The notes under the pieces: model-generated | Told to the model about the DNA's origin: nothing | Databases searched by the model: none | Seen by the model: only the letters and a program-made list of their open reading frames with translations | Part shown: positions 1 to 64,000 of the stretch, piece after piece | How the letters are laid out: every line of letters begins with the position of its first letter | How positions within the stretch are numbered: the stretch's first letter is position 1 | Program-made: the position numbers and the translations under genes | DNA from: Pseudooceanicola sp. | Lineage (GTDB): Bacteria > Pseudomonadota > Alphaproteobacteria > Rhodobacterales > Rhodobacteraceae | Reading direction: 5' to 3' | DNA length: 64,000 bases | Assembly (NCBI RefSeq): GCF_029213205.1 | Contig: NZ_JARGNH010000010.1 | Coordinates: 1 to 64,000, forward strand

Positions 1-33
1 ACCTTGGCGAGAAAATTCTACTTATGCAGCCCC

Positions 34-495
34 CTACTTTCGGGGGGGATTACCGGGATAACGCCAGAGGTCCAGGTCGAGACCCGGCGGCCGGGCCTGA
101 ACGAAGCGGACACGCGCCGCAAGAAAGATAACCTGAACCGGCACGCCGTCAGGCAGAAACCCGGTTTTGGCATCGCTCAACGGATCCTCAAGCCAGCGCA
201 GGATATGGCCCATCTTTTCCGCCAATCCGGTGAGAGGCGCGCTGCCGGTTGATCATGAGGCCGAGAACCATCGGCTGTACCGCGAGTTGGCAGGAATGGG
301 GATGTTGCTCAGGAACAGGTCGCCCAAGCGGCAGGTGAAGGCGAAGCTGCGAGTCTGACTGTCGTTGATATCTTCTTCCGAAACGGCTCTGTGCTGGATG
401 CACGGTTCAGCCATCGTGGCGAGGTCGCGGACGCTGGCAAGAGTGTTGCGAAGGGTGGCCGGGTTGAACGCCCGGCCAGCCAACGCGCTGTGGTA
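34..495 (-). pseudogene. Possible degraded ORF downstream of the RND pump
   Basis: One minus-strand frame is open from just after the RND stop down to position 34 except for a single TGA at 253-255. The upper half (about 76 codons from a TTG at 483) and lower half (about 72 codons) are in the same frame, so the stop could be a nonsense mutation in a former gene of roughly 150 residues. The lower half reads as plausible protein (AEKMGHILRWLEDPLSDAK). I do not recognise the family, and it may be non-coding. It would be the distal gene of the efflux operon if real. Confidence 0.25.
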
Positions 496-3400
496 TCAGG
501 TCTTCAGCACCCGGTAGATCGCCGGGATCACCAGCACGGTTAACAGCGTTGAAGACAACAGACCGAACAGGAGCGAAATCGCCAGCCCTTGAAAAATCGG
601 ATCAGACAAGATCACCACCGCCCCGATCATGGCCGCGATCGCCGTCAGAAGAATGGGTTTGAAACGGATCGCCCCGGCCTCGATCAGGATTTCGACCGGG
701 GACTTGCCCGTCGGATCCGCATGACGGATGAAATCGACCAGCAGGATCGAGTTGCGCACGATGATCCCGGCCAGGGCGATGAACCCGATCATCGAGGTGG
801 CCGAAAACGGGGCGCCAAACAGCCAGTGACCGGCGATAATCCCCAGGAAGGTCAGCGGGATAGGCGTCAGGATCACCAAAGGCAGCCGGAACGATCCAAA
901 TTGCGCAACGACAAGGATGTAAATGGCCAGGAGCGCCACGGCGAAAGCCGCCCCCATGTCGCGGAACGTGACATAGGTCACCTCCCACTCCCCGTCCCAC
1001 AAGAGCGTGGTCACGGATTCATCTTCGGGTTGGCCGTAAAGGCTGATCACCGGTTTGCTGCCCGGCGCCCAGTCCATCTCGTCCAGCGCCTGCCCCACGG
1101 CAATCATGCCGTAAAGCGGCGCCTCGAACGCCCCGGCCATCTCGGCCGTCACCATTTCCGCGTCACGTCCGTTATGGCGGAACACCGGGAAAGAGGCGTG
1201 TTCCCCAGTCACGCGAATCACGTCGCCCAATTCGACGACACCGCGCGCACCGGGCAGGACATTTGCGGGGATCGGCGTCGACAGAAACCGCTCGTCCAGC
1301 ACCTTGTCACCCTTGTCACGCGCAATGCGGATGGGGATTGGCTGACGGCCGTCGGCACGATGCGAATACCCGACCGTACGCCCGCCGTTCAGGATCGAAA
1401 GCGTGTCGAACACATCGCCTTCCTCGACGCTGAAGAACTCCAGGTCGTCGGTGCTGATCGTGGCCCGCAACCGCCGCGGTTGGGTGCCGAAACTGTCATC
1501 GACATCGACCACGAAGGGGACAGATTCAAACGCCGCGCGCACCTTCCTGGCCGCCGCCCGTCGGGTGTCGGCATCGGGGCCGTAGATCTCGGCCAGCAGG
1601 GTGGCCATCACCGGCGGGCCGGGCGGAGGCTCGACCGTTTTCAGGTTGGTTCCATCGGGCAGCGACAAGGTGGCCAACCGATCACGGATATCCAGCGCGA
1701 TGTCATGGCTGGGCCGATCGCGGTCGGCCTTGGGCGACAGGGTGATCTGCACCTCGCCCAAATTGGGTGCGGCGCGCAGATAAGAGTGCCGCACCAACCC
1801 GTTGAAATTGAAGGGGGCCGAGGTTCCGGCATGGGTCTGGACCGAGACCACCTCGGGCAGTTCCAAAACCGCGCGCGCCACGTCCTGCGCCACGCGATCG
1901 GTTGCCTCAAGCGACGTGCCTTCGGCCAGATCAATGACCACAGACAGTTCTGATTTATTGTCAAAGGGCAGTAATTTGACCGTCACATCCTGGGTGTAGA
2001 ACAGGCCGAGCGAACCAAAGGACAAGGCCACCGTGACCAGCAGGAACACCAGGCTGCGGGTCTTGCTGGCCAGCAGGGGCCGGGCCACCCGGCCGTAGAT
2101 CCGACCCAGAGTACCACCGGGATGGCCACCATAGGTATCGTCATGGCCATGCTCGGCCATCGGCGCGCGGCCTGCCACCTTCAACATCAGCCAGGGCGTG
2201 ATGATGACGGCGACAAAGAACGAAAAGATCATCGCCGCACTGGCGTTCGCGGGGATCGGGCTCATGTAGGGGCCCATCAGGCCCGACACGAACAGCATCG
2301 GCAACAGGGCGGCCACGACGGTCAGGGTGGCCACGATGGTCGGGTTGCCAACCTCGGCCACGGCCTCGACCGCGCCAGCCATCCGGCTGCGGCCATCCTT
2401 CATTCCCCAATGCCTGGCGATGTTCTCGATCACCACGATCGCGTCATCGACCAGGATACCAATCGAAAAAATCAATGCGAACAGCGACACGCGGTTGAGC
2501 GTGTAGCCCATGATCCAGGCCGAAAAGAGCGTCAGAAGGATCGTCACCGGAATCACCACCGCCACCACGATCGCTTCGCGCCAGCCGATGGCAAGCCACA
2601 CGAGCGCCACGATGGACAGGGTGGCAAGGCCGAGGTGGAACAACAGCTCATTGGCCTTTTCGTTCGCGGTCTCGCCGTAGTCGCGGGTGACGGTGACACC
2701 GACTGTTTCGGGGATCAGGCTGCCTTCCAATGCCTCAACCCGGTGCAGGATGGCCTCGGCCACGATCACCGCATTGGCCCCGGCGCGTTTGGCCACCGCC
2801 AGTGTCACGGCCGGTGCGCGGTGCACCGTGCCATCCTTTGCGCGGCTCACATTGGCGACGATCACATCGGCGCTGTCGGAGACAAAGCTGACCTCCGCCA
2901 CATCGGCCACATAGACAGGGCGTCCATCCCGTGTGGTCAGCAGCAGGTTCGCGATTTGCGCCGGCGCCACCAGCGTTTCACCCACCACCAGATCGATCTG
3001 ATCGCCACCATCACGCAGCTTGCCGGTGTTTTCCGACCGATTGGCGTTGGCCACCTTCGCCGCCAGTTGCTGCAAGGTGACACCGTATAGCGCCAGGCGC
3101 TCGGGGTCTGGGGCGATACGGATCAGTTCGGGCACTTCGCCGACCAGATAAGTCAGACCGACATCCTTGACCTTGGCCACATTGGTGCGCAATTCACGGG
3201 CGATGCGGGTCAAGTCATTTGCGCTGATCTCTTCAACACCCGGTTTGGGAGCCAGAGTCACCGATACAATCGCGACGTCATCAATGCCGCGCCCAACAAT
3301 CCATGGCTCGGGTATGCCAACGGGAATGCGGTCCATGTTGGCGCGGATTTTATCATGCACCCGCAGCACCGCCGCATCGGCCGAGGTGCCGACCTTGAAG

Positions 3401-3717
3401 CGCACTGTCACCATTGCGTAATCGTCATTGGTCGACGAGTAGACATGTTCCACGCTTGGGATGCCTTTGACGATCCCTTCCAGCGGTTCTGTCACCAGCT
3501 TGACCGCATCTTCGGCCCGCAGGCCCGGCGCTTGGACATGGATGTCAACCAGAGGGACCGAGATCTGCGGTTCTTCCTCGCGCGGCAGGGATTTCAGAGC
3601 CACGAGCCCAACCGCCAGCGCCGCCAGAATGAACAAGGGCGTCAGGGATGATGCGATGAATGCGCGTGTCAAACGCCCGGCAATGCCGAGTCCGACAGGT
3701 TCGAGATTTTCAGTCAT
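496..3717 (-). CDS. RND-family efflux transporter inner-membrane subunit
   Basis: This 1073-residue protein has the length and layout of an AcrB/MexB-type proton-driven RND pump. It has an N-terminal membrane helix (about residues 20-42), a periplasmic porter loop, a block of six helices, a second periplasmic loop and a second block of six helices. The TM4 motif GILVDDAIVVIENIARH (about residues 414-430) carries the paired aspartates used for proton relay, so the pump looks functional. Its start codon overlaps the end of the upstream adaptor gene by 8 bases, so the two are probably translationally coupled. No outer-membrane channel gene or regulator is adjacent, so the tripartite complex would use a TolC encoded elsewhere. 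Substrates cannot be predicted from sequence; the divergence from classical AcrB fits the broad HAE-1/CzcA-like group seen in marine alphaproteobacteria. Confidence 0.93.
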   Translation of the reverse strand: MTENLEPVGLGIAGRLTRAFIASSLTPLFILAALAVGLVALKSLPREEEPQISVPLVDIHVQAPGLRAEDAVKLVTEPLEGIVKGIPSVEHVYSSTNDDYAMVTVRFKVGTSADAAVLRVHDKIRANMDRIPVGIPEPWIVGRGIDDVAIVSVTLAPKPGVEEISANDLTRIARELRTNVAKVKDVGLTYLVGEVPELIRIAPDPERLALYGVTLQQLAAKVANANRSENTGKLRDGGDQIDLVVGETLVAPAQIANLLLTTRDGRPVYVADVAEVSFVSDSADVIVANVSRAKDGTVHRAPAVTLAVAKRAGANAVIVAEAILHRVEALEGSLIPETVGVTVTRDYGETANEKANELLFHLGLATLSIVALVWLAIGWREAIVVAVVIPVTILLTLFSAWIMGYTLNRVSLFALIFSIGILVDDAIVVIENIARHWGMKDGRSRMAGAVEAVAEVGNPTIVATLTVVAALLPMLFVSGLMGPYMSPIPANASAAMIFSFFVAVIITPWLMLKVAGRAPMAEHGHDDTYGGHPGGTLGRIYGRVARPLLASKTRSLVFLLVTVALSFGSLGLFYTQDVTVKLLPFDNKSELSVVIDLAEGTSLEATDRVAQDVARAVLELPEVVSVQTHAGTSAPFNFNGLVRHSYLRAAPNLGEVQITLSPKADRDRPSHDIALDIRDRLATLSLPDGTNLKTVEPPPGPPVMATLLAEIYGPDADTRRAAARKVRAAFESVPFVVDVDDSFGTQPRRLRATISTDDLEFFSVEEGDVFDTLSILNGGRTVGYSHRADGRQPIPIRIARDKGDKVLDERFLSTPIPANVLPGARGVVELGDVIRVTGEHASFPVFRHNGRDAEMVTAEMAGAFEAPLYGMIAVGQALDEMDWAPGSKPVISLYGQPEDESVTTLLWDGEWEVTYVTFRDMGAAFAVALLAIYILVVAQFGSFRLPLVILTPIPLTFLGIIAGHWLFGAPFSATSMIGFIALAGIIVRNSILLVDFIRHADPTGKSPVEILIEAGAIRFKPILLTAIAAMIGAVVILSDPIFQGLAISLLFGLLSSTLLTVLVIPAIYRVLKT

Positions 3718-4690
3718 GCGCGTTGACTACGCGATCACCGACCTCAAGGCCGGACAGAATTTCAATCATCACAACGCCATCACGTGTCTGGTGCTGACCG
3801 AGAACGACAGTGCGCAGAACCGGCCCGTCGGGGTCTGCAACCTCAACAAAATCCAGGCCAGTGCGGGTGATAACGGCGGTCTCTGGCACCATCAGCGCGG
3901 TGCGGGTATCGACCGGAAGGCGGACCAGAACCCGTGCATCGATAAAGTCTTCTGGCAGGTCCGGCACCTCCACATCCGCAATCATCCGACCGTTCTCGAT
4001 CAGCGGATAGATCCGCGCCAATGTGCCCTGCGACGGCCCTGCGGTGGTTTCAATCTCGATCGCCGCCCCTTCCCGCAAGAAAGCGGCATGACGTTCTGGC
4101 ACCGCGATGCGCAGAAAAATCCCGCCGCCGCCAATCGTGGCCACGGCCTCGCCGGGCAAGACCACAGCACCGGCTGCCGCTGGCACGGACAGAACCCGAC
4201 CCGCGATCGGGGCCAATACCGCGCCCTCACGGGCCTGCTGTTCCACCACCTTGCGTTCGGCACCAATCGCCGCGATCTGCCCCGTCAGCACGTCAACCTG
4301 GGTGCGCAGCGCATCCAGTCTCTGCGCCGTGGTCACGCCGCGCGCCAGCAGATCCTCGCCGCGCTGCAGTTCGTTCTTGGCATTGTCCAGCTGTGCTGTC
4401 AGCGCCTGCACCTGCGCGTCAATGGACGCCAGCTGAAAGTTGATCTTGGCATCGACGACCTGTGCGATGGCTTGTCCCGCCGTCACCACGTCGCCCTCAT
4501 TGACGTCGAGCGACACAAGGGTCCCGCCCAATCTGGCGCGGGCTGGAATGCGACTGCGCGTCTCAATCCGACCATAGACGGCTTTCCACTCCGTCACGGA
4601 CACCGCGGCCAGTGGCAGTTCTTCGGCAAGTGGCGCGAGTGGCAAGGACACTGCCAAGGCAACCATGGAAAATAGGAGTCGCACGAACAT
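3710..4690 (-). CDS. RND efflux periplasmic adaptor (membrane fusion protein)
   Basis: This is the membrane fusion protein that would link the adjacent RND pump to an outer-membrane channel. The 326-residue form starts at the ATG at 4690, which has GAGG five bases upstream; an upstream in-frame codon would add ten residues without a good ribosome site. Residues 1-24 form a hydrophobic signal peptide. A lipoyl/barrel-sandwich half motif (GTLVSLDVNEGDVVTAGQ) is followed by a coiled-coil hairpin at about residues 85-150, the second lipoyl half (VLAPIAGRVLSVPAAAGAVV) and a beta-barrel region. It is first in a two-gene operon with the pump gene. It is somewhat shorter than AcrA, as is common for alphaproteobacterial adaptors. 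Confidence 0.9.
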   Translation of the reverse strand: MFVRLLFSMVALAVSLPLAPLAEELPLAAVSVTEWKAVYGRIETRSRIPARARLGGTLVSLDVNEGDVVTAGQAIAQVVDAKINFQLASIDAQVQALTAQLDNAKNELQRGEDLLARGVTTAQRLDALRTQVDVLTGQIAAIGAERKVVEQQAREGAVLAPIAGRVLSVPAAAGAVVLPGEAVATIGGGGIFLRIAVPERHAAFLREGAAIEIETTAGPSQGTLARIYPLIENGRMIADVEVPDLPEDFIDARVLVRLPVDTRTALMVPETAVITRTGLDFVEVADPDGPVLRTVVLGQHQTRDGVVMIEILSGLEVGDRVVNAHD

Positions 4691-5043
4691 TCCACCTCGT
4701 GAGTTTGGGACAAGTGCCATCTCAAGCCTGTAAAGGCCGTATTGAATGGGTCAGAACGCAACGCAGATTCTAACACCAGCCATTTGAAATGCCAACGATC
4801 AGCCCCACTTGAGTGGTCCAGATTGAATGTTAGGGCATGACCTGCCTGATATGCGACCCAAAGCGCCCTGCACACAACAGCCCCTGCTCGAAGTGGTCCC
4901 ATCTTTTCGGACAGGTTTGCAGCGTTTCTAAGGTGTATCGGGCCTAGATGTTCAGTCCCGGCAATTGGTGACCCGGGAGTTTAGCAGGTTGCTGAACGAG
5001 CCCTGCCTCGACAGGGCTTTGAGAACATGATTGGAGGTCATCC
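4691..5043. other. Intergenic region with hairpin, no recognised gene
   Basis: These 350 bases separate the efflux operon from the low-GC ORF. I see no convincing coding signal. A perfect 7-bp inverted repeat (AGCCCTG / CAGGGCT, six-base loop) lies at 4999-5018 and is followed by only three T residues, so it is a weak terminator or structural element. The compositional change toward lower GC begins here. A GGAGG ribosome-binding site at 5033-5037 precedes the next ORF. Confidence 0.5.
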
Positions 5044-5469
5044 TTGCCTGGGCTGATCTGGACGTCGCTCTGGGGATTCCTGCTGGCCACAGTCTTGCAC
5101 CTTCCACTGTCAGAAGCTGCTGAGCGGATCGGCAAGATGAAGAGAACTCACAAGTTCAGAGAAGTATACAAGATCTTTCGCCCAATCGAAGCCGCAACTT
5201 CAATCGCAGCTTTCATCAAAAAGATATATGAGGATCAATCGTTTTATCGGAACAGGATTGCCCATTCGAAGTGTGTAGGTTTCCGGACCACAGCACCTGA
5301 GTACATTGTTTTTACGGTGTTTGAGAGACACACAGATGAGTCGATGGTAGCTGACGCGATCTCAATTTCTACTTTTGATTCCGTTTCGAAGTGGGCGCGA
5401 AGTTTTTCGAAGTTGTCGTTACAATTGGCTGACCGTTTCGAGGCGGAGTTAGGGGTTAAGCCCCGTTGA
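5044..5469 (+). CDS. Hypothetical protein with HEPN-like RX4H motif
   Basis: I do not recognise this 141-residue protein. A TTG start at 5044 is favoured because GGAGG sits six bases upstream. The DNA from about 5120 to 5460 is clearly AT-richer than the flanking genes and uses codons the neighbours avoid, suggesting recent acquisition. The motif YRNRIAHSKC (about residues 68-77) has the R-x4-H spacing typical of HEPN-domain RNases and nucleotide-binding proteins, within a predicted helical context, but this short motif alone is weak evidence. The N-terminal stretch (WTSLWGFLLATVLHLPLSEAA) could be a membrane helix or an artefact of truncation; homologs may be longer. No partner nucleotidyltransferase or antitoxin is visible nearby. 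Confidence 0.55.
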   Translation: MPGLIWTSLWGFLLATVLHLPLSEAAERIGKMKRTHKFREVYKIFRPIEAATSIAAFIKKIYEDQSFYRNRIAHSKCVGFRTTAPEYIVFTVFERHTDESMVADAISISTFDSVSKWARSFSKLSLQLADRFEAELGVKPR

Positions 5470-5523
5470 GGCGTTCTTGACTTCCAGTTCCCGAATCACG
5501 CCACCCATGCTAGGTCTAGTGGA

Positions 5524-7371
5524 ATGAACAGTCAGACTCGCTATATAAGCCCAGATCAGCCGGTGATCCGCCAGCTGGACGAGGCCGCAATCAACCGGAT
5601 CGCGGCCGGTGAGGTGGTGGAACGCCCGGCCTCGGCGGTCAAGGAGCTGGTGGAAAACGCCCTCGACGCCGGGGCGCGGCGAATCGCCGTGACCATCGCC
5701 GATGGCGGCAAGACCCTGATCCGGGTCAGCGATGACGGCTGTGGCATCGCCGCCGAGGATCTGCCGCTGGCGCTGGCCCGGCACGCGACCTCGAAAATCG
5801 ACGGATCGGATCTGCTCGACATCCACACTTTCGGGTTTCGCGGTGAGGCGCTGCCGTCGCTCGGTGCGGTCGGCCGCCTCAGGATCACCTCACGGGTGGC
5901 GGGCGGCACGGCGGCGGAAATCACCGTCTCCGGCGGACGCATGTCCGAAATCCGACCAGCCGCGCTCAGCGCTGGCACGTCTGTCGAACTGCGCGATCTG
6001 TTCTTTGCCACCCCTGCCCGACTGAAGTTCCTGCGCAGTGACCGCGCCGAAAGCCAGGCCGTCACCGATATGATCCGGCGTCTGGCGATGGCCGAACCCT
6101 TTGTCAGCTTTGCCCTGAAGCACCGCCAGGGCGAGGAAGAGCGCGAGGTGTTTCGCGCCGATGCCGAGCAGGGCGAGCTGTTTGACGCGCTGGCCAACCG
6201 GCTGGCCAGTGTTCTGGGGCGTGAGTTCATCGCCAATGCGATCCCGATCGACGCCGAACGCGACGGGCTGCAGATGACCGGCTTTGCCGCCCTGCCGACC
6301 TATTCGCGCGGCGCGGCGGTGGCACAATACCTGTTCGTCAATGGTCGCCCGGTGCGGGATCGGGCCCTGAGCGGGGCGTTGCGCGCCGCCTATACCGACC
6401 TGCTCAGCCGCGACCGGCATCCGGCGGCGGCGCTGTTCATTGATTGCGATCCGCATCTGGTCGATGTGAACGTCCACCCCGCCAAGACCGAGGTGCGGTT
6501 CCGCGACCCCGGCACCGCGCGCGGGCTGATCGTGTCGGGGCTGCGCCATGCGCTGGCCGAAAACGGCCACCGCGCCGCGAGCACGGTGGCGGGCGCAACG
6601 CTGGGTGCCTTCCGGGCGGAACCCACCGGTCCACGCGTCTACCAGATGGACCGGGCCGCGCAGCCAGCAATGACCCGCGGCTATCCCACCCAACCGGCGG
6701 GCTGGTCCGAACCGGCGGCGGGGTTCACACCTTTCGATCATGCCCCGACGGCGCGGGTCGAAGATCTGATCGACGCCCCCCCGGCCGAGGCGCATCCGCT
6801 GGGTGCCGCGCGGGCGCAGGTGCATGAGAATTACATCATCGCCCAGACCGAAACCGGCATGGTGATCGTCGATCAACATGCGGCGCATGAACGGCTGGTC
6901 TATGAGCGGCTGAAACGCCAGATGGCGGAAAACGGCGTCACGGCGCAGGCCCTGCTGATCCCCGAGATCGTCGAATTGTCCCCCGGCGATCGGGCGCTGC
7001 TCCTCGACCACGCCGAGGCGCTGGCGCAGTTCGGTCTGGGCATCGAAGCCTTTGGCGGCAATGCCGTTGCGGTGCGCGAAACCCCGGCCGAACTGGGTGA
7101 GGTCAACGCCGAGGCCATGCTGCGCGACATTCTGGACGAGCTCGGCGATGCCGGGGACAGCGATCTGGTGCAGAGCCGGCTGGACGCGATCCTGTCGCGA
7201 ATCGCCTGTCATGGCTCGATCCGCTCCGGACGGCGGATGCGCGGCGACGAGATGAACGCGCTGCTGCGCGAGATGGAAGCGACGCCGCATTCCGGCCAAT
7301 GCAACCACGGCCGCCCAACCTATGTCGAGCTGAAGCTGGCAGATATCGAGAGGCTGTTCGGACGCACATGA
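5524..7371 (+). CDS. mutL: DNA mismatch repair protein MutL
   Basis: MutL couples mismatch recognition by MutS to strand incision and excision. The 615-residue protein has the GHKL ATPase domain at the N-terminus ([27 protein letters not shown]-type motif ENALDAGA, then DDGCGI and GFRGEAL), a transducer domain to about residue 330, a proline/alanine-rich linker, and a C-terminal dimerisation domain. The C-terminus carries the metal-binding endonuclease motif [12 protein letters not shown] and a CNHGRPT motif near the end, so this is an endonuclease-type MutL, unlike that of E. coli. The stop overlaps the start of rmuC (ATGA), indicating translational coupling. The exact N-terminus is uncertain by a few residues. 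Confidence 0.96.
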
Positions 7372-8597
7372 TTCAGATTGGCGAGCAGAGCTATGCGTTC
7401 AACGATCCCATTGTCCTTGCCGTTCTGATCGGCGCGGCGGCCTTCCTGCTGATCTGCCTGTTGCTGGTGCTGGCGATCCGCGCCTCGCGCAAGGCCGCCG
7501 ATCCGCTGATCTATCAGCTCGATCACCTGGGCCGCACCGTGGACGGGTTGTTTCGCGGGCAGGAGCAACTGGCCGGCGGGCTGACCAGCGTCTCGAATGC
7601 GCAATCCAGCGGTCAGGCCCAGGTGCTCACCGCGATGGAGACAAGGCTGGCGGCGGTACAGCGCGAGCTGAACGACCGACTGCATGAGAATGCGATGAAA
7701 TCCGCCCGCTCGCTGACCGAGATGCAGGACAAGATGAACGCGCAACTGCGCGGCGGCTCTGAGCAGACCACCAAATCGCTGACCCAGCTGCAGGAGCGGC
7801 TGATGGTCATCGACAAGGCCCAGGACAATATCACCAAATTGTCCGGCGATGTGTTGAGCCTGCAGGACATCCTGTCGAACAAGCAGACGCGCGGCGCCTT
7901 TGGCGAGATCCAGTTGAACGACATTGTCGGCAAGGCGCTGCCCTCGGACAGCTATGCGTTGCAGGCGACGCTGAGCAACGGCAAACGCGCCGATTGCCTG
8001 GTGCATCTGCCGAACCCGCCGGGGCCGATCGTGATCGACGCGAAATTCCCGCTTGAAGCTTATGAGGCGCTGCGCGGTGCCGACAAGGGGCCAGAGCTGC
8101 AGCGGGCGGCACAATTGTTCCGCGCCTCGGTCAAGACACATATTCGCGCGATTTCAGAGCGTTACATTATCGAGGGCGAGACTGCCGACGGCGCGATCAT
8201 GTTCCTGCCCTCAGAGGCGGTCTATGCCGAGCTGCATTCGAATTTCGGCGATGTGGTGCGGGCAGGGTTTGATGCACGGGTCTGGATCGTGTCGCCGACC
8301 ACCTGCATGGCGACGCTGAACACGATGCGCGCCATCCTCAAGGATGCGCGGATGCGAGAACAGGCCGGGGCGATCCGCAATACCCTGAAACTGCTGCACC
8401 GCGATGTCGAGCTGGTGTCGGAGCGGGTGGGAAAACTGCAGACCCATTTCGGCCAGGCCCGGGCCGATCTGGACGGCATCGGCACCGCCGCCGAACGGGC
8501 CGGAAAGCGGGCCGCGCGGCTGGACAATTTCGATTTCGAGGAATTGGCGCCAGAGGAAACCGCAGCGGCGATGGTCGGGCTGACAGAGGTCAAATAG
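7368..8597 (+). CDS. rmuC: DNA recombination protein RmuC
   Basis: RmuC is a membrane-anchored protein with a predicted nuclease-like core that limits inversion between short inverted repeats. The 409-residue protein starts at the ATG overlapping the mutL stop (ATGA). One transmembrane helix lies at about residues 17-40, followed by a long coiled coil to about residue 165. The conserved RmuC core contains the blocks [37 protein letters not shown] and [16 protein letters not shown]. Pairing with mutL in one transcription unit puts two genome-stability functions together. It is followed by a GC-rich intergenic repeat. Confidence 0.95.
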
Positions 8598-8631
8598 CCC
8601 CCACAGGTCGCGGATCAGTGGCGGGCGATGC

Positions 8632-8697
8632 GCGCGGGGGCGCTGCCCCCGTCGCCCGATGGGCGGCTCCCCCGAGATTGTTTTAGCCAGAAGAAGC
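8632..8697 (+). repeat. GC-rich stem-loop intergenic repeat, copy 1
   Basis: Two short GC-rich hairpins (GGGGGC/GCCCCC with a 3-base loop, then GCCC/GGGC) are followed by a T-rich tail ending in AGCCAGAAGAAG. Similar hairpin-plus-tail sequences occur at about 35660-35733 and, inverted, at 36697-36765. The position between convergent rmuC and the sseB-like gene fits a dispersed intergenic element that may act as a terminator. Confidence 0.6.
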
Positions 8698-8704
8698 GGT
8701 GGGA

Positions 8705-9490
8705 TCAGCGCAGGATCGGCGGTTTGTCCGGATCCGAACCAGGGGCGGCGCGCTCGGGCTTTTGCGGCTCGTCTTTGGGCAGATCGATGCGCAACCCGCT
8801 GCGCGCGAGGCTGGCCGCCATTGTGTCGGACCCGGCGAAAAAGGCCACATCCATTTCGCCCTGATCGACCCCGGAAAAGATCAGCGCCTCGCCCGCCGCC
8901 TTGGCCAGCGCGGATTCGGCGCCGGGCCGGGCGTCGATGAAGGCCAGCATATGGCCACGGCGCCCGGAATCGGTCTCGGTGCCGACCAGATAGGCGATTT
9001 CGGCCATGCCGCCGGACAGGGCGAGTTTCACATCCAGCCCTTCGAGCAACGCATCCGGCAACCCGGCGGGGCGGTGAAAGGCCTTGATCCGACTTTCCAC
9101 CTGCTCGGGCGCATGACCGAGAGTTTCGACCAGCCAGGCGACCGCATCGGCGGGCAGCAGGATCGAGGAGGGCGCGACGTCGAGGTTCAGACCAAGGCCG
9201 AGGCCCTGCCCGGCCAGCATCTGCGCAATCACCCGCCCGGACAGCGCCGCATAGGGCACCTCGCGCCCGGCAAATCCGGCCAGCCGCGCCTCGCTGTCAA
9301 AGGCCAGGATATAGCTGGCGTCGGTCAGTTCGAACACCTCGGGGGCGAGCCGGTCATCGCGCGCCTCGGCGGTGAGCAGCACGAACAATTCATTGTCGGC
9401 CAGCCGCTCATAGAACCGCAGCCGGGCGCTGTCGTCGCCCGGCGCGTCCATCATCGCGGCATGGGCACGGTCCAACGGGGTTTCGATCAT
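8705..9490 (-). CDS. SseB-family protein
   Basis: This 261-residue protein matches the SseB family (enhanced serine sensitivity), whose biochemical role is unknown. The start at 9490 is chosen because it forms an ATGA overlap with the stop of the upstream glycosylase gene and because the N-terminus then begins with the family-typical MIETPLDRAHAAM block; an upstream open stretch lies inside the other gene. The SseB N-terminal domain covers about residues 10-130 and includes RLRFYERLADNELFVLL. The C-terminal half is less conserved and ends in a charged, proline-containing tail. It is in an operon with the uracil-DNA-glycosylase-family gene. Confidence 0.82.
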   Translation of the reverse strand: MIETPLDRAHAAMMDAPGDDSARLRFYERLADNELFVLLTAEARDDRLAPEVFELTDASYILAFDSEARLAGFAGREVPYAALSGRVIAQMLAGQGLGLGLNLDVAPSSILLPADAVAWLVETLGHAPEQVESRIKAFHRPAGLPDALLEGLDVKLALSGGMAEIAYLVGTETDSGRRGHMLAFIDARPGAESALAKAAGEALIFSGVDQGEMDVAFFAGSDTMAASLARSGLRIDLPKDEPQKPERAAPGSDPDKPPILR

Positions 9491-10092
9491 TGCAATGCCT
9501 CCTGCACCCGCCGGCGCAACACCGGCACCAGTTCGGTCTCGAACCATGGGTTTTTCTTCAACCACCCGGTATTGCGCCAGGACGGATGAGGCAAGGGGAT
9601 GGTGCCCGGCAGATGGCGGCGCCAGTCGCGCAAAACCGCGCTGACCGGGGCGCGGCGGCCCAGATGCCAGCTCTGGGCATGACCGCCGACCAGCAGCCGC
9701 AACCGCAGGTCGTTGAACCCGGCCATCACCGCGGAATGCCAACTGCGGGCGCATATCGGCGGCGGCGGCAGGTCGGCGCCCTTGCCGTCATAACCAGGAA
9801 AGCAGAACGCCATCGGCACCACCGCAATCCGGCTGAGGTCATAGAAGGTGTCACGGTCCAGCCCCATCCAGTCGCGCAGCCGATCGCCAGAGCGGTCGTC
9901 GAACGGGCGCCCGCTTTCATGCACCCGCAGCCCCGGCGCCTGACCGGCGATCAGCAGCCGCGCACCGGGCCGGAACCAGACCACCGGACGCGGCGCATGG
10001 GCGGTCGCGGTGCTGGCGAAGCGGTCGGCGCAGATCCGGCACTGGCGGATGCGCGCGCTGAGGTTGTCACTGGGACGGTCGACCTGGGGCAT
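9487..10092 (-). CDS. Uracil-DNA glycosylase family protein
   Basis: This 201-residue protein belongs to the uracil-DNA glycosylase superfamily. The active-site region is GQAPGLRVHESGRPFDDRSG (about residues 51-70), and the C-terminal DNA-binding motif is LPHPSWRN (about 167-174). An N-terminal pair of cysteines (CRICADRF) resembles the cysteine motif of this compact subfamily. Lack of the Family 1 GQDPYH sequence argues against a classical Ung. Many members of this group are annotated only as family proteins and may excise uracil or other deaminated bases. It is first in a two-gene operon with the sseB-like gene and divergent from nhaA. Confidence 0.85.
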   Translation of the reverse strand: MPQVDRPSDNLSARIRQCRICADRFASTATAHAPRPVVWFRPGARLLIAGQAPGLRVHESGRPFDDRSGDRLRDWMGLDRDTFYDLSRIAVVPMAFCFPGYDGKGADLPPPPICARSWHSAVMAGFNDLRLRLLVGGHAQSWHLGRRAPVSAVLRDWRRHLPGTIPLPHPSWRNTGWLKKNPWFETELVPVLRRRVQEALQ

Positions 10093-10170
10093 ATCCGTTC
10101 TCTATCCAAGGCTCATTCGCCCTGAGGGCCATCGAGCGAACATCAGAGATTGTGTTAAATCGGGACGGAT

Positions 10171-10250
10171 TTGGCAACGGCCAGGCGCAACGCTTGGTCC
10201 GGGATGCCGCCAAGACGACCGGGCCGAAATGCCGGACCTGGGTTTGCCAA
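10171..10250 (+). ncRNA. Structured nhaA leader, candidate nhaA-I (Li+/Na+) riboswitch
   Basis: The leader contains two nested perfect helices: TTGGCAA (10171-10177) with TTGCCAA (10244-10250), and GGTCCGG (10196-10202) with CCGGACC (10232-10238). CCAGG (10181-10185) can also pair with CCTGG (10237-10241), giving an alternative or continuous outer helix. The enclosed sequence includes GATGCCGCCAAGACGACC. It sits about 145 bases before nhaA on the same strand, inside a 300-base gap between divergent genes. From memory the core resembles the nhaA-I motif RNA, a class found before Na+/H+ antiporter genes and reported to sense Li+. The helices are seen directly; the class assignment is from memory and not verified. 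Confidence 0.55.
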
Positions 10251-10393
10251 TCATGCCATCAGAGCCCGAGCCAGACCTCGGAGAATGACCGCAATCGCTG
10301 CCGCAAAAAAGTTGAAAGCGGAGCCATTCCCCAACGGTTGTGCGGCCCTGTGAAATCGCCTAGGTCTCAGCCAAACAACAAGGATGGGGCCCA

Positions 10394-11641
10394 ATGTATC
10401 GCGTTTGGAATTTTCTGACCAACTATTCGCTTTTGCTGATCATTGGTGCGGTGCTGGCGCTTTTCTGGGCCAATACCAATCCGGACAGCTACCACCATTT
10501 TGTCGATTTCGTGATCTGGGATCATGCCCCGATCGGCCATCTGCATGACGGCCATCGGACGCTGACCCTGCATTATCTGATCAACGATGTGCTGATGGCG
10601 CTGTTCTTTGCGATTGCCGCCAAGGAAGTCTGGGAAGCGGTGATCCTGAAGGAGGGATCGCTGCGTGGCAAGAAGGCGGCGACACCGCTGTTTGCCACGC
10701 TCGGCGGCATGCTGGGACCGATCGTAGTCTATCTGGGCATGGCTTATTTCCTCTGGAACGACACGTTTTCGCAGGTGGCCAATGGCTGGGCGATTCCGAC
10801 CGCGACCGATATCGCGTTTTCCTATCTGGTCGGGCGGATGGTGTTTGGTGCCGGTCACCCGGCGGTGCGGTTCCTGCTGCTGCTGGCGATTGCCGATGAC
10901 GCGGCGGGGCTGATCATTCTGGCGATCTTCTATCCCAGCGGCGATCTGGCGCCGGTCTGGCTGCTGCTGTCGCTGGGCGCGGCGCTGGCGGTCTTTGGCC
11001 TGTTCAACTGGTTGCCGCGGCGGCTGGACCGGGGCAATCAGGACCGGCCAAATTCGACCTGGATGCGTGAAAAGCTGGGGTTCTGGCCCTATGTGGTTGC
11101 TGGCTGCATCAGCTGGTATGGCTTTCAGCAAAGCGGCATTCACCCGGCTTTGGGCCTGTTGCCGATCGTTCCGACAATCCCGCATGCCGACCGCGCCTTT
11201 GGCATCTTCAGCGAGGCCGAGCAATATCTGACCGACATTCTGAACACGCTTGAACATGCGCTGAAACATCCGGTTGAAATCGTGCTGTTCTTTTTCGGGC
11301 TGCTGAATGCCGGGGTGGTGTTCTCTTCGATCGGCGAGCCGACCTGGCTGGTTCTTGGCGGTCTGGTCATCGGCAAACCTATGGGGATCTTGCTGTTCGG
11401 GATTATCGGCGCGCATGTGCTGCGGCTGGGCCTGCCGGCCGGGATGCGGACGATCGACCTGCTGGTCGTCGGCTGTGTTGCGGCGATCGGGTTTACCGTG
11501 TCGCTGTTCGTCGCCTCGGTCGCCTTTGACGCCGGGCCGGTGCAGGACGCTGCCAAGATGGGCGCGCTGCTCAGCTTTGGTGCCGCGATCATTTCCCTGA
11601 TCGTCGGTACGCTGACCCGGGTGCAAAAAGTGCGCGGCTGA
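10394..11641 (+). CDS. nhaA: Na+/H+ antiporter NhaA
   Basis: NhaA exchanges cytoplasmic Na+ or Li+ for periplasmic protons, supporting sodium and pH homeostasis, which fits a marine lifestyle. The 415-residue protein has about twelve hydrophobic segments and the conserved block PTATDIAFSYLVG followed by LLLAIADDAAGLIILAIFY, in which the two adjacent aspartates correspond to the ion-binding pair of E. coli NhaA. The C-terminal GFTVSLFVASVAF block is also typical. AAGGA lies nine bases before the ATG. The gene is monocistronic, preceded by a structured leader and followed by a strong terminator hairpin, so ion-responsive RNA control is likely. Confidence 0.96.
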   Translation: MYRVWNFLTNYSLLLIIGAVLALFWANTNPDSYHHFVDFVIWDHAPIGHLHDGHRTLTLHYLINDVLMALFFAIAAKEVWEAVILKEGSLRGKKAATPLFATLGGMLGPIVVYLGMAYFLWNDTFSQVANGWAIPTATDIAFSYLVGRMVFGAGHPAVRFLLLLAIADDAAGLIILAIFYPSGDLAPVWLLLSLGAALAVFGLFNWLPRRLDRGNQDRPNSTWMREKLGFWPYVVAGCISWYGFQQSGIHPALGLLPIVPTIPHADRAFGIFSEAEQYLTDILNTLEHALKHPVEIVLFFFGLLNAGVVFSSIGEPTWLVLGGLVIGKPMGILLFGIIGAHVLRLGLPAGMRTIDLLVVGCVAAIGFTVSLFVASVAFDAGPVQDAAKMGALLSFGAAIISLIVGTLTRVQKVRG

Positions 11642-11673
11642 CCGCACCCGGAACTCAGGTGAACACAGTTGCA

Positions 11674-11699
11674 AAAGGGGCCGGAAATCCGGCCCCTTT
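11674..11699 (+). terminator. Terminator hairpin after nhaA
   Basis: A perfect inverted repeat with arms AAAGGGGCCGG and CCGGCCCCTTT and a 4-base loop (AAAT) lies 33 bases after the nhaA stop. The descending arm ends in three T residues, so it can act on this strand, and by symmetry possibly on the other. Confidence 0.8.
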
Positions 11700-11856
11700 C
11701 TGCATTTGCCTGCCCCAATCCAGAACATTGGGCCCAGCGACAGGCGGCTGCGGCGTGGAACTGGCCCGGATTGTTGCCATGACGGCACTTGTCACGTGAC
11801 CCAGGCCGGTTTGAGCACGATTAATATGGCCTTGGTCACATTTTCGCCCTGAAATC

Positions 11857-11886
11857 TTGGCATGACTTGACCGAATGGCGCATAAT
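11857..11886 (+). promoter_or_regulatory. Candidate housekeeping promoter for kpsT
   Basis: TTGGCA (11857-11862) and CATAAT (11881-11886) are separated by 18 bases and lie about 75 bases before the kpsT start in the only non-coding gap upstream of the capsule genes. This is a motif match only. The rest of the 11700-11960 gap shows nothing else I can name. Confidence 0.4.
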
Positions 11887-11960
11887 GGCCCCTAAGTGGC
11901 TAAAGCCAGTTTAACAAAACTCCGCAAAGGAGTGGCCGAGAGCAGAACCCGGAGCGCCCA

Positions 11961-12620
11961 ATGCTCGAATTCGAGAACGTCAGCAAGTCCTTCTGGACGG
12001 GCAGTCATCGCAAGATCATCCTCGACCGGGTGAGCTTTCGGGTTGAGCGTGGCCGCAACCTGGGGATTCTGGCGCCGAACGGCACTGGCAAGACGACGCT
12101 GATCAACATGATGGCCGGGCTGGAAAAACCCGACGAAGGCGTGGTGCGCCGCAATGCCAAGATCTCGTTCCCGCTGGGTTTCATGGGCGGGGTGGTCAGC
12201 CGCCACTCGGCCTTTGAGAACAGCCGCTATATCGCCCGGCTCTACGGGCTGGACCCGGATTATGTCGAAGCCTTCTGTCGCTGGCTGTGCAATCTGGGTG
12301 AATATTTCGACCAGCCGCTGGGCACCTATTCCTCTGGCATGCGGGCGCGATTCAGTTTCGCCCTGATGCTGGCGCTGGATTTCGATATGTATCTGATCGA
12401 CGAGGGCATGCCCAATTCGACCGACGTGGAATTCAACAAGAAGGCGGGGGACATCCTGCGTGACCGGCTGACCCGGACGACGACCGTGATCGTGTCGCAT
12501 CAGCCGCGGATACTGGAAGCCTTTGCCAATCAGGCTGCCGTTCTGATGGACGGTAAGCTACATATGTTCGACTCTCTGGAAGAAGCGAAACAGCTCTATG
12601 ACTACGAAACCCAAAGCTAG
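11961..12620 (+). CDS. kpsT: Capsular polysaccharide ABC exporter, ATPase subunit
   Basis: This 219-residue ATPase is of the KpsT/CtrD type, which powers export of capsular polysaccharide across the inner membrane. Walker A is APNGTGKTT (about residues 40-48), the ABC signature is the family-typical variant YSSGMRARFSFAL (about 121-133), Walker B with catalytic glutamate is MYLIDEG (about 142-148), and the switch histidine is in VIVSHQPR. The weakly conserved signature and short length match KpsT rather than general importers. Its 3' end overlaps the next gene by 23 bases, indicating an operon. The permease partner KpsM is not in this window. Confidence 0.9.
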   Translation: MLEFENVSKSFWTGSHRKIILDRVSFRVERGRNLGILAPNGTGKTTLINMMAGLEKPDEGVVRRNAKISFPLGFMGGVVSRHSAFENSRYIARLYGLDPDYVEAFCRWLCNLGEYFDQPLGTYSSGMRARFSFALMLALDFDMYLIDEGMPNSTDVEFNKKAGDILRDRLTRTTTVIVSHQPRILEAFANQAAVLMDGKLHMFDSLEEAKQLYDYETQS

Positions 12621-14637
12621 AAAGTTTCGCATCCGCCGTGCCGCGCCCGCCACCCCGAGCGATGCGGCAGGATCGGCGCCTGCCGCAGGTGCCAAGCCGG
12701 TGCGCCCAGTTGCGCCCGTAGCCCCGGCTGCGGCCTCATCTGCGGCCACATCGCGGCCCGCAGTGGCGCGGTCGGCCGAAACGTCACCACCACAGCCTGC
12801 GCGCCCGCCGCGCCCCGCTGCCCAGCCGGGCGCTGCCAGCTCAACCGCCGCCAGACCGGCAGTTGGTGCGGTTCCGGTCGATGGCGATGGTCTGAATTTC
12901 CCGCGCCCCAGCCGGAGCGCGGCCGAGGCGGCCGAAGCGTCGAACGCCGCCGGTCTGGCCGGTGTCACCCAGCGCCGCGCCGCCGATCTTGCCCGCCGTC
13001 AGGCCGAGGCCGAGGCAGCGCTGCGCAGCGCGGTGCCGCCCACCCGACCGACACCACCACAACCCGGCCCGGCTGCCGAAACCCCGGTACCGCAGCAACC
13101 GCAAGCCGCGCAACCACAGCCGCCGCGACCCGACCATGACCCGATAGCCGAAACCGGAGTCGTCGCAGCTCGCGAGGGCGAAATTGCCAGCCCCCGCGAG
13201 GTGCGCGCCGATCTCGATATCGACTCGATCCGCAAAGAGGGGCTGACCGGTCGTCAGCTGCGCATGGCACGGCGCGTGGCGCAGAAACACGGGCTGGCCC
13301 CGACCTCGGATTTCGATGCGGTGCGCCAGCTGCGCAGCCGTGGCATCGACCCGTTCGAACGCTCGAACATGCTGCAGCTGGTGGTGCCGGACTCCACCGG
13401 TTCCGATCCTTCGGGCCGGGTGCAATTGCCGCAGACCGTGCCAGTTGGCGCGCCGGGCAACCTGCCCTCGACCGAGCTGCGACCGGCGGATCGCCGGGCC
13501 ACCGAAATCAGCAAGTTGCAGCAGGATCTGGCGCTGCGCCGCCGCCGCCGCATGTTCCTGATGTTCACCCGGCTGTTCTTTTTCGTTTTTGCTCCGACAA
13601 TCCTGGCCGGTTGGTATTTCTATGTGGTGGCCACGCCGATGTATGCCGCCAAGTCCGAATTCCTGATCCTGCAGGCCGACAGCCAGGGCGGCGGCGGATT
13701 GGGCGGGCTGCTGTCCGGCACCCAGTTTGCCACCAACCAGGACAGCATCGCAGTGCAGAGCTATCTGCAATCCAAGGATGCGATGCTGCGACTGGACCGC
13801 GATGTCGGCTTCAAAAGCCATTTCACCCAGCCCTGGATCGATCCGATCCAGCGGCTCGACGAGAATCCGTCGAACGAAGAGGCCTACAAGATCTTCAAAC
13901 GCAACGTGAAGATCGGCTATGACCCGACCGAAGGCGTGATCCGCATGGAAATCGCCGCCGCCGACCCCGCCGTCGCGGCGCAATTCAGCGAAAGCCTGAT
14001 CACCTATGCCGAACAACGGGTCGATGACCTGTCGCGGCGCAAGCGTGAGGACGGCATGCGCACTGCCCGCGAAAGCCTGGAAAAGGCCAAGGCCGAGCGG
14101 CGCGAAGCTCAGGAGCGGCTGGTGCAACTGCAAGAAGGCACCATCGTGGACCCAGAGGGGATCATTGCCGGGCTCAGGGCGCAGATCAACAATGTCGAAT
14201 TGCAACTGCAAGAGAAAGATCTGCAATTGTCGGCCCTTCTCGACAATGCCCGCCCCAATCAGGCGCGGGTGCAGGGCGCACAGGGCGATGTCGACCGGCT
14301 GCAAACGCTGCTCGACGACCTGAACCGGCGGATGACCAACGCCACCAGCGGCGAAACCTCGCTGGCGGCCAAGGCGGCGCAGATCCAGATGGCCCAGGCC
14401 GACCTCGCCACCGCCGATCTGTTCCTGCAATCGGCGCTGCAGAACGAGAAACAGACCGAACTTGAAGCCAACCGCCAGGTCCGTTACCTGACCACCTCGG
14501 TGCGGCCGGTGCCACCCGAGGATCCGACCTATCCGCGCGCGTTTGAAAATACGGTTCTGGCGTTCCTGATCTTTTCCGGGGTCTACCTGATGATCAGCCT
14601 CACCGCCTCGATCCTGAGGGAGCAGGTCTCTGCCTGA
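12598..14637 (+). CDS. kpsE: Capsule export inner-membrane protein KpsE-like, with long N-terminal extension
   Basis: The C-terminal 360 residues match the KpsE/CtrB/Wzz-type polysaccharide co-polymerase family, which bridges the inner-membrane ABC exporter to the outer-membrane channel. Membrane helices lie at about residues 318-345 and 652-671. Between them are a periplasmic domain and a long coiled coil (about 455-610). Residues 1-310 are an Ala/Pro/Gln-rich, low-complexity cytoplasmic extension that makes the protein 679 residues, nearly twice the usual KpsE length; residues about 195-250 (EVRADLDIDSIRKEGLTGRQ) look better ordered. It overlaps kpsT and is followed two bases later by kdsA, so capsule export and Kdo synthesis are probably co-transcribed. 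Confidence 0.85.
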   Translation: MTTKPKARKFRIRRAAPATPSDAAGSAPAAGAKPVRPVAPVAPAAASSAATSRPAVARSAETSPPQPARPPRPAAQPGAASSTAARPAVGAVPVDGDGLNFPRPSRSAAEAAEASNAAGLAGVTQRRAADLARRQAEAEAALRSAVPPTRPTPPQPGPAAETPVPQQPQAAQPQPPRPDHDPIAETGVVAAREGEIASPREVRADLDIDSIRKEGLTGRQLRMARRVAQKHGLAPTSDFDAVRQLRSRGIDPFERSNMLQLVVPDSTGSDPSGRVQLPQTVPVGAPGNLPSTELRPADRRATEISKLQQDLALRRRRRMFLMFTRLFFFVFAPTILAGWYFYVVATPMYAAKSEFLILQADSQGGGGLGGLLSGTQFATNQDSIAVQSYLQSKDAMLRLDRDVGFKSHFTQPWIDPIQRLDENPSNEEAYKIFKRNVKIGYDPTEGVIRMEIAAADPAVAAQFSESLITYAEQRVDDLSRRKREDGMRTARESLEKAKAERREAQERLVQLQEGTIVDPEGIIAGLRAQINNVELQLQEKDLQLSALLDNARPNQARVQGAQGDVDRLQTLLDDLNRRMTNATSGETSLAAKAAQIQMAQADLATADLFLQSALQNEKQTELEANRQVRYLTTSVRPVPPEDPTYPRAFENTVLAFLIFSGVYLMISLTASILREQVSA

Positions 14638-14638
14638 C

Positions 14639-15472
14639 ATGGCGACAGTTGAAATCGGCAATCTGGCGGTCGGCAACGATCGCCCGCTGACCGTGATCGC
14701 CGGGCCCTGCCAATTGGAAAGCGCCGAGCACGCGCAGATGATTGCCGGCCGGATGGCCGAGATCTGTGCCGCGCATGGCGCCGGGTTCATCTTCAAGGCC
14801 AGCTATGACAAGGCCAACCGCACCTCGGTCACCGGTCAGCGGGGCCTTGGCATCGACAAGGGGCTGGCGGTGCTGGCTGGGGTCAAGGCCGCCTTTGGCG
14901 TGCCGGTTCTGACCGATGTGCATGCGCCCGATCACTGCGCCCCGGTGGCGGCGGTGGTCGATGTGCTGCAAATCCCGGCGTTCCTGTGCCGTCAGACCGA
15001 TCTGCTGCTGGCAGCGGGCGAGACCGGAGCGGCGGTGAATGTGAAAAAGGGCCAGTTCCTGGCGCCCTGGGACATGCCCAATGTCATCGCCAAGATCGAA
15101 AGCACCGGCAACCGGCGTATCCTGCTGACCGAACGCGGCACCAGCTTTGGCTATAACACCCTGATCACCGACATGCGCAGCCTGCCGCAGATGGCGCAGA
15201 GCGGCTATCCGGTGGTGATGGACGCCACCCATTCGGTGCAACAGCCCGGCGGGCTCGGCGGCTCATCCGGCGGCCAGCGCGAATTCGCGCCGGTGATGGC
15301 ACGGGCGGCGGTCAGCCTCGGGATTGCGGCGGTGTTCATCGAAACCCATCAGGATCCGGACCGCGCGCCGTCGGACGGCGCCAATATGATCCGGCTAGAC
15401 GATATGGGCCGGCTGATCGAAGGGCTGATGCGCTTTGATCGGTTGGCCAAGACCGACCCGATCCGCCTCTGA
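14639..15472 (+). CDS. kdsA: 3-deoxy-8-phosphooctulonate synthase (Kdo-8-P synthase)
   Basis: KdsA condenses phosphoenolpyruvate with arabinose 5-phosphate to make Kdo 8-phosphate, precursor of Kdo for lipopolysaccharide core and for the lipid anchor of group 2-type capsules. The 277-residue length is normal. Recognisable blocks are VIAGPCQLES near the N-terminus, FIFKASYDKANRTS, GVPVLTDVH, QIPAFLCRQTDLL, VNVKKGQFLAPWDM and VMDATHSVQQPGG. It starts one base after the kpsE stop, with a GGGAGCAGG ribosome site inside the end of kpsE. Linkage to kpsT/kpsE suggests the Kdo made here feeds a capsule glycolipid, although it may also be the sole kdsA of the cell. Confidence 0.95.
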   Translation: MATVEIGNLAVGNDRPLTVIAGPCQLESAEHAQMIAGRMAEICAAHGAGFIFKASYDKANRTSVTGQRGLGIDKGLAVLAGVKAAFGVPVLTDVHAPDHCAPVAAVVDVLQIPAFLCRQTDLLLAAGETGAAVNVKKGQFLAPWDMPNVIAKIESTGNRRILLTERGTSFGYNTLITDMRSLPQMAQSGYPVVMDATHSVQQPGGLGGSSGGQREFAPVMARAAVSLGIAAVFIETHQDPDRAPSDGANMIRLDDMGRLIEGLMRFDRLAKTDPIRL

Positions 15473-15497
15473 CACATTGCGAACGAAGGACCAGACA

Positions 15498-16994
15498 GTG
15501 ACAAAACCGATTTCCAAGGTGACCCCCAACACCTGGTCCTTCCTGCGTGATGCGATGATAACCCCGACCGGGTTCCGCGAATATGACGCCCGCTGGAAAT
15601 ACCCGGACGAGATCAACCTGCCCGGGATGACGGCGCTGGGGCTTGGCATCGGCACCCAGATGCTGCGCCACGGGCTGGAGCCGGTGATCGCGGTCGGCAA
15701 CGACTACCGGGATTATTCGCTGACCATCAAGAACGCGCTGATCCTCGGGCTGATCCAGGCCGGAATCCGGGTCAAGGATATCGGCCCGGCGATCACCCCG
15801 ATGACCTATTTCAGCGCCTTTCACCTGGGCGTGCCTGCGGTGGCGATGGTCACCGCCTCGCACAACCCGAACGGCTGGACCGGGGTCAAGATGGGCTTTG
15901 CCATGCCGCTGACCCATGGCCCGGACGAGATGGGCGAATTGAAAGAGATCGTGCTGGAGGGCAAGGGCGTGACCCGCGACGGCGGTGGCTATGACTTCGT
16001 CGATGGCGTCTGGGACGCCTATATGGACGATCTGGTTGGTGATTTCCGCATGACCCGCAAGCTCAAGGTGGTCTGCGCCACCGGCAATGGCACCGCCGCC
16101 GCCTATGCGCCGATGCTGTTCGAACGGCTGGGGGTCGAGGTGGTCGAAAGCCACAATGAGCTCGACTACACCTTTCCGCATTACAATCCGAACCCGGAAG
16201 CGATGGAGATGTTGCACGATATGGCCGCCAGCGTGCGGGCCTCGGGCGCCGATTTCGCGCTGGGGTTCGATGGCGACGGCGACCGCTGCGGCGTCGTCGA
16301 TGACGAGGGTGAAGAGATCTTTGCCGACAAGGTCGGGGTGATCATGGCCCGCGACCTGATCAAGCTCTATCCCGGATCGACCTTTGTGGCGGATGTAAAA
16401 TCCACCGGGCTGTTTGCCAGTGACCCCGACCTGATCGCCGGCGGCGCCAAGGCCGATTACTGGAAAACCGGGCACAGCCATATGAAACGCCGGGTGCATG
16501 ACCTGGGCGCATTGGCGGGGTTCGAGAAATCCGGGCACTACTTCCTCGCCGCGCCGATTGGCCGGGGCTATGACGACGGCATGCGGGTGGCGGTCGAGAT
16601 CTGCAAGCTGATGGACCGCAATCCCGATATGAAGATGTCGGACCTGCGCCGTGCCCTGCCCAAGACCTGGGCGACCCCTACGATGTCGCCCTATGCGGCG
16701 GATACCGAGAAATACGATATTCTTGAGCGGCTGGTGGCCAAGCTGGTGGCGCGGGCCGAGGCCGGAGAGACCTTTGCCGGTCGTCCGATCAAGGAAGTCG
16801 TGACGGTGAATGGCGCCCGGGTGATCCTGGACAATGGCTCCTGGGGACTGGTGCGGGCCTCGTCGAACACGCCGAACCTGGTGGTGGTCTGCGAAAGCTC
16901 GGAGAGCGAGGCGGAATTGCGCGCGATCTTTAAAGAGATCGACGATGTGATCCGCACCGAGCCGGGCGTCGGGGATTATGACCAGACATTCTGA
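15498..16994 (+). CDS. Phosphomannomutase/phosphoglucomutase
   Basis: This is an alpha-D-phosphohexomutase of 498 residues that interconverts hexose 6- and 1-phosphates, most likely mannose or glucose phosphates, supplying sugar nucleotides for capsule or LPS. A GTG start at 15498 is preferred because GAAGGA sits seven bases upstream and the alternative ATG lies within kdsA. The catalytic serine loop is VTASHNPNGWTGVKM (about residues 119-133), the metal-binding loop is FDGDGDRCG (about 256-264), the sugar-binding loop is GFEKSGHYF, and the phosphate-binding loop near the C-terminus is RASSNTPNLVV. It follows kdsA by 25 bases and completes the capsule-precursor group. Confidence 0.9.
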   Translation: MTKPISKVTPNTWSFLRDAMITPTGFREYDARWKYPDEINLPGMTALGLGIGTQMLRHGLEPVIAVGNDYRDYSLTIKNALILGLIQAGIRVKDIGPAITPMTYFSAFHLGVPAVAMVTASHNPNGWTGVKMGFAMPLTHGPDEMGELKEIVLEGKGVTRDGGGYDFVDGVWDAYMDDLVGDFRMTRKLKVVCATGNGTAAAYAPMLFERLGVEVVESHNELDYTFPHYNPNPEAMEMLHDMAASVRASGADFALGFDGDGDRCGVVDDEGEEIFADKVGVIMARDLIKLYPGSTFVADVKSTGLFASDPDLIAGGAKADYWKTGHSHMKRRVHDLGALAGFEKSGHYFLAAPIGRGYDDGMRVAVEICKLMDRNPDMKMSDLRRALPKTWATPTMSPYAADTEKYDILERLVAKLVARAEAGETFAGRPIKEVVTVNGARVILDNGSWGLVRASSNTPNLVVVCESSESEAELRAIFKEIDDVIRTEPGVGDYDQTF

Positions 16995-17153
16995 TGCGGC
17001 ACAGCCAGCCTGGACAGAAGGTGATGGGCGCGGCGCTGCCTGATCGGTGACTGCCGCGTCGTCTCGCCCGCTCATGGCCCGCCTGAGATCCGTCTGTCCT
17101 GCCCCCGTCGCGCGGTGTAGACTGACCTCAGCACAGCCGTCAGCGACCACACC

Positions 17154-18407
17154 ATGCCCGCCCTATGCCGCGATTGCCTGACCGGGTTCGACACCGGCCC
17201 GCGTTGCCCCGCCTGCCAGTCGCGGCGGGTCATTCTGCATGACGAGCTGAACCGCCTGACCATCGCCCATATGGATTGCGACGCGTTTTACGCCAGCGTC
17301 GAAAAGCGCGACAATCCGACGCTTGCCGACAAGCCGGTGATCATCGGCGGCGGCAAGCGGGGCGTGGTGTCGACCGCCTGCTATGTTGCCCGGATTCGCG
17401 GCGTCCGCTCGGCGATGCCGATGTTTCAGGCGCTGAAACTCTGCCCCGAGGCGGTGGTGATCAAGCCACGGATGGCGGCCTATGTCGAAGCCTCGAAAGC
17501 GATCCGCGCGATGATGGAGGAAATGACCCCGGCGATCGAGCCGCTGTCGCTGGACGAGGCCTTCCTCGACCTCACCGGGACCGAACGCCTGCATGGCCAC
17601 CCGCCCGCCTATATGCTGGCGCGGCTGGTGAAGCGGATGCGCGCCGAACTGGGGCTGACCGGCTCGATCGGCCTCAGCCATAACAAGTTTCTGGCCAAGG
17701 TCGCCTCGGATCTCGACAAACCGCACGGGTTTTCGGTCATCGGCCTGGCCGAGACGGCGGATTTCCTGCGTGACAAGCCGGTGCGGCTGATCTGGGGCGT
17801 CGGGGGGGCCACCCAGGCGGCGCTGGACAAGGCCGGGATCCGCAGCTTTAGCGACCTGCTGCGTTGGGATCGCACCGATCTGCAGGCCCGCTTTGGCAGC
17901 ATGGGTGACCGGCTCTGGCATCTGGCGAGGGGTCAGGACCGGCGCCGGGTGTCGCGCGACGCGCCGATCAAATCGATTTCGAACGAAACCACGTTTTTTG
18001 AGGACACCGGCAATCTTGACCTGCTCGACGGCCATCTCTGGCGGCTCGGCGAAAAGGTGTCGGACCGGGCCAAGGCGCGCGGGTTGGCCGGGCGGGTAGT
18101 GACGCTCAAGCTCAAACGCGCCGATTTTCGCACCATCACCCGGCGGATATCGCTGCATGACCCGACCCAGCTGGCCGATACCATCTATCGCCGCGCCCGG
18201 GGCCTGTTCGACGCGGTGGCGGATGAGGCGCCGTTCCGGTTGATCGGCGTCGGGATTTCCGACCTGGTGCCCGAAGGCGACGCCGACCGCTCTGGCGATC
18301 TGCTCGACCCCGATGCGACGAAACGCAGCCAGGCCGAACGTGCCGCCGACAAGATTCGGCGGAAATTCGGCAGCGAGGCGATCATCAAGGGCCGGGCGCT
18401 GCGCTGA
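17154..18407 (+). CDS. dinB: DNA polymerase IV (DinB) with N-terminal zinc ribbon
   Basis: This 417-residue protein is a Y-family translesion polymerase. Catalytic carboxylates are in MDCDAFYASVE (about residues 39-49) and SLDEAFLDLT (about 131-140). Thumb and little-finger domains follow to the C-terminus. Residues 5-24 carry CRDC and CPAC, a four-cysteine zinc ribbon placed before the polymerase domain; E. coli DinB lacks it. No canonical beta-clamp motif is obvious at the extreme C-terminus (KGRALR). The gene is single and divergent in function from its neighbours. No LexA box is obvious to me in the 158-base gap upstream. Confidence 0.94.
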   Translation: MPALCRDCLTGFDTGPRCPACQSRRVILHDELNRLTIAHMDCDAFYASVEKRDNPTLADKPVIIGGGKRGVVSTACYVARIRGVRSAMPMFQALKLCPEAVVIKPRMAAYVEASKAIRAMMEEMTPAIEPLSLDEAFLDLTGTERLHGHPPAYMLARLVKRMRAELGLTGSIGLSHNKFLAKVASDLDKPHGFSVIGLAETADFLRDKPVRLIWGVGGATQAALDKAGIRSFSDLLRWDRTDLQARFGSMGDRLWHLARGQDRRRVSRDAPIKSISNETTFFEDTGNLDLLDGHLWRLGEKVSDRAKARGLAGRVVTLKLKRADFRTITRRISLHDPTQLADTIYRRARGLFDAVADEAPFRLIGVGISDLVPEGDADRSGDLLDPDATKRSQAERAADKIRRKFGSEAIIKGRALR

Positions 18408-18425
18408 TCCGGAACTGAAACCAAA

Positions 18426-18443
18426 GGCACCCGCATGGGTGCC
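18426..18443. terminator. Hairpin between convergent dinB and amidohydrolase genes
   Basis: A perfect 7-bp stem (GGCACCC / GGGTGCC, loop GCAT) lies between the two convergent genes. Neither side has a long T-run, so it could serve as a weak bidirectional terminator. Confidence 0.45.
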
Positions 18444-18501
18444 GACCCGTTGCTTCTGGCGCGCCCGGCCCAGCCGAATAGCCCAGCAGCTGAAGGCCGC
18501 T

Positions 18502-19365
18502 TTATTCCGCCGCCAGCGGTAGATCCTTTTTGCGGCCAATCTCGGACAGGTCGCAGATGACCGAGCGCAGCAGCCGCTGGAAGGCGCCGAAATTGGCATT
18601 CGGCTGCACCCGGCGTTCGTCCATGTAGATCGCCCGGTCAATCTCGACCTGCACCGCGTGTTGCTGGCGCGACGGGCGGCCATAATGCTGGGTGACATAG
18701 GCCCCGGCAAAGGGCGCGTTGCGGATCACATGCAGACCGGCGGCGGCAAAAGCCGCCTCGATCCGGTCCACCACCGCCGCCTCGGCCGAAGCGCCAAAGC
18801 GGTCACCGATCACCACATCGGGACGTTTCGCCCCGATCCGGGCGATGCAATCCACCGCCTCATGCGGCATCGAATGGCAATCGATCAGGATCGCCTCGCC
18901 AAAGCGGCGCTGGGTCCGGTCCAACTGCGCCTGCAGTGCGTCATGATAGGGTCGCCAGCAGGCGTCTATGCGCCGCTGTGCCTCGGCCATCGGGATCTTG
19001 CCGCGATAGATCGCCCGACCGTTCGACACCACCCGTGGAATCACCCCAAGGCCCGAAGAGATGCGCGGGTTATGGGTGGCCCGGCGCACCCCCTCGACCA
19101 GGGCGGGATCAAGCTCATCCGCGCTACGGTTGAGGTCGACAAAGGCGCGCGGCACGCTGGCCGCGATCAGCGGCGCACCAAAGTCGAGCGCTGCCATGAA
19201 CAGGTCATCGACAAAGGCATCTTCGGAGGAGCGCACCTGAAACCCGTCCAGCACGCTGGCGCGCAAAAAGTCGCGCGGATAGTCCCGGCCGCTGTGCGGC
19301 GAGGCAAAGACCACGCTGGTGGTCTGCAGTTGCGGTGCGAACAAACGGTATGGACGACTGGCCAT
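18502..19365 (-). CDS. N-formylglutamate amidohydrolase family protein
   Basis: This 287-residue protein belongs to the N-formylglutamate amidohydrolase (HutG-type) family, zinc-dependent enzymes that release formate and glutamate in one histidine degradation route. Motifs visible are FASPHSGRDYP near the N-terminus, the SSEDAFVDDLF block, VPRAFVDLNRSADELDP, and ILIDCHSMPHEA, which supplies probable metal ligands. GGGAGG lies upstream of the ATG at 19365. No other histidine-utilisation genes are nearby, so the substrate could be another formyl- or acyl-amino acid; many Rhodobacterales carry such stand-alone copies. Confidence 0.88.
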   Translation of the reverse strand: MASRPYRLFAPQLQTTSVVFASPHSGRDYPRDFLRASVLDGFQVRSSEDAFVDDLFMAALDFGAPLIAASVPRAFVDLNRSADELDPALVEGVRRATHNPRISSGLGVIPRVVSNGRAIYRGKIPMAEAQRRIDACWRPYHDALQAQLDRTQRRFGEAILIDCHSMPHEAVDCIARIGAKRPDVVIGDRFGASAEAAVVDRIEAAFAAAGLHVIRNAPFAGAYVTQHYGRPSRQQHAVQVEIDRAIYMDERRVQPNANFGAFQRLLRSVICDLSEIGRKKDLPLAAE

Positions 19366-19509
19366 GGCGCCTCCCTTGCCGGGATGATAGCGTTTTTCTG
19401 AGCTGCCAAAAGCCCTTGATCCTGCATTCGACTCCTTTTATAGACCTCCAGACCGGCGCGGAATAATCCCGCGCCCCTTTTATTGGGGCTGGGGCCGTGC
19501 AGGTAAGAT

Positions 19510-19584
19510 GGGTGATTAGCTCAGCGGTAGAGCACTTCGTTGACATCGAAGGGGTCACTGGTTCGATCCCAGTATCGCCCACCA
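19510..19584 (+). tRNA. tRNA-Val (anticodon GAC)
   Basis: The sequence folds as a cloverleaf. The acceptor arms are GGGTGAT and ATCGCCC, the D arm is AGCTCAGCGGTAGAGC, the anticodon stem CTTCG/CGAAG encloses the loop TTGACAT with anticodon GAC (valine), and the T arm contains GGTTCGATCCC. The CCA end is encoded. It is followed 72 bases later by rpmJ. Confidence 0.97.
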
Positions 19585-19656
19585 TGAATTCATCGGTTTC
19601 CTCAGGGAAGCCACCCGCAACCGGCGCTTGTGCGCCACGACCTGAGAGGGCCGACC

Positions 19657-19782
19657 ATGAAGGTTCGCAACTCCCTTCGCTCACTCAAGAACCGTCACCG
19701 GGATTGCCGCGTCGTGCGCCGTAAGGGCCGCGTCTACGTGATCAACAAGACACAGCGCCGGTTCAAAGCGCGTCAGGGCTGA
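19657..19782 (+). CDS. rpmJ: 50S ribosomal protein L36
   Basis: This 41-codon gene encodes [20 protein letters not shown] and ends FKARQG. It is the longer, cysteine-poor L36 variant common in proteobacteria: only one cysteine remains, so the zinc-binding site of the classical CXXC...CX4H form is absent. L36 binds 23S rRNA in the large subunit. GAGAGGG seven bases upstream is a good ribosome-binding site, and a strong terminator follows 25 bases after the stop. It may be co-transcribed with the upstream tRNA-Val or have its own promoter in the 72-base gap. Confidence 0.96.
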
Positions 19783-19807
19783 TAAGCCCCTGACGCTGCC
19801 GTGACCG

Positions 19808-19832
19808 AAAGGCCGCCCTTGGGCGGCTTTTT
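19808..19832 (+). terminator. Rho-independent terminator after rpmJ
   Basis: The stem GCCGCC / GGCGGC with loop CTTG is flanked by AAAG and five T residues, a classic intrinsic terminator for rpmJ. Confidence 0.88.
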
Positions 19833-19942
19833 CGCGTTTCGGGATGGCACGGGCCGGCCCACAGCATGACCTGGATCATTCTGCGACGCAGCGAACTGCT
19901 GTAGACTGGTGCGGACTCGCCCTCGCACAGCGGATTCGCCCG

Positions 19943-21796
19943 ATGCCCAAAACCAAGACACCCCGTAAATCCGACACCGGCGCGGTGAAACCCGCGCAGC
20001 TGCCGGTGCCAGCCCCCCGCGTCGAGCCAGAGGTGGCCGCCGCGGTGACGCCACCTGCCCGGCCGGAGCCCGCCTATCCGCGTGCCGGATTGGACCGGCG
20101 CTGGCGCGCCGCGATGGCGCGGGCCACCGGCGGCGTGTCAGCCACTGCCACCATCGAGGCCTGGAGCGACTGGATGCTGCATCTGGCCAGCGCCCCCGGA
20201 CGTCAGGCCGATCTGGCCGAACGGGCCATGTCCAACAGCGCCGCCGTCTGGACCTGGGCCATGAAGGGCATGGCCGGAGGCAAGCTGCCGCAACCGGCAC
20301 CGTTCCAGCCAGCATCCTATGACCATCGGTTCAGCCATCCCGATTGGGCCAAGCTGCCCTTCGCGCTGTGGCAGCAGAGCTTTCTTGCCACCCAGGACTG
20401 GTGGAACCAGACCAACACCGACATCCCCGGCCAACAAACGCACAGCGCCGACCGGATGCGGTTCCTGCTGCGCCAGCTGCTCGACAGTGTTGCCCCCTCG
20501 AACATGGCCATGCTGAACCCGGAAATCCTGGAAACCAGCCGCGCCCGGGGCGGCGCCAATTTCGCCGAAGGGGCGCGGCATTGGGTCGAGGATGTGCAGC
20601 GGCTGATCACCCAGACCCCGAAACCGCTGCCCGAGGGCTTTGCGATTGGCCAGGATATCGCCTGCACCAAGGGCCAGGTGGTGTTTCGCAACGACCTGAT
20701 CGAGCTGATCCAATATGCGCCGCAGACCGATAAAGTGCGCGCCGAGCCGGTGCTGATCGTGCCAGCCTGGATCATGAAATATTACATCCTCGACCTCAGC
20801 CCGCAGAATTCGATGATCAACTACCTCGTCGGTCAGGGCTTTACCGTCTACGCGATCTCCTGGTGCAATCCGGGCGCCGATCAGGCCGAGTTGACGCTTG
20901 AGGATTATCGCAAGCGCGGCGTGATGGCGGCACTGGACGTGATCTCGGCGATCCAGCCGGGGCAAAAGATCCACGCCAGCGGCTATTGCCTGGGCGGCAC
21001 CATGCTGGCGATTGCCGCCGCGACGATGGCCCGAGACGGTGATGCCCGGCTTGCCACGATCACCCTGATGGCAGCGCAGACGGATTTCACCGAAGCCGGT
21101 GAATTGCTTCTGTTCCTTGACGAAAGCCAAGTGTCCTATCTTGAGGATCTGATGTTCGATCAGGGCTATCTGGCGAAGCCACAGATGGCCGGGACCTTTG
21201 CCGCGATCCGGGCCGAAGATCTGATCTGGACCCGGGCGGTGCGCCGCTATCTCCTCGGGCTGGAGGAGGAGGCGACCGATATCGGCGTCTGGAACGCCGA
21301 TGTCACCCGGATGCCGGCACGGATGCATTCACAATATCTGCGCAGCCTGTTCCTGGAAAATCGGTTGAGCGCCGGACGCTTTGCCGTCGAAGGCCGGGTG
21401 ATCTCGCTCGGTGACATCACCGTTCCGATGTTCGTGGTGGCCACCGAAAGCGATCACATCGCGCCATGGAAGTCGGTCTACAAGCTGAACCTGTTCAGCC
21501 ATGTCGACACCACCTTTGTGCTGACCAAGGGCGGCCATAATGGCGGCATTGTCAGCGAACCGGGGCATCCGGGCCGACATTACCGCATCGCCACCCGCAA
21601 ACACGGGGCGCGCTATGTCGATCCCGACAGCTGGTTCGCGCAGCAGGCGCCGCAAGACGGGTCCTGGTGGCCCGAATGGAGCGACTGGCTCAGCCACCTC
21701 AGCGGCGCCAGCGTGACACCGCCGCCAGACGGCGCACCCGAGGCCGGATATCCGGCCCTGGAGCCTGCCCCGGGCCGCTATATCTTGCAGACCTAG
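19943..21796 (+). CDS. phaC: Class I poly(3-hydroxyalkanoate) synthase
   Basis: PhaC polymerises (R)-3-hydroxyacyl-CoA into storage polyester granules. The start at 19943 (MPKTKTPRK) gives 617 residues; an upstream in-frame codon lies in the terminator region. After a disordered, proline-rich N-terminus, the N-terminal PhaC domain precedes an alpha/beta-hydrolase core. The lipase-like box is GYCLGGT with the nucleophilic cysteine (about residue 349), the aspartate is in TESDHIAPW (about 502), and the general-base histidine is in GGHNGGIV (about 531). Length fits class I enzymes that work without PhaE or PhaR subunits. No phaA, phaB, phaZ or phasin gene is adjacent. Its stop codon overlaps that of the convergent next gene. 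Confidence 0.95.
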   Translation: MPKTKTPRKSDTGAVKPAQLPVPAPRVEPEVAAAVTPPARPEPAYPRAGLDRRWRAAMARATGGVSATATIEAWSDWMLHLASAPGRQADLAERAMSNSAAVWTWAMKGMAGGKLPQPAPFQPASYDHRFSHPDWAKLPFALWQQSFLATQDWWNQTNTDIPGQQTHSADRMRFLLRQLLDSVAPSNMAMLNPEILETSRARGGANFAEGARHWVEDVQRLITQTPKPLPEGFAIGQDIACTKGQVVFRNDLIELIQYAPQTDKVRAEPVLIVPAWIMKYYILDLSPQNSMINYLVGQGFTVYAISWCNPGADQAELTLEDYRKRGVMAALDVISAIQPGQKIHASGYCLGGTMLAIAAATMARDGDARLATITLMAAQTDFTEAGELLLFLDESQVSYLEDLMFDQGYLAKPQMAGTFAAIRAEDLIWTRAVRRYLLGLEEEATDIGVWNADVTRMPARMHSQYLRSLFLENRLSAGRFAVEGRVISLGDITVPMFVVATESDHIAPWKSVYKLNLFSHVDTTFVLTKGGHNGGIVSEPGHPGRHYRIATRKHGARYVDPDSWFAQQAPQDGSWWPEWSDWLSHLSGASVTPPPDGAPEAGYPALEPAPGRYILQT

Positions 21797-23571
21797 TGAC
21801 CGCCGACGATCAGCAACGCCATCGTGTCATTGCCGACATACCCGGTCGTCGGCAATCCGTTGCTGGTCTGGAACTGCCGGATCGCATTGCGGGTCCGGGC
21901 ATCGAAGACGCCATCCACCGGGCCCGGGTTGAAGCCAAATCCGGTGAGTCGCTGTTCGATCAACAGGCGTGTCACCGGATTGCCCGCGAGTCCCGCCTCT
22001 TCGCGCTTGGCCTTCGCGACTTCCCTGCTGTCGCGGGTGTTGCCCTGCAATGCGTCGATGCGGCTGCGCGCCTCATCGGCAAAGCGGCCACGCGGGTAGC
22101 GATCGAGGTAGTCCCGATAGGCGGCAACGCTGTCCTGACCGCGGGCCGTTTCCCAGATCCGACGCTCTTCGCGCCCGGCCTCTTCCTGACGGCGATCTTC
22201 GATGGCCTGCAACGCCGCCCTTGCCTCATCGGCATAACGGCCACGCGGGTAGCGGTTGAGGAAATCGCGATAGGCGGCCTCAGTGTCGTTGCGCCGTGCG
22301 GTTTCCCAGTCGCGGCGTTCTTCGCGGCGGGCCTCTTCGGCGCGGCGGTCATCGATGATCTTCAGCCGCTCGCGGGCGGTGTCGGCAAAGACCCCGCGCG
22401 GATAGCGGTTCAGATAGGCCCGCAGCGCAGCCTCGTCCTGGCCCTGGCCAAGGTCGCGCCAATAGGCGCGGTCGGCGCGCTCCACCGCCGCCTGGCGGTC
22501 ACGCTCCTCTTGCGCCAGCTGCGCCGCCTTGCGGTCGGCAGCGGCCTGGATCGCCGCGACCTGTGGCCGATTCAGATAGCCGGTGGCGGCCTGGCCATTG
22601 GCCTCTTGCCAGGCGCTGATCGCGCGCCGTGTGGCCGGGCCGAACAACCCGTCGACGCCCCTTGTGCTATAGCCGATCGCGGTCAGATTGCTCTGGATCA
22701 CCCGCCGCTGGTCGCGGCTGAGGTTCAGCGCCGCCTCATCGGCCTGGGCCCGGCGTTCCGGTTCCAGCTCGAGATCGGCAATCGCATCGCGCGCCTCGGC
22801 AATGAATTTGCCGCTGGGATACCGGTCGATATAGGCCTGATAGGCGTCAACCGTATTCAGATCGCGCACCGCCGACCAATAAGCGATTTCGCCGGTGTCG
22901 GTGGTTGTGACGCGCAACAACCCGGCATCGGGCGACAGGTAACCGGTCAGATCGACACCGGTTCCTGCGGCCTCGGCCGCCTCGGCATAGCTGGTGTTCG
23001 GGTCAAGGATCGCATCCTGCAACAGCGCCAGCAGCCCGGCGTTCGGACCCTGCACCAGGGTCACCCCCTCGGGCAGCGGCACCGGCGCCGATCCGGCGGT
23101 CAGGCCAGCGCCAACCTCGGCCATCTTTTCAGGCCGCGCGACCATCACCACCGCATGCCCCGGCGCGCTCCCCGCGAGGCCGGTTAGCGGCGCCAGTGGC
23201 AGCCCCTGCGCCCCGACAGCAAAAAGGTCGGGGCGATCCGCCTCGCGGCCCATCAGCCAGCCCTCGCTGGTGCTGCCTGCCAGATGCCCGGAAAGCACGA
23301 TAACCAGCCGGTTATCATCATCCGCCTGCGCGGCCACGGAAAACTCTCCGGCCAGCTTGTGCATTTCGGGGCCGGTCAGATCGGCGCCGCGGAACACCTG
23401 GAACCCGGCCCGGTCCAGCGCCAGGTCAAAGGCACGTTCGCTGCGCTCGGTGCGCAGATCCGGCGCCCGGTCATAATCGGAATTGACGATCACCAGGGCC
23501 AAATCCGCAGCGGCCACCGGTGCGGCGACCAAAGCGGCTAGCGCCGGGCCGAACATGCGTGAAAATCTCAT
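21793..23571 (-). CDS. Secreted caspase-like protein with peptidoglycan-binding domains
   Basis: The 592-residue protein starts at 23571, where GGAG precedes the ATG and a signal peptide follows (FGPALAALVAAPVAAADLA). Residues about 22-175 resemble the caspase-like (peptidase C14) fold: a beta-strand block ALVIVNSDYDRAPDL, then VIVLSGHLAGS with the expected histidine. The strand that should carry the catalytic cysteine reads AVVMVARPEKM, so the site looks inactive. Two peptidoglycan-binding-type repeats occur, about 300-350 and at the C-terminus (RLLIEQRLTGFGFNPGPVDG). Between them are three TPR-like units ending in YPRGVFADTAR, YPRGRYADEAR and YPRGRFADEAR, plus a fourth, YPSGKFIAEAR, earlier. 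It is probably a periplasmic scaffold; function is unknown. Confidence 0.72.
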   Translation of the reverse strand: MRFSRMFGPALAALVAAPVAAADLALVIVNSDYDRAPDLRTERSERAFDLALDRAGFQVFRGADLTGPEMHKLAGEFSVAAQADDDNRLVIVLSGHLAGSTSEGWLMGREADRPDLFAVGAQGLPLAPLTGLAGSAPGHAVVMVARPEKMAEVGAGLTAGSAPVPLPEGVTLVQGPNAGLLALLQDAILDPNTSYAEAAEAAGTGVDLTGYLSPDAGLLRVTTTDTGEIAYWSAVRDLNTVDAYQAYIDRYPSGKFIAEARDAIADLELEPERRAQADEAALNLSRDQRRVIQSNLTAIGYSTRGVDGLFGPATRRAISAWQEANGQAATGYLNRPQVAAIQAAADRKAAQLAQEERDRQAAVERADRAYWRDLGQGQDEAALRAYLNRYPRGVFADTARERLKIIDDRRAEEARREERRDWETARRNDTEAAYRDFLNRYPRGRYADEARAALQAIEDRRQEEAGREERRIWETARGQDSVAAYRDYLDRYPRGRFADEARSRIDALQGNTRDSREVAKAKREEAGLAGNPVTRLLIEQRLTGFGFNPGPVDGVFDARTRNAIRQFQTSNGLPTTGYVGNDTMALLIVGGH

Positions 23572-23608
23572 CCGTTCTCCTTCCGACCGCGGGCCGAAGG
23601 CGCCGGGC

Positions 23609-24829
23609 CTAGTCGTAACTGCGCAGATCCTCAATCACCTTGCCGTCGTTGGGCAGGCTGCCTGGCGGCACAATCTCGATCTTGCCTTTCAGCTTCAGCG
23701 CATCGACGATCGAGGCTTGGAACTGTGCCCCGTCGCCAGCGCTGGCCGTTTCGATTCGTACGATCATGATATCCATTTCGCCATCACGATCCGCAATCAC
23801 ACGCGCCTTTGATATCTCGTCATGTTTCGCGACCAGCGCCGCCACCTGTTCGGGACGCACGAACATCCCCTTGATCTTGGTGGTTTGATCGGCGCGCCCC
23901 ATCCAGCCCTTGATCCGCATATTGGTGCGTCCGCAGGGGCTGCTGCCCTCCATCGCCGCGCTGAGATCGCCGGTGGCGAACCGGATCAGCGGGTAATCCG
24001 GGTTCAGCGTGGTCACCACGACCTCGCCGACTTCGCCCGGCTGGACCGGGTTGCCGGTGCCCGGGGTGACGATTTCGACGATCACCCCCTCGTCGACGAT
24101 CAACCCCTCCATTGCCGAGGATTCATAGGCGATGTTGCCCAGATCAGCGGTGGCATAGCTTTGCAGGCAGGCGATGCCGCGATCCGCATATTCCTGGCGC
24201 AGCGACGGGAACAGGGCGCCGCCGCCCACCGCGGCGCGGCTGATCTTGAGCGCCAGCCCCATCGCCTCGGCCTTGTCGAGGATCACCTTGAGGTAATCCG
24301 GCGTCCCGGCATATGCGGTGACCCCGACATCATGCGCCGCCTGCGCCTGCAGTTCGGTCTGCCCGGTCCCGGCGGGCAGCACCGCCGCACCCACCGCCCG
24401 GGCGCCGTTTTCAAAGATCATCCCGGCCGGGGTCAGGTGATAGCCGAAACAGTTCTGCACGATATCGCCCTTGCCGATGCCGCAGGCATGCAGAAACCGG
24501 CCCATCCGCCACCAGTCGTGGCCATTGCCGCCCGGCTCATAGATCGGCCCAGGCGATTGGAACACATGGGCAAAGCCGCTGACCGGCAATGTGGTCAGCC
24601 CGCCAAAGGGGGCAACGGATTTCTGCGCCGAAACCAGGTCGGATTTGCGCAGCACCGGCAACCTGGCCAGCGCCGCGACCGAGGTGATCGTGTGCGCCTC
24701 GACATCGCGCAGCGCGCCATAACCCGGCAGCGATTGTGCCGCTTCGATCTGCATCGGCAGATCCCGGGAAATGGCGGCGGCGCGCTCATCGGCGCTGCGG
24801 GTTTCGGCGGTATCAAAATAGGTGCTCAT
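23609..24829 (-). CDS. Phenylacetate-CoA ligase-like adenylate-forming enzyme
   Basis: This 406-residue protein belongs to the PaaK-like branch of the adenylate-forming superfamily, which activates aryl or other carboxylic acids to CoA thioesters. The start at 24829 has GAGGG five bases upstream. The N-terminal domain spans to about residue 310 and includes AVGGGALFPSLRQEY and RFATGDLSA; the C-terminal domain has RIKGWMGRADQTTKIKGMFV, typical of the PaaK hinge region, and ends with the catalytic-lysine region NDGKVIEDLRS. It is last in the Liv transporter gene run, which suggests it activates the imported substrate, but the substrate is unknown. It is shorter than PaaK itself (about 430). Confidence 0.85.
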   Translation of the reverse strand: MSTYFDTAETRSADERAAAISRDLPMQIEAAQSLPGYGALRDVEAHTITSVAALARLPVLRKSDLVSAQKSVAPFGGLTTLPVSGFAHVFQSPGPIYEPGGNGHDWWRMGRFLHACGIGKGDIVQNCFGYHLTPAGMIFENGARAVGAAVLPAGTGQTELQAQAAHDVGVTAYAGTPDYLKVILDKAEAMGLALKISRAAVGGGALFPSLRQEYADRGIACLQSYATADLGNIAYESSAMEGLIVDEGVIVEIVTPGTGNPVQPGEVGEVVVTTLNPDYPLIRFATGDLSAAMEGSSPCGRTNMRIKGWMGRADQTTKIKGMFVRPEQVAALVAKHDEISKARVIADRDGEMDIMIVRIETASAGDGAQFQASIVDALKLKGKIEIVPPGSLPNDGKVIEDLRSYD

Positions 24830-24941
24830 CGCATCCCTCATCGCATAGGGCGCCCATCCGGGGCGCGCGTCGGCTCCGGCGCCGCCGGATCGGCGGGCGC
24901 TGCTCCTTCATTCGGTTGACAGCGCGTCTGGCGCCGCCGGT

Positions 24942-25793
24942 TCAGCTCAACCAGCGCTTGCGGCGACGGTAAGAGCGGACGTCACGGAAGGACTTGCGTC
25001 CCTCGTCCGAGACGCCGAGGTAGAATTCTTTTACATCCGGGTTTTCGAGCAACTCGGCGGCGGGGCCGTCCATCACCACCCGACCGGATTCCAGAATATA
25101 GCCGTAATGTGCGAAACGCAGTGCGACATTGGTGTTCTGTTCGGCCAGCAGGAAAGTCGCGCCTTCCTTTTCGTTCAGGCTTTTGACGATGTTGAAAATC
25201 TCTTCGACCAGCTGCGGCGCCAGCCCCATCGACGGCTCGTCCAGCAGGATGGTTTCCGGGCGCGACATCAGCGCGCGGCCGATCGCCACCATCTGCTGTT
25301 CGCCGCCCGAGGTGTAACCGGCCTGGCTTTTCCGGCGCTCTTTCAGGCGCGGAAAATAGGTATAGACCTTGTCCAGGTCGGCCTCGATCTCGCCCCGGCT
25401 CGATCGCCTGGTATAGGCGCCGGTCATCAGGTTTTCCTCGACCGTCAGATGCTCAAAGCAATGACGGCCCTCCATCACCTGGATGACACCCTTTTGCACC
25501 AGCTCGGTCGGGTTCAACCCATAGATCGGCTCACCGCGATAGATGATCCGGCCCTTGGTCACCTCGCCACGCTCGGAGTGCAGCAGGTTCGAGATTGATT
25601 TCAGCGTGGTGGTCTTGCCTGCGCCGTTGCCGCCCAGCAGGGCGGTGATGCCACCTTTGGGCACCGACAGCGAGACGCCTTTGAGGACAAGGATCACATG
25701 GTTGTAGATCACCTCGATATTGCTGACCTGGAGCAGCGGTTCGTCAGCCGGTGCGGCGACGTCGGTCGGTTTGATCGTCTCAGCCTGGGTCAT
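24942..25793 (-). CDS. livF: Branched-chain amino acid-type ABC importer ATPase (LivF-like)
   Basis: This is the second ATPase of the Liv-type ABC importer. The ATG at 25793 is used; further upstream codons lie in an unconserved basic stretch. Walker A is GGNGAGKTT, the Q-loop region is VIQVMEGRHCFEHLTVEENL, the signature is TSGGEQQMVAIGRAL (TSGGE rather than LSGGQ, a known LivF variation), Walker B is TILLDEPSMGLAP, and the switch histidine position is replaced by Gln in LLAEQNTNVALRF, also usual in LivF proteins. At 283 residues it has about 25 extra N-terminal residues and a basic C-terminal tail. It lies downstream of the binding-protein gene in the same operon. Confidence 0.9.
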   Translation of the reverse strand: MTQAETIKPTDVAAPADEPLLQVSNIEVIYNHVILVLKGVSLSVPKGGITALLGGNGAGKTTTLKSISNLLHSERGEVTKGRIIYRGEPIYGLNPTELVQKGVIQVMEGRHCFEHLTVEENLMTGAYTRRSSRGEIEADLDKVYTYFPRLKERRKSQAGYTSGGEQQMVAIGRALMSRPETILLDEPSMGLAPQLVEEIFNIVKSLNEKEGATFLLAEQNTNVALRFAHYGYILESGRVVMDGPAAELLENPDVKEFYLGVSDEGRKSFRDVRSYRRRKRWLS

Positions 25794-25869
25794 CCTGTCC
25801 TCGAAATCCGGTTGGGCCACATGGCCCGGTTTGGTGTGCCGGGGCCCATCGGGGCCCCGGCGCGTCGCG

Positions 25870-27159
25870 TTACATTTTGCAGTCGCGCGGCGTGATGTTG
25901 TTTTCCTTGGCATAGGCCATGGAATCTTCTTCGATCAGCGGATCGATCACATCGAAATCAGGATCCATGAAATCCGTGATCAAGGACCACGCTTTGGCGG
26001 ACGCGTCCCATTGCTGGACCGCCGCCTGACGCGGTGCCGAATGGACGGCGCAGGACAGTTTAATCGCACCGCCCATGCCTTTCAGGCCAAGTTCGGTGAA
26101 CCGGTCAGCAGAAATGTCGAGCGCTTCCATCGCGTCGCGCATGTCGGATGGCGTGATCGCGCTTTTGCCCGTCTTGGCCTGCGCGCCACGGATGGCTTCG
26201 GCCACGACGGCGGCGGAATAGACGCCACGGTTGTAACCGACTTCACCCCATTTGGTGCCGTCGCCGGCGTTCTTGCCCGCGTCGATCACTTGTTCCTTGA
26301 TCGCCTGCAGCGTCGGATAATCGGTGCCGGTGCCGTTGAAGGCCAGGGCTTTGTAGCCGTTGGCACCTGCGCCCGCGGGCAGAACATCACCCTCGGAACC
26401 GGACCACCAGACACCGATGAACTTGTCCATCGGGAAACGGATGTTTGCGGCTTCTTGCACAGCAACCTGGTTCATCACGCCCCAGCCCCAGAACAGGACA
26501 TAGTCAGGACGTTCGCGGCGAATTTGGAGCCATTGCGATTTCTGCTCCTGACCGGGGCTGTCAACCGCGATCTGAAGAAGCTCGAACCCGTGTTTTTCGC
26601 TCAGTTTTTCGAGCGTACGGATCGGTTCCTTGCCATAGGCAGAGTTGTGATAGAGCAATGCGATCTTCTTGCCCTTCAGCGAACCACCTTCTTCGCTCAT
26701 CGCGTATTTCACCGCGACCGAGGCGCCGTCCCAATAGGTCACCGGCAGGTTGAACACCCACTTGAAAACCTTGCCATTCACCGCCGAGGTCCGGCCATAG
26801 GCCACGGACCACACCGGAATGCCGTCTGCGGAGGCTTTTGGGATCAGCTGATAGGTGATGCCCGTCGATTGCGGGATATACAGCAGAGCGCCTTGGCCCT
26901 TGGTCTGCTCATAGCATTCCACACCTTTTTCGGTGTTGTATGCGGTTTCGCATTCCATAACGTTGATTTTTTCGCCACCGATGCCGCCGTCACGATCGTT
27001 CAGCAGCGTCATGTAATCAGAAAAACCGTCGGCAAAAGGAATGCCCGAGATCGCATAGGCGCCGGTCCGGTAGTTCAACGCGGGGATGACCAGCTCGGCC
27101 ATCGCAGGCGCCACCGTCATCAAAGTCGCGGCGGCCGCCGCAAGTAGTTTCAGTCTCAT
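25870..27159 (-). CDS. Periplasmic substrate-binding protein of the Liv-type importer
   Basis: This 429-residue protein belongs to the type I periplasmic binding protein (Leu/Ile/Val-binding) family. A signal peptide, MRLKLLAAAAATLMTVAPAMA, precedes the mature domain. GGAGG lies upstream of the ATG at 27159. It belongs to the longer subgroup (about 400-435 residues) often linked to importers for aromatic, urea, amide or other organic acids rather than leucine; the mature N-terminus ELVIPALNYRTGAYAISGIP is typical of this subgroup. As the binding protein it sets substrate specificity. The neighbouring acyl-CoA ligases suggest a carboxylic acid. The gene sits mid-operon and is probably the most highly expressed component. 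Confidence 0.9.
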   Translation of the reverse strand: MRLKLLAAAAATLMTVAPAMAELVIPALNYRTGAYAISGIPFADGFSDYMTLLNDRDGGIGGEKINVMECETAYNTEKGVECYEQTKGQGALLYIPQSTGITYQLIPKASADGIPVWSVAYGRTSAVNGKVFKWVFNLPVTYWDGASVAVKYAMSEEGGSLKGKKIALLYHNSAYGKEPIRTLEKLSEKHGFELLQIAVDSPGQEQKSQWLQIRRERPDYVLFWGWGVMNQVAVQEAANIRFPMDKFIGVWWSGSEGDVLPAGAGANGYKALAFNGTGTDYPTLQAIKEQVIDAGKNAGDGTKWGEVGYNRGVYSAAVVAEAIRGAQAKTGKSAITPSDMRDAMEALDISADRFTELGLKGMGGAIKLSCAVHSAPRQAAVQQWDASAKAWSLITDFMDPDFDVIDPLIEEDSMAYAKENNITPRDCKM

Positions 27160-27247
27160 CGGATTTAATCCTCCCAATTTGGTCTCTACCGATTTCTTGC
27201 CTTTCCGCAGATTGTCGTCCCCGCGGTCTTCGCTCGGTCCCGCCCGC

Positions 27248-28324
27248 TCAATGCGGAAAGGGCCAAAGTCTCAGTTTCTCCTTGGTCAGTCGCCAAAGCT
27301 GCGCCAGCCCGTGCGGTTCCAGGATCAGGAACGTGATGATCAGACCACCCAGGATCATGATCTCAAGATGCGCAGCCAGATCGGTCGCCCAACCCAGCCC
27401 GCCCACCAGCACGTTTTTCAAGAACACCGGCAACAGCACGATGAAGGCGGCCCCGGCAAAACTGCCAAAGATCGAGCCGAGCCCGCCGATGATCACCATG
27501 AACAGAACCAGGAATGATTTCTGGATGCCAAAGGCCTCGGTCACCTCGACGGCGCCGAGATAGACCGAAAAGAACAGCGCGCCCGACACCCCGACAAAGA
27601 ACGAGCTGACGGCAAAGGCGCTGAGCTTGGCGGCCAACGGATTCACCCCGATGATCTCGGCTGCGATGTCCATGTCGCGGATCGCCATCCATTTGCGACC
27701 AACCGAACCACGGGTCATGTTCCGTGCGATCCAGGCCATCAGAACCGCCAGGCTGAGACAGGTCAGATATTTGGCCGCTGCGCTGGCCTCGGGGCCGGTC
27801 ACCGCAATGCCAAACACCTCACGGGTCGGGGCGCTGATCTGGCCCGAAGCGGAGTAGTTGTAAAACCAACCGACCTTGTTGAAGAGCCAGACCAGAAAGA
27901 ACTGCGCCGCCAATGTCGCAACCGCCAGGTAAAACCCCTTGATACGCAGCGACGGCAGGCCGAACAGCACCCCGACAATCGCGGTGACTCCCCCGGCCAG
28001 CAGCACATGGATCAGGATATTCACGTCGGGAAAAGAGGTCATCAGCTTGTAGCAGGCATAAGCGCCAACAGCCATGAAACCGCCGGTGCCCAGCGACATC
28101 TGACCGCAATAGCCGGTGAGCACATTCAGACCCAGCGCCGCGATCGCGTAGATCAGGAACGGCAGCAACACCGCGCTGGCCCAGTAATCGTTGATCAGGA
28201 ACGGCACCACCCCAAAGGCCAGCGCCAGTACGACGTAATAACCCCAGCGATCGAAACGGATCGGAAAGGTCTGGCTGTCGGCGCTGTAGGAGGTCTTGAA
28301 ATCCCCCGCCTCACGATAAAGCAT
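27248..28324 (-). CDS. livM: Liv-type ABC importer permease (LivM-like)
   Basis: This 358-residue integral membrane protein is the second permease of the importer. It has about ten hydrophobic segments and the LivM landmark blocks GLNVLTGYCGQMSLGTGGFM (about residues 65-84), RIKGFYLAVATLAAQF and MVIIGGLGSIFGSFAGA. The N-terminal 25 residues are polar and cytoplasmic. Its start overlaps the stop of the small membrane-protein gene upstream by one base (TGATG), so translation is coupled. It would pair with the LivH-like protein to form the channel. Confidence 0.93.
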   Translation of the reverse strand: MLYREAGDFKTSYSADSQTFPIRFDRWGYYVVLALAFGVVPFLINDYWASAVLLPFLIYAIAALGLNVLTGYCGQMSLGTGGFMAVGAYACYKLMTSFPDVNILIHVLLAGGVTAIVGVLFGLPSLRIKGFYLAVATLAAQFFLVWLFNKVGWFYNYSASGQISAPTREVFGIAVTGPEASAAAKYLTCLSLAVLMAWIARNMTRGSVGRKWMAIRDMDIAAEIIGVNPLAAKLSAFAVSSFFVGVSGALFFSVYLGAVEVTEAFGIQKSFLVLFMVIIGGLGSIFGSFAGAAFIVLLPVFLKNVLVGGLGWATDLAAHLEIMILGGLIITFLILEPHGLAQLWRLTKEKLRLWPFPH

Positions 28325-28575
28325 CAGGCACTCTCCCCTTCGTCCTGTTCATATGTCGGCACGCCACGACGCGGCGCCTGTGCATAGCCACTGGTTTCGG
28401 AGATCCGAACCAGCCGGAAATAGGCCCAAAGCCCCAGACCGGCGCCCAGCGCCGCCAGAGCCGCGGCAATGACCATCTGGCGGCCATTGCTGGTATCCGC
28501 CGAGAACGCCAGATAGCCAAAGGCCCAGAACCCGGACCAGGCCACCACATTGACGATTGCGATCAGCTTTTTCAT
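28324..28575 (-). CDS. Small membrane protein within the Liv operon (83 aa)
   Basis: I do not recognise a named family. The ATG at 28575 gives 83 residues with two predicted transmembrane helices (about 5-27, IAIVNVVAWSGFWAFGYLAF, and 35-58, MVIAAALAALGAGLGLWAYF) and a short charged C-terminus. The upstream in-frame extension lies in the neighbouring small gene region and lacks a ribosome site. It sits between the two permease genes and overlaps livM by one base. Its placement and coupling suggest an accessory subunit of the transporter, but this is inference from context. Confidence 0.65.
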   Translation of the reverse strand: MKKLIAIVNVVAWSGFWAFGYLAFSADTSNGRQMVIAAALAALGAGLGLWAYFRLVRISETSGYAQAPRRGVPTYEQDEGESA

Positions 28576-28588
28576 TGTGCCCGGCTCC

Positions 28589-28846
28589 TCATTGCGATGC
28601 CCAGTGGTGGCTGCGCCTGCGGTCGCTCGATGCCGCGCTCCCGGCCAGCGCCAACAACGGAACACCGAATTTCGACCGGGTCAGCCGCAGCCCCAGGGTG
28701 CTCTGCGCCTCGTCGCCCAGATCGGTGCCACCCGGCACCGCCTGGCGGGCAGTGCCGACGCCGATCATGGTGCCAAAGACGCCGATGATCGACCGCCCCA
28801 TCACCAAGCGTATCGCGATCAGAATGGTGGTTTTCCATAGCGCCAT
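28589..28846 (-). CDS. Small hypothetical protein coupled to livH (85 aa)
   Basis: This 85-residue ORF starts at an ATG that overlaps the livH stop as ATGA, a strong sign of translational coupling. The N-terminus is MALWKTTILIAIRLVMGRSI, a hydrophobic, basic-flanked helix, then a glycine-rich segment (GVFGTMIGVGTARQ) and a polar C-terminus ending RRRSHHWASQ. I do not recognise it. It may be a second small membrane accessory of the transporter, or a decayed gene; the arginine-rich tail is less protein-like than the first half. A GTG directly before the ATG is an alternative start. Confidence 0.5.
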   Translation of the reverse strand: MALWKTTILIAIRLVMGRSIIGVFGTMIGVGTARQAVPGGTDLGDEAQSTLGLRLTRSKFGVPLLALAGSAASSDRRRSHHWASQ

Positions 28847-29832
28847 CACACCCTCTCGATGATCTTGTCGCCAAACAGGCCCTGCGGCCGGAAGACGAGA
28901 AAGAGCAGCGCCAGAACATAGGCAAACCAGTTTTCAGTGGCGCCGCCGATCATCGGGCCGATGGCGAATTCGAACAGCTTTTCACCGACCCCGATGATCA
29001 GCCCGCCAACAATCGCGCCGGGGATCGAGGTAAAGCCGCCCAGCATCAGCACCGGCAGTGCCTTGAGCGCGATCAGCGACAACGAGAACTGGACGCCGGA
29101 TTTTGACCCCCACATGATCCCCGCCACCAGTGCGACAAAGCCCGCCACCGACCAGACCATCACCCAGATGAAATTCAGCGAAATGCCCACCGACAGCGCC
29201 GCCTGGTGATCGTCGGCCACCGCGCGCATCGCCCGGCCCTGTTTGGTGTATTGCGCGAAAATCACCAACGCGATCACCAGCAGGGCCGCCACCACCGAGG
29301 CCACAATATCGAGATTGTCGATAAAGAACCCATAGCCCAGCGCATTGAAGGTGGTCTCGTCGATAAAGCTGTTCAGCCCCTGCGGCAGCCCGACATTGAG
29401 GTTCTTAATGTCCGCGCCCCACATCAGATCGCCGAAGCCTTCCATGAAATAGGCCAGCCCGATGGTCGCCATGAACAGGATGATCGGCTCCTGATTGACC
29501 AGGTGGCGCATGATGAAATGGTTCACCGCCCAGGCCAGCGCCACCATCACCACCATGGTCAGGAGAATCGCCGCGACAGCCGGAACGTGCCAGCCGAAAT
29601 GGTGGATCTCGGTGCCGAAGATCGCATTGATCATATGGCCAAAGGGCACCTGCCCTTCCATGATCCCGACCAGAGTCAACGCCGAGAACAGCGCCATCAC
29701 CCCCTGGGCATAGTTGAACACCCCCGAGGCTTTGAAGATCAGCACGAAACCAAGCGCGACAAGCGAATAGAGAACCCCGGACATCAGCCCGTTCAGGGTG
29801 ACTTCCATCGCAAAGAGTAACTGTTCAGGCAT
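28846..29832 (-). CDS. livH: Liv-type ABC importer permease (LivH-like)
   Basis: This 328-residue integral membrane protein is the first permease of the importer. About eight to nine hydrophobic segments are present, with the LivH landmarks LNGLMSGVLYSLVALGFVLI and GVFNYAQGVMAL near the N-terminus, GRAMRAVADDHQAALSVGI (the cytoplasmic ATPase-contact loop) and LPVLMLGGFTSIPGAIVGG. It follows livG by 12 bases and is coupled to the small gene downstream. An insertion of about 30 residues around FGTEIHHFGWHVPA is longer than in E. coli LivH and seems characteristic of this importer subgroup. Confidence 0.93.
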   Translation of the reverse strand: MPEQLLFAMEVTLNGLMSGVLYSLVALGFVLIFKASGVFNYAQGVMALFSALTLVGIMEGQVPFGHMINAIFGTEIHHFGWHVPAVAAILLTMVVMVALAWAVNHFIMRHLVNQEPIILFMATIGLAYFMEGFGDLMWGADIKNLNVGLPQGLNSFIDETTFNALGYGFFIDNLDIVASVVAALLVIALVIFAQYTKQGRAMRAVADDHQAALSVGISLNFIWVMVWSVAGFVALVAGIMWGSKSGVQFSLSLIALKALPVLMLGGFTSIPGAIVGGLIIGVGEKLFEFAIGPMIGGATENWFAYVLALLFLVFRPQGLFGDKIIERV

Positions 29833-29844
29833 GATGATCCCCCC

Positions 29845-30669
29845 TCAATCGTGCGCCACACCCAGGTAGGCGTCGATCACCTCCTGGTTGCTGCGGACTT
29901 CATCCGGGGTGCCATCCCCGATCTTCCTGCCGTAATCCATCACGACCACCCGGTCGGACAGGTCCATCACCACACCCATGTCATGTTCGATCAGGGCGAT
30001 GGTGGTGCCGAATTCGTCGTTCACATCGAGGATAAAGCGGCTCATGTCCTCTTTTTCCTCGACGTTCATCCCGGCCATCGGTTCGTCCAGCAACAGGATC
30101 GACGGCTCCGCCACCAGGGCCCGCGCCAGTTCGACCCGCTTTTTCAAGCCATAGGGCAGCCGTGCCACCGGGGTCTTGCGGATCGCCTGGATTTCCAGGA
30201 AATCAATAATCTTTTCCGCGACTTCGCGGTTCTCGGTCTCTTCCTTCTGGGCCTTGCCCCACCACAGCGCCTGCTGCACCATATTGGTGTGCATGTGGTT
30301 CAGCCGCCCTGTCATCACATTGTCCAGAACCGTCATCCCCTCGAACAGGGCGATGTTCTGAAAGGTTCGCGCGATGCCCTGGCGGGCCACTTCGAAGGGG
30401 CGCATCGACGGACGCTTCTGGCCCTTGTAAAAGACCTCGCCCTCTTGCGGATGATAGAAGCCCGAAATCACGTTCAACATCGACGATTTACCGGCGCCGT
30501 TGGGGCCGATGATCGCCCGGATCTCGCCCTCGCGGATGTCGAACGAAATATCCTTGATCGCCACCACACCGCCGAAGCGCAGGGTGATGTTCTTCATCTC
30601 CATCACCACCTCGCCGATGGTGCGGCCATCGGCAGAGACGGTGCTCTGGGCTGCCTGTGCGTCGGTCAT
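29845..30669 (-). CDS. livG: Liv-type ABC importer ATPase (LivG-like)
   Basis: This 274-residue ATPase is the first nucleotide-binding subunit of the importer. Walker A is GPNGAGKSS, the Q-loop region is RTFQNIALFEGMTVLDNV, the signature is a degenerate LPYGLKKRVELARAL, as normal for LivG, Walker B is ILLLDEPMAGMN, and the switch histidine is in ALIEHDMGVVMDL. The ATG at 30669 follows AAAGGAAG. It lies between the acyl-CoA ligase gene and livH. The order ligase-livG-livH-small-small-livM-binding protein-livF-ligase keeps a full transporter between two CoA-activating enzymes. Confidence 0.93.
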   Translation of the reverse strand: MTDAQAAQSTVSADGRTIGEVVMEMKNITLRFGGVVAIKDISFDIREGEIRAIIGPNGAGKSSMLNVISGFYHPQEGEVFYKGQKRPSMRPFEVARQGIARTFQNIALFEGMTVLDNVMTGRLNHMHTNMVQQALWWGKAQKEETENREVAEKIIDFLEIQAIRKTPVARLPYGLKKRVELARALVAEPSILLLDEPMAGMNVEEKEDMSRFILDVNDEFGTTIALIEHDMGVVMDLSDRVVVMDYGRKIGDGTPDEVRSNQEVIDAYLGVAHD

Positions 30670-30781
30670 CTCGTCTTCCTTTCAGGCCGATCAATTGGCC
30701 CGTCAATTCCTGGCCCCTGGGTCAGGTTCGGCGTTCTGCGGGATGGCGGGCGGGGCGTCGGCGCAGCCGCGCGGCGCAGGC

Positions 30782-32758
30782 TCATTCCGCCGCCACCGCT
30801 TTCGGCGCCGCTGTGGTGACGGTCTTCGCCGTCACAATCTTCAGCGTTGCCGAGATATAGCCCTTGCGCCCGTCCTCATAGGTGACCTCGGTGCGGGTCG
30901 AAATCTCGTCCGAACTGTCGTAGAGCGCGGCGATGATATCGGCGAATTTCTCATCCACGATCCGGCGGCGCACCTTGCCGGTGCGGGTGATCTCGCCGTC
31001 ATCGGGATCAAGCTGCTTGTGCAGCACCACAAAGCGGTGGATCTGGCAGCCCGACAGCATGTCGTCCCGGGCGACGCTTTCGTTCACCTCTTCGACATGG
31101 GCGCGGATCGACTCCAGCACCTTGGGATGCCCGGCCAGTTCCTGATACGAGGAATAGGCGATATTGTTGCGCTCGGCCCAGCTGCCGACCGCGTTGAGGT
31201 CGATATTGATGAAGGCGGTGCATTCCGAACGGCCGCTGCCGAACAGCACCGCCTCAAGGATATTGGGATAGAACTTCAGCTTGTTCTCGACATATTTCGG
31301 CGCGAACATGCGGCCATCTTCCATTTTTCCGACATCCTTGGCCCGGTCGATGATCCTGAGGTGGCCGGTGTCGGACTCGATGAAACCGGCATCGCCGGTG
31401 GCGACCCAGCCCTCGGCATCCTTGGTCGAGGCGGTGCTTTCCGGGTTCTTGTAGTAATATTCAAACACGCCGGGCGAGCGATAGAACACCTCGCCGTCCT
31501 CGGCGATCTTCAATTCGACACCGGGTGAGGCAACCCCGACCGTGTCCGAGCGCACCTGACCATCCGGCTGCTGGGTGATGAACACCGAGGCTTCGGTCTG
31601 GCCATACAATTGTTTCAGATTGATCCCGAGGGCGCGGTAGAAATCAAAGATTTCCGGCCCGATCGCCTCGCCCGCCGTATAGCCGACGCGCACCCGGCTC
31701 AGCCCCAGCGAGTTTTTCAGCGGTGCAAATACAAAGAGATTGCCCAGCGCGTATTTGAACCGGTCCCAGCCGTTGACGGTTTCGCCATCCAGGATTTTGG
31801 ACCCGACCTTGCGGGCATGGGCCATGAAGGTGTCGAACAGCCACTTCTTGATCCGGCCCGCGTCTTCCATGCGGATCATCACCTGGGTCAGCTGGCTTTC
31901 GAACACCCGAGGCGGCGCGAAATAATAGGTCGGCCCGATCTCGCGCAGATCGGTGACCATGGTTTCCGGGCTTTCCGGGCAATTGACGCAGAACCCGCTC
32001 CAGAATGCCTGGCCGATGGAAAAGATGAAATCGCCGACCCAGGCCATCGGCAGATAGGCCAGAACCTCGTCGCCCGGGCCGAGATCGTCGAATTCACTGG
32101 AATTCTTTGAGGTCTCGATGATGTTGCGGTTGGACAGCACCACGCCCTTGGGCTTGCCGGTGGTGCCCGAGGTGTAGAGCATCACACAGACGTCGTCCTG
32201 GGTCAGCTTGGCCTTGCGGGCCTTCAGCTCCGGCATCAGCTCGTCGATCGCGGCGCGGCCCATCGCCTGCACATGCGAATATTCATGCAGCTTGGCATGG
32301 TCGTATTTCCTGAGCCCGCGCGGGTCGAGATAGATCATATGTTCGAACTGGCTCAGCCGGTCCTGCACCTCGATCACCTTGTCGACCTGTTCCTGATCCT
32401 CGGCCACGACAAAGCGCGCGCCGCAATGATCCAGCACATAGGCCATCTCTTCGGCGGCGCTGTCCTGATAGATCGGCACCGGAATCGCGCCGATCATCTG
32501 CGCTGCCGGGAACACCCAATACAGATGCGGCCGATTCGACCCGATAATCGCGATGAAATCGCCCGGCGTGACGCCCAGGCTAATCAAACCCAGCGCCAGC
32601 GCTTCGATTTCTTCCTTGGTTTCGACCCAACTCCAGCTTTGCCAGATGCCGAATTCCTTTTCCCGATATGCGGATTTGGACGCGAAACGCTGGGCGTTAC
32701 GATCCAGAAGGGCCGGTATGGACGCAAAAACGCCCACGTCGTGAGACGTTGGTGCCAA
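30782..32758 (-). CDS. AMP-dependent long-chain-type acyl-CoA synthetase
   Basis: This adenylate-forming enzyme converts a carboxylic acid, ATP and CoA to an acyl-CoA. The probable start is TTG at 32758, since GGGAGGAG sits seven bases upstream and the protein then begins LAPTSHDVGVFASIPALLDR; it gives 658 residues. Core motifs are the P-loop YTSGTTGKPKG, YGQTEASVF and TGDAGF, and the hinge-like RAKDVGKMEDGRMFAPKYVE. The length and the YTSGTTGKPKGVVLSNRN context resemble long-chain FadD15-type synthetases. It is the first gene of the Liv operon, so it probably activates the transported compound. The last 50 residues are an Ala/Thr/Val-rich tail. Confidence 0.87.
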   Translation of the reverse strand: MAPTSHDVGVFASIPALLDRNAQRFASKSAYREKEFGIWQSWSWVETKEEIEALALGLISLGVTPGDFIAIIGSNRPHLYWVFPAAQMIGAIPVPIYQDSAAEEMAYVLDHCGARFVVAEDQEQVDKVIEVQDRLSQFEHMIYLDPRGLRKYDHAKLHEYSHVQAMGRAAIDELMPELKARKAKLTQDDVCVMLYTSGTTGKPKGVVLSNRNIIETSKNSSEFDDLGPGDEVLAYLPMAWVGDFIFSIGQAFWSGFCVNCPESPETMVTDLREIGPTYYFAPPRVFESQLTQVMIRMEDAGRIKKWLFDTFMAHARKVGSKILDGETVNGWDRFKYALGNLFVFAPLKNSLGLSRVRVGYTAGEAIGPEIFDFYRALGINLKQLYGQTEASVFITQQPDGQVRSDTVGVASPGVELKIAEDGEVFYRSPGVFEYYYKNPESTASTKDAEGWVATGDAGFIESDTGHLRIIDRAKDVGKMEDGRMFAPKYVENKLKFYPNILEAVLFGSGRSECTAFINIDLNAVGSWAERNNIAYSSYQELAGHPKVLESIRAHVEEVNESVARDDMLSGCQIHRFVVLHKQLDPDDGEITRTGKVRRRIVDEKFADIIAALYDSSDEISTRTEVTYEDGRKGYISATLKIVTAKTVTTAAPKAVAAE

Positions 32759-33057
32759 GTTATCTCCTCCCGTTGCCCCGTCTGCCGGAGCGCGACGCCT
32801 TTGCGGCGATTCTCTTCGCAAACCCTAACCGGGTCTGCATCCATTTGTCATTGCCAACCTTTTCCTGAAGATTGCGCAATCCTAACGAATTGTAACAGGT
32901 GGCGATGGAATACAATTTCAGGGCCAATTTAATTGCCCGATTGATCCCTCCCCCGGGCCATCTGCCAACCAGCCTGGCATTGCAAATCATGCGCGGCGCT
33001 TTTCGCCGGGTGCCGCGAATGCTAGCACGTATTGGCAACCACCGAACGGACCCGCTC
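32759..33057. other. Divergent intergenic region between acyl-CoA synthetase and sensor kinase
   Basis: This 300-base gap should hold the promoters of both the transporter operon (minus) and the kinase-regulator pair (plus). The ribosome site for the minus gene (GGGAGGAG) is at 32765-32772. An open plus-strand frame runs through from 32899, but its codons (TTA, AGG, CGA, CTA) differ from the body of the kinase gene, so I treat it as non-coding. I see no clear inverted-repeat operator. It is a natural place for the adjacent OmpR-type regulator to bind. Confidence 0.5.
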
Positions 33058-34959
33058 GTGAGCACCGACGCCAACCAGTCAATGACCCTTGCCGGGCTGA
33101 ACCTGATTCAGCAGGCCCTGTCGATCTATGACGACGATCTGCGTCTGGTGCTGTGCAACGCCAGGTTCCGTGAAATGTTCGACCTGCCGCCGCAGATCAC
33201 CACCCCTGGCGCCGGCTTTGACGCGGCAGTCCGCTGGCTGGTCGAACATGGCGAATACGGGCCGCTCGCTGACCCCGAGGCGGCCATCGCCGAACGGGTC
33301 GAACAGGCCCGCACCTTTCAGCCGCATTACATCGAGCGCCGCCGTGCAAATGGCCGGATGATCAGCGTCGAGGGCGCGCCGCTGCCAGCGGGCGGCTGGG
33401 TCACCGTCTATACCGACATCACCGAGATCAAGGCGCAGGAGGCCCTGCTGCGCGCCCGCTCAGAAGAGCTGCACGCCGAATTGCTGACCCGGGCCGAACA
33501 GCTGACCGCCGCCAACCGGCAATTGCAGGCCACCAACGCCGCCCTGGCCGAGGCCAAGCGCGAATTGACCGCGATGGAGGCGCGCACCCGGCAAACCACC
33601 GAAATGATGCCCGCCCATATCGCCCATCTGGGACCGGACCGGCGCTATACGTTCTCCAACCGGCGGCTGTCGACGATCATGCCCGGCCGCCCGTCCAATA
33701 TCGTCGGGCTGCATATTGCCGATGTGCTGGGCACCCAGGCCTATCGCGCGGTGCAGACCTATCTCGAGGGCGCGCTACAGGGTCGTGCCTCGACCTTTGA
33801 ATTCACCGATCAGGCCTCGTCACGGCGGATCCGGGTGGCGCTGAACCCGGATCACGATGCGGGCTGTTACATCCTGTCCACCGATGTCACCCATGAAACC
33901 CAGACCCGCACGGCCCTGCAACAGACCCGCCGCCGGGCGCTGGCGGCCCAGGTGACCAGCGGCATGGCGCATGATTTTTCCAACCTGTTGACCATCATCC
34001 TCGGGATGCAGGCGCGACTGGCGACAGTGGATCTGCCCGGCAATGCTGGGGATCTGGTCGCTGCCACCCTGGGCGCGGCGCGCCGCGGCGGTGACCTGTT
34101 GAACCGGATCGCCGATATGACCTCGGGCCCCGATCATCGCCCGGCGGCGACCGAGATGGCTGGGTTCCTCGACAATCTCGCCACTCTCGCAACCGCCGCC
34201 CTGCCCGAGACGATCCGCCTTGAGATACGCGACGACACCGACGACGCGCGGCTGATGCTGGATCGCGGGATGTTGCAGGATTCACTGCTGAACCTGGTTC
34301 TGAACGCCCGCGATTCCTGTGCCGGGTCCGGCGTCATCAGCATTCGCGCGGCGCCGGTCAAGGACACCTGGCTGGAGATCACCGTCACCGACACCGGGTC
34401 GGGATTTTCCGAAACCGCGCTGAACAAGGCGCTGGATCCGTTCTTTTCCACCAAGGGCGGCGAAGGCTCAGGGCTGGGGCTGGCAATGGTCTATAATGCC
34501 ACCAAACTCGCTGGCGGCCGGGTGCGGCTGGCCAATCTGCCGGACGGCGGCGCCCGGGTGACGCTGCGCCTGCCCTGGCGCACCGCCCCCTGCCCGCTCG
34601 ACCCCGGGCTGGTGCTGCTGGTCGAGGACAGTGCCGATCTGCGCCGCTCGATCCGCGACATGCTGCGCGACGCCGGTCATGCGGTGATCGAGGCGACCAG
34701 TGTCGACGAGGCAACAAGCCTCGCCGCCGAAGTGCCGGGCATCACCCTGATCCTGTCCGACATCAGCCTTGAGGGCGCCGACACCGGTATCGACCTGCTG
34801 AACCGGCTGCCCAGCTCGGCCCCGCCCTGCTATCTGATGACCTCGCTGCGCAGCGATCATCCGCTGTTCATCGCCGCCACCGCCCGCACCCCGGTGCTGC
34901 GTAAACCCTTTGGCGCGGCGCAGCTGGCCGGATTTCTGCGCGGCGAGGCGGCGCCATGA
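33058..34959 (+). CDS. Hybrid sensor histidine kinase with two PAS domains and a receiver
   Basis: The protein has no clear membrane segment and is probably a cytoplasmic sensor. In order it has a PAS domain (LIQQALSIYDDDLRLVLCNA, about residues 15-125), a coiled coil (about 130-180), a second PAS-like domain (about 185-285), the dimerisation/phosphoacceptor region with GMAHDFSNLL (His about 304), an ATPase domain (N box LLNLVLNARDSC, G boxes DTGSGFS and GEGSGLGLAMVY) and a C-terminal receiver with phospho-Asp in ILSDISLEG. The GTG at 33058 is my choice of start; an ATG at 33082 or codons upstream to 32905 are alternatives. It overlaps the regulator gene by ATGA and is divergent from the transporter operon, so it may control it. 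Confidence 0.82.
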   Translation: MSTDANQSMTLAGLNLIQQALSIYDDDLRLVLCNARFREMFDLPPQITTPGAGFDAAVRWLVEHGEYGPLADPEAAIAERVEQARTFQPHYIERRRANGRMISVEGAPLPAGGWVTVYTDITEIKAQEALLRARSEELHAELLTRAEQLTAANRQLQATNAALAEAKRELTAMEARTRQTTEMMPAHIAHLGPDRRYTFSNRRLSTIMPGRPSNIVGLHIADVLGTQAYRAVQTYLEGALQGRASTFEFTDQASSRRIRVALNPDHDAGCYILSTDVTHETQTRTALQQTRRRALAAQVTSGMAHDFSNLLTIILGMQARLATVDLPGNAGDLVAATLGAARRGGDLLNRIADMTSGPDHRPAATEMAGFLDNLATLATAALPETIRLEIRDDTDDARLMLDRGMLQDSLLNLVLNARDSCAGSGVISIRAAPVKDTWLEITVTDTGSGFSETALNKALDPFFSTKGGEGSGLGLAMVYNATKLAGGRVRLANLPDGGARVTLRLPWRTAPCPLDPGLVLLVEDSADLRRSIRDMLRDAGHAVIEATSVDEATSLAAEVPGITLILSDISLEGADTGIDLLNRLPSSAPPCYLMTSLRSDHPLFIAATARTPVLRKPFGAAQLAGFLRGEAAP

Positions 34960-35657
34960 CCGCGCCGCTGGTCACCATCCTCGACGACGAGGCCGAGATT
35001 CGGGCGATGCTGGCCAGCGCTCTGGAAGAGGCCGGGTTCCGCACCATGAGCTTTTCCCGCGCCAGCGAATTCGAAACGGCGCTGAAAAGCTTTTCCCCAG
35101 ACCTTTGCCTGGTCGATCTGTCACTGCCGGATCGCGACGGGCTGACCCTGGTGCACCGGCTGGCGCTGGAACAGGGGGCGACGGTGATCATCATCTCGGG
35201 ACGCGCCCAGGTGCAGGATCGGGTCACCGGGCTGGAGCTGGGGGCCGATGATTACATCATCAAACCCTTTGATCCGGCCGAGGTGGTGGCCCGGGTTCGC
35301 GCCCGGCTGCGCCGCGACCGCCCCGCCGCGACCGGCGGCGAAGTCGCAAGGTTCAACGGCTGGACCGCGCATTTCGACCGCTTCGCGCTGGTGGATACCG
35401 AGGGTCAGGAAACCCCGTTTTCCCATGCCGAGGGCGAGGTGCTGCGGCTGTTCCTCGAACGCCCGAAGCGGCTGATCTCACGCGCCGCGATGCAGGAATC
35501 CCTAGGCGGCGCGGCGGGCGAAAGCTTTGATCGGGCGATGGATGTGCGGATCTCGCGGCTGCGCCAAAAACTGCACGAGGACCCCAGGAACCCGCGGCTG
35601 ATCAAGACGATCTATGGCGCGGGCTATATCTTCCTCGGGGATGTGAGTTGGGAGTGA
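34956..35657 (+). CDS. OmpR-family response regulator
   Basis: This 233-residue DNA-binding regulator has an N-terminal receiver domain with acidic pocket LDDEAE, phospho-Asp in LCLVDLSLPDRDG (about residue 52) and conserved Lys in YIIKPFDP, then a winged-helix OmpR/PhoB domain (about 130-230) ending RISRLRQKLHEDPRNPRLIK...GAGYIF. It overlaps the hybrid kinase by four bases, so the two form a phosphorelay; since the kinase also has its own receiver, either receiver may accept the phosphate. The likely target is the divergent acyl-CoA synthetase/Liv operon, inferred from gene arrangement only. Confidence 0.9.
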   Translation: MTAPLVTILDDEAEIRAMLASALEEAGFRTMSFSRASEFETALKSFSPDLCLVDLSLPDRDGLTLVHRLALEQGATVIIISGRAQVQDRVTGLELGADDYIIKPFDPAEVVARVRARLRRDRPAATGGEVARFNGWTAHFDRFALVDTEGQETPFSHAEGEVLRLFLERPKRLISRAAMQESLGGAAGESFDRAMDVRISRLRQKLHEDPRNPRLIKTIYGAGYIFLGDVSWE

Positions 35658-35659
35658 GG

Positions 35660-35733
35660 GGCTGGCCAGGCACTCAGCCCTGGCGCCCGGCCCTTCGGTT
35701 GGAAAGTGAGTATTTTTTGGAAAGATGAAGCGG
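35660..35733 (+). repeat. GC-rich stem-loop intergenic repeat, copy 2
   Basis: A hairpin GCCAGG / CCTGGC with an 8-base loop is followed by CGCCCGGCCC and the tail GAGTATTTTTTGGAAAGATG, the same layout as at 8632-8697. It directly follows the response-regulator gene and could terminate that transcript. Confidence 0.55.
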
Positions 35734-35810
35734 GGAGTGGCGGCACGCTCCAATGGGATCGCGGTCCCGTACCCGGTTCATCCTTTGAGGATCGGCGGCG
35801 GCGATGCCGA

Positions 35811-36623
35811 TCAGGGCGCCGCCTTTGCCAGCTCAGCAACCGCCGCCGCCATCACCTGCAATCCGGTCACCAGATCGCCCTCATCGGTGTCCTCGCCAAA
35901 GGCATGGCTGATGCCGTTGATCGAGGGCACGAACAGCATCGCCGCATCGCCGCATCGGTGCATCGGGGTGGTCCCGGCGTGGTTCTGTTCGCCCGCAATG
36001 GTGATGTGCATGTCACGGATACCAACGATGTCGCTGACCACACCCACCGCCTCACCGGCCTCGGAAAGCCAGGGACCCTGTTCGATATGGCATTCCAGAA
36101 AGCCGCTGAACCGCGCCGGATCGGCGAAATCACCGGCCAGATGCGCCATCCGTGCCCGCGCCTCGGCAAAGCTGGTGCCAGTGGTGTCGGTCAGGGCATC
36201 CGCCTCGGCCAGGCCGGTGGCGCCGGACCAAACCCGGCTGCCTGTGGTGACCCCGAAACGGCCCTCCTCATCCTGGAAACTGACCGTCGAAATCGGTGGC
36301 CCGCCCGCCGCCATCGCGGCGCGGGCCAGTTCCAGCCCGACGATCACCCCAAGCGCCCCATCCAGCCAGCCGCCCTCGGGCTGGCTGTCGGAATGCGACC
36401 CGACCAACAGCGACCGCCCGGGCGCCAGGCCCCAGACCGACCCGACCGGATCGAACACTGTCTCCAGACCCGCCGCGCGATAGCGCTCGGCCAGCCAATG
36501 CCGCGCCGCGATATCCGGCTCGGAAAATCCAGGCCGGACGACGCCCTTCCCGACTCCCGAGGCGCCAAAGCGGCGCAGCTCATGCAGATCGTTCAAAAAT
36601 CGCTCGGGGTTGACGGGACTCAT
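35811..36623 (-). pseudogene. M20 amidohydrolase (allantoate/N-carbamoyl-amino acid type) with large internal deletion
   Basis: The sequence is clearly the M20 Zn-dependent hydrolase family of allantoate and N-carbamoyl-L-amino acid amidohydrolases. N-terminal ligands are intact: [13 protein letters not shown] with the first His, LDGALGV with the bridging Asp, FQDEEGRFG with Glu, and [13 protein letters not shown] with the next His. After [13 protein letters not shown] the protein jumps to [20 protein letters not shown], which belongs near the C-terminus. The 270 residues therefore lack about 130 normally present, including most of the dimerisation domain and the last metal-ligand histidine. 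The reading frame stays open. The junction at about 35937-35957 has the 8-base unit GATGCGGC repeated in tandem (minus strand), suggesting deletion at a short repeat. It is almost certainly inactive. Confidence 0.85.
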
Positions 36624-36673
36624 CTGGGGCAGCTCGCGTTGCCGCAATTACACGCTGCTGCCGCGGGAAGATC

Positions 36674-36690
36674 AATTATTCATGATAATT
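36674..36690. promoter_or_regulatory. AT-rich inverted repeat upstream of saccharopine dehydrogenase
   Basis: AATTAT and ATAATT are arranged as a perfect inverted repeat with a 5-base spacer in an otherwise GC-rich divergent intergenic region. This is the form of a dimeric regulator site, possibly Lrp/AsnC or LysR-like. Which divergent gene it serves is unknown. Confidence 0.35.
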
Positions 36691-36696
36691 CTCCCA

Positions 36697-36765
36697 CTTC
36701 ATCTTGCCGCAAATATTCTCGGGGGGTCCGGGGGGCAGACAGCCCCCCGGCGGCGCCACCAGCGC
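36697..36765 (-). repeat. GC-rich stem-loop intergenic repeat, copy 3 (inverted)
   Basis: Read on the minus strand, GGGGGG(CTGTCTG)CCCCCC forms a hairpin followed by CCCCCCGAGAATATTTGC and GGCAAGATGAAG, matching the tails of the copies at 8632 and 35660. Here it lies between divergent genes, so it is not simply a terminator. Confidence 0.6.
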
Positions 36766-36835
36766 AATCCGCCGCCGTCCCCGTTGCACCGGTCCCACCG
36801 ATCCCCTAGGGCTGAGTTTCGAAGGGACCACAGGC

Positions 36836-37903
36836 ATGACCCATCTCTGGCTGCGCGCCGAACAACGCCCGAACGAAGACCGCACCGGGCTGACCCCGGA
36901 CGGCGCTGCCAGGCTGATCGCCCAAGGCATCCGCCTGACGGTCGAGGACAGCGGCAACCGGATCCTCCCGACCGCCGCCTATCGCGCCGCGGGGGCCGAG
37001 ATTGCCCCGGCCGGAAGCTGGCCCGGAGCGCCGCGCGATGCGATCATCTTTGGCCTCAAGGAACTGCCCGAGGATGGCAGCCCGCTGCCGCACCGGCACA
37101 TCATGTTCGGCCATGCCTTCAAGGGCCAACCCGCAGGGCGCCTGCTGCTGGAGCGGTTCCGGACCGGGGGGGGCAGGCTCTATGATCTGGAATACCTGCT
37201 CGATGAAGACAGCCGCCGGGTCGCTGCCTTTGGCTATTGGGCGGGCTATGCCGGGGCGGCGGTGGCGTTGAAATGCTGGCTGGCGCAGCGGGCGGGCGGC
37301 CAATGCGGCCCGATCAGCGCCTATCCTGACAAGGCGGCGTTGCTGGCGGATTTGCACGCTGAACTGGCCCGCGAGCTGAGCAAAGGCACCCCGCCGCCCA
37401 GTGCCATCGTCATCGGCGCCCTCGGTCGGGTCGGCAGCGGCGCCAGCAGCCTCTGCGCAGCGATGGGCATCAAGGTAACCAAATGGGACAAGGCGGAAAC
37501 AGCCAGCGGCGGCCCGTTCCCAGAGATCGCCCGACATGATGTCTTTCTCAACTGCATCCTGGCGATGCCCGGCACCCCGGTTCTGGTGCCCGCCGATCTG
37601 CCGGGCCAGCCACGCCAGCTCTCGGTGATCGGGGATATCGCCTGCGATCCAAGTTCAGATTTCTCGCCGATCAAGGTCTATGACCGCACCACCAGCTGGT
37701 CGGACCCGGCGCTGCGGGTCCATGCCACGCCGCCGCTCGACGTGACGGCGATCGACAACCTGCCGTCGCTGCTGCCGCTGGAAAGCTCGCAGGATTACGC
37801 GGCACAGCTGTTGCCCAGCCTTCTCAGCCTCGATGCCATCGACGCCGGGGTCTGGGGCCGGGCCGGGGCGATCTTCGATCACCATATGAGAGAGCGGGCA
37901 TGA
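36836..37903 (+). CDS. Saccharopine dehydrogenase (NAD+, L-lysine-forming type)
   Basis: This 355-residue protein belongs to the alanine-dehydrogenase-like family of lysine-forming saccharopine dehydrogenases, which interconvert saccharopine with lysine and 2-oxoglutarate. The start at 36836 begins MTHLWLRAEQRPNEDRTGLT, the family-typical N-terminus with the basic/acidic pocket. Further landmarks are FGLKELPEDGSPLPHRHIMF, AFGYWAGYAGAAVAL, VIGALGRVGSGA (nucleotide-binding GxGxxG-like loop) and the C-terminal DNLPSLLPLESSQDYA. It overlaps the start of a second saccharopine-type gene by ATGA, but that gene is broken, so the original two-enzyme lysine/saccharopine unit has been reduced to this one. 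Confidence 0.92.
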   Translation: MTHLWLRAEQRPNEDRTGLTPDGAARLIAQGIRLTVEDSGNRILPTAAYRAAGAEIAPAGSWPGAPRDAIIFGLKELPEDGSPLPHRHIMFGHAFKGQPAGRLLLERFRTGGGRLYDLEYLLDEDSRRVAAFGYWAGYAGAAVALKCWLAQRAGGQCGPISAYPDKAALLADLHAELARELSKGTPPPSAIVIGALGRVGSGASSLCAAMGIKVTKWDKAETASGGPFPEIARHDVFLNCILAMPGTPVLVPADLPGQPRQLSVIGDIACDPSSDFSPIKVYDRTTSWSDPALRVHATPPLDVTAIDNLPSLLPLESSQDYAAQLLPSLLSLDAIDAGVWGRAGAIFDHHMRERA

Positions 37904-38037
37904 CCATCCATTGCCGCGGCACCGGCCTGTCGGCGCTGCCGGGGCTGCGGCGGCTGATCCAGAACCAACATCCGCTGATCGTCTGAAACCGGACCCTCGA
38001 CGGGGCCCGGGCCGAGATCGTCGAGCATCTGGCCTGA
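37900..38037 (+). pseudogene. Remnant of a second saccharopine dehydrogenase gene
   Basis: The fragment starts at the ATG overlapping the previous stop and reads MTIHCRGTGLSALPGLRRLI and QNQHPLIV, then TGA, then NRTLDGARAEIVEHLA and a final TGA. Intact relatives, from memory, begin with a similar HWCGTGLSAIPGLRRLI block followed by VVWNRT, so the internal TGA (37984-37986) sits exactly where a TGG tryptophan codon is expected. Only about 45 of the usual several hundred residues remain, and the rest is deleted up to the convergent GST gene. Both a nonsense change and a large 3' deletion are present. Confidence 0.75.
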
Positions 38038-38047
38038 GGCCGAGGGA

Positions 38048-38067
38048 CGCGGCAGCTTTCTGCCGCG
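38048..38067. terminator. Hairpin between convergent genes
   Basis: A perfect 8-bp stem (CGCGGCAG / CTGCCGCG, loop CTTT) lies between the saccharopine remnant and the convergent GST gene. There is no T-run, so termination is uncertain. Confidence 0.45.
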
Positions 38068-38081
38068 CCCGTGGTGTCGAC

Positions 38082-38675
38082 TCACCCCTTGACCATTTCC
38101 GTCACTTTCTGGAACGCCGGGCGGTCGCGCATCCGTTTGGCATAGGCCGCCAGTGTCCCGTTGACCTCGGGGAATTTGGCGCCGCGTGCCCAGTTCAGGC
38201 AGTGCACCGCCAGGAAATCGGGCACAGTCACCTCATCCCCCATCAGATAGGGCCCCTGAAAGCGCGCCGCGAGCCGGTCGAGGTTGCGGCCAAATTCGCC
38301 TGACAGCGAGGCTTTGACCGCTGGCACCCGCTGATCCTCGGGCAGGATGAAACTGTGCCGCGCTGCGGTCCAGAGCGGCGCCTCAAGCTCGTCCAGAATC
38401 TGATGGGTCATCCCGTCCTGTCTGGCCCGTGCGATGCTGCCGGCCGGGGCGGTGAATTGCCCGTGCTTGTCGGCCAGATAGGTCATGATCGCGACGGAAT
38501 CGGTCAGCGCCTCGCCATCGGCCAGCAGCACTGGAATCTTGCCCAGGGTCGAGTGTTCAAGGACCTTGGCGGAATGCGGCCGTTCACTGTGATGCTCATA
38601 GGGCTGGCCCAACTCCTCCAGCATCCAGATCACGCGAAACGTGCGCGATTGTAGTCCTCCGATCACTTCATACAT
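38082..38675 (-). CDS. Glutathione S-transferase family protein
   Basis: This 197-residue cytosolic GST-type protein has an N-terminal thioredoxin-like domain with a catalytic-region serine in LQSRTFRVIWMLEELGQPYE, the cis-proline in GKIPVLL and the glutathione-contact motif LTDSVAIMTYLADKH (residues about 59-73). An all-helical C-terminal domain follows (YLMGDEVTVPDFLAVHCLNW). The subgroup resembles alphaproteobacterial stand-alone GSTs; the substrate is unknown. It is separated from the upstream hydrolase gene by 11 bases on the same strand, so it may be the last gene of the leuS-lptE-holA-hydrolase unit. Confidence 0.87.
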   Translation of the reverse strand: MYEVIGGLQSRTFRVIWMLEELGQPYEHHSERPHSAKVLEHSTLGKIPVLLADGEALTDSVAIMTYLADKHGQFTAPAGSIARARQDGMTHQILDELEAPLWTAARHSFILPEDQRVPAVKASLSGEFGRNLDRLAARFQGPYLMGDEVTVPDFLAVHCLNWARGAKFPEVNGTLAAYAKRMRDRPAFQKVTEMVKG

Positions 38676-38686
38676 CTTGTCGCTCC

Positions 38687-39499
38687 CTATTTATGGCGAA
38701 CCTCAACCCCGGCCCGGTCCGGCAAACCTACAGCATCCAGACGCAGCCCGGTCAGAAAATCAATCACCACCGCGCGCGCGCGCTCGGGGCGCGACCCGGC
38801 GCCGCGTCCCGACACCTCGCGGTGATTGGCGCCCGCAACGATCGCCAGCCATTTGCGGCCATCGGCGGGCAGGCCGTCAAAGGCCGCCAGCCGGGTCTGC
38901 CAGCCGCCTTCGATCGCGGAATCCCTGGTGCCGGTCACCAGCAGCATCGGCTTGGACAGGCCCGCCCAGGCGCCGGGGGGGAATCTGTCGCCCAACCCCT
39001 GCGGTGAAAGCGCGATATAAGCGTCAAAGCGGTCCTTGCCGGTGATCCCAAGCGAATTCTGCGCCCCGGCCTCGATCATCGTGGTCTGGGCGCCCATCGA
39101 ATGGCCGCCGAGCACCTTTGGCTTCGGCAGACATCCTGCTGCGGCCTCGGCCCGGGCCAGAGTCGCGGCGATATCTGCAGCGCGCTGCCGGTTTGCTGTC
39201 GGGTCGGCGACCGCCTCGGCCAGCGCGGCGCGGCGGTTATCAGCCCGCAGAACCGCGCGGATCGCCGCCCGGCCGCTCAGCGCATGGCCCATCACCCAGG
39301 TGTCAAAGCCTGCAACGGCGGCGCCCTGGGCCAGATCCGACAGGCCGGTTTCATCGCCGCCAAAGCCATGCGACAGGATCAGCAGTGGCGGACAGGGTCC
39401 GGTCGCCGGGTAGTGGCGCAGCGCCGGTTCCGCCTTGGTCGTCAGCGGCAGTATCAGCGCCAGTGCGACAGCGATCCAGCGCCAGGCAACATGGCTCAC
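38687..39499 (-). CDS. Secreted alpha/beta hydrolase
   Basis: This 270-residue protein carries a signal peptide (WIAVALALILPLTTKAEPAL) and an alpha/beta-hydrolase fold of the dienelactone-hydrolase/PET-hydrolase-like type. The oxyanion region is LLILSHGFGGDETGL and the nucleophile elbow is LGGHSMGAQTT with Ser at about residue 134; probable Asp and His are in TGTRDSAIEGG and GANHREVSG. It is therefore likely a periplasmic esterase of unknown substrate. Its ATG overlaps the holA stop as ATGA, which couples it to a housekeeping operon. Confidence 0.85.
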   Translation of the reverse strand: MSHVAWRWIAVALALILPLTTKAEPALRHYPATGPCPPLLILSHGFGGDETGLSDLAQGAAVAGFDTWVMGHALSGRAAIRAVLRADNRRAALAEAVADPTANRQRAADIAATLARAEAAAGCLPKPKVLGGHSMGAQTTMIEAGAQNSLGITGKDRFDAYIALSPQGLGDRFPPGAWAGLSKPMLLVTGTRDSAIEGGWQTRLAAFDGLPADGRKWLAIVAGANHREVSGRGAGSRPERARAVVIDFLTGLRLDAVGLPDRAGVEVRHK

Positions 39500-40524
39500 C
39501 GCCGGTTTCCCATCATTGCCAGCCGGATCAGAGTGCGTTCGACCAGCGCCATATCCGGCGCGGTGCGCCCGGCCGAGCGCAGGGCAAGGTCGGTATCGGT
39601 GAGCAGCGTCAGCGCATCCTCAAGCCGCGGCGCACCCCAGCCCTGGGCCTGACGCAGGATCCGATCGCGACGCGGGCCAAAGACCGGCGGGCGCAACCGC
39701 CCGATGCCCTCGCCGGGGCCGCCGGGATCCGAGGCGACCGCATAGAGCATCCGGAAATGCCGCATCGCGCCGATACAGAGCGCCACCGCCTGGATTCCCT
39801 GCGCCCTGAGTCGCCGCATCACCGGGCCGATTTCGCCGGGCCGGGCGTCGGCCACCACGTCCAGAACATCATCAATCCCGGCCTCGGTCGAGATCGGCGC
39901 ACAGGCGGCGATATCCTCGCCGAGGACCGGCACTGGATCGCCAAGCTTGTAAATCGCAAGCTTCTCGATGGTCTGGCGAAAATCGCCGGGATCGAGGATC
40001 TGCGCCAGCGCCGTCAGATCGCGGGTCGCGTCGCTGCTGAGTTTGTTCAGACCGGCGGATTTCAACATCGCGTCAATCTCAGCCCGGCCCGGCGGTTCGT
40101 CGTAGATCCCAACGGCATAGGCGTTCTTGTGCGCCTCAAAGAATTTCCGCAGCTTCGAGGTCGGTCGCAGGGTGCCCGCGGTGACGATGATCTGGGCGTC
40201 GCCCTCGGCCCAATCCTGCAGGCCCGGCAGAATCTGCGGCGCCAGCGCCTCGCCCGCCCCTTCGACCAGCACCACCCGGGGGCCGGGAAAGAAGCCCACC
40301 GCCTTGATCGCATCGCTCAACTGCGCCGGGTCCTTGCGCAGATCGCCCGCCGGGATCCGGGTCAGGCGCATTTCTTCTTCGCCAGTCGGGCCGACCAGCG
40401 CCTTGATCACCTGTTGCCGCCGCAGCGCCACCCGCATCGCATCGCCGCCATAGATCAGCAGCCCGGTCCGCGCGGGATCAGGCCGCGCGAAATAGCCCGG
40501 AGCGTCGCGCGGCGTCAGTTTCAT
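39496..40524 (-). CDS. holA: DNA polymerase III subunit delta
   Basis: The delta subunit opens the beta clamp within the clamp-loader complex. The 342-residue length and the N-terminal LLIYGGDAMRVALRRQQ block, the PGPRVVLVEGAGE strand and the C-terminal helical clamp-loader domain fit HolA. The three-domain AAA-like layout lacks a functional Walker A, as expected for delta. It overlaps lptE upstream and the hydrolase gene downstream, each by ATGA. The order leuS-lptE-holA is conserved in alphaproteobacteria and in more distant proteobacteria. Confidence 0.92.
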   Translation of the reverse strand: MKLTPRDAPGYFARPDPARTGLLIYGGDAMRVALRRQQVIKALVGPTGEEEMRLTRIPAGDLRKDPAQLSDAIKAVGFFPGPRVVLVEGAGEALAPQILPGLQDWAEGDAQIIVTAGTLRPTSKLRKFFEAHKNAYAVGIYDEPPGRAEIDAMLKSAGLNKLSSDATRDLTALAQILDPGDFRQTIEKLAIYKLGDPVPVLGEDIAACAPISTEAGIDDVLDVVADARPGEIGPVMRRLRAQGIQAVALCIGAMRHFRMLYAVASDPGGPGEGIGRLRPPVFGPRRDRILRQAQGWGAPRLEDALTLLTDTDLALRSAGRTAPDMALVERTLIRLAMMGNRR

Positions 40525-41015
40525 ATCGGCAGATCCACCGCCACGGCCTCAAGCCTGACAATCACCAAATTGGCCAGGATGACCATCAGCCGCTCACGCG
40601 CATCGCGCCGCGCCGCCTGGGTCGCGACCGTCGATCCGGTGGTCGAATAGCTGGTGAAGCTGTCCACCTTGCCCTTGTTCAGGACCACGCTGCTGGCCGC
40701 GTCTTTCAACTGGTAAGTGATTGTTCCGATAACGTTAAACCGGGTGGTGATATTGCTGGTGGAGATCGCCATACGTTCCTCGGCGACCTTGGTGGCATAC
40801 GCCAGCACCAATCCACCCTCAGGCGCCCGGCCCAGCCGGGTTTCCACCTCGCGCACGAAAATGTAATCTTCGGTGGTTTGCGGATCAGCGGGGCGCACCC
40901 GGCCGATGAGGCGGCTGCCACCACCGCCCGGCGCATAGACCGGTTCAAAGCCGCAGGCTGCGAGGGCCGCCGCGGCGCCGAACATCAGGAATTTTCGGCG
41001 CTCAGGCGACCACAT
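40521..41015 (-). CDS. lptE: LPS assembly lipoprotein LptE
   Basis: LptE is the outer-membrane lipoprotein that plugs the LptD barrel during lipopolysaccharide insertion. The 164-residue precursor has an N-terminal basic segment, a hydrophobic helix and the lipobox [14 protein letters not shown], with lipidated Cys at about residue 21. Low conservation of the body is normal for this family; identification rests on the lipobox-FEPVY signature plus position between leuS and holA. The start overlaps the end of leuS by 14 bases. It fits with kdsA and kps genes in the window, all concerned with envelope polysaccharides. Confidence 0.88.
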
Positions 41016-43710
41016 TCACGATCCTACCGGGGACGACGATCACCTTGCGGGGCTGTGCCCCATCCAGCGCCCTTTGCACATTCTCAACCGCCAGCGCGGC
41101 CTTTTCAACCTCGGCGTTACCCAGGTCGCGGGGCACGGTGATTTCGCCCCGGCGTTTCCCGTTGACCTGGATCGGCAGGGTGACCGTATCCTCGATCAGC
41201 ATTGCCGGATCGGCCACCGGCCATTCGGCTTCGGCAACCAGCCCCTGGCCACCCAGCAGCGCCCAGATGTCTTCGGCCAGATGCGGGGTCATTGGCGACA
41301 TCAGCTGCGCCAAGGTCTGCATCGCCTGACGTTTCACCGCGGATGTGGCAGCGGATTTCGACAGCGCGTTGGTATAGCCATAAAGCTTGGCAATCGCGGC
41401 GTTGAAACCGAAGCTTTCGACGCCCAGGGTGACCTCGTGAATCGCCTTGTGCATCTCGCGCAGCAGGGCGGTGTCGGCCTCGGGCTTGCCGGTATTGTCG
41501 CTGCCGGTGTTGTCGCTGGCCGCCAACTCGACCGCGATGCGATGCACCCGCGACAGATGCTTATGCGCAGCCTCGGCACCCGCGGCGGTCCATTCCACGT
41601 CACGCTCCGGCGGACTGTCAGAGAGGACGAACCAGCGGGCGGTGTCGGCACCATATTGATCAATGATCGCCACCGGATCGACGACATTGTTCTTGGATTT
41701 CGACATCTTGGCCGAGGGGATGATCTTCACGAAGCGGCCCGCTTCGTAATCCTCCAGCCAGAGGTTGTTCAACGCCAAGACATCGGAGGTAGCAATCCCC
41801 CGCTGCTCAGCGAGCGCTCTAACTACCGCGCGTTTGTCCCCCTGAGCGCCATTGGGATCCGTGAAATCAATGACTTCTTCAGGATACAGATAGACCGGGC
41901 GAGCCGATGGCGCGTCCTCAAAATCGCCGTCCCAAATCTCATTCAGGCCCGTTACATGTTGATAGATCGCGTGAGTCACCATGCCTTGGGTAAAGAGCGC
42001 GTCGAAGGGTTCCTTGGATTTCTCCGGCAGATGGCCACAGATATGCATCGCCCGGGCAAAGAACCGGGAATAGAGCAGGTGCAGGATCGCGTGTTCGATG
42101 CCGCCGATATATTGATCGACATTCATCCAATACTCGGCCTCGGCCGCTTCGGTCGGGGTGCTGGCGCGCGGCGCGGTGAAGCGGGCGAAATACCAGGAGC
42201 TGTCAACGAAGGTGTCCATCGTATCGGTTTCGCGTTGCGCGGGCGCACCGCAGGCGGGACAGGCGCAGTTGCGCCAGGTCGGGTGCCGGTCCAGCGGATT
42301 GCCCGGCACGTCAAAGCTGACATCATAGGGCAGCTTGATCGGCAGGTTCTCTTTCTTTTCCGGCACCACACCGCAGGCGTCGCAATGCACCACCGGGATC
42401 GGGCAGCCCCAATAGCGCTGCCGCGACAGGCCCCAGTCGCGCAGCCGGAACTTGGTCACGCCCTGGCCGACGCCCTTCGATTCGCAGAAGACGATGGCGG
42501 CGTCGATCGCCTCTTGCCCGGTCGCGACCTCGTCCCAGTTGAACGCCCGGGTCCAGCGCACCTTGTCGGTCTTTGGCGGCACAAAGGCCGCGCTGGCCGG
42601 GTAATCGCCCTTGATCGGCTCAAAGCAGGGCAGGATCGGCAGGCCGTATTTGCTGGCGAAATCATGGTCGCGCTGATCGTGCGCAGGCACCCCAAAGATC
42701 GCGCCGGTGCCGTAATCCATCAGGATGAAATTGGCGATGTAGACCGGCAATTCCAACGACGTATCAAAGGGATGACGCACCTTCAGCCCAGTGTCATAGC
42801 CCAGCTTTTCGGCGGTTTCGATGGCCTCTTCGGTGGTGCCACCCTGACGCGCCTCGACGCAGAATTCCGCAACTGCCGGATCGTGCCGCTCAAGCTCTTT
42901 GGCCAAGGGATGATCGGGTGAAATGCCGACAAATGAGGCGCCGAGCAGCGTGTCGGGCCGGGTGGTATAGACCTCGATCCGATCATGGCCATGCTCGGGG
43001 TCGACCAGCCCAAACGAGAATTGCAGCCCGCGCGACTTGCCGATCCAGTTGGCCTGCATCAGCTTGACCTTGGACGGCCAATCGTCGAGCCCGTCGAGCG
43101 CGTCGAGCAATTCGCCCGCCATGTCGGAAATCTTGAAGAACCATTGGGTCAGTTCGCGCCGTTCGACCACTGCGCCAGAGCGCCAGCCACGACCGTTTTC
43201 GACCTGCTCATTGGCCAGAACCGTCATGTCGACGGGATCCCAGTTCACCACCGCGTTCTTGCGATAGACCAGACCCTTTTCGAGGAAATCGAGGAACAGT
43301 GCCTGCTGCTGGCCGTAATATTCCGGGTCGCAGGTGGCGAACATCCGGGTCCAGTCGAGCGAAAAGCCCAGGGGCTTCATCTGTTCGACCATCGTGTCGA
43401 TGTTGGAATAGGTCCAGTCCTTGGGGTGGCCGCCGATGGCCATCGCCGCGTTCTCGGCGGGCATGCCAAAGGCATCGAACCCCATCGGATGCAGCACGTT
43501 ATGCCCGGTCGCGCGTTTGAACCGCGCCACCACATCGCCCATCGTGTAATTGCGCACATGGCCGATATGGATGCGCCCCGAAGGGTAGGGAAACATCTCG
43601 AGCACATAGTATTTCGGCCGCGACGGATCACGCTCGGCGCGAAAAATCCCCGCATCCTCCCAGGCTTCTTGCCATTTCGCTTCGATTGTTGCGGGGTCGT
43701 AGCGGGTCAT
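41002..43710 (-). CDS. leuS: Leucyl-tRNA synthetase with unusual insertion
   Basis: LeuS charges tRNA-Leu. Class I motifs are present: [14 protein letters not shown] (HIGH, about residues 43-56) and [10 protein letters not shown] (KMSKS, about 662-671). The CP1 editing domain ([20 protein letters not shown]) and a Cys-pair zinc region (CDACG...CPACG) are intact. At 902 residues it is longer than usual. Extra residues about 612-655 ([20 protein letters not shown] to LWLEDYEAG), just before the KMSKS loop, use codons such as AGA, GTA, CCT and ATT that the rest avoids. A 15-base near-perfect tandem repeat at about 41489-41518 encodes the duplicated DNTGS-type segment. It heads the leuS-lptE-holA operon. 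Confidence 0.95.
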
Positions 43711-43861
43711 GCAGGCATTCCCTCATGCATTCTTAAGGTCCGCTGGGGTGATATGCGGCAATTCCGCAAGGGTCCAGTGCGATTGCGGGTCGGGCCGGTC
43801 CCCAGGGCTGTTCTTGACGGTTGGCGCGCGTATAATGGACAGAACGATACCCCGAGGCCGC

Positions 43862-45106
43862 ATGAATATTCTATTCATCCACCAGAACTTTCCCGGGCAG
43901 TTCAAGCATCTGTCGGTGGCTCTGGCAAAAGAGGGGCATCATGTCGTTGCCCTGACCCTCAGGGTGAAGGAACCGACAACCTGGAACGGCGTTCGAATTC
44001 TGCCCTATACGATCCTGCGCAAGACCCCGCAGAAAACCCATCCCTGGGTCACCGATTTCGACAGCAAGGTCACCCGGGCGGAATCCTGCTATGTCGCGGC
44101 CAAAAAGCTGAAGGAAACCGGTTATCAGCCGGACATCATCATCGCCCATCCCGGTTGGGGCGAATCCCTGTTCCTGCGCGATGTCTGGCCAAAGGCGCGG
44201 ATCGGTCTGTATTGCGAATTGTTCCATCTGGCCGATTATCCGCATATGAATTTCGACCCGGAATTCGGCCGCAAAGACCCTGAGGTCGAGGCCCTGCGCA
44301 TCCGGTTGAAAAATCTCAACAATCAGATGCATTTCGAAATCGCCCAGGCGGGGATCAGCCCGACGCATTTTCAGGCCGACACCTTTCCCGAACCATTCCG
44401 CAGCAAGATCAGCGTGATCCATGACGGCATCGACACCGACATGATCCGGCGCAACCAATGGGCCAGCTACCAACTGCCCGAGGGCGGTGCCCTGACCCGC
44501 AAGGACGAGGTCATCACCTTTGTGAATCGCAACCTTGAGCCCTATCGCGGCTATCACATTTTCATGCGCGCCCTGCCGCGGCTGCTGAAGGCCCGGCCGA
44601 ATGCGCAGATCCTGATCGTTGGCGGCGACGGTGTCAGCTATGGCTCGGCGCCGCGCGATGGCGCCACCTGGAAACAGATCTTTGTCGACGAGGTGCGCGG
44701 CCAGATCTCGGATGCGGATTGGGCGCGGGTGCATTTCCTGGGCCGGATTCCCTACAAGAAATTCATTGAGCTGCTGCAGCTCAGCCGGGCGCATGTCTAT
44801 CTGACCTACCCGTTCGTGCTGTCCTGGTCGCTGTTTGAGGCAATGTGCGCCGAAACCGCCATTGTCGCGTCAAACACCGAACCGGTGCGCGAGGCGGTGC
44901 GGCATGACGAAACCGGGCGCTTGATCGATTTCTTTGACGGCGACGCGCTGGTGGCCGAGGTTTGCGGGCTGCTCGACTCAGCCGAGGCGCGGGCGCGGCT
45001 GGGACGCGCCGCGCGGGCCCATATCCGTGACACGTATGATCTGAAAACCATCTGTCTGCCCAAGCAGATGGAATGGGTGCATGCGCTGGCAGCGATGTCT
45101 GTCTGA
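43862..45106 (+). CDS. Glycosyltransferase family 4 protein
   Basis: This 414-residue GT-B-fold glycosyltransferase starts at 43862, where GAGG lies five bases upstream. The N-terminus MNILFIHQNFPGQFKHLSVA is typical of a GT4 subgroup found in capsule and exopolysaccharide clusters. The C-terminal glycosyl-transferase 1 domain includes ITFVNRNLEPYRGYHIFMRA, ARVHFLGRIPYKKFIELL, and the nucleotide-sugar motif SWSLFEAMCAETAIVASNTE with its E-x7-E pattern. No signal or membrane helix is seen. It sits alone, opposite in strand to leuS and to the DUF3576 gene on either side, and may contribute to surface polysaccharide together with the capsule genes at 12-17 kb. Confidence 0.88.
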   Translation: MNILFIHQNFPGQFKHLSVALAKEGHHVVALTLRVKEPTTWNGVRILPYTILRKTPQKTHPWVTDFDSKVTRAESCYVAAKKLKETGYQPDIIIAHPGWGESLFLRDVWPKARIGLYCELFHLADYPHMNFDPEFGRKDPEVEALRIRLKNLNNQMHFEIAQAGISPTHFQADTFPEPFRSKISVIHDGIDTDMIRRNQWASYQLPEGGALTRKDEVITFVNRNLEPYRGYHIFMRALPRLLKARPNAQILIVGGDGVSYGSAPRDGATWKQIFVDEVRGQISDADWARVHFLGRIPYKKFIELLQLSRAHVYLTYPFVLSWSLFEAMCAETAIVASNTEPVREAVRHDETGRLIDFFDGDALVAEVCGLLDSAEARARLGRAARAHIRDTYDLKTICLPKQMEWVHALAAMSV

Positions 45107-45183
45107 CCGGGCCGACCCAGGCTCGCTCTGGCCGGCCAGGGAAATCCCGGCCTAGACCCTTACAATCATTCCGAAATCAGACG

Positions 45184-45696
45184 TCAGAACCGTCCGTCGG
45201 CAACCCGCATCTGCCGCGCTCGGGTCAGGATCGCATCCTCGACCGCGCGATGGGTTGCTGCACTGACCGGGCGACCGCCCTGGGTCTGCAACGACAGGTT
45301 CAGCGACCGCGCCTCAAGCGCCGGGTCGCGGATATAGACAGTGGCGCGATAGGACCGCCCGCCACCTGGCGGGGTGCCATAGCCGGTCACGATCACCCCG
45401 GTGAAGGGATCGACCGATTGAACCGGAAGGAAATCAAGCACATCCAGAGAGGCATTCCAGAGGTAGCGGTTGACCCCAACCTTGGTGCCATCGTCGCGTT
45501 GCTTGAACAGGTCGAAAATAGAGGTGCCGTCGCCCTTTTCAGTCGGATCACCGACAAACGACGAATCTTTCGCCAAAGTGTCGGTTTCGGTGACGCCCCG
45601 GCCGCCGAACAGGCCGCCACCGCGCCCGCCACATGCCGCGAGTGACACCACCAGCAAAGCCGCGGCCGTCATCCTGAAAACACGCGAAAAAACCAT
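45184..45696 (-). CDS. DUF3576 lipoprotein
   Basis: This 170-residue protein has a lipoprotein signal peptide with lipobox LVVSLAACGG, then a flexible glycine-rich stretch and the conserved DUF3576 core (GDGTSIFDLFKQRDDGTKVG, NRYLWNASLDVLDFLPVQSV, ALEARSLNLSLQTQGG). The family is found next to leuS in many Rhodobacterales, Rhizobiales and related genomes and is thought to act in the envelope, but its biochemical role is unknown to me. Here it is separated from leuS by a glycosyltransferase gene on the other strand, so the usual adjacency has been interrupted. Confidence 0.85.
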   Translation of the reverse strand: MVFSRVFRMTAAALLVVSLAACGGRGGGLFGGRGVTETDTLAKDSSFVGDPTEKGDGTSIFDLFKQRDDGTKVGVNRYLWNASLDVLDFLPVQSVDPFTGVIVTGYGTPPGGGRSYRATVYIRDPALEARSLNLSLQTQGGRPVSAATHRAVEDAILTRARQMRVADGRF

Positions 45697-45969
45697 CACT
45701 CTGCCCGCTCCCACCGTGCTGCTTCCGTCCTACCCAAGCCCCGGACAGGGGGCAAGTGAATTCAGGTCACAGCACCTTTGTGTTATGGACCCCTCATAAG
45801 GCGCGGGCGGAACCGTGGCAACACTGTGACATTGCTGCACCAACTTCAGCCTCAGAAAGTGACCCCCTCGCCCTGCGCTTGCGTTCCACACCTGAAAAGA
45901 GCGAAAGAAGCGCCATACCCAAGCCGGATTCCCCGGATTTGGGGTGACTGAGAAACCCGAGGGAAAACG

Positions 45970-46872
45970 ATGAAAAAAATTCTCTTCGCAACGACCGCGC
46001 TGATCGCCACTGCTGGCATGGCTGCTGCGGACGTCAAACTGAGCGGCTATGGCCGTTTCGGTGTCATTTATGTGGAAAACGCAAACCGCGAATTCAGCAT
46101 CACGTCGCGCTTCCGTCTGAATGTCGACGTGTCGACCACGGCTGACAACGGCATCACCTTTGGTGGCCGTGTTCGTCTGCAAGGCAACAGCAACGCCAAC
46201 GGCACGACCACTGCTCCGGTTTTCAACGCCGCGCGCTTCTACGCCACGTCCGGCGGCCTGACTGTTGCTGTCGGCAACATCACGGGCGCCATCGAACAGA
46301 TGCCATATACCTACCATGGTTCGATCGGCCTGACCGGTCTGGGCTATGCAAACGTGGGTTTTGGCTTTAACGCCTCAATGTACGACTCCGCCACCCCCGC
46401 TGGCGGCTATGCAACCGGCCTTGAAGTCATCTACAAAGCTGACATGTTCACCCTGCACGCTTCATATGACGACCCGGTCGGTGGCGGCATCGGCCAGCAA
46501 CAGCGTATCGCTGTGGCCGCATCCGGCACGTTCAGCGGCTACACCATTGCTCTGGCTTACCAAGATTCGAACTTTGGACCCGACAGCGAGTTCCTGGCCA
46601 CGGTTGCCGGAGAAGTTGGGCCGGCGACGCTGAGCGCAAACTACACGCGCAACCATGCGGACCAGGACATGTTCACCGTTGCTGCAGAAGCAGACGTTGC
46701 AGCGGCAACTTCGATTCAAGCGTTTTTCGCGTATGATGAGAGCCAAGTGACCGAAGAAGCCTTCGGTATTGGCTTCCACCATAACCTCGGCGGCGGCGCT
46801 TCGCTCCGCGGTGGTGCGGTTTCGCGCCACGGCACCACGGTGGCTGACTTCGGCGTTCTGTTCAACTTCTAA
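45970..46872 (+). CDS. Outer-membrane porin
   Basis: This 300-residue precursor has a signal peptide MKKILFATTALIATAGMAAA followed by a Rhodobacter-type general porin (GYGRFGVIYVENANREFSIT, RFRLNVDVSTTADNGITFGG, FYATSGGLTVAVGNITGAIE) and ends in the aromatic outer-membrane insertion signal FGVLFNF. Its codons are strongly biased (AAC, GGC, ACC, CTG) as in highly expressed genes. A GAGGGAAAACG ribosome site precedes the ATG, and a strong terminator follows. The 250-base upstream region should hold its promoter. It is likely one of the major porins for small hydrophilic solutes. Confidence 0.92.
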   Translation: MKKILFATTALIATAGMAAADVKLSGYGRFGVIYVENANREFSITSRFRLNVDVSTTADNGITFGGRVRLQGNSNANGTTTAPVFNAARFYATSGGLTVAVGNITGAIEQMPYTYHGSIGLTGLGYANVGFGFNASMYDSATPAGGYATGLEVIYKADMFTLHASYDDPVGGGIGQQQRIAVAASGTFSGYTIALAYQDSNFGPDSEFLATVAGEVGPATLSANYTRNHADQDMFTVAAEADVAAATSIQAFFAYDESQVTEEAFGIGFHHNLGGGASLRGGAVSRHGTTVADFGVLFNF

Positions 46873-46898
46873 GTTGTTCGGTTAAGCTGACTTTGAAA

Positions 46899-46925
46899 GG
46901 GCAGGCCTCAGGGCCTGCCCTTTTT
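46899..46925 (+). terminator. Rho-independent terminator after porin
   Basis: A perfect 9-bp stem (GGGCAGGCC / GGCCTGCCC, loop TCAG) preceded by AAA and followed by TTTTTC lies 26 bases after the porin stop. Confidence 0.92.
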
Positions 46926-47007
46926 CTATGCCGGATCGCGCCCCGCAACCGATCACGATCGCGCGCCACGCCTTGCCAGGCGATCGGGCCTGCCGCATCC
47001 TGCTCCA

Positions 47008-47307
47008 ATGATCCTGCGCCCTGCCCTGATCCTGTGCCTTTTTGCCGGTCCCCCGGCGCTGGCTGATCCGCTGATCCGCTTCACCGGTGAGGCGCGGATG
47101 GGTGTGACCTATGATGGCAGCGCCACACGCAAGACCGACGCTTACGGCCTGGCCCAGATCGACACTCGAATCGCGACAACTACAGACAACGGCCTGGAAA
47201 TCGGCATGCAGATGCGGATCATCGCGTCCTCCGGCGGCCCGTCAACCGCCTCGGCGCCACGTTTCTACATCACCACCGGAACGGTTGCGGATTTGCCGCG
47301 CCGCTGA
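47008..47307 (+). pseudogene. Truncated porin-like fragment
   Basis: The 99 codons encode a signal peptide (ALILCLFAGPPALADPLIRF) and the first strands of a porin (TGEARMGVTYDGSATRKTDA, then IATTTDNGLEIGMQM), with the same TADNG/TTDNG strand pattern as the intact porin upstream. The frame ends at TGTVADLPRR, after about a third of a porin, with no C-terminal aromatic signal. It probably is a remnant of a porin gene that lost its 3' two thirds by deletion; a short secreted beta protein is the alternative. It has no obvious ribosome site of high quality. Confidence 0.6.
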
Positions 47308-47365
47308 CGGGTTTCCATCGGGCGAAAAATCGTGTTCTCTCGCCGCGCCCGGATTGGAGCCCGCC

Positions 47366-48013
47366 ATGTCCCTGTCAGAAATCCAGACCCGTATCGCAAC
47401 AGCCGAATCCGCCGCCGGACGAAACCCAGGATCAACCCGGCTGATCGCGGTGTCCAAGATGCAGCCCGATGACAAGGTCGAGGCGGTGCTGCGTCAGGGC
47501 CACCGCATCTTTGGCGAAAACCGGGTGCAAGAGGCGGCAGGCAAATGGCCCGGATTTCGCGAGAAATACGACGGGATCGAACTGCATATCATCGGCCCGC
47601 TGCAATCCAACAAGCTGCGGCAGGCGATGGAACTGGCGCAGGCCATCCATTCGCTGGACCGGCCGAAACTGGCGGCCGGACTGGCCCGGCTGGCACAGGA
47701 AACCGGCGCCTGTCCGGATCTGTTCATCCAGGTGAACACCGGAGAAGAGCCGCAAAAGGCCGGGGTCCTGCCCGCCGAGACCGACGCCTTTGTCGCCGAA
47801 TGCCGGGGGCTGGATCTGCCGGTGATCGGGCTGATGTGCATCCCGCCGGTGGAGGAGGAGCCCAGCCTGCATTTCGCGCTGCTGGCCAAGATTGCCGCGC
47901 GCAACGGGCTGGAGGGGCTGTCGATGGGCATGTCGGGCGATTTCGAAACCGCGATCCGGCTGGGCGCGACTCACGTCCGGGTCGGCTCGGCGCTGTTCGG
48001 CGCCCGCGATTAG
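47366..48013 (+). CDS. YggS-family pyridoxal phosphate homeostasis protein
   Basis: This 215-residue PLP-binding TIM-barrel protein belongs to the YggS/PROSC family, which buffers PLP and affects amino-acid balance without a known catalytic reaction. The PLP lysine is in RLIAVSKMQPDDKV (about residue 31), and other family blocks are IFGENRVQEAAGKW, LHIIGPLQSNK, FIQVNTGEEPQKAG, and the C-terminal LSMGMSGDFETAIRLGATHV with VRVGSALFG phosphate loop. The stop overlaps that of the convergent L,D-transpeptidase gene, leaving no room for a terminator between them. Confidence 0.94.
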   Translation: MSLSEIQTRIATAESAAGRNPGSTRLIAVSKMQPDDKVEAVLRQGHRIFGENRVQEAAGKWPGFREKYDGIELHIIGPLQSNKLRQAMELAQAIHSLDRPKLAAGLARLAQETGACPDLFIQVNTGEEPQKAGVLPAETDAFVAECRGLDLPVIGLMCIPPVEEEPSLHFALLAKIAARNGLEGLSMGMSGDFETAIRLGATHVRVGSALFGARD

Positions 48014-48507
48014 GCGGGCACGATCAACCGGCTGCCGGGCTGGATTGCCGCAGCGATCCAGCGAAGATGATCGCGGCGAAAGCCGATGCAGCCCGCCGTC
48101 GGAAAACCCGGCCGCCGCCATTGATGCAGGAAAATCGCCGAGCCGCGCCCAGCCTCGGCCAGCGGCCAGTTCCAGTCGGTGACCAGAACGATATCATAGA
48201 GCGGATCGCCCCGGCGCAGCCTTTCCCGACTGCCCCGGATCGGCACCTGGACCAATTGGTTGTAATCGGCATGGCCGGAAATATCGCACCAGAGATCGCG
48301 CGGCCCGATCGGTTCGGCCCAGTTTGCCGGGCGGGCGATGCGATCGGCGCGGTAGAGCATGCCGACAATCCGGTGGGTCCCCACCGGGGTGCCGCCATCG
48401 CCCTCACGCTTGTCGCTGACCCGGCCACCGCGCCCCAGGGTGCAGGGCCAATATTGGCCGAGGAACCGAACCCCGCGCGGCGTCAGCACCAGATCGGCGG
48501 GGGTCAC
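48010..48507 (-). CDS. L,D-transpeptidase (YkuD) family protein
   Basis: This 165-residue YkuD-domain protein has the active-site signature [20 protein letters not shown] with the catalytic Cys at about residue 139 and the His in HQW. The family cross-links or modifies peptidoglycan. It lacks a signal peptide in this reading, and the N-terminus ([20 protein letters not shown]) is a typical start for compact YkuD proteins of Rhodobacterales; a cytoplasmic location would be odd, so an export route or alternative role is open. The start overlaps the ribA stop as ATGA, so the two are co-transcribed. Confidence 0.88.
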
Positions 48508-49598
48508 AGCAGATGCCCGGACTTCGCGGCCTTGGTCGCCAGATAGGTGCGGTTATGCTCGGTCTCGCCAACCTTCAGCGGCACCCGTTCGGTGACTGTG
48601 ATGCCGTTTTTTTCCATCATCGCGATCTTGGCCGGGTTGTTGGTCAGCAGCCGAACCGAGGCAAAGCCCATCCGCTTCAGGATCTCGGCACCGATGCGGA
48701 AATCGCGCTCGTCATCCTCAAAGCCCAGCCGGTGGTTGGCCTCGACCGTGTCAAAGCCCTGGTCCTGCAGGGAATAGGCGCGCATCTTATTGGCCAGGCC
48801 GATGCCGCGCCCCTCCTGATTGAGGTAGAGCAACACCCCGGCGCCCTCGGCCCCCATCTGCGCCAGCGCACCGCGCAATTGCGGGCCGCAATCGCATTTC
48901 AGCGACCCCAGCAGGTCGCCGGTGAAACAGGCCGAATGCAGCCGGGCCAGCACCGGCGCATCGCGGGGCGGCTTGCCGATCTCGATGGCGTAATGTTCCT
49001 CGCCGCCATCCTCGGGGCGGAACACATGCACTCGCCCGGCCTCAGACACGGCCAGCGGCACCCGGGCCGAGACCACCGGATGCAGCGGGTTCATCTGGTC
49101 CAGCACCTCGGCGGCGGCGATGGCGTTGATCAGGGTCAGGGAATTTTCAGCGGCAAATCCAACCGGGTCCGGCAGATCCAACACCAGAACCGCCGGCAGG
49201 ATACGGGCGGATTTCGCCAGTTTCAGACCCAGCCGATGCAGATGTGCCGGGCCCTCGCGCACCGCCACCAGCGGCCCCTTCATCGGAGATTTCAGATCAT
49301 CCGCCGGATCGGCAACGGCGGTCAGCCACCCCTGAGTCGCAGCACCCGGCAGCGCAATCCGCGCCAGATCGCCGTCATAGGGCCGCGCCTTGAGCGTTGT
49401 CGCCCGTCGCGCGGTGATCGCCAGAACCGGCCGCCCCGGCAGCGCCAGAACATCGCCAAGTCGTTGCGGCGACAGGGTTTCCACCGCCAGAACCAGCGCG
49501 CCTTGCGTGCCGTCACTCAGCACCACCCCCAGCCCCATGCGCAGATCGGCACGGGCGCGGGACAGACCTTCGGCGATATCAGGGGCAAGACTCATCAT
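48504..49598 (-). CDS. ribA: GTP cyclohydrolase II (RibA), with degenerate N-terminal domain
   Basis: GTP cyclohydrolase II performs the first step of riboflavin synthesis. The C-terminal half (about residues 170-355) has the zinc-binding cysteines in [18 protein letters not shown] (C-x10-C-x-C), the catalytic [18 protein letters not shown] block and [10 protein letters not shown]. The N-terminal half resembles a 3,4-dihydroxybutanone-phosphate synthase domain in length but lacks the expected acidic/substrate motifs, so it is probably structural. The ATG at 49598 ([12 protein letters not shown]) is preferred over an ATG one codon later and over upstream in-frame codons. It heads the unit with the L,D-transpeptidase and is divergent from cenR. 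Confidence 0.9.
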
Positions 49599-49757
49599 TC
49601 GATTCCGCAACAACAGCCCGGCAGATGTAGCCGCTTCGGGCGGATTTTGAAACATTGCCCGGCGGATGGACACGTCCGCGTGAGGCGTTTGCAGCAATCC
49701 TTGCCGCAACCGTGAGCGATAGCGATGTCTCTCTCACCAGAAAAGGAGGGTCCGATC

Positions 49758-50444
49758 ATGGGACAACTCAAAAAGATACTTCTCGTCGATGACGAAGACG
49801 ATCTGCGCGAGGCGCTGAGCGAGCAGCTTGTCATGACCGAGGATTTCGATGTCTTCGAGGCCGCCAATGGCACCGAGGCGATGCAAAAGGTCAAAGAAGG
49901 TCATTTCGACCTGCTGATCCTTGACGTCGGCCTGCCGGACACGGATGGGCGCGAATTGTGCCGGTTGATGCGCAAGCAGGGGGTGAAATCGCCGATCCTG
50001 ATGCTGACCGGCCATGACAGCGATTCCGATACCATTCTCGGCCTCGATGCCGGGGCCAACGATTACGTGCCCAAGCCGTTCAAGTTTCCGGTGCTCCTGG
50101 CCCGGATCCGCGCCCAGCTGCGCCAGCATGAGCAGAGCGAAGACGCGGTGTTCCAGCTTGGGCCCTACACCTTCAAACCGGCGGCAAAGATGTTGCTGAC
50201 CGAGGATGAAAAGAAGATCCGGCTGACCGAGAAGGAAACCAATATCCTGAAATTCCTTTACCGCGCCACCGAGGGTGTCGTCGCCCGCGATGTGCTGCTG
50301 CACGAGGTCTGGGGCTATAACGCCGGGGTCACCACCCACACGCTGGAGACGCATATCTACCGGCTGCGGCAAAAGATCGAACCGGATCCCTCGAACGCCC
50401 GGCTGCTGGTGACGGAATCCGGCGGGTATCGGCTGGTGGCCTGA
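49758..50444 (+). CDS. cenR: CenR-type OmpR-family response regulator
   Basis: This 228-residue regulator closely matches CenR, an essential envelope-related response regulator in Caulobacter and Rhodobacter. The receiver has VDDEDDLREALSEQL, the phospho-Asp in LLILDVGLPDTDG (about residue 53), LMLTGHDSDSDTILGLDAG and the KPF lysine. The winged-helix domain has RLTEKETNILKFLYRA and LHEVWGYNAGVTTHTLETHI. The start at 49758 has AAGGAGG eight bases upstream, making the 11 upstream in-frame codons unlikely. Its partner kinase CenK is not in this window. A regulatory-looking intergenic region follows. Confidence 0.9.
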   Translation: MGQLKKILLVDDEDDLREALSEQLVMTEDFDVFEAANGTEAMQKVKEGHFDLLILDVGLPDTDGRELCRLMRKQGVKSPILMLTGHDSDSDTILGLDAGANDYVPKPFKFPVLLARIRAQLRQHEQSEDAVFQLGPYTFKPAAKMLLTEDEKKIRLTEKETNILKFLYRATEGVVARDVLLHEVWGYNAGVTTHTLETHIYRLRQKIEPDPSNARLLVTESGGYRLVA

Positions 50445-50493
50445 CCTTCGCTGCCGAATTTGGTTGCCGAACAACCACAACTTTAACGCGAGC

Positions 50494-50509
50494 GTATGGA
50501 ATTCCATAC
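50494..50509. promoter_or_regulatory. Perfect 16-bp palindrome
   Basis: GTATGGAATTCCATAC reads the same on both strands and lies in the gap between cenR and the hotdog-dehydratase gene, just upstream of an FNR-type box. It looks like an operator. The TGGAAT/ATTCCA half-sites resemble IclR-family sites, from memory. Confidence 0.5.
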
Positions 50510-50514
50510 CTGAC

Positions 50515-50528
50515 TTGAGGTAAATCAA
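50515..50528 (+). promoter_or_regulatory. FNR/FixK-type box
   Basis: TTGAGGTAAATCAA fits the TTGA-N6-TCAA core bound by FNR/FnrL/FixK-type regulators. Its centre is about 41.5 bases before position 50563. A possible -10 element, TATCGT (50550-50555), is correctly placed for a class II activated promoter firing at about 50562-50563. Confidence 0.55.
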
Positions 50529-50562
50529 AGTGGTAGGCTTGGCTAAGCTTATCGTTACCCCA

Positions 50563-50639
50563 TCCGGGCGTGGCCGGAACCTGCCACGCAACCTCCCTGT
50601 TGAACTGACCCGGGCAGAATTGCCCGGGTCTTCTTTTTT
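50563..50639 (+). ncRNA. Candidate FNR-controlled small RNA
   Basis: The predicted transcript of about 77 nucleotides contains hairpin 1 (GCGTGGC / GCCACGC, 50568-50589, 8-base loop), a single-stranded or weakly paired CAACCTCCCTGTTG segment that exposes CCTCCC, and a strong 10-bp terminator hairpin with U-rich tail. The CCUCCC element is complementary to ribosome-binding sites and is typical of many alphaproteobacterial sRNAs. No ORF is supported here. A simpler reading is that the second hairpin only terminates cenR 160 bases upstream. Confidence 0.5.
50607..50639 (+). terminator. Strong rho-independent terminator
   Basis: A perfect 10-bp stem (GACCCGGGCA / TGCCCGGGTC, loop GAAT) is followed by TTCTTTTTT. 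It ends either the cenR transcript or the candidate sRNA starting near 50563. Confidence 0.93.
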
Positions 50640-50737
50640 GCGCACCACCCCGCATATCCCACATTCGCGAAGCTTGTCCGCGCCGTGCAGACAACCCTGT
50701 CCGCCGGTGCCATCCTGGCACCCGGAGGATCCCACCA

Positions 50738-51541
50738 ATGACCGAACAGACCGTTGAACCCTACGTTGGCCTTGCCTACCGCGAGCGCAGCTACACCCCG
50801 GACCCCGAAGAAGAGCGCCGCCTGCTGGCGATCTGCGGCACTGATCCGGCGGTGTTTGGCGGCGGGCTCGACCCGGCGACCTTCATCACCCATGCGATCG
50901 AGGAACAGGTGCGCAACGGCATCTCCTCGTCGGGCGGGGTCAACATGGTGCAATGGCTCATCGTCGATGACCTGCCCCGGTTCGGCGAGGCGGTCACTGT
51001 CACCGGCGGAGTCACCGCCATCTCTCAGGCGCCACGCGGCCGGATCACCGAATCCGAGGCGCAATATCGCGGTGCCGACGGGCGGCACTGCCTGAACTCT
51101 GGCCGGGTCTCGCTGAAGACCGACCCGAGCAAATACGCCGACCCGAAACTGCGCGGCGCCGGCAAGCGGCCCGATCCGGTGATTGCCGACCCGGCGGCAC
51201 TGCAGGTGGTCGAAGAGGTGCAGCTGACACCCGAGATCGTCTGCGGCTACAGCGCCAATACCGCCAATCCGATCCACAATAACATGGATGCCGCCAACCG
51301 TGCCGGATATCGCGCACCGATCATCGGCGGGGCGCATGGGGTGCGCTATCTGACACGCGCGATCTGGTCACATTTCGCGCCGCGCCATGTGCATATGGAC
51401 ATCCGCTTTCGCCGCCCGATCCACTGGGATGACGCGTTTGAAGTGCGGATTGCGGGCGGGGACTCCTGGACCGCAATCGGGCTGACCCGCGACGGCAAGG
51501 TGCTGGTGGAAATGGCGATCCGCGACCTTGTGCCCGGCTGA
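50738..51541 (+). CDS. MaoC-like hotdog-fold dehydratase/hydratase
   Basis: This 267-residue protein has two hotdog-type segments of the MaoC/FAS1-like dehydratase family. The C-terminal segment carries the hydratase-like motif ANPIHNNMDAANRAGYRAPI, in which a His takes the catalytic position and the Asp is shifted by the NNMD sequence, followed by GGAHGVRYLTRAIWSHF. The N-terminal segment (THAIEEQVRNGISSSGGVNM) looks like a degenerate repeat. Members are acyl-CoA or acyl-ACP hydratases, but the substrate here is unknown. An AGGA-containing site precedes the ATG. It is monocistronic, converging on the decayed homogentisate cluster. Confidence 0.8.
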   Translation: MTEQTVEPYVGLAYRERSYTPDPEEERRLLAICGTDPAVFGGGLDPATFITHAIEEQVRNGISSSGGVNMVQWLIVDDLPRFGEAVTVTGGVTAISQAPRGRITESEAQYRGADGRHCLNSGRVSLKTDPSKYADPKLRGAGKRPDPVIADPAALQVVEEVQLTPEIVCGYSANTANPIHNNMDAANRAGYRAPIIGGAHGVRYLTRAIWSHFAPRHVHMDIRFRRPIHWDDAFEVRIAGGDSWTAIGLTRDGKVLVEMAIRDLVPG

Positions 51542-51567
51542 GTGTCTTGCCTGACCGGATCTCGCTG

Positions 51568-52185
51568 CTAAAGCGATCCACCACAGCCGATCCGAACGAA
51601 AGCAGCCATGTCCCTTGTCCTGATTGCCGGGAGTGGCCGCTGCGCCAAGGGGGCCTGAATCAGATCGGCGAGCCCTGCCGAGTCCATGACTCCGTGCGTG
51701 CGCTGCGCCAGTCGCTCATCGGCTATGAACAGGCGCGGCGCTTCCCAGGTCGCCGCTCCCGCGCGCACCACATCCGGATACGCCCGCACACAGGCAGCCA
51801 GCCTGGCACAGGCCCGGGCGACGCGGGTCATTCTGGGCAGATCCTGCGCCGACACCCGCCAACGGACGGCGTTGTATAGCTGTGGAATCAGCACCAGATC
51901 GGCCTGCGTCAGCCTGTCGCAAAAGGCAAAGGGGCCGGTCGGGTCCAACATCTGTTCCACGGTCTCAAGCCCGGAACGGATGAAACGGCGCATCCAAGCG
52001 GCGCGGGTGTCGCCCCGGCCCGTCAGCCCTTCGACATGGGCGGCGACGCGCAGGTTGCAGACCGGGTGAATGTCACAGACGATGGCCTGCACCACCGCCC
52101 GCATCCGGGCCAGTTCTGCCGGATCCGCCGGGCGCAGCGTCAATCGACCGGTGTCTTCGAGGTCATCCAGGATCGCCATTTCCAC
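51568..52185 (-). pseudogene. maiA: Truncated maleylacetoacetate isomerase (maiA), N-terminus lost
   Basis: Residues from EMAILDDLEDTGRLTLRPAD onward match the zeta-class GST maleylacetoacetate isomerase, including IVCDIHPVCNLRV (expected around residue 105 of a 210-residue enzyme), AWMRRFIRSGLETVEQML and LTQADLVLIPQLYNAVRW. The N-terminal thioredoxin-like domain with the glutathione site is missing; instead the same frame continues upstream into DVDNLGWKLGLV, a flavoprotein-hydroxylase fragment. The C-terminus also has an unusual extension beyond the expected AHP-type end. It cannot bind glutathione normally, so the gene is judged inactive. Confidence 0.8.
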
Positions 52186-52466
52186 CAGCCCCAGTTTCCA
52201 GCCAAGGTTGTCGACATCAGGATGTCCAGCACAACCTGGTCTTGGCGGATTTCGACCGCTTCGACGCGGTTCTTGCCCCGGATCTCAATCGGGGCGCCAT
52301 CCGCCTGGGCCTGACGGATGCGATCCACCAGGAAGCGTTCGAAATAGGGTTGTTGCAGGTTGATGAAGGCGGGGAAGTTATGGCCCGCCTCGGGCGCGAG
52401 GTTGAATTCGAACATCTTGCCGTCTCGGTGAAACACCTTGCCCAGATTCCAGACCACGCCCCTGGC
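52186..52466 (-). pseudogene. Fragments of an FAD-dependent aromatic hydroxylase (MhpA-like)
   Basis: Two pieces of a 3-(3-hydroxyphenyl)propionate-hydroxylase-like flavoprotein remain. The first, VVWNLGKVFHRDGKMFEFNL through PAFINLQQPYFERFLVDRI to IRGKNRVEAVEI, corresponds to residues about 70-140 of the enzyme. The second, DVDNLGWKLGLV, in a frame shifted by one base, corresponds to the conserved region near residue 300. The FAD GxGxxG N-terminus, the middle and the C-terminus are deleted. The first piece is fused in frame to a metallo-hydrolase fragment, the second to maiA. Confidence 0.7.
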
Positions 52467-52785
52467 GACCATGTCTTCGCCGACCAGCGCATCGCCACGC
52501 CCCGGTGCAATGCTCTTGGGTTCAAAATCCGCGATATTGGCCAGCGTGTCTTCCCAATCGCGGTAATGGGCATCACCGCAATAGCAGGCCGAGTGGCATT
52601 CGACGATATCGCCGGTGAACATCACCTCTTGATCCGGCACCCAGATCACCGCATCGCCAGCGGTATGGGCACGGCCCAGTTTCTTGATATCGATCCGGCG
52701 CTTGCCCAGATAAACCGTCACCAACCTCGATAAAGCTGATCTTCTTGTCTTCCATATCGCTTTGCGATGCGAATGCCTTGGCCAA
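52460..52785 (-). pseudogene. Remnant of an MBL-fold metallo-hydrolase
   Basis: The N-terminal fragment (TTG start at 52785) reads AKAFASQSDMEDKKISFIEV, typical of the MBL-fold hydrolase found in homogentisate clusters of Rhodobacterales. After about 25 codons it jumps, out of frame, to TVYLGKRRIDIKKLGRAHTA, GDAVIWVPDQEVMFTGDIVE and FEPKSIAPGRGDALVGEDMV. The deleted part of roughly 100 residues contained the HxHxDH metal-binding motif. The second part then fuses in frame at MVARG to the flavoprotein fragment. The cluster member is therefore non-functional. Confidence 0.72.
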
Positions 52786-52893
52786 GAGGGGTGCCCTTTT
52801 CGGGTCCGTCTGATGCGGGGGAGTGTGGATTGAATGGCCAGTCGAAGGGCGTGTTACCCGCGGCCAGCAGCCTGCCGGAACCGGCCCGGCGGG
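52786..52893. other. Short gap where fahA is expected
   Basis: In homogentisate clusters of related bacteria, as I recall them, fumarylacetoacetase (fahA) normally follows hmgA. Here only 108 bases separate hmgA from the metallo-hydrolase remnant and no fahA can be read, consistent with deletion of the whole gene. Confidence 0.45.
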
Positions 52894-54261
52894 TCAGTCC
52901 CAGCGGCCCTCGGGGGTGCCATCGAAATGTTTCTCCAGGCTGTCCCAGCAGTCGATGTAATCATCCTGCAAAGGCGCGGCCTTGGCGGCGAAGCGGGTCA
53001 GGTGCTGGGGGAACCGGGTTTCGAACATGAAGGACATGGTGTTGTCCAGCTTGACCGGCTTCAACTCGGAATGGGTGGCCTTTTCAAAGGCGCTGTTGTC
53101 CGGGCCATGCGGGATCATCATGTTGTGCAAGCTCATCCCACCGGGGGCAAATCCGTCCGGCTTGGCGTCATATTCGCCATAAATATTGCCCATCAACTCG
53201 GACATGACGTTCTTGTGGTACCAAGGCGGGCGAAAGGTGTCTTCCATTGTCATCCAGCGTTCGCGGAACAGGACAAAGTCGATATTCGCCGTGCCTTCGA
53301 CCCCGGAGGGCGCGGTCAGCACCGTAAAGATCGACGGATCGGGATGGTCGAACAGGATCGCGCCAATCGGGCAATAGGTGCGCAGGTCATATTTGACCGG
53401 ACAGTAATTGCCATGCCAGGCGACAACATCCAGCGGCGAATGGTCGATGCGGGTCTGATGAAACTGGCCCTGCCATTTGATCACCACCCGGCTGGGCGCG
53501 TCGCGGTCCTCGAACGCGGCGACAGGGGTCTTGAAATCGCGACGGTTGGCCATGCAATTGGCACCGATCGGTCCACGCCCCGGCAAATCGAATTTCTGCC
53601 CGTAGTTTTCACAGACAAAGCCACGCGCCGGGCCGTCGATCAGTTCGACCCGGTAGAGCAGGCCGCGCGGCAGAATCACGATTTCCTGCGGCGCCAGATC
53701 AATGACACCCAGTTCGGTGCAGAACCGCAGGCGCCCCTCCTGCGGCACCACCAACAACTCGCTGTCGGCGGAAAAGAAATATTCGTCATGCATCGATTCG
53801 GTGACCAGGTAGATATGCGAGGCCATCCCGACCTGGGTATAGACATCGCCCGCCGTGGTCATGGTGCGCATCCCGGTGATCCAGGTCAGCGGCACGGTGC
53901 CATGCGGCATCGGGCTCCAGCGGTATTGGCCGAGGCTGATCACGTCAGGGTCGACATTCGGCGCCGACTGCCAATGGGGCATCGCGATCTTTTCATAGCG
54001 GTGCGAATGCTTGACCGAGGGCCGGATACGATAGCACCAGGTGCGTTCGTTCTGATGGCTGGGCGCGGTAAAGGCGGTGCCGGAGAGTTGCTCTCCATAT
54101 AGGCCATAGGCGCATTTTTGCGGGCTGTTGCGGCCTTCGGGCAGGGCACCGGGCAGCGCCTCAGTCTCGAAATCATTGCCAAACCCGGGCATATACCCGT
54201 CATGCAGCACGGTGGCCCCGGCGGCGCGGGTCAGTCCCGAAATTTTGCTGGGCCCGTTCAT
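52894..54261 (-). CDS. hmgA: Homogentisate 1,2-dioxygenase
   Basis: HmgA opens the ring of homogentisate, the central intermediate of tyrosine and phenylalanine degradation, to maleylacetoacetate using Fe(II) and O2. The 455-residue length is about right. Family blocks include [100 protein letters not shown] and [13 protein letters not shown], which contribute the metal-binding His and Glu residues. The start at 54261 has GGAGAGGAAG upstream. Unlike the genes behind it, hmgA looks intact, leaving maleylacetoacetate without linked isomerase or hydrolase genes unless copies exist elsewhere. Confidence 0.94.
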
Positions 54262-54298
54262 GGCGACTTCCTCTCCTTTGACAGGGCGCATGCTTATG

Positions 54299-54312
54299 GT
54301 TACTTTTGTAAC
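54299..54312. promoter_or_regulatory. Candidate MarR-type operator between hmgA and its regulator
   Basis: GTTAC-TTTT-GTAAC is a perfect inverted repeat with a 4-base spacer located in the 80-base gap between divergent hmgA and the MarR gene. Autoregulation and repression of hmgA from this site would be typical of MarR regulators. Confidence 0.6.
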
Positions 54313-54341
54313 TAACAAGGGGCTATTTCGGGTTCTGCCAG

Positions 54342-54776
54342 GTGCAGCAAACAGACTTTGATCTATCGGGATTCACACCCTACCTGCTGAACCAGGCCGC
54401 CGAGGCGCAAAGCGTGGATTTCTCGTCCATCTACAAGAATCGCTATGGGATGTTGCGGACCGAATGGCGGGTGTTGTTCCACCTTGGCCGCTACGGCCCG
54501 ATGAGCGCCAAAGAGATTTCGACCCTCGCCAACATCCACAAAACCAAGATTTCCCGCGCGGTGCGCGCGCTTGGCGAAAAGCAATTTCTGGCCCGCGAAA
54601 CCAGTGGCACAGATCGCCGGGTTGAGCATCTGGTGCTGCGACCGCCGGGCCACGAGGCGTTCGACTATCTTGTCGAGGCCGCCGCAGAACATGAACGCGC
54701 GCTCAGCCGCAAACTGGGGAAACAGAATGTCAAAACCCTCAAATTGCTGCTCAAAGCCCTGGCGTCGCGGCAATGA
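54342..54776 (+). CDS. MarR-family regulator of homogentisate genes
   Basis: This 144-residue winged-helix regulator starts at a GTG at 54342. The DNA-binding region contains [40 protein letters not shown] and the wing motif [12 protein letters not shown], with dimerisation helices at both ends. By location, divergent from hmgA with an inverted repeat between, it corresponds to the HmgR-type repressor that responds to homogentisate or related acids. That function is inferred from context. The downstream degradation cluster has decayed, so its regulon here may be limited to hmgA. Confidence 0.88.
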
Positions 54777-54852
54777 CCGCTTGCTTAGAGCGGTGCCGTT
54801 CCATCCTCTGGCCAGCTTTCGGGACGCAGGTCACCTTTTTGCGACGAGTGAT

Positions 54853-54869
54853 GTGGAATAATATTCCAC
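54853..54869. promoter_or_regulatory. Perfect 17-bp palindrome upstream of TRAP genes
   Basis: GTGGAATA-A-TATTCCAC is a perfect inverted repeat about 90 bases before the TRAP transporter start. The core TGGAATAATATTCCA strongly resembles IclR/GntR-type operator sites as I remember them. No such regulator gene is adjacent, so it would act from elsewhere. Confidence 0.6.
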
Positions 54870-54957
54870 TGCGCTCGAGCATACGTTTGACTCGCGCCAT
54901 ACAAATCTTTAGGCGCGGTTAGAGCCTAGTCTGGGCCTGCACGGGGAGGTGCGCAAA

Positions 54958-55557
54958 GTGTCTGATCAGATCGTCATGCGGAAGCCTTTGGGCATCGTGG
55001 ACCGCAGCGCGCTCCGCGTTATCGACGGGCTCAGCAATGTGCTGATGGTTGTCGGCAGTGTTGCCTTGATGCTGATGATGATTCAGGTCAGCGCCGATGT
55101 GGTCGGCAAGTTCGTCTTCAACAGCCCGGTGCCGGTCACGCTGGAAATGGTGTCAAACTATTACATGCTCGCGGTTGTGTTCCTGCCCTTTGCGGCGGTC
55201 GAACGGGTGGAGGGGAACATCCATGTCGAGCTGATCTATGCCCACCTGCCGCGCGCGGTCAAACGGGTGCTGGATATCATCACCTACCTTCTGTTCTCTT
55301 GGCTGCTCTGGCTGCTGGTGACTGGAACCTGGAAGGTCGCGTTGAAAAAATACAAGGTAGGTGAATATATCATGGGCTCCTATTCGATCGCCATCTGGCC
55401 GACCCGCTTCCTGATCCCGATCGGCTGCGCCCTGCTGCTGGCGCTGGTTCTGGTCAAGCTGGTGCGCGCTGTCGTGGTGCTGTTCCGGGCGGACCTGGAC
55501 GACACCGACGGGCCAGCTGACGGCCCTGTGGATCCGATTGCGGGGACGGCCATATGA
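54958..55557 (+). CDS. TRAP transporter small membrane subunit (DctQ-type)
   Basis: This 199-residue protein is the four-helix small subunit of a TRAP transporter. The GTG at 54958 is used since GGGGAGG lies 9 bases upstream; a GTG nine bases earlier overlaps that site. Helices lie at about 25-50, 62-85, 97-122 and 140-168, with the DctQ-like block VSADVVGKFVFNSPVPVTLE and FLPFAAVERVEGNIHVELIY. It has a polar, acidic C-terminus. The stop overlaps the large-subunit start as ATGA. In TRAP systems it anchors and stabilises the large subunit. Confidence 0.9.
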   Translation: MSDQIVMRKPLGIVDRSALRVIDGLSNVLMVVGSVALMLMMIQVSADVVGKFVFNSPVPVTLEMVSNYYMLAVVFLPFAAVERVEGNIHVELIYAHLPRAVKRVLDIITYLLFSWLLWLLVTGTWKVALKKYKVGEYIMGSYSIAIWPTRFLIPIGCALLLALVLVKLVRAVVVLFRADLDDTDGPADGPVDPIAGTAI

Positions 55558-56864
55558 TCGATCTGGCGAAAGAAACAGTCGGCTTTCTCGGCATCGGTGT
55601 CCTGCTTCTGATGATCTTTCTGCGGGTGCCGATCGGCGTGGCGCTGGCAACGGTCTCGATCGGCGGGCTGTCCATCATCATCGGCGAACGAGCGACCATC
55701 GGGATCATTTCGCAAATCCCCTATGATTTCACCGCGCATTGGACGCTGAGTTCGATCCCGATGTTCCTGTTCATGGGCTATCTTTGCTACCATGCGGGGC
55801 TGACAACAGGCCTGTTCCGACTGGCGCGGCTGTGGTTGTCCTGGATGCCCGGCGGGCTATCCGTGGCCTCGATCCAGGGCTCGGCGTTGTTCGCGGCGGT
55901 GACCGGATCAAGCCTGGCCTGCACCGCGGCCATGGGGCGGATCGCGGTGCCGGAAATGTTGAAGGCGGGCTATGACAAGGGCCTGGCCACCGGCACCATC
56001 GCCGCGGCTGGCACCATCGGGTCGATGATCCCACCGTCGATCCTGTTGATTATCTATGGCATCTTTGTCGAGGAATCGATCGCCAAGCTGTTCATGGGGG
56101 CATTGATCCCCGGTATCATGACGGCGGTGTTCTATTCGCTCATGGTGGTCGTTCGCTGCTGGATTTCACCGTCGCTTGCGCCGCCGATCCGCGAGGATGT
56201 CAGCATGCGCGACCGCATCTACGCGGTCAAGGACACCTGGCCGGTGATGCTGTTGGTGGTTGGCGTGTTTGGCGGGCTGTTCAGCGGCATCTTTACCCCG
56301 ACCGAAGCGGGCGCCGTCGGCGCAGCGCTGGCCTTCCTGATCGGTCTGGCCAAACGGGCGTTGTCCTGGCCGGTGTTGCGTGATGCGATTGGCGAAACCC
56401 TGCGCACCACCGCCTCGATCTTTCTGATTGCCATCGGGGCGCAGCTGCTGACCCGGTTCTTTGGCCTGTCCGGCACCACCCAGATCATCGCGGATTTCAT
56501 TTCCTCACCGGAATACAGTCAGCTGCAGGTGATCCTGATCATCTCGGTGATCCTGATCCTGTTGGGGATGCTGCTGGACCCGATCGGGATCATGCTGCTG
56601 ACGATCCCGATCCTGCTGCCGGTGCTTGAAGCGCGCGACATCAACATGATCTGGTTCGGCGTGCTGATGGCCAAGTTCCTCGAAATCGGGTTCATCACCC
56701 CGCCGGTCGGGCTGAATGTCTTTGTCGTCAAAGGCATTGTCGGGGATCAGGTGCCTATTCACAGCATCTTCAAAGGTGTGGCCTGGTTCGTGGTGATGGA
56801 TTTCATCGTGATCGCAGCGCTGATTGCCTTTCCGGCGATCATCCTGTGGCTGCCGGGGGGCTGA
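55554..56864 (+). CDS. TRAP transporter large permease subunit (DctM-type)
   Basis: This 436-residue membrane protein is the ion-coupled transport subunit of a TRAP system. About 12-14 hydrophobic segments are present, with the landmarks SSIPMFLFMGYLCYHAGLTT, AAVTGSSLACTAAMGRIAVP, GTIGSMIPPSILLIIYGIFV, FTPTEAGAVGAALAFLIG and ITPPVGLNVFVVKGIVGDQV, typical of DctM. It is translationally coupled to the small subunit and followed 116 bases later by the binding protein. Transport would be Na+-driven and binding-protein dependent, importing an organic acid. Confidence 0.94.
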   Translation: MIDLAKETVGFLGIGVLLLMIFLRVPIGVALATVSIGGLSIIIGERATIGIISQIPYDFTAHWTLSSIPMFLFMGYLCYHAGLTTGLFRLARLWLSWMPGGLSVASIQGSALFAAVTGSSLACTAAMGRIAVPEMLKAGYDKGLATGTIAAAGTIGSMIPPSILLIIYGIFVEESIAKLFMGALIPGIMTAVFYSLMVVVRCWISPSLAPPIREDVSMRDRIYAVKDTWPVMLLVVGVFGGLFSGIFTPTEAGAVGAALAFLIGLAKRALSWPVLRDAIGETLRTTASIFLIAIGAQLLTRFFGLSGTTQIIADFISSPEYSQLQVILIISVILILLGMLLDPIGIMLLTIPILLPVLEARDINMIWFGVLMAKFLEIGFITPPVGLNVFVVKGIVGDQVPIHSIFKGVAWFVVMDFIVIAALIAFPAIILWLPGG

Positions 56865-56980
56865 CAAATAAATGGGGCCAGCTTGGCATTGCAGCCGGGC
56901 GCGGTCCTCATAGAATTAACCAATGGCCGCGATTTGCATAAATCCGCAGACACGGCAAACTTTCCAAGGGAGGAAACCAC

Positions 56981-58087
56981 ATGAAGATGACAACTCTGGC
57001 GATCGCGCTGATAGGCTGCACAGCCTCGACGGCGATGGCCACCGATATCACGATCACCAACTGGACCGGGCCCAAGCACCCGGTCAATGTCGGCGGCTAC
57101 GGCCCGCTGATCGAAACCCTGACCGCCAACGGCTTTGACGTTCAGAGCTTCGAAGGCGGCGCGCTGTTGGGTGCGAAACCGGCACTGGCCGGTATTGGTG
57201 ACGGCGTCGCCAGCATGGGCATGCTCGCCATGAGCTATTTCCCTGCTGAGTTCCCGAACGCCCAGCTGGTTGCGGATATGGGTCTGTCGACCCCAAACAA
57301 CCTGACGGCCATGGCTGCCATGACCGAATACAACCTGATGCATTGCCCGGAATGCCTGGCTGAATACAAGGCGGCGAATCTGGTCTATTTCGGGACCTAC
57401 TCCACCGCGCCTTATAGGATCATTTCCAGCACGCCGATCCGGTCGACCGCTGATCTGGCCGGCAAGAAAATGCGCGTGCCGGGCGGCCTGTGGTCACGTT
57501 GGGCGCAATCCGTGGGCGGTGTTGAGGTCAACGTGCCGTCGTCGGAAATGTTCGAAGGTCTGGACAAGGGCGCGCTGGATATCGCCATTCAGTCCGCTGG
57601 CGCCTTCCGCTCCTATCAGCTTTGGGATGCGGCGAAATACCTGACCACCCTGAACCTCGGCACCTATCATTCGCTGTCACTGCTGAGCACGAACCGCGAT
57701 TTCTGGGCCGATCTGACCGATCAGCAACGCGCTTTGATCCGTGACGATGCCGCCCGCGCCGCGACCGACACCACCCTGCTCTACACCAAGACCGACGCCG
57801 AGGTTCTGGCCCAGTTGGACGAGCATGGTATCGAGCTGATCGAACCCTCGGACGAGATGAAGGCAGCCAAGGATGAATTCGTCAAAAACGATGTCGATGT
57901 CATCGTCTCCAACGCCATTTCCAACTATGGCGTTCCCGACGCGGCCGAAAAGGTGAAAACCTTGCTGGGCCTGATCGACAAATGGAGCAAGGTCGTTGAA
58001 GACGCCGACGGCGACCGCGATACGATCATCGCCAAGCTGAACGAAGACGTGTTCAGCAAGCTTCCTGCCGATTACGGCATGAACTGA
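56981..58087 (+). CDS. TRAP transporter periplasmic binding protein (DctP-type)
   Basis: This 368-residue precursor has a signal peptide (MKMTTLAIALIGCTASTAMA) and a TRAP-type solute-binding fold. The conserved arginine that binds the substrate carboxylate is expected in the RVPGGLWSRWAQSVGG region (about residues 164-179), followed by VPSSEMFEGLDKGALDIAIQ. It belongs to the branch of DctP proteins linked to cyclase- and dehydrogenase-containing catabolic loci rather than C4-dicarboxylate transport. A GGGAGGAAA ribosome site precedes the ATG, and a strong terminator closes the operon. Facing it is the cyclase/rhodanese/GMC cluster, whose enzymes may process the imported acid. Confidence 0.93.
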   Translation: MKMTTLAIALIGCTASTAMATDITITNWTGPKHPVNVGGYGPLIETLTANGFDVQSFEGGALLGAKPALAGIGDGVASMGMLAMSYFPAEFPNAQLVADMGLSTPNNLTAMAAMTEYNLMHCPECLAEYKAANLVYFGTYSTAPYRIISSTPIRSTADLAGKKMRVPGGLWSRWAQSVGGVEVNVPSSEMFEGLDKGALDIAIQSAGAFRSYQLWDAAKYLTTLNLGTYHSLSLLSTNRDFWADLTDQQRALIRDDAARAATDTTLLYTKTDAEVLAQLDEHGIELIEPSDEMKAAKDEFVKNDVDVIVSNAISNYGVPDAAEKVKTLLGLIDKWSKVVEDADGDRDTIIAKLNEDVFSKLPADYGMN

Positions 58088-58105
58088 TCAAAGGCTAAGA
58101 CAATG

Positions 58106-58137
58106 ATGCCGACCGGATCAAACCGGTCGGCATTTTC
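58106..58137 (+). terminator. Terminator after TRAP operon
   Basis: A perfect 11-bp stem (ATGCCGACCGG / CCGGTCGGCAT, loop ATCAAA) followed by TTTC lies 18 bases after the binding-protein stop and may act on both strands between the convergent operons. Confidence 0.85.
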
Positions 58138-58206
58138 TATTGCGGATCGCGGGTAATCCCCCCAGCGCACGCAGCCTCCCCCAGCCAGACAGACGACAGA
58201 CGCGGC

Positions 58207-59088
58207 TCAGCGCAGCAGGACGGGCCGCACCGGCGCGCCGGTTGCGCCTCTGATCTTGGGGGACAGCATCGCGAAACAGGCGGTGGCCAGACCGTCGCGG
58301 ACAACGCCCTCGAGCGCGAGGTTCTCGATCAGCCAGACGCCATGCTCGACCAACGCCAGTTGATGCACTGGCATGATCACCTCGGGGTCGGTGCCGGGCA
58401 GCACTTCGACCGCCATATTGTCGGCACCGATGGCAACCACGCCCTGTTCGATCAGCCAGGCCGCCGCTTCGACTCCGATCCCCGGTTCGCCCTGCAGATA
58501 GCGCGCATTGTCGGTCTCGTAATGCCGCCCCCAACCGGTGCGGATCAAGGCAACATCGCCGGGTTCGACCTGAAAGCCACCGCGCCCCGCCGCGCGTTCC
58601 AGATCCGCAGCCGTCACCAGATCGCCGGTGTTCAGGCCTTCGGCGCCGCCCACGTCAAAGAGGATACCCCGGGTGATCATCGGCGGAATCTGTTCGGCGC
58701 CGAGGGTTTCCAACCCCCAGCTGGTCACCTCGTCCTCGGCGCTTCGCCCCCCGAACATGCGTGACCCGGTCGAAACATGGCCCAGCGCATCGACATGGGT
58801 GCCGGTGTGCATGGTCATCTCGATCCGTTCCAGATTGGTGCCCATCTCGTTGCGGTGCCCGGTGGCGCGGCGGCGGCGGATGGTGTCGCGCCAATTGGCA
58901 AAGATCGACATCAGGAACGGCGACTGGTTCGGCCCCATGCAGGGGGCGCCATAATAGATCTGCTGGCTGATGTCGTGAATTTGACCCTGGCTGACCAGGG
59001 CCAGGGCCGCCAACGTCTTTTCCGGTGTCAGATGGGCCGAGGCGCCCTGCCCGGCCTGAAAATCCCAATGCGAATGGTCGTGATGCAT
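58207..59088 (-). CDS. Cyclase family protein (kynurenine formamidase-like)
   Basis: This 293-residue protein belongs to the cyclase family of metal-dependent amidases and lactonases related to bacterial kynurenine formamidase. The metal-binding signature is MTMHTGTHVDALGHVSTG, with the HTGTHVDALGH core and the first His supplied nearby. Other blocks are LFDVGGAEG and HQLALVEHGVWLIENLAL. The start at 59088 has GGGAGAAG upstream. It is downstream of the rhodanese gene on the same strand with a 41-base gap, so it is probably the last gene of the operon. The substrate is unknown; position next to a TRAP importer suggests an imported acid or lactone. Confidence 0.88.
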   Translation of the reverse strand: MHHDHSHWDFQAGQGASAHLTPEKTLAALALVSQGQIHDISQQIYYGAPCMGPNQSPFLMSIFANWRDTIRRRRATGHRNEMGTNLERIEMTMHTGTHVDALGHVSTGSRMFGGRSAEDEVTSWGLETLGAEQIPPMITRGILFDVGGAEGLNTGDLVTAADLERAAGRGGFQVEPGDVALIRTGWGRHYETDNARYLQGEPGIGVEAAAWLIEQGVVAIGADNMAVEVLPGTDPEVIMPVHQLALVEHGVWLIENLALEGVVRDGLATACFAMLSPKIRGATGAPVRPVLLR

Positions 59089-59129
59089 GTCTTCTCCCTC
59101 AACGGCAGGTGGTGGCGGGCAACCCGGTA

Positions 59130-59987
59130 CTAACTGCCCTCTGACTCCATCGGGCGCGCCGGGTCCGACGCCCAGTCGATGAGCGAGCCATCGTAAAGTG
59201 CGGCATCCCTGCGCCCGATCAGATGCAGCGCAAAGCTGGTGCCGCTGGCAGCGATCCCGCCGCCGCAATAATTGATGATGCGCGGGCTGTTCAGCACCCC
59301 GGCGGCGTCGAATATCGTGTGCAGCGCCTCGGCGGGACGCAAGCGCGTGGTTCCCGGTTCCAGCAGATCGCGGAATGGCACGCTCACGCTTCCCGGGATC
59401 CGCCCCGGACGCCCGTAATGCGCGCCGCCGGTTCCGGCAAATTGCTCGGCCGACAGCGCGTTGACCAGCACCGTGGCGGGATCCTGCATCGCGGCGGCAA
59501 CGGCCCCGGCATCAACGCGCAGGTCAGGGCGCGGGCGGGCGACGAAATCACCGGGCTCCGGCGCGCCCTCATCCTGATCGGTGAGCGGCAGACCGGCTTC
59601 GACCCAGGCCTCAAGCCCGCCGTCGAGAAGGCGCACATCACGCGCGCCGGAGGCCAGCAGCACCCACCAGCAGCGCATCACCGGCACCGGATAGCCGCGG
59701 CCGTAGAGCACAATAATGCTGTCCTCATTGACACCCTCTGCACGCATCAGCCGCTGCACTGTCGCCGCCGGAGGCAGACCATAGGGCACCGATCCCTCGG
59801 GCGCCGAAAGGTCATCGCCCATCGACAGGTAACGGGCGCCAGGAATATGCGCCTTTTGCCAATCTGGTCGGCCAGATATCAGCACCGATTTTCCGACCGG
59901 TTGCGGTTGCATCTCGACACTACAATCAAAGATCCGCAGCCGCGGATCGTCGCGGTTGTCCTGCAACCATTGGCTGGTGCACAGCAT
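59130..59987 (-). CDS. Sulfurtransferase (tandem rhodanese)
   Basis: This 285-residue protein has two rhodanese domains. The N-terminal one (about 5-130, DWQKAHIPGARYLSMGDDLS) is inactive, as usual in thiosulfate or 3-mercaptopyruvate sulfurtransferases, and carries the loop IIVLYGRGY with no Cys at the active position. The C-terminal one contains the active loop YCGGGIAAS with catalytic Cys at about residue 241. The loop differs from the CRxGx(R/T) of 3-mercaptopyruvate types and lacks the basic residues after Cys, so the donor is uncertain. It is in one operon with a GMC oxidoreductase and a cyclase. Confidence 0.88.
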   Translation of the reverse strand: MLCTSQWLQDNRDDPRLRIFDCSVEMQPQPVGKSVLISGRPDWQKAHIPGARYLSMGDDLSAPEGSVPYGLPPAATVQRLMRAEGVNEDSIIVLYGRGYPVPVMRCWWVLLASGARDVRLLDGGLEAWVEAGLPLTDQDEGAPEPGDFVARPRPDLRVDAGAVAAAMQDPATVLVNALSAEQFAGTGGAHYGRPGRIPGSVSVPFRDLLEPGTTRLRPAEALHTIFDAAGVLNSPRIINYCGGGIAASGTSFALHLIGRRDAALYDGSLIDWASDPARPMESEGS

Positions 59988-60018
59988 CTCTCACTCCCTT
60001 TTGGCGGCGCCCGGCGCC

Positions 60019-61536
60019 TCAGCCCCTGGCAAGGAACCGCGCCGCCACGTTTTCGGCCCAGGCGCCGATACTCAGCGTCGGCGGTGACGCCGTCGGGCGC
60101 GGAAAGGCGGCGGCATCGACAACGTAGAGCCCTGGCACCCCATGCACCTCGCCATTCGCCGCGATGACCCCGCCCGCATCGGCCTCGCCGACACAGGCGC
60201 CGCCCATCGGATGCACGGTAGCCGGGGTCTTGCCCGCATAGATCCGCCGCCCGGACCGGCGCCCCATTTCCATCAGCGCGTCATGGATTTGCCGGTAGAT
60301 CGGGCTGTTGGACGGATCAAAATGAATGCGGAATCGCCGACCTTCGGAGGTTGCAACGCCATCCATCGCATCCTCGCCCATGCCGCTGACCACCATGCCG
60401 CGTTTCAACCGCTCGCGGATGAACTTGGGGAAAGGATAGGAATTGACGCTCGGCAGGTTGTTGCGGCCGATCCCGACCTGCGGCAACGACTCGTCGCGCA
60501 GCTTGATCGCGCCCTTGCTCGGCACCCCTTCGGAATAGTCGCGATCCTGGTCGTTCAGATCCCAGAACCCACGGATATCGCCGTTGCCGCTGAATCGTTT
60601 GCCCAGGTTCGGCATGCCCGACAGCCCGTGATAACGGTCGCGACTTTCCAGCAGCAGCCGCAGCGTGTTCATCGTGCCGGCGCCGAGAAAGACGTTATCC
60701 GCCTCGATCGTCGCCCGCACGCGTTGGTTGTGGTCGAAATAATCGACCCGAAACCGCCGCCCGCCGCCCGTTTGCGCGGAGATCGAGATCGCCTCGCAGA
60801 GTGCACGCACCTCCAGCCCCTTGCGGATGGCCGGGCCGAGATAGACGAAATCCATCGTCGATTTCGATCCCGACGGCGCACCGAGAAAGCCGTGATCGCC
60901 GGTGCTGTAATCCGTCTCCCACCTTTCGATGCCGGCCTCGGTCTGGGTCAGCTTGGGGTTCGCCGGGTCCTCGGGAAATCTGAACCCGACCCGCACCTCG
61001 TCCTTGGGGACCACCGGTGTGAATTCCGGATGGTTGGAATAGATCTCCATCGCACTATGCGGCGGGGCGTTGTCCGGACCAGGCCGGGTCGACCCGACGC
61101 GCGCGACAAATGCCGCATAATGCGGGGCCATCGAGGCTTCGTTGAGGTCGGGGCAATGGCCGTCCCAGTAATCGGGACGCGCGGGCCGTCGGTGCAGGGC
61201 AGAATAGACATGGCTGCCGCCGCCGACGCCCGAGGAACAGACCACTTCCATCCCGCGTGAATAATAGACCTCGAACAGCCCCTTGCGGTTGATCCGTGTC
61301 CGCCCCCAGGGCAACAACGGGTGATAGACGGAGCGCATGGCCCGGGCAAAGAGGCTGATCCCGCGCGGCAGTGGCGTGCGGTCCTTGATCCCCATCGAAC
61401 GCACCGGCACCGTGTCCCACCAGGGCCCACGCTCCAACACCGTGACCTGAACCCCGCTTTCAGCAAGCCGCGCAGCGGTGACCGAGCCGCCGAACCCGCT
61501 GCCAATTACAACCGCATCCGTCGAATCCGACCCCAT
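60019..61536 (-). CDS. GMC-family FAD oxidoreductase (cholesterol oxidase-like)
   Basis: This 505-residue flavoprotein has the N-terminal FAD-binding motif AVVIGSGFGGSVTAARLAES (about residues 8-27). The C-terminal GMC signature region is HPMGGACVGEADAGGVIAAN followed by GLYVVDAAAFPRPTASPPTL. The layout and length resemble bacterial cholesterol-oxidase-type and choline-dehydrogenase-like alcohol oxidases. No signal peptide is seen. A GAGGAG site sits seven bases before the ATG. It follows the small monooxygenase-like gene by 153 bases and precedes the rhodanese by 31, suggesting an operon that oxidises an alcohol or sterol-like substrate. Confidence 0.85.
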   Translation of the reverse strand: MGSDSTDAVVIGSGFGGSVTAARLAESGVQVTVLERGPWWDTVPVRSMGIKDRTPLPRGISLFARAMRSVYHPLLPWGRTRINRKGLFEVYYSRGMEVVCSSGVGGGSHVYSALHRRPARPDYWDGHCPDLNEASMAPHYAAFVARVGSTRPGPDNAPPHSAMEIYSNHPEFTPVVPKDEVRVGFRFPEDPANPKLTQTEAGIERWETDYSTGDHGFLGAPSGSKSTMDFVYLGPAIRKGLEVRALCEAISISAQTGGGRRFRVDYFDHNQRVRATIEADNVFLGAGTMNTLRLLLESRDRYHGLSGMPNLGKRFSGNGDIRGFWDLNDQDRDYSEGVPSKGAIKLRDESLPQVGIGRNNLPSVNSYPFPKFIRERLKRGMVVSGMGEDAMDGVATSEGRRFRIHFDPSNSPIYRQIHDALMEMGRRSGRRIYAGKTPATVHPMGGACVGEADAGGVIAANGEVHGVPGLYVVDAAAFPRPTASPPTLSIGAWAENVAARFLARG

Positions 61537-61689
61537 GCATTTTCTCCTCAACTCACGGAGTTCGGTGGCGGGCGCAGCCCGCTGGCGCCCGGCCCCGGAT
61601 GTTCCATAGTCTTCGGTCAGGCCCGCGATCGCCCGAGGGCGACGCGAGCGCTATCCGATCATGCCGGGCCGCAGGGCCGCAGCGCTGCG

Positions 61690-62028
61690 TTACTCGGCGG
61701 CTGTCGCTTTTGCCGGTTCAACCACGTCATTGATCCTGACCTCATCGGCGTCATTATCGACGACAACGTAATTGTCGTAATAGGTCAGGGTCGGACGGGC
61801 GCCAAAACGCTTTTCCATATTCGTCGCCCAATCGGCGTCATACCAGGCCTCGGCCGCCTCACGCGATTCCCAGAGGTAGACGCCGCCGCCACCGGCTTCG
61901 CCGTTCAGGTAATATTTGCGCTTGAGTCCGGGCATGTCGACATAGGTCGGCACGGATTTCCGAGCGGCTTCGATGGCAACTTCTTCGCTGCGCAGAACAC
62001 CCGGAATTTGTACGATGGCAATAAACAT
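61690..62028 (-). CDS. Small YdhR-like (antibiotic biosynthesis monooxygenase fold) protein
   Basis: This 112-residue protein begins MFIAIVQIPGVLRSEEVAIE, the start at 62028 supported by GGGGAGG upstream; longer in-frame forms reach into a region without coding signature. The pattern of a beta strand, the YVDMPGLKRKYYLNGEAGGG block and YLWESREAAEAWYD matches the dimeric ferredoxin-like ABM/YdhR fold. Such proteins may be monooxygenases or isomerases without cofactor, and many have unknown substrates. The last 15 residues (VVEPAKATAAE) are a flexible tail. It is probably the first gene of the GMC-rhodanese-cyclase operon. Confidence 0.75.
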   Translation of the reverse strand: MFIAIVQIPGVLRSEEVAIEAARKSVPTYVDMPGLKRKYYLNGEAGGGGVYLWESREAAEAWYDADWATNMEKRFGARPTLTYYDNYVVVDNDADEVRINDVVEPAKATAAE

Positions 62029-62238
62029 AGTTTTCCTCCCCATAGTGCCGGAACAGTTTCCACATTGCGCCACGGCGGAGTCAACGCCAATCGGTTTCTT
62101 GCTGCGTGCGTGAACTCCCGGAGGGGCACCAGCCGAGGCCAGGCCAATCGTCATAACGTCTATGTTGGTTGATTCGACACGCCCGGTCAGTGCAATATTG
62201 CAGCATCGATATTAGTCATACGAAACAGGTATTTTCCG

Positions 62239-64000
62239 ATGCGTCGCGCGATTTTCTCGTTGGTTTTCTGTATGTTCCCCTGCGTTGTAACGGCGCAAAC
62301 CGCGCGTGAGACCTGTTCGGACCTGGCCCGGCAATTGCAGGTTCCCGGCGTTGGGGTCTGGACATATGACATCGACACGGACGCGGCGATCGCGGCCTGT
62401 TCGGCGGCAATTGCCGCAGATCCGGAGGATGACGCCAGCCGCGCCTATCTGGCCGATGCCTATGAACAGGCGGGTCAAGATGATCTGGTCACCCAACATA
62501 TGCGCCTGCTGCGCGACAGCGACAATCCCGATGCACAGGCGATGGCGTCACGCTATTTCATCAGCGGGGCGGACAAGGATCTTGACCTGTCGCTAAGCCT
62601 CGCCCGCCGTTCGGCGGAAAGCGGCAATCTCTATGGCATCTACCGGCTGGCGCGGGTGCTGCGGGTCAAGGACAGCGGCTTTTACGACCCCGCAGAGGCG
62701 CTGCGCCTGCTGGAACAGGCGGGGGAGGCCGGCCAGCCCTATGCCTTGGCTTTGCTCGGCGATATTTACATGTATGACGACGGCCGCAGCGACGCCGACA
62801 AGGCGCGGGCGATCACCTATTACCGGCGCGCCGCCGAGATCGGCGAAGTCGGGGCGATGGCCGAAATGGGCCGTGCCTATCGCTGGGGCGTCGGGATCGA
62901 GGCCGATCCGGCCAAGGCCATCCCGTTCTGGTCTCGCGCCTCGGATCTGGGGAGTGCCTATTCCAGCCTTTACCTCGGCTACATCTATCTGAATGGCACC
63001 GGCGTGCCCGTGGACCGCAAGAAGGCCGAACTCTATTTCACCCGCGCCGCCGAAGCTGGCCGCGCCCGGGCGCATTTCGCCCTGTTCTCTCTGCTGGACA
63101 AAAACGGCGAAGGCGCGCGCGGGCTGCCGCACCTGCTGAAAGGTGTCGAAGAAGAAGACAGCTATGCGCTCGACGAATACGGCACGCTTCTGGCCGAGGG
63201 CAGGCTGGTCGAAAAGGATCTTGAGACTGCGGTCGATATGTATCTGCGCGCCGCCAAGGCCGGGTTTGAATATTCCCTATGGCGCGCCTTTGATCTGGTG
63301 CGCAAGGAGTTGCCCGACCGACTGCCCGAGGCCGTCGCCTGGGCGCGTGAGAGCGTCGCCCGCAATGACCCGGCGGGCTATGAACGGTTGGGCACGCTCT
63401 ATGCCCTGGGCCAAGGCGTGCCGGTCGATCCCATCGAAGCCGCGCGGCTCTATGAAAAGGCCTATCGGCTGGGCGACAGCCTCGCCGCGTTCAAGCTGGC
63501 GAATAACATCGCCGAGGGGCAGCTCGGGTTCCGCGACCAGACCGTGGCCAACGGCCTGTTTGAAAAGGCCGCCGAGCTGGGCAGTTCCGCTGCCCGCGTC
63601 AAACTGGCCTGGAGCTATTTCGAGGGCAGAGGCCTGGAAAAGGACCAGGCGCGGGCAATCGACATGGCGCGCGAGGCGATCAGCGACGGGCATAAAGCAG
63701 GCCGCTTCGATCTGGCCTATTTCCTGGTCAATGCCGACGAGCCCCTGCGCGACCGCGAAGAGGCGGCGCGACTCTATACGCTGGCCTCGGCGCATGGCTC
63801 GACAGTGGCAGCGTCCAATCTGGCCGAGATGTTCGAGACCGGTCTTCACGGCGAACCCGATCCGGTCCAGGCACGGAAATGGTATGAAAAAGCGGCCGAG
63901 GCGGATCATGCGCGGGCGCTCTACAAGGTGGCGCTGTATCAGATTGAAGAGGGCGGCGCGGCCAAGTTGACCAAAGCGGCGCAGAACCTGGCCAAGGCCG
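62239..64000 (+). CDS. Sel1-repeat (TPR-like) periplasmic protein, truncated by window end
   Basis: The ORF starts at the ATG at 62239 and stays open to the window edge (587 codons seen). A signal peptide (AIFSLVFCMFPCVVTAQTA) is followed by a Cys-containing N-terminal region and about twelve Sel1-like repeats of roughly 36 residues, with typical units such as EAGQPYALALLGDIYMYDDG, AEIGEVGAMAEMGRAYRWGV, DLGSAYSSLYLGYIYLNGTG and LGSSAARVKLAWSYFEGRGL. Sel1 proteins form superhelical scaffolds for protein interactions; a Rhodobacterales member would be secreted, possibly acting in envelope or signalling complexes. No catalytic domain is visible in the part available, and the C-terminus is unknown. 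Confidence 0.85.
   Translation, partial: MRRAIFSLVFCMFPCVVTAQTARETCSDLARQLQVPGVGVWTYDIDTDAAIAACSAAIAADPEDDASRAYLADAYEQAGQDDLVTQHMRLLRDSDNPDAQAMASRYFISGADKDLDLSLSLARRSAESGNLYGIYRLARVLRVKDSGFYDPAEALRLLEQAGEAGQPYALALLGDIYMYDDGRSDADKARAITYYRRAAEIGEVGAMAEMGRAYRWGVGIEADPAKAIPFWSRASDLGSAYSSLYLGYIYLNGTGVPVDRKKAELYFTRAAEAGRARAHFALFSLLDKNGEGARGLPHLLKGVEEEDSYALDEYGTLLAEGRLVEKDLETAVDMYLRAAKAGFEYSLWRAFDLVRKELPDRLPEAVAWARESVARNDPAGYERLGTLYALGQGVPVDPIEAARLYEKAYRLGDSLAAFKLANNIAEGQLGFRDQTVANGLFEKAAELGSSAARVKLAWSYFEGRGLEKDQARAIDMAREAISDGHKAGRFDLAYFLVNADEPLRDREEAARLYTLASAHGSTVAASNLAEMFETGLHGEPDPVQARKWYEKAAEADHARALYKVALYQIEEGGAAKLTKAAQNLAKA

Follow-up and report, generated by a model that had tools for sequence, protein, structure and literature searches.

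Which RNA is encoded behind the cenR gene of Pseudooceanicola sp., and from how many promoters is it made? The stretch of DNA analysed here (the window, 64,000 nucleotides) contains, between positions 50494 and 50639, a palindrome, an FNR-type box and a short segment rich in hairpins, which a first-pass annotation described as a candidate FNR-controlled sRNA that no gene annotation explains. The RNA belongs to the SorX family, a known and trans-acting kind of sRNA. Located at the 3′ end of the cenR unit, it probably receives two inputs, namely RpoH-type read-through from upstream and an FNR promoter of its own.

The identity of the RNA is given by the Rfam covariance model of SorX (RF02784), which matches positions 50561-50635 of the forward strand with 50.7 bits, above the gathering score of 46.6. 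This match rules out a new sRNA family, and the statement that the locus is explained by no annotation was wrong. Membership in the family is supported both by the score and by the position of the RNA in the 3′ region of cenR. Two other identities are ruled out: SorY (RF02651), which has the core CUCCCUGUUG in common with the RNA of the window, stays at 30 bits where its gathering score is 111, and the suhB-type RNAs (RF00519) give a weak match over 50576-50645, with 16.3 bits against 41. The structural parts reported earlier are all present. They comprise a 7-bp 5′ hairpin (50568-50589, forward strand) and a perfect 10-bp intrinsic terminator with a U-tract (50607-50639, forward strand), whose stem spans 50607-50630 and is followed by TTCTTTTTT; the Rfam match ends at 50635 and the T-rich run continues to about 50639. 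Between them lies the conserved core ACCUCCCUGUUG (50591-50602, forward strand), the region of the CCTCCC motif (50592-50597), which is single-stranded or nearly so in the fold and for which pairing with the ribosome-binding site of potA is predicted. An RNA beginning at 50562 and including the terminator folds better than 200 of 200 shuffled sequences (z -3.94). The earlier candidate thus stands as an sRNA of the trans-acting type with the parts described, and falls as a novelty.

The SorX 5′ end lies 116 bases downstream of the stop codon (at 50444) of cenR (49758-50444, forward strand), which supplies the host mRNA and is the orthologue of RSP_0847/ompR-1, encoding an OmpR-family response regulator. 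By NCBIfam the product is an OmpR/PhoB-type response regulator, with a score under the cut-off of all 25 families among the matches listed. In R. sphaeroides, RSP_0847 is named cenR in the consulted part of PMC9275681. Proteins encoded upstream of SorX in relatives are 84-94% identical to the cenR product, and all 29 of the best SorX loci fetched from relatives (L009-L037) contain cenR with a ribA-like gene on its other side. The core CTCCCTGTTG is found within 400 bases after cenR in 92 of 110 cenR loci; among the other 18, some hold near variants (L064, L083, L087) and some have a short spacer at a contig end (L089, L104). One locus (L001), a duplicate of L003, was dropped before these counts. 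After the core, the window continues with GAAC where relatives have GGAC. Further RNAs of this kind occur in the genus. A second SorX-like RNA on another contig of the same genome (C4, 45832-45899; 1501-1568 of L002) scores 54.1 bits, above the cenR-linked copy, carries CATACCTCCCTGTTGGAC and may be SorY; the frames that flank it are presumably LysR-like and purL-like. A second hit of 41-59 bits is present in all 21 other genomes of the genus.

SorX, formerly RSs2461 and renamed later, has been described in R. sphaeroides. There it is an RNase E product of the cenR (RSP_0847) mRNA, with a precursor that starts 42 nt ahead of the mature 5′ end (PMC6238624); it is cotranscribed with RSP_0847 from a promoter of the RpoHI/II type (PMC3320616) and inhibits the translation of potA (PMC9438474). 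In the consulted parts of the published accounts, RNase E maturation and Hfq binding of SorX are described in R. sphaeroides only (PMC6238624, PMC9438474), and no promoter of its own is given for the sRNA in that organism, apart from an FnrL ChIP-seq site in the putative RSs2461 promoter region, published in 2014, for which the effect of FnrL on the sRNA was not established (PMC4263372). The consulted portion of the 2010 FnrL ChIP-chip paper gives no position in the 2597 or 2598 thousands (PMC2908626), and that of PMC8307010 makes no link between FnrL and SorX. SorX processing, potA control and FnrL binding are known, having been established by others in R. sphaeroides. Given the identity with SorX and the published processing, the transcription start first proposed for the window (50563) is also, within two bases, the known processed end. 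Read-through from cenR, which the first-pass annotation set against FNR control, equals the published R. sphaeroides route, while the FNR-promoter reading is supported by the conservation of positions in the family.

Upstream of cenR, a sigma-32 (RpoH)-type promoter-like pair, CTTG...GATGT, is found by pattern matching at 49700-49728 of the forward strand. The pattern CTTG-N16-20-CATNT, which we take to be an RpoH-type motif and thus a predicted promoter, precedes cenR in 66 of 110 loci, with 0.78 expected; the window fits only the relaxed form with GATGT, which occurs in 70 of the 110 (1.19 expected). RpoH-type read-through and an FNR input may coexist, and for this organism we infer the latter. 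Two other elements stand before cenR (region 49640-49700 in the window), namely ACACG-N3-4-CGTGA in 88 of 110 loci and GAAACA(A/T) in 96 of 110. Since ACACG-N3-4-CGTGA agrees with ACACGAGCGCGTGAG, the site given for RSP_0847 itself by CenR ChIP-seq (PMC9275681, consulted in part), it is probably a site of CenR autoregulation.

The FNR-type box TTGAGGTAAATCAA occupies positions 50515-50528, and its centre (50521.5) lies 41.5 before 50563, exactly where a TTGA-N6-TCAA box had been noticed. It begins with TTGAG instead of TTGAT or TTGAC. Strict TTGA-N6-TCAA sites number 3 in the 64-kb window against 0.58 expected; the box taken alone is weak evidence, and its positions in relatives carry the weight. 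A strict box is present in 28 of 89 distinct spacers between cenR and SorX (92 before the removal of 3 duplicates), where 0.18 are expected and at most 2 were obtained in 300 resamples. Across the family, sampled at nearly one genome per genus, 68 of 394 genomes have a box with a defined spacing to the SorX core, against 0 of 394 for a control with the reversed pattern; two of these 68 hits (G355, G091) are unlike SorX by eye and look like other RNAs. The loci of 30 boxed hits were fetched; cenR is present in 29 of these loci, and in two of them (L126, L131) the copy adjacent to cenR is another one, devoid of the box. In the genus of the window itself, 1 of 22 loci has the strict box in the proper position, or 2 of 22 if one mismatch is allowed. 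On a quick cenR tree, its distribution over 92 loci (strict box in 23) cannot be explained with fewer than 14 changes (20.6 on average and 17 at the least after shuffling), so the box has been gained or lost often. Conservation of the parts in relatives, proposed earlier as a check, is found for the spacing of box and core across the family and is nearly lacking for the strict box within the genus. In box-less loci of the genus (L014, L017, L025, L028, L036 and others), a small hairpin of the GGTTCC/GGAACC type is visible by eye at the would-be -10, directly preceding the SorX 5′ end.

Promoters of the class II FNR type have the box centred at -41.5, a -10 element at -12 to -7 and the start at +1. 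When 55 distinct boxed sequences are aligned on the box, AAG follows it immediately, A is found at +20 and +31, and further preferences appear for T at +36 (45 sequences), A at +37 (44), T at +41 (33) and A at +48 (32); as this set includes the 30 loci fetched for having a box, it describes boxes and does not measure their frequency. With the box centre at -41.5, positions +36, +37, +41 and +48 correspond to -12, -11, -7 and +1, and the alignment fits a class II FNR promoter whose predicted start is the SorX 5′ end. The dinucleotide TA stands at +36/+37 in 38 of the 55 sequences and the full TAnnnT at +36 in 23, while 27 have no full TAnnnT anywhere at +34 to +38. In the window, the TATCGT previously suggested as a possible -10 is indeed present (50550-50555, forward strand). 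It begins at +35, one base nearer to the box than in relatives, and is the sole such case among the 55. A scan of 49600-50800 for sigma-70 consensus promoters, which does not cover activator-dependent ones, returned nothing. Because the full -10 occurs in less than half of the boxed sequences, the FNR-promoter reading has been slightly weakened, while staying probable, and its rival, in which SorX arises by processing only, has gained slightly within the range of the unlikely. We infer that the FNR promoter of the window works and responds to oxygen.

A perfect 16-bp palindrome GTATGGAATTCCATAC (50494-50509), the local form of an GGAATNCC-type element, lies just upstream of the box and is centred at about -60 from the start, a usual place for an upstream activator. 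It can be ruled out as a rare feature, as the window holds 2 perfect palindromes of this length against 2.2 expected. The earlier suggestion that two regulators may act gains nothing from the palindrome alone, which is at chance level. Of 89 loci, 23 have the GGAATNCC-type core, and in 21 of them it lies at -91 to -98 from the SorX core. Seventeen of these 23 loci belong to the genus of the window, and since the pattern was made after the sequences had been seen, the fixed distance is evidence and the count is not. The exact 16-mer recurs beside a strict box in another genus (L134), at -92 from the core compared with -91. A search of the genome of the window for a regulon of the element, with the pattern GGAATNCCNNACTT, gave 0 matches; this pattern does not fit the window's own site, and the result says nothing.

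Rather than a regulator site, the palindrome region may be an RNA hairpin that guides the processing of pre-SorX, a reading that is possible and yet doubtful. Perfect 5-bp dyads with a loop of 3-8 are found in 12 of the 23 element zones, where 2.8 are expected and 0 of 200 resamples gave as many. They also occur in 40 of 81 whole spacers (89 before the exclusion of those whose core lies 60 nt or less from the cenR stop) against 22.4 expected and a maximum of 33 over 60 resamples. This excess in spacers and element zones has raised the hairpin from improbable to its present standing, and the published start of pre-SorX in R. sphaeroides, just downstream of the element, is in line with it (PMC6238624). 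However, the pattern by which the element was chosen is itself partly palindromic and thereby biased towards dyads, and the excess fits the dimer site of a DNA-binding protein as well, such a site being also a dyad. For dyads whose loop is exactly 4, only a small excess is seen (11 of 81 against 5.6 expected, 12 being the maximum), and the distance from SorX at which the GGAATNCC letters recur is fixed.

It appears unlikely that SorX is here only a product of cenR mRNA processing, with a box that is a remnant or is bound without effect. This is the biogenesis published for R. sphaeroides (PMC6238624, PMC9438474, PMC3320616, in the parts consulted), and it agrees with the RpoH-type motif before cenR, with the -10 of the window being off by one base and with the lack of a box in the proper position, even with one mismatch allowed, in 20 of 22 loci of the genus. 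Against it stand the box and its spacing, kept together in the 68 genomes, the -10 signal of the boxed sequences, the FnrL ChIP-seq site at RSs2461 (PMC4263372, consulted in part) and the existence of boxed SorX copies outside the cenR 3′ UTR. The FNR control first proposed is supported in part, by the conservation of positions in the family and by FnrL ChIP-seq in R. sphaeroides, and is less well matched by the window's own genus and its -10.

These boxed copies come from the three genomes examined (G193, G346 and G321), each of which has two nearby SorX copies, both above the cut-off. The copy linked to cenR lies 39-40 nt behind it and has no box, while the separate copy has the box at -73 to -75 from its core. 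In G193 this separate copy is located 140 nt further on, behind the terminator of the first copy; in G346 it follows another reading frame; and in G321 the 1.5 kb upstream of it contain no cenR. Judging from their positions, such copies cannot be simple cenR 3′ UTR products, and they are the best argument for box and SorX as a working unit. The loci L131, L126 and L118 show this arrangement, a duplication in which the FNR box belongs only to the SorX copy away from cenR. A pattern written for tandem copies was found in 0 of 198 genomes; its gap range of 60-90 excludes the known case L131 (gap of about 45), which makes the count uninformative. In the locus L066, two SorX cores (2806 and 3022) lie 216 bases apart behind cenR, with no FNR box between them.

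With an FNR promoter as the probable second source of SorX, a suitable activator can be looked for in the genome of the window. It encodes an FnrL-like protein with a match to HTH_Crp_2 and a CGDCPIRHRAVC cysteine cluster. The name FnrL is our assumption, based on gene order and not on a family model, and the neighbouring frames are taken to be uspA-like and hemN/hemZ-like. The pattern TTGAYNNNNRTCAA is found at 23 sites in the genome, compared with 3 when it is reversed, and there are six matches to the Pfam model HTH_Crp_2 above the cut-off. Use of the box by some other member of the CRP/FNR family that recognizes this sequence (of the DNR/NnrR type, linked to nitric oxide), instead of FnrL, is quite improbable: FNR, FixK and DNR are treated as having a common DNA target sequence (PMC2908626, consulted in part) and the six matches speak in its favour, but the genome encodes an FnrL-like protein with its cysteine cluster and FnrL itself was detected at the R. 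sphaeroides sRNA by ChIP-seq (PMC4263372).

On the side of the targets, the core CUCCCUGUUG forms 10 predicted pairs with CAACGGGGAG, which is taken to be the ribosome-binding site in front of a potA homologue (L176). The heptamer AACGGGG is kept at this site in 19 of 21 genomes (that of the window and 20 of the same genus), the surrounding sequence being variable, and the full CAACGGGGAG is kept in 8 of the 21; one genome (G012) gave no match in this comparison. The pairing energy is unexceptional, as 4 of 81 ORF starts in the window, from mechanical ORFs of at least 200 residues with false ones included, pair better than -17.5. This rules out potA as an outstanding target by energy alone and leaves conservation as the better argument. 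Another potA homologue over the family cut-off, with a higher score (L175), gives only -13.0 at its first start. In the same locus (about 200-230), CAACGGGAG precedes the ATG of a polyamine-binding-protein-like frame, for which pairing with the SorX core is also possible (-14.7). The potA homologue of L176 is a likely target of SorX repression, and the pairing of the exposed CCTCCC with ribosome-binding sites, as first envisaged, is supported as a prediction.

The preferred reading, in which SorX has both sources, can be set out as follows. Under stress, the RpoH-type promoter before cenR would be read through and the transcript cleaved just before 50561, as in R. sphaeroides. At low oxygen, an FNR-family activator, most likely the organism's own FnrL, would bind 50515-50528 at about -41.5 and transcription would start at about 50562, giving a primary 5′ end that nearly coincides with that of the processed RNA. 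By both routes the exposed CCUCCCUGUUG core would pair with the Shine-Dalgarno region of potA and polyamine uptake would be lowered. The fuller proposal, that SorX is of dual origin with the same 5′ end generated by the FNR promoter and by RNase E, that duplication has separated the two origins and that a second input acts at about -60, has an even chance of being right. In that event, stress and lack of oxygen would feed one regulator of polyamine uptake, and after duplication one copy would be a cenR 3′ UTR product and the other a free FNR-driven gene.

SorX of the window resembles that of R. sphaeroides (RSs2461) in its covariance match, its place after cenR/RSP_0847, its CCUCCCUGUUG core, its terminator and its likely potA target. 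It differs by the FNR class II promoter that is predicted, in the window as in many other genera, to lie at the 5′ end of the RNA. In E. coli, FnrS is an FNR-activated sRNA that represses its targets when oxygen is lacking, and SorX would act alike, as an FNR-switched repressor. No Rfam match to FnrS is found in the window, and RSs2461 is described as having no sequence similarity to FnrS in the consulted part of PMC4263372. What the present comparison adds to the work in R. sphaeroides is the predicted class II geometry across the family, the boxed free-standing copies, a putative second site at a fixed distance and the conserved potA pairing site. As far as literature searches reach, the FNR class II architecture of SorX is apparently unpublished.

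In reviews, SorX serves as a standard case of an sRNA derived from a 3′ UTR. If a conserved oxygen-responsive promoter does operate at the same 5′ end, the regulation of SorX must be re-read, and the site bound by FnrL, left without an established effect in 2014, would acquire a meaning. The family, with copies that are linked, dual or duplicated, would then offer natural cases for testing how 3′ UTR-derived sRNAs turn into independent genes, and lack of oxygen would be tied to polyamine uptake in the Rhodobacteraceae.
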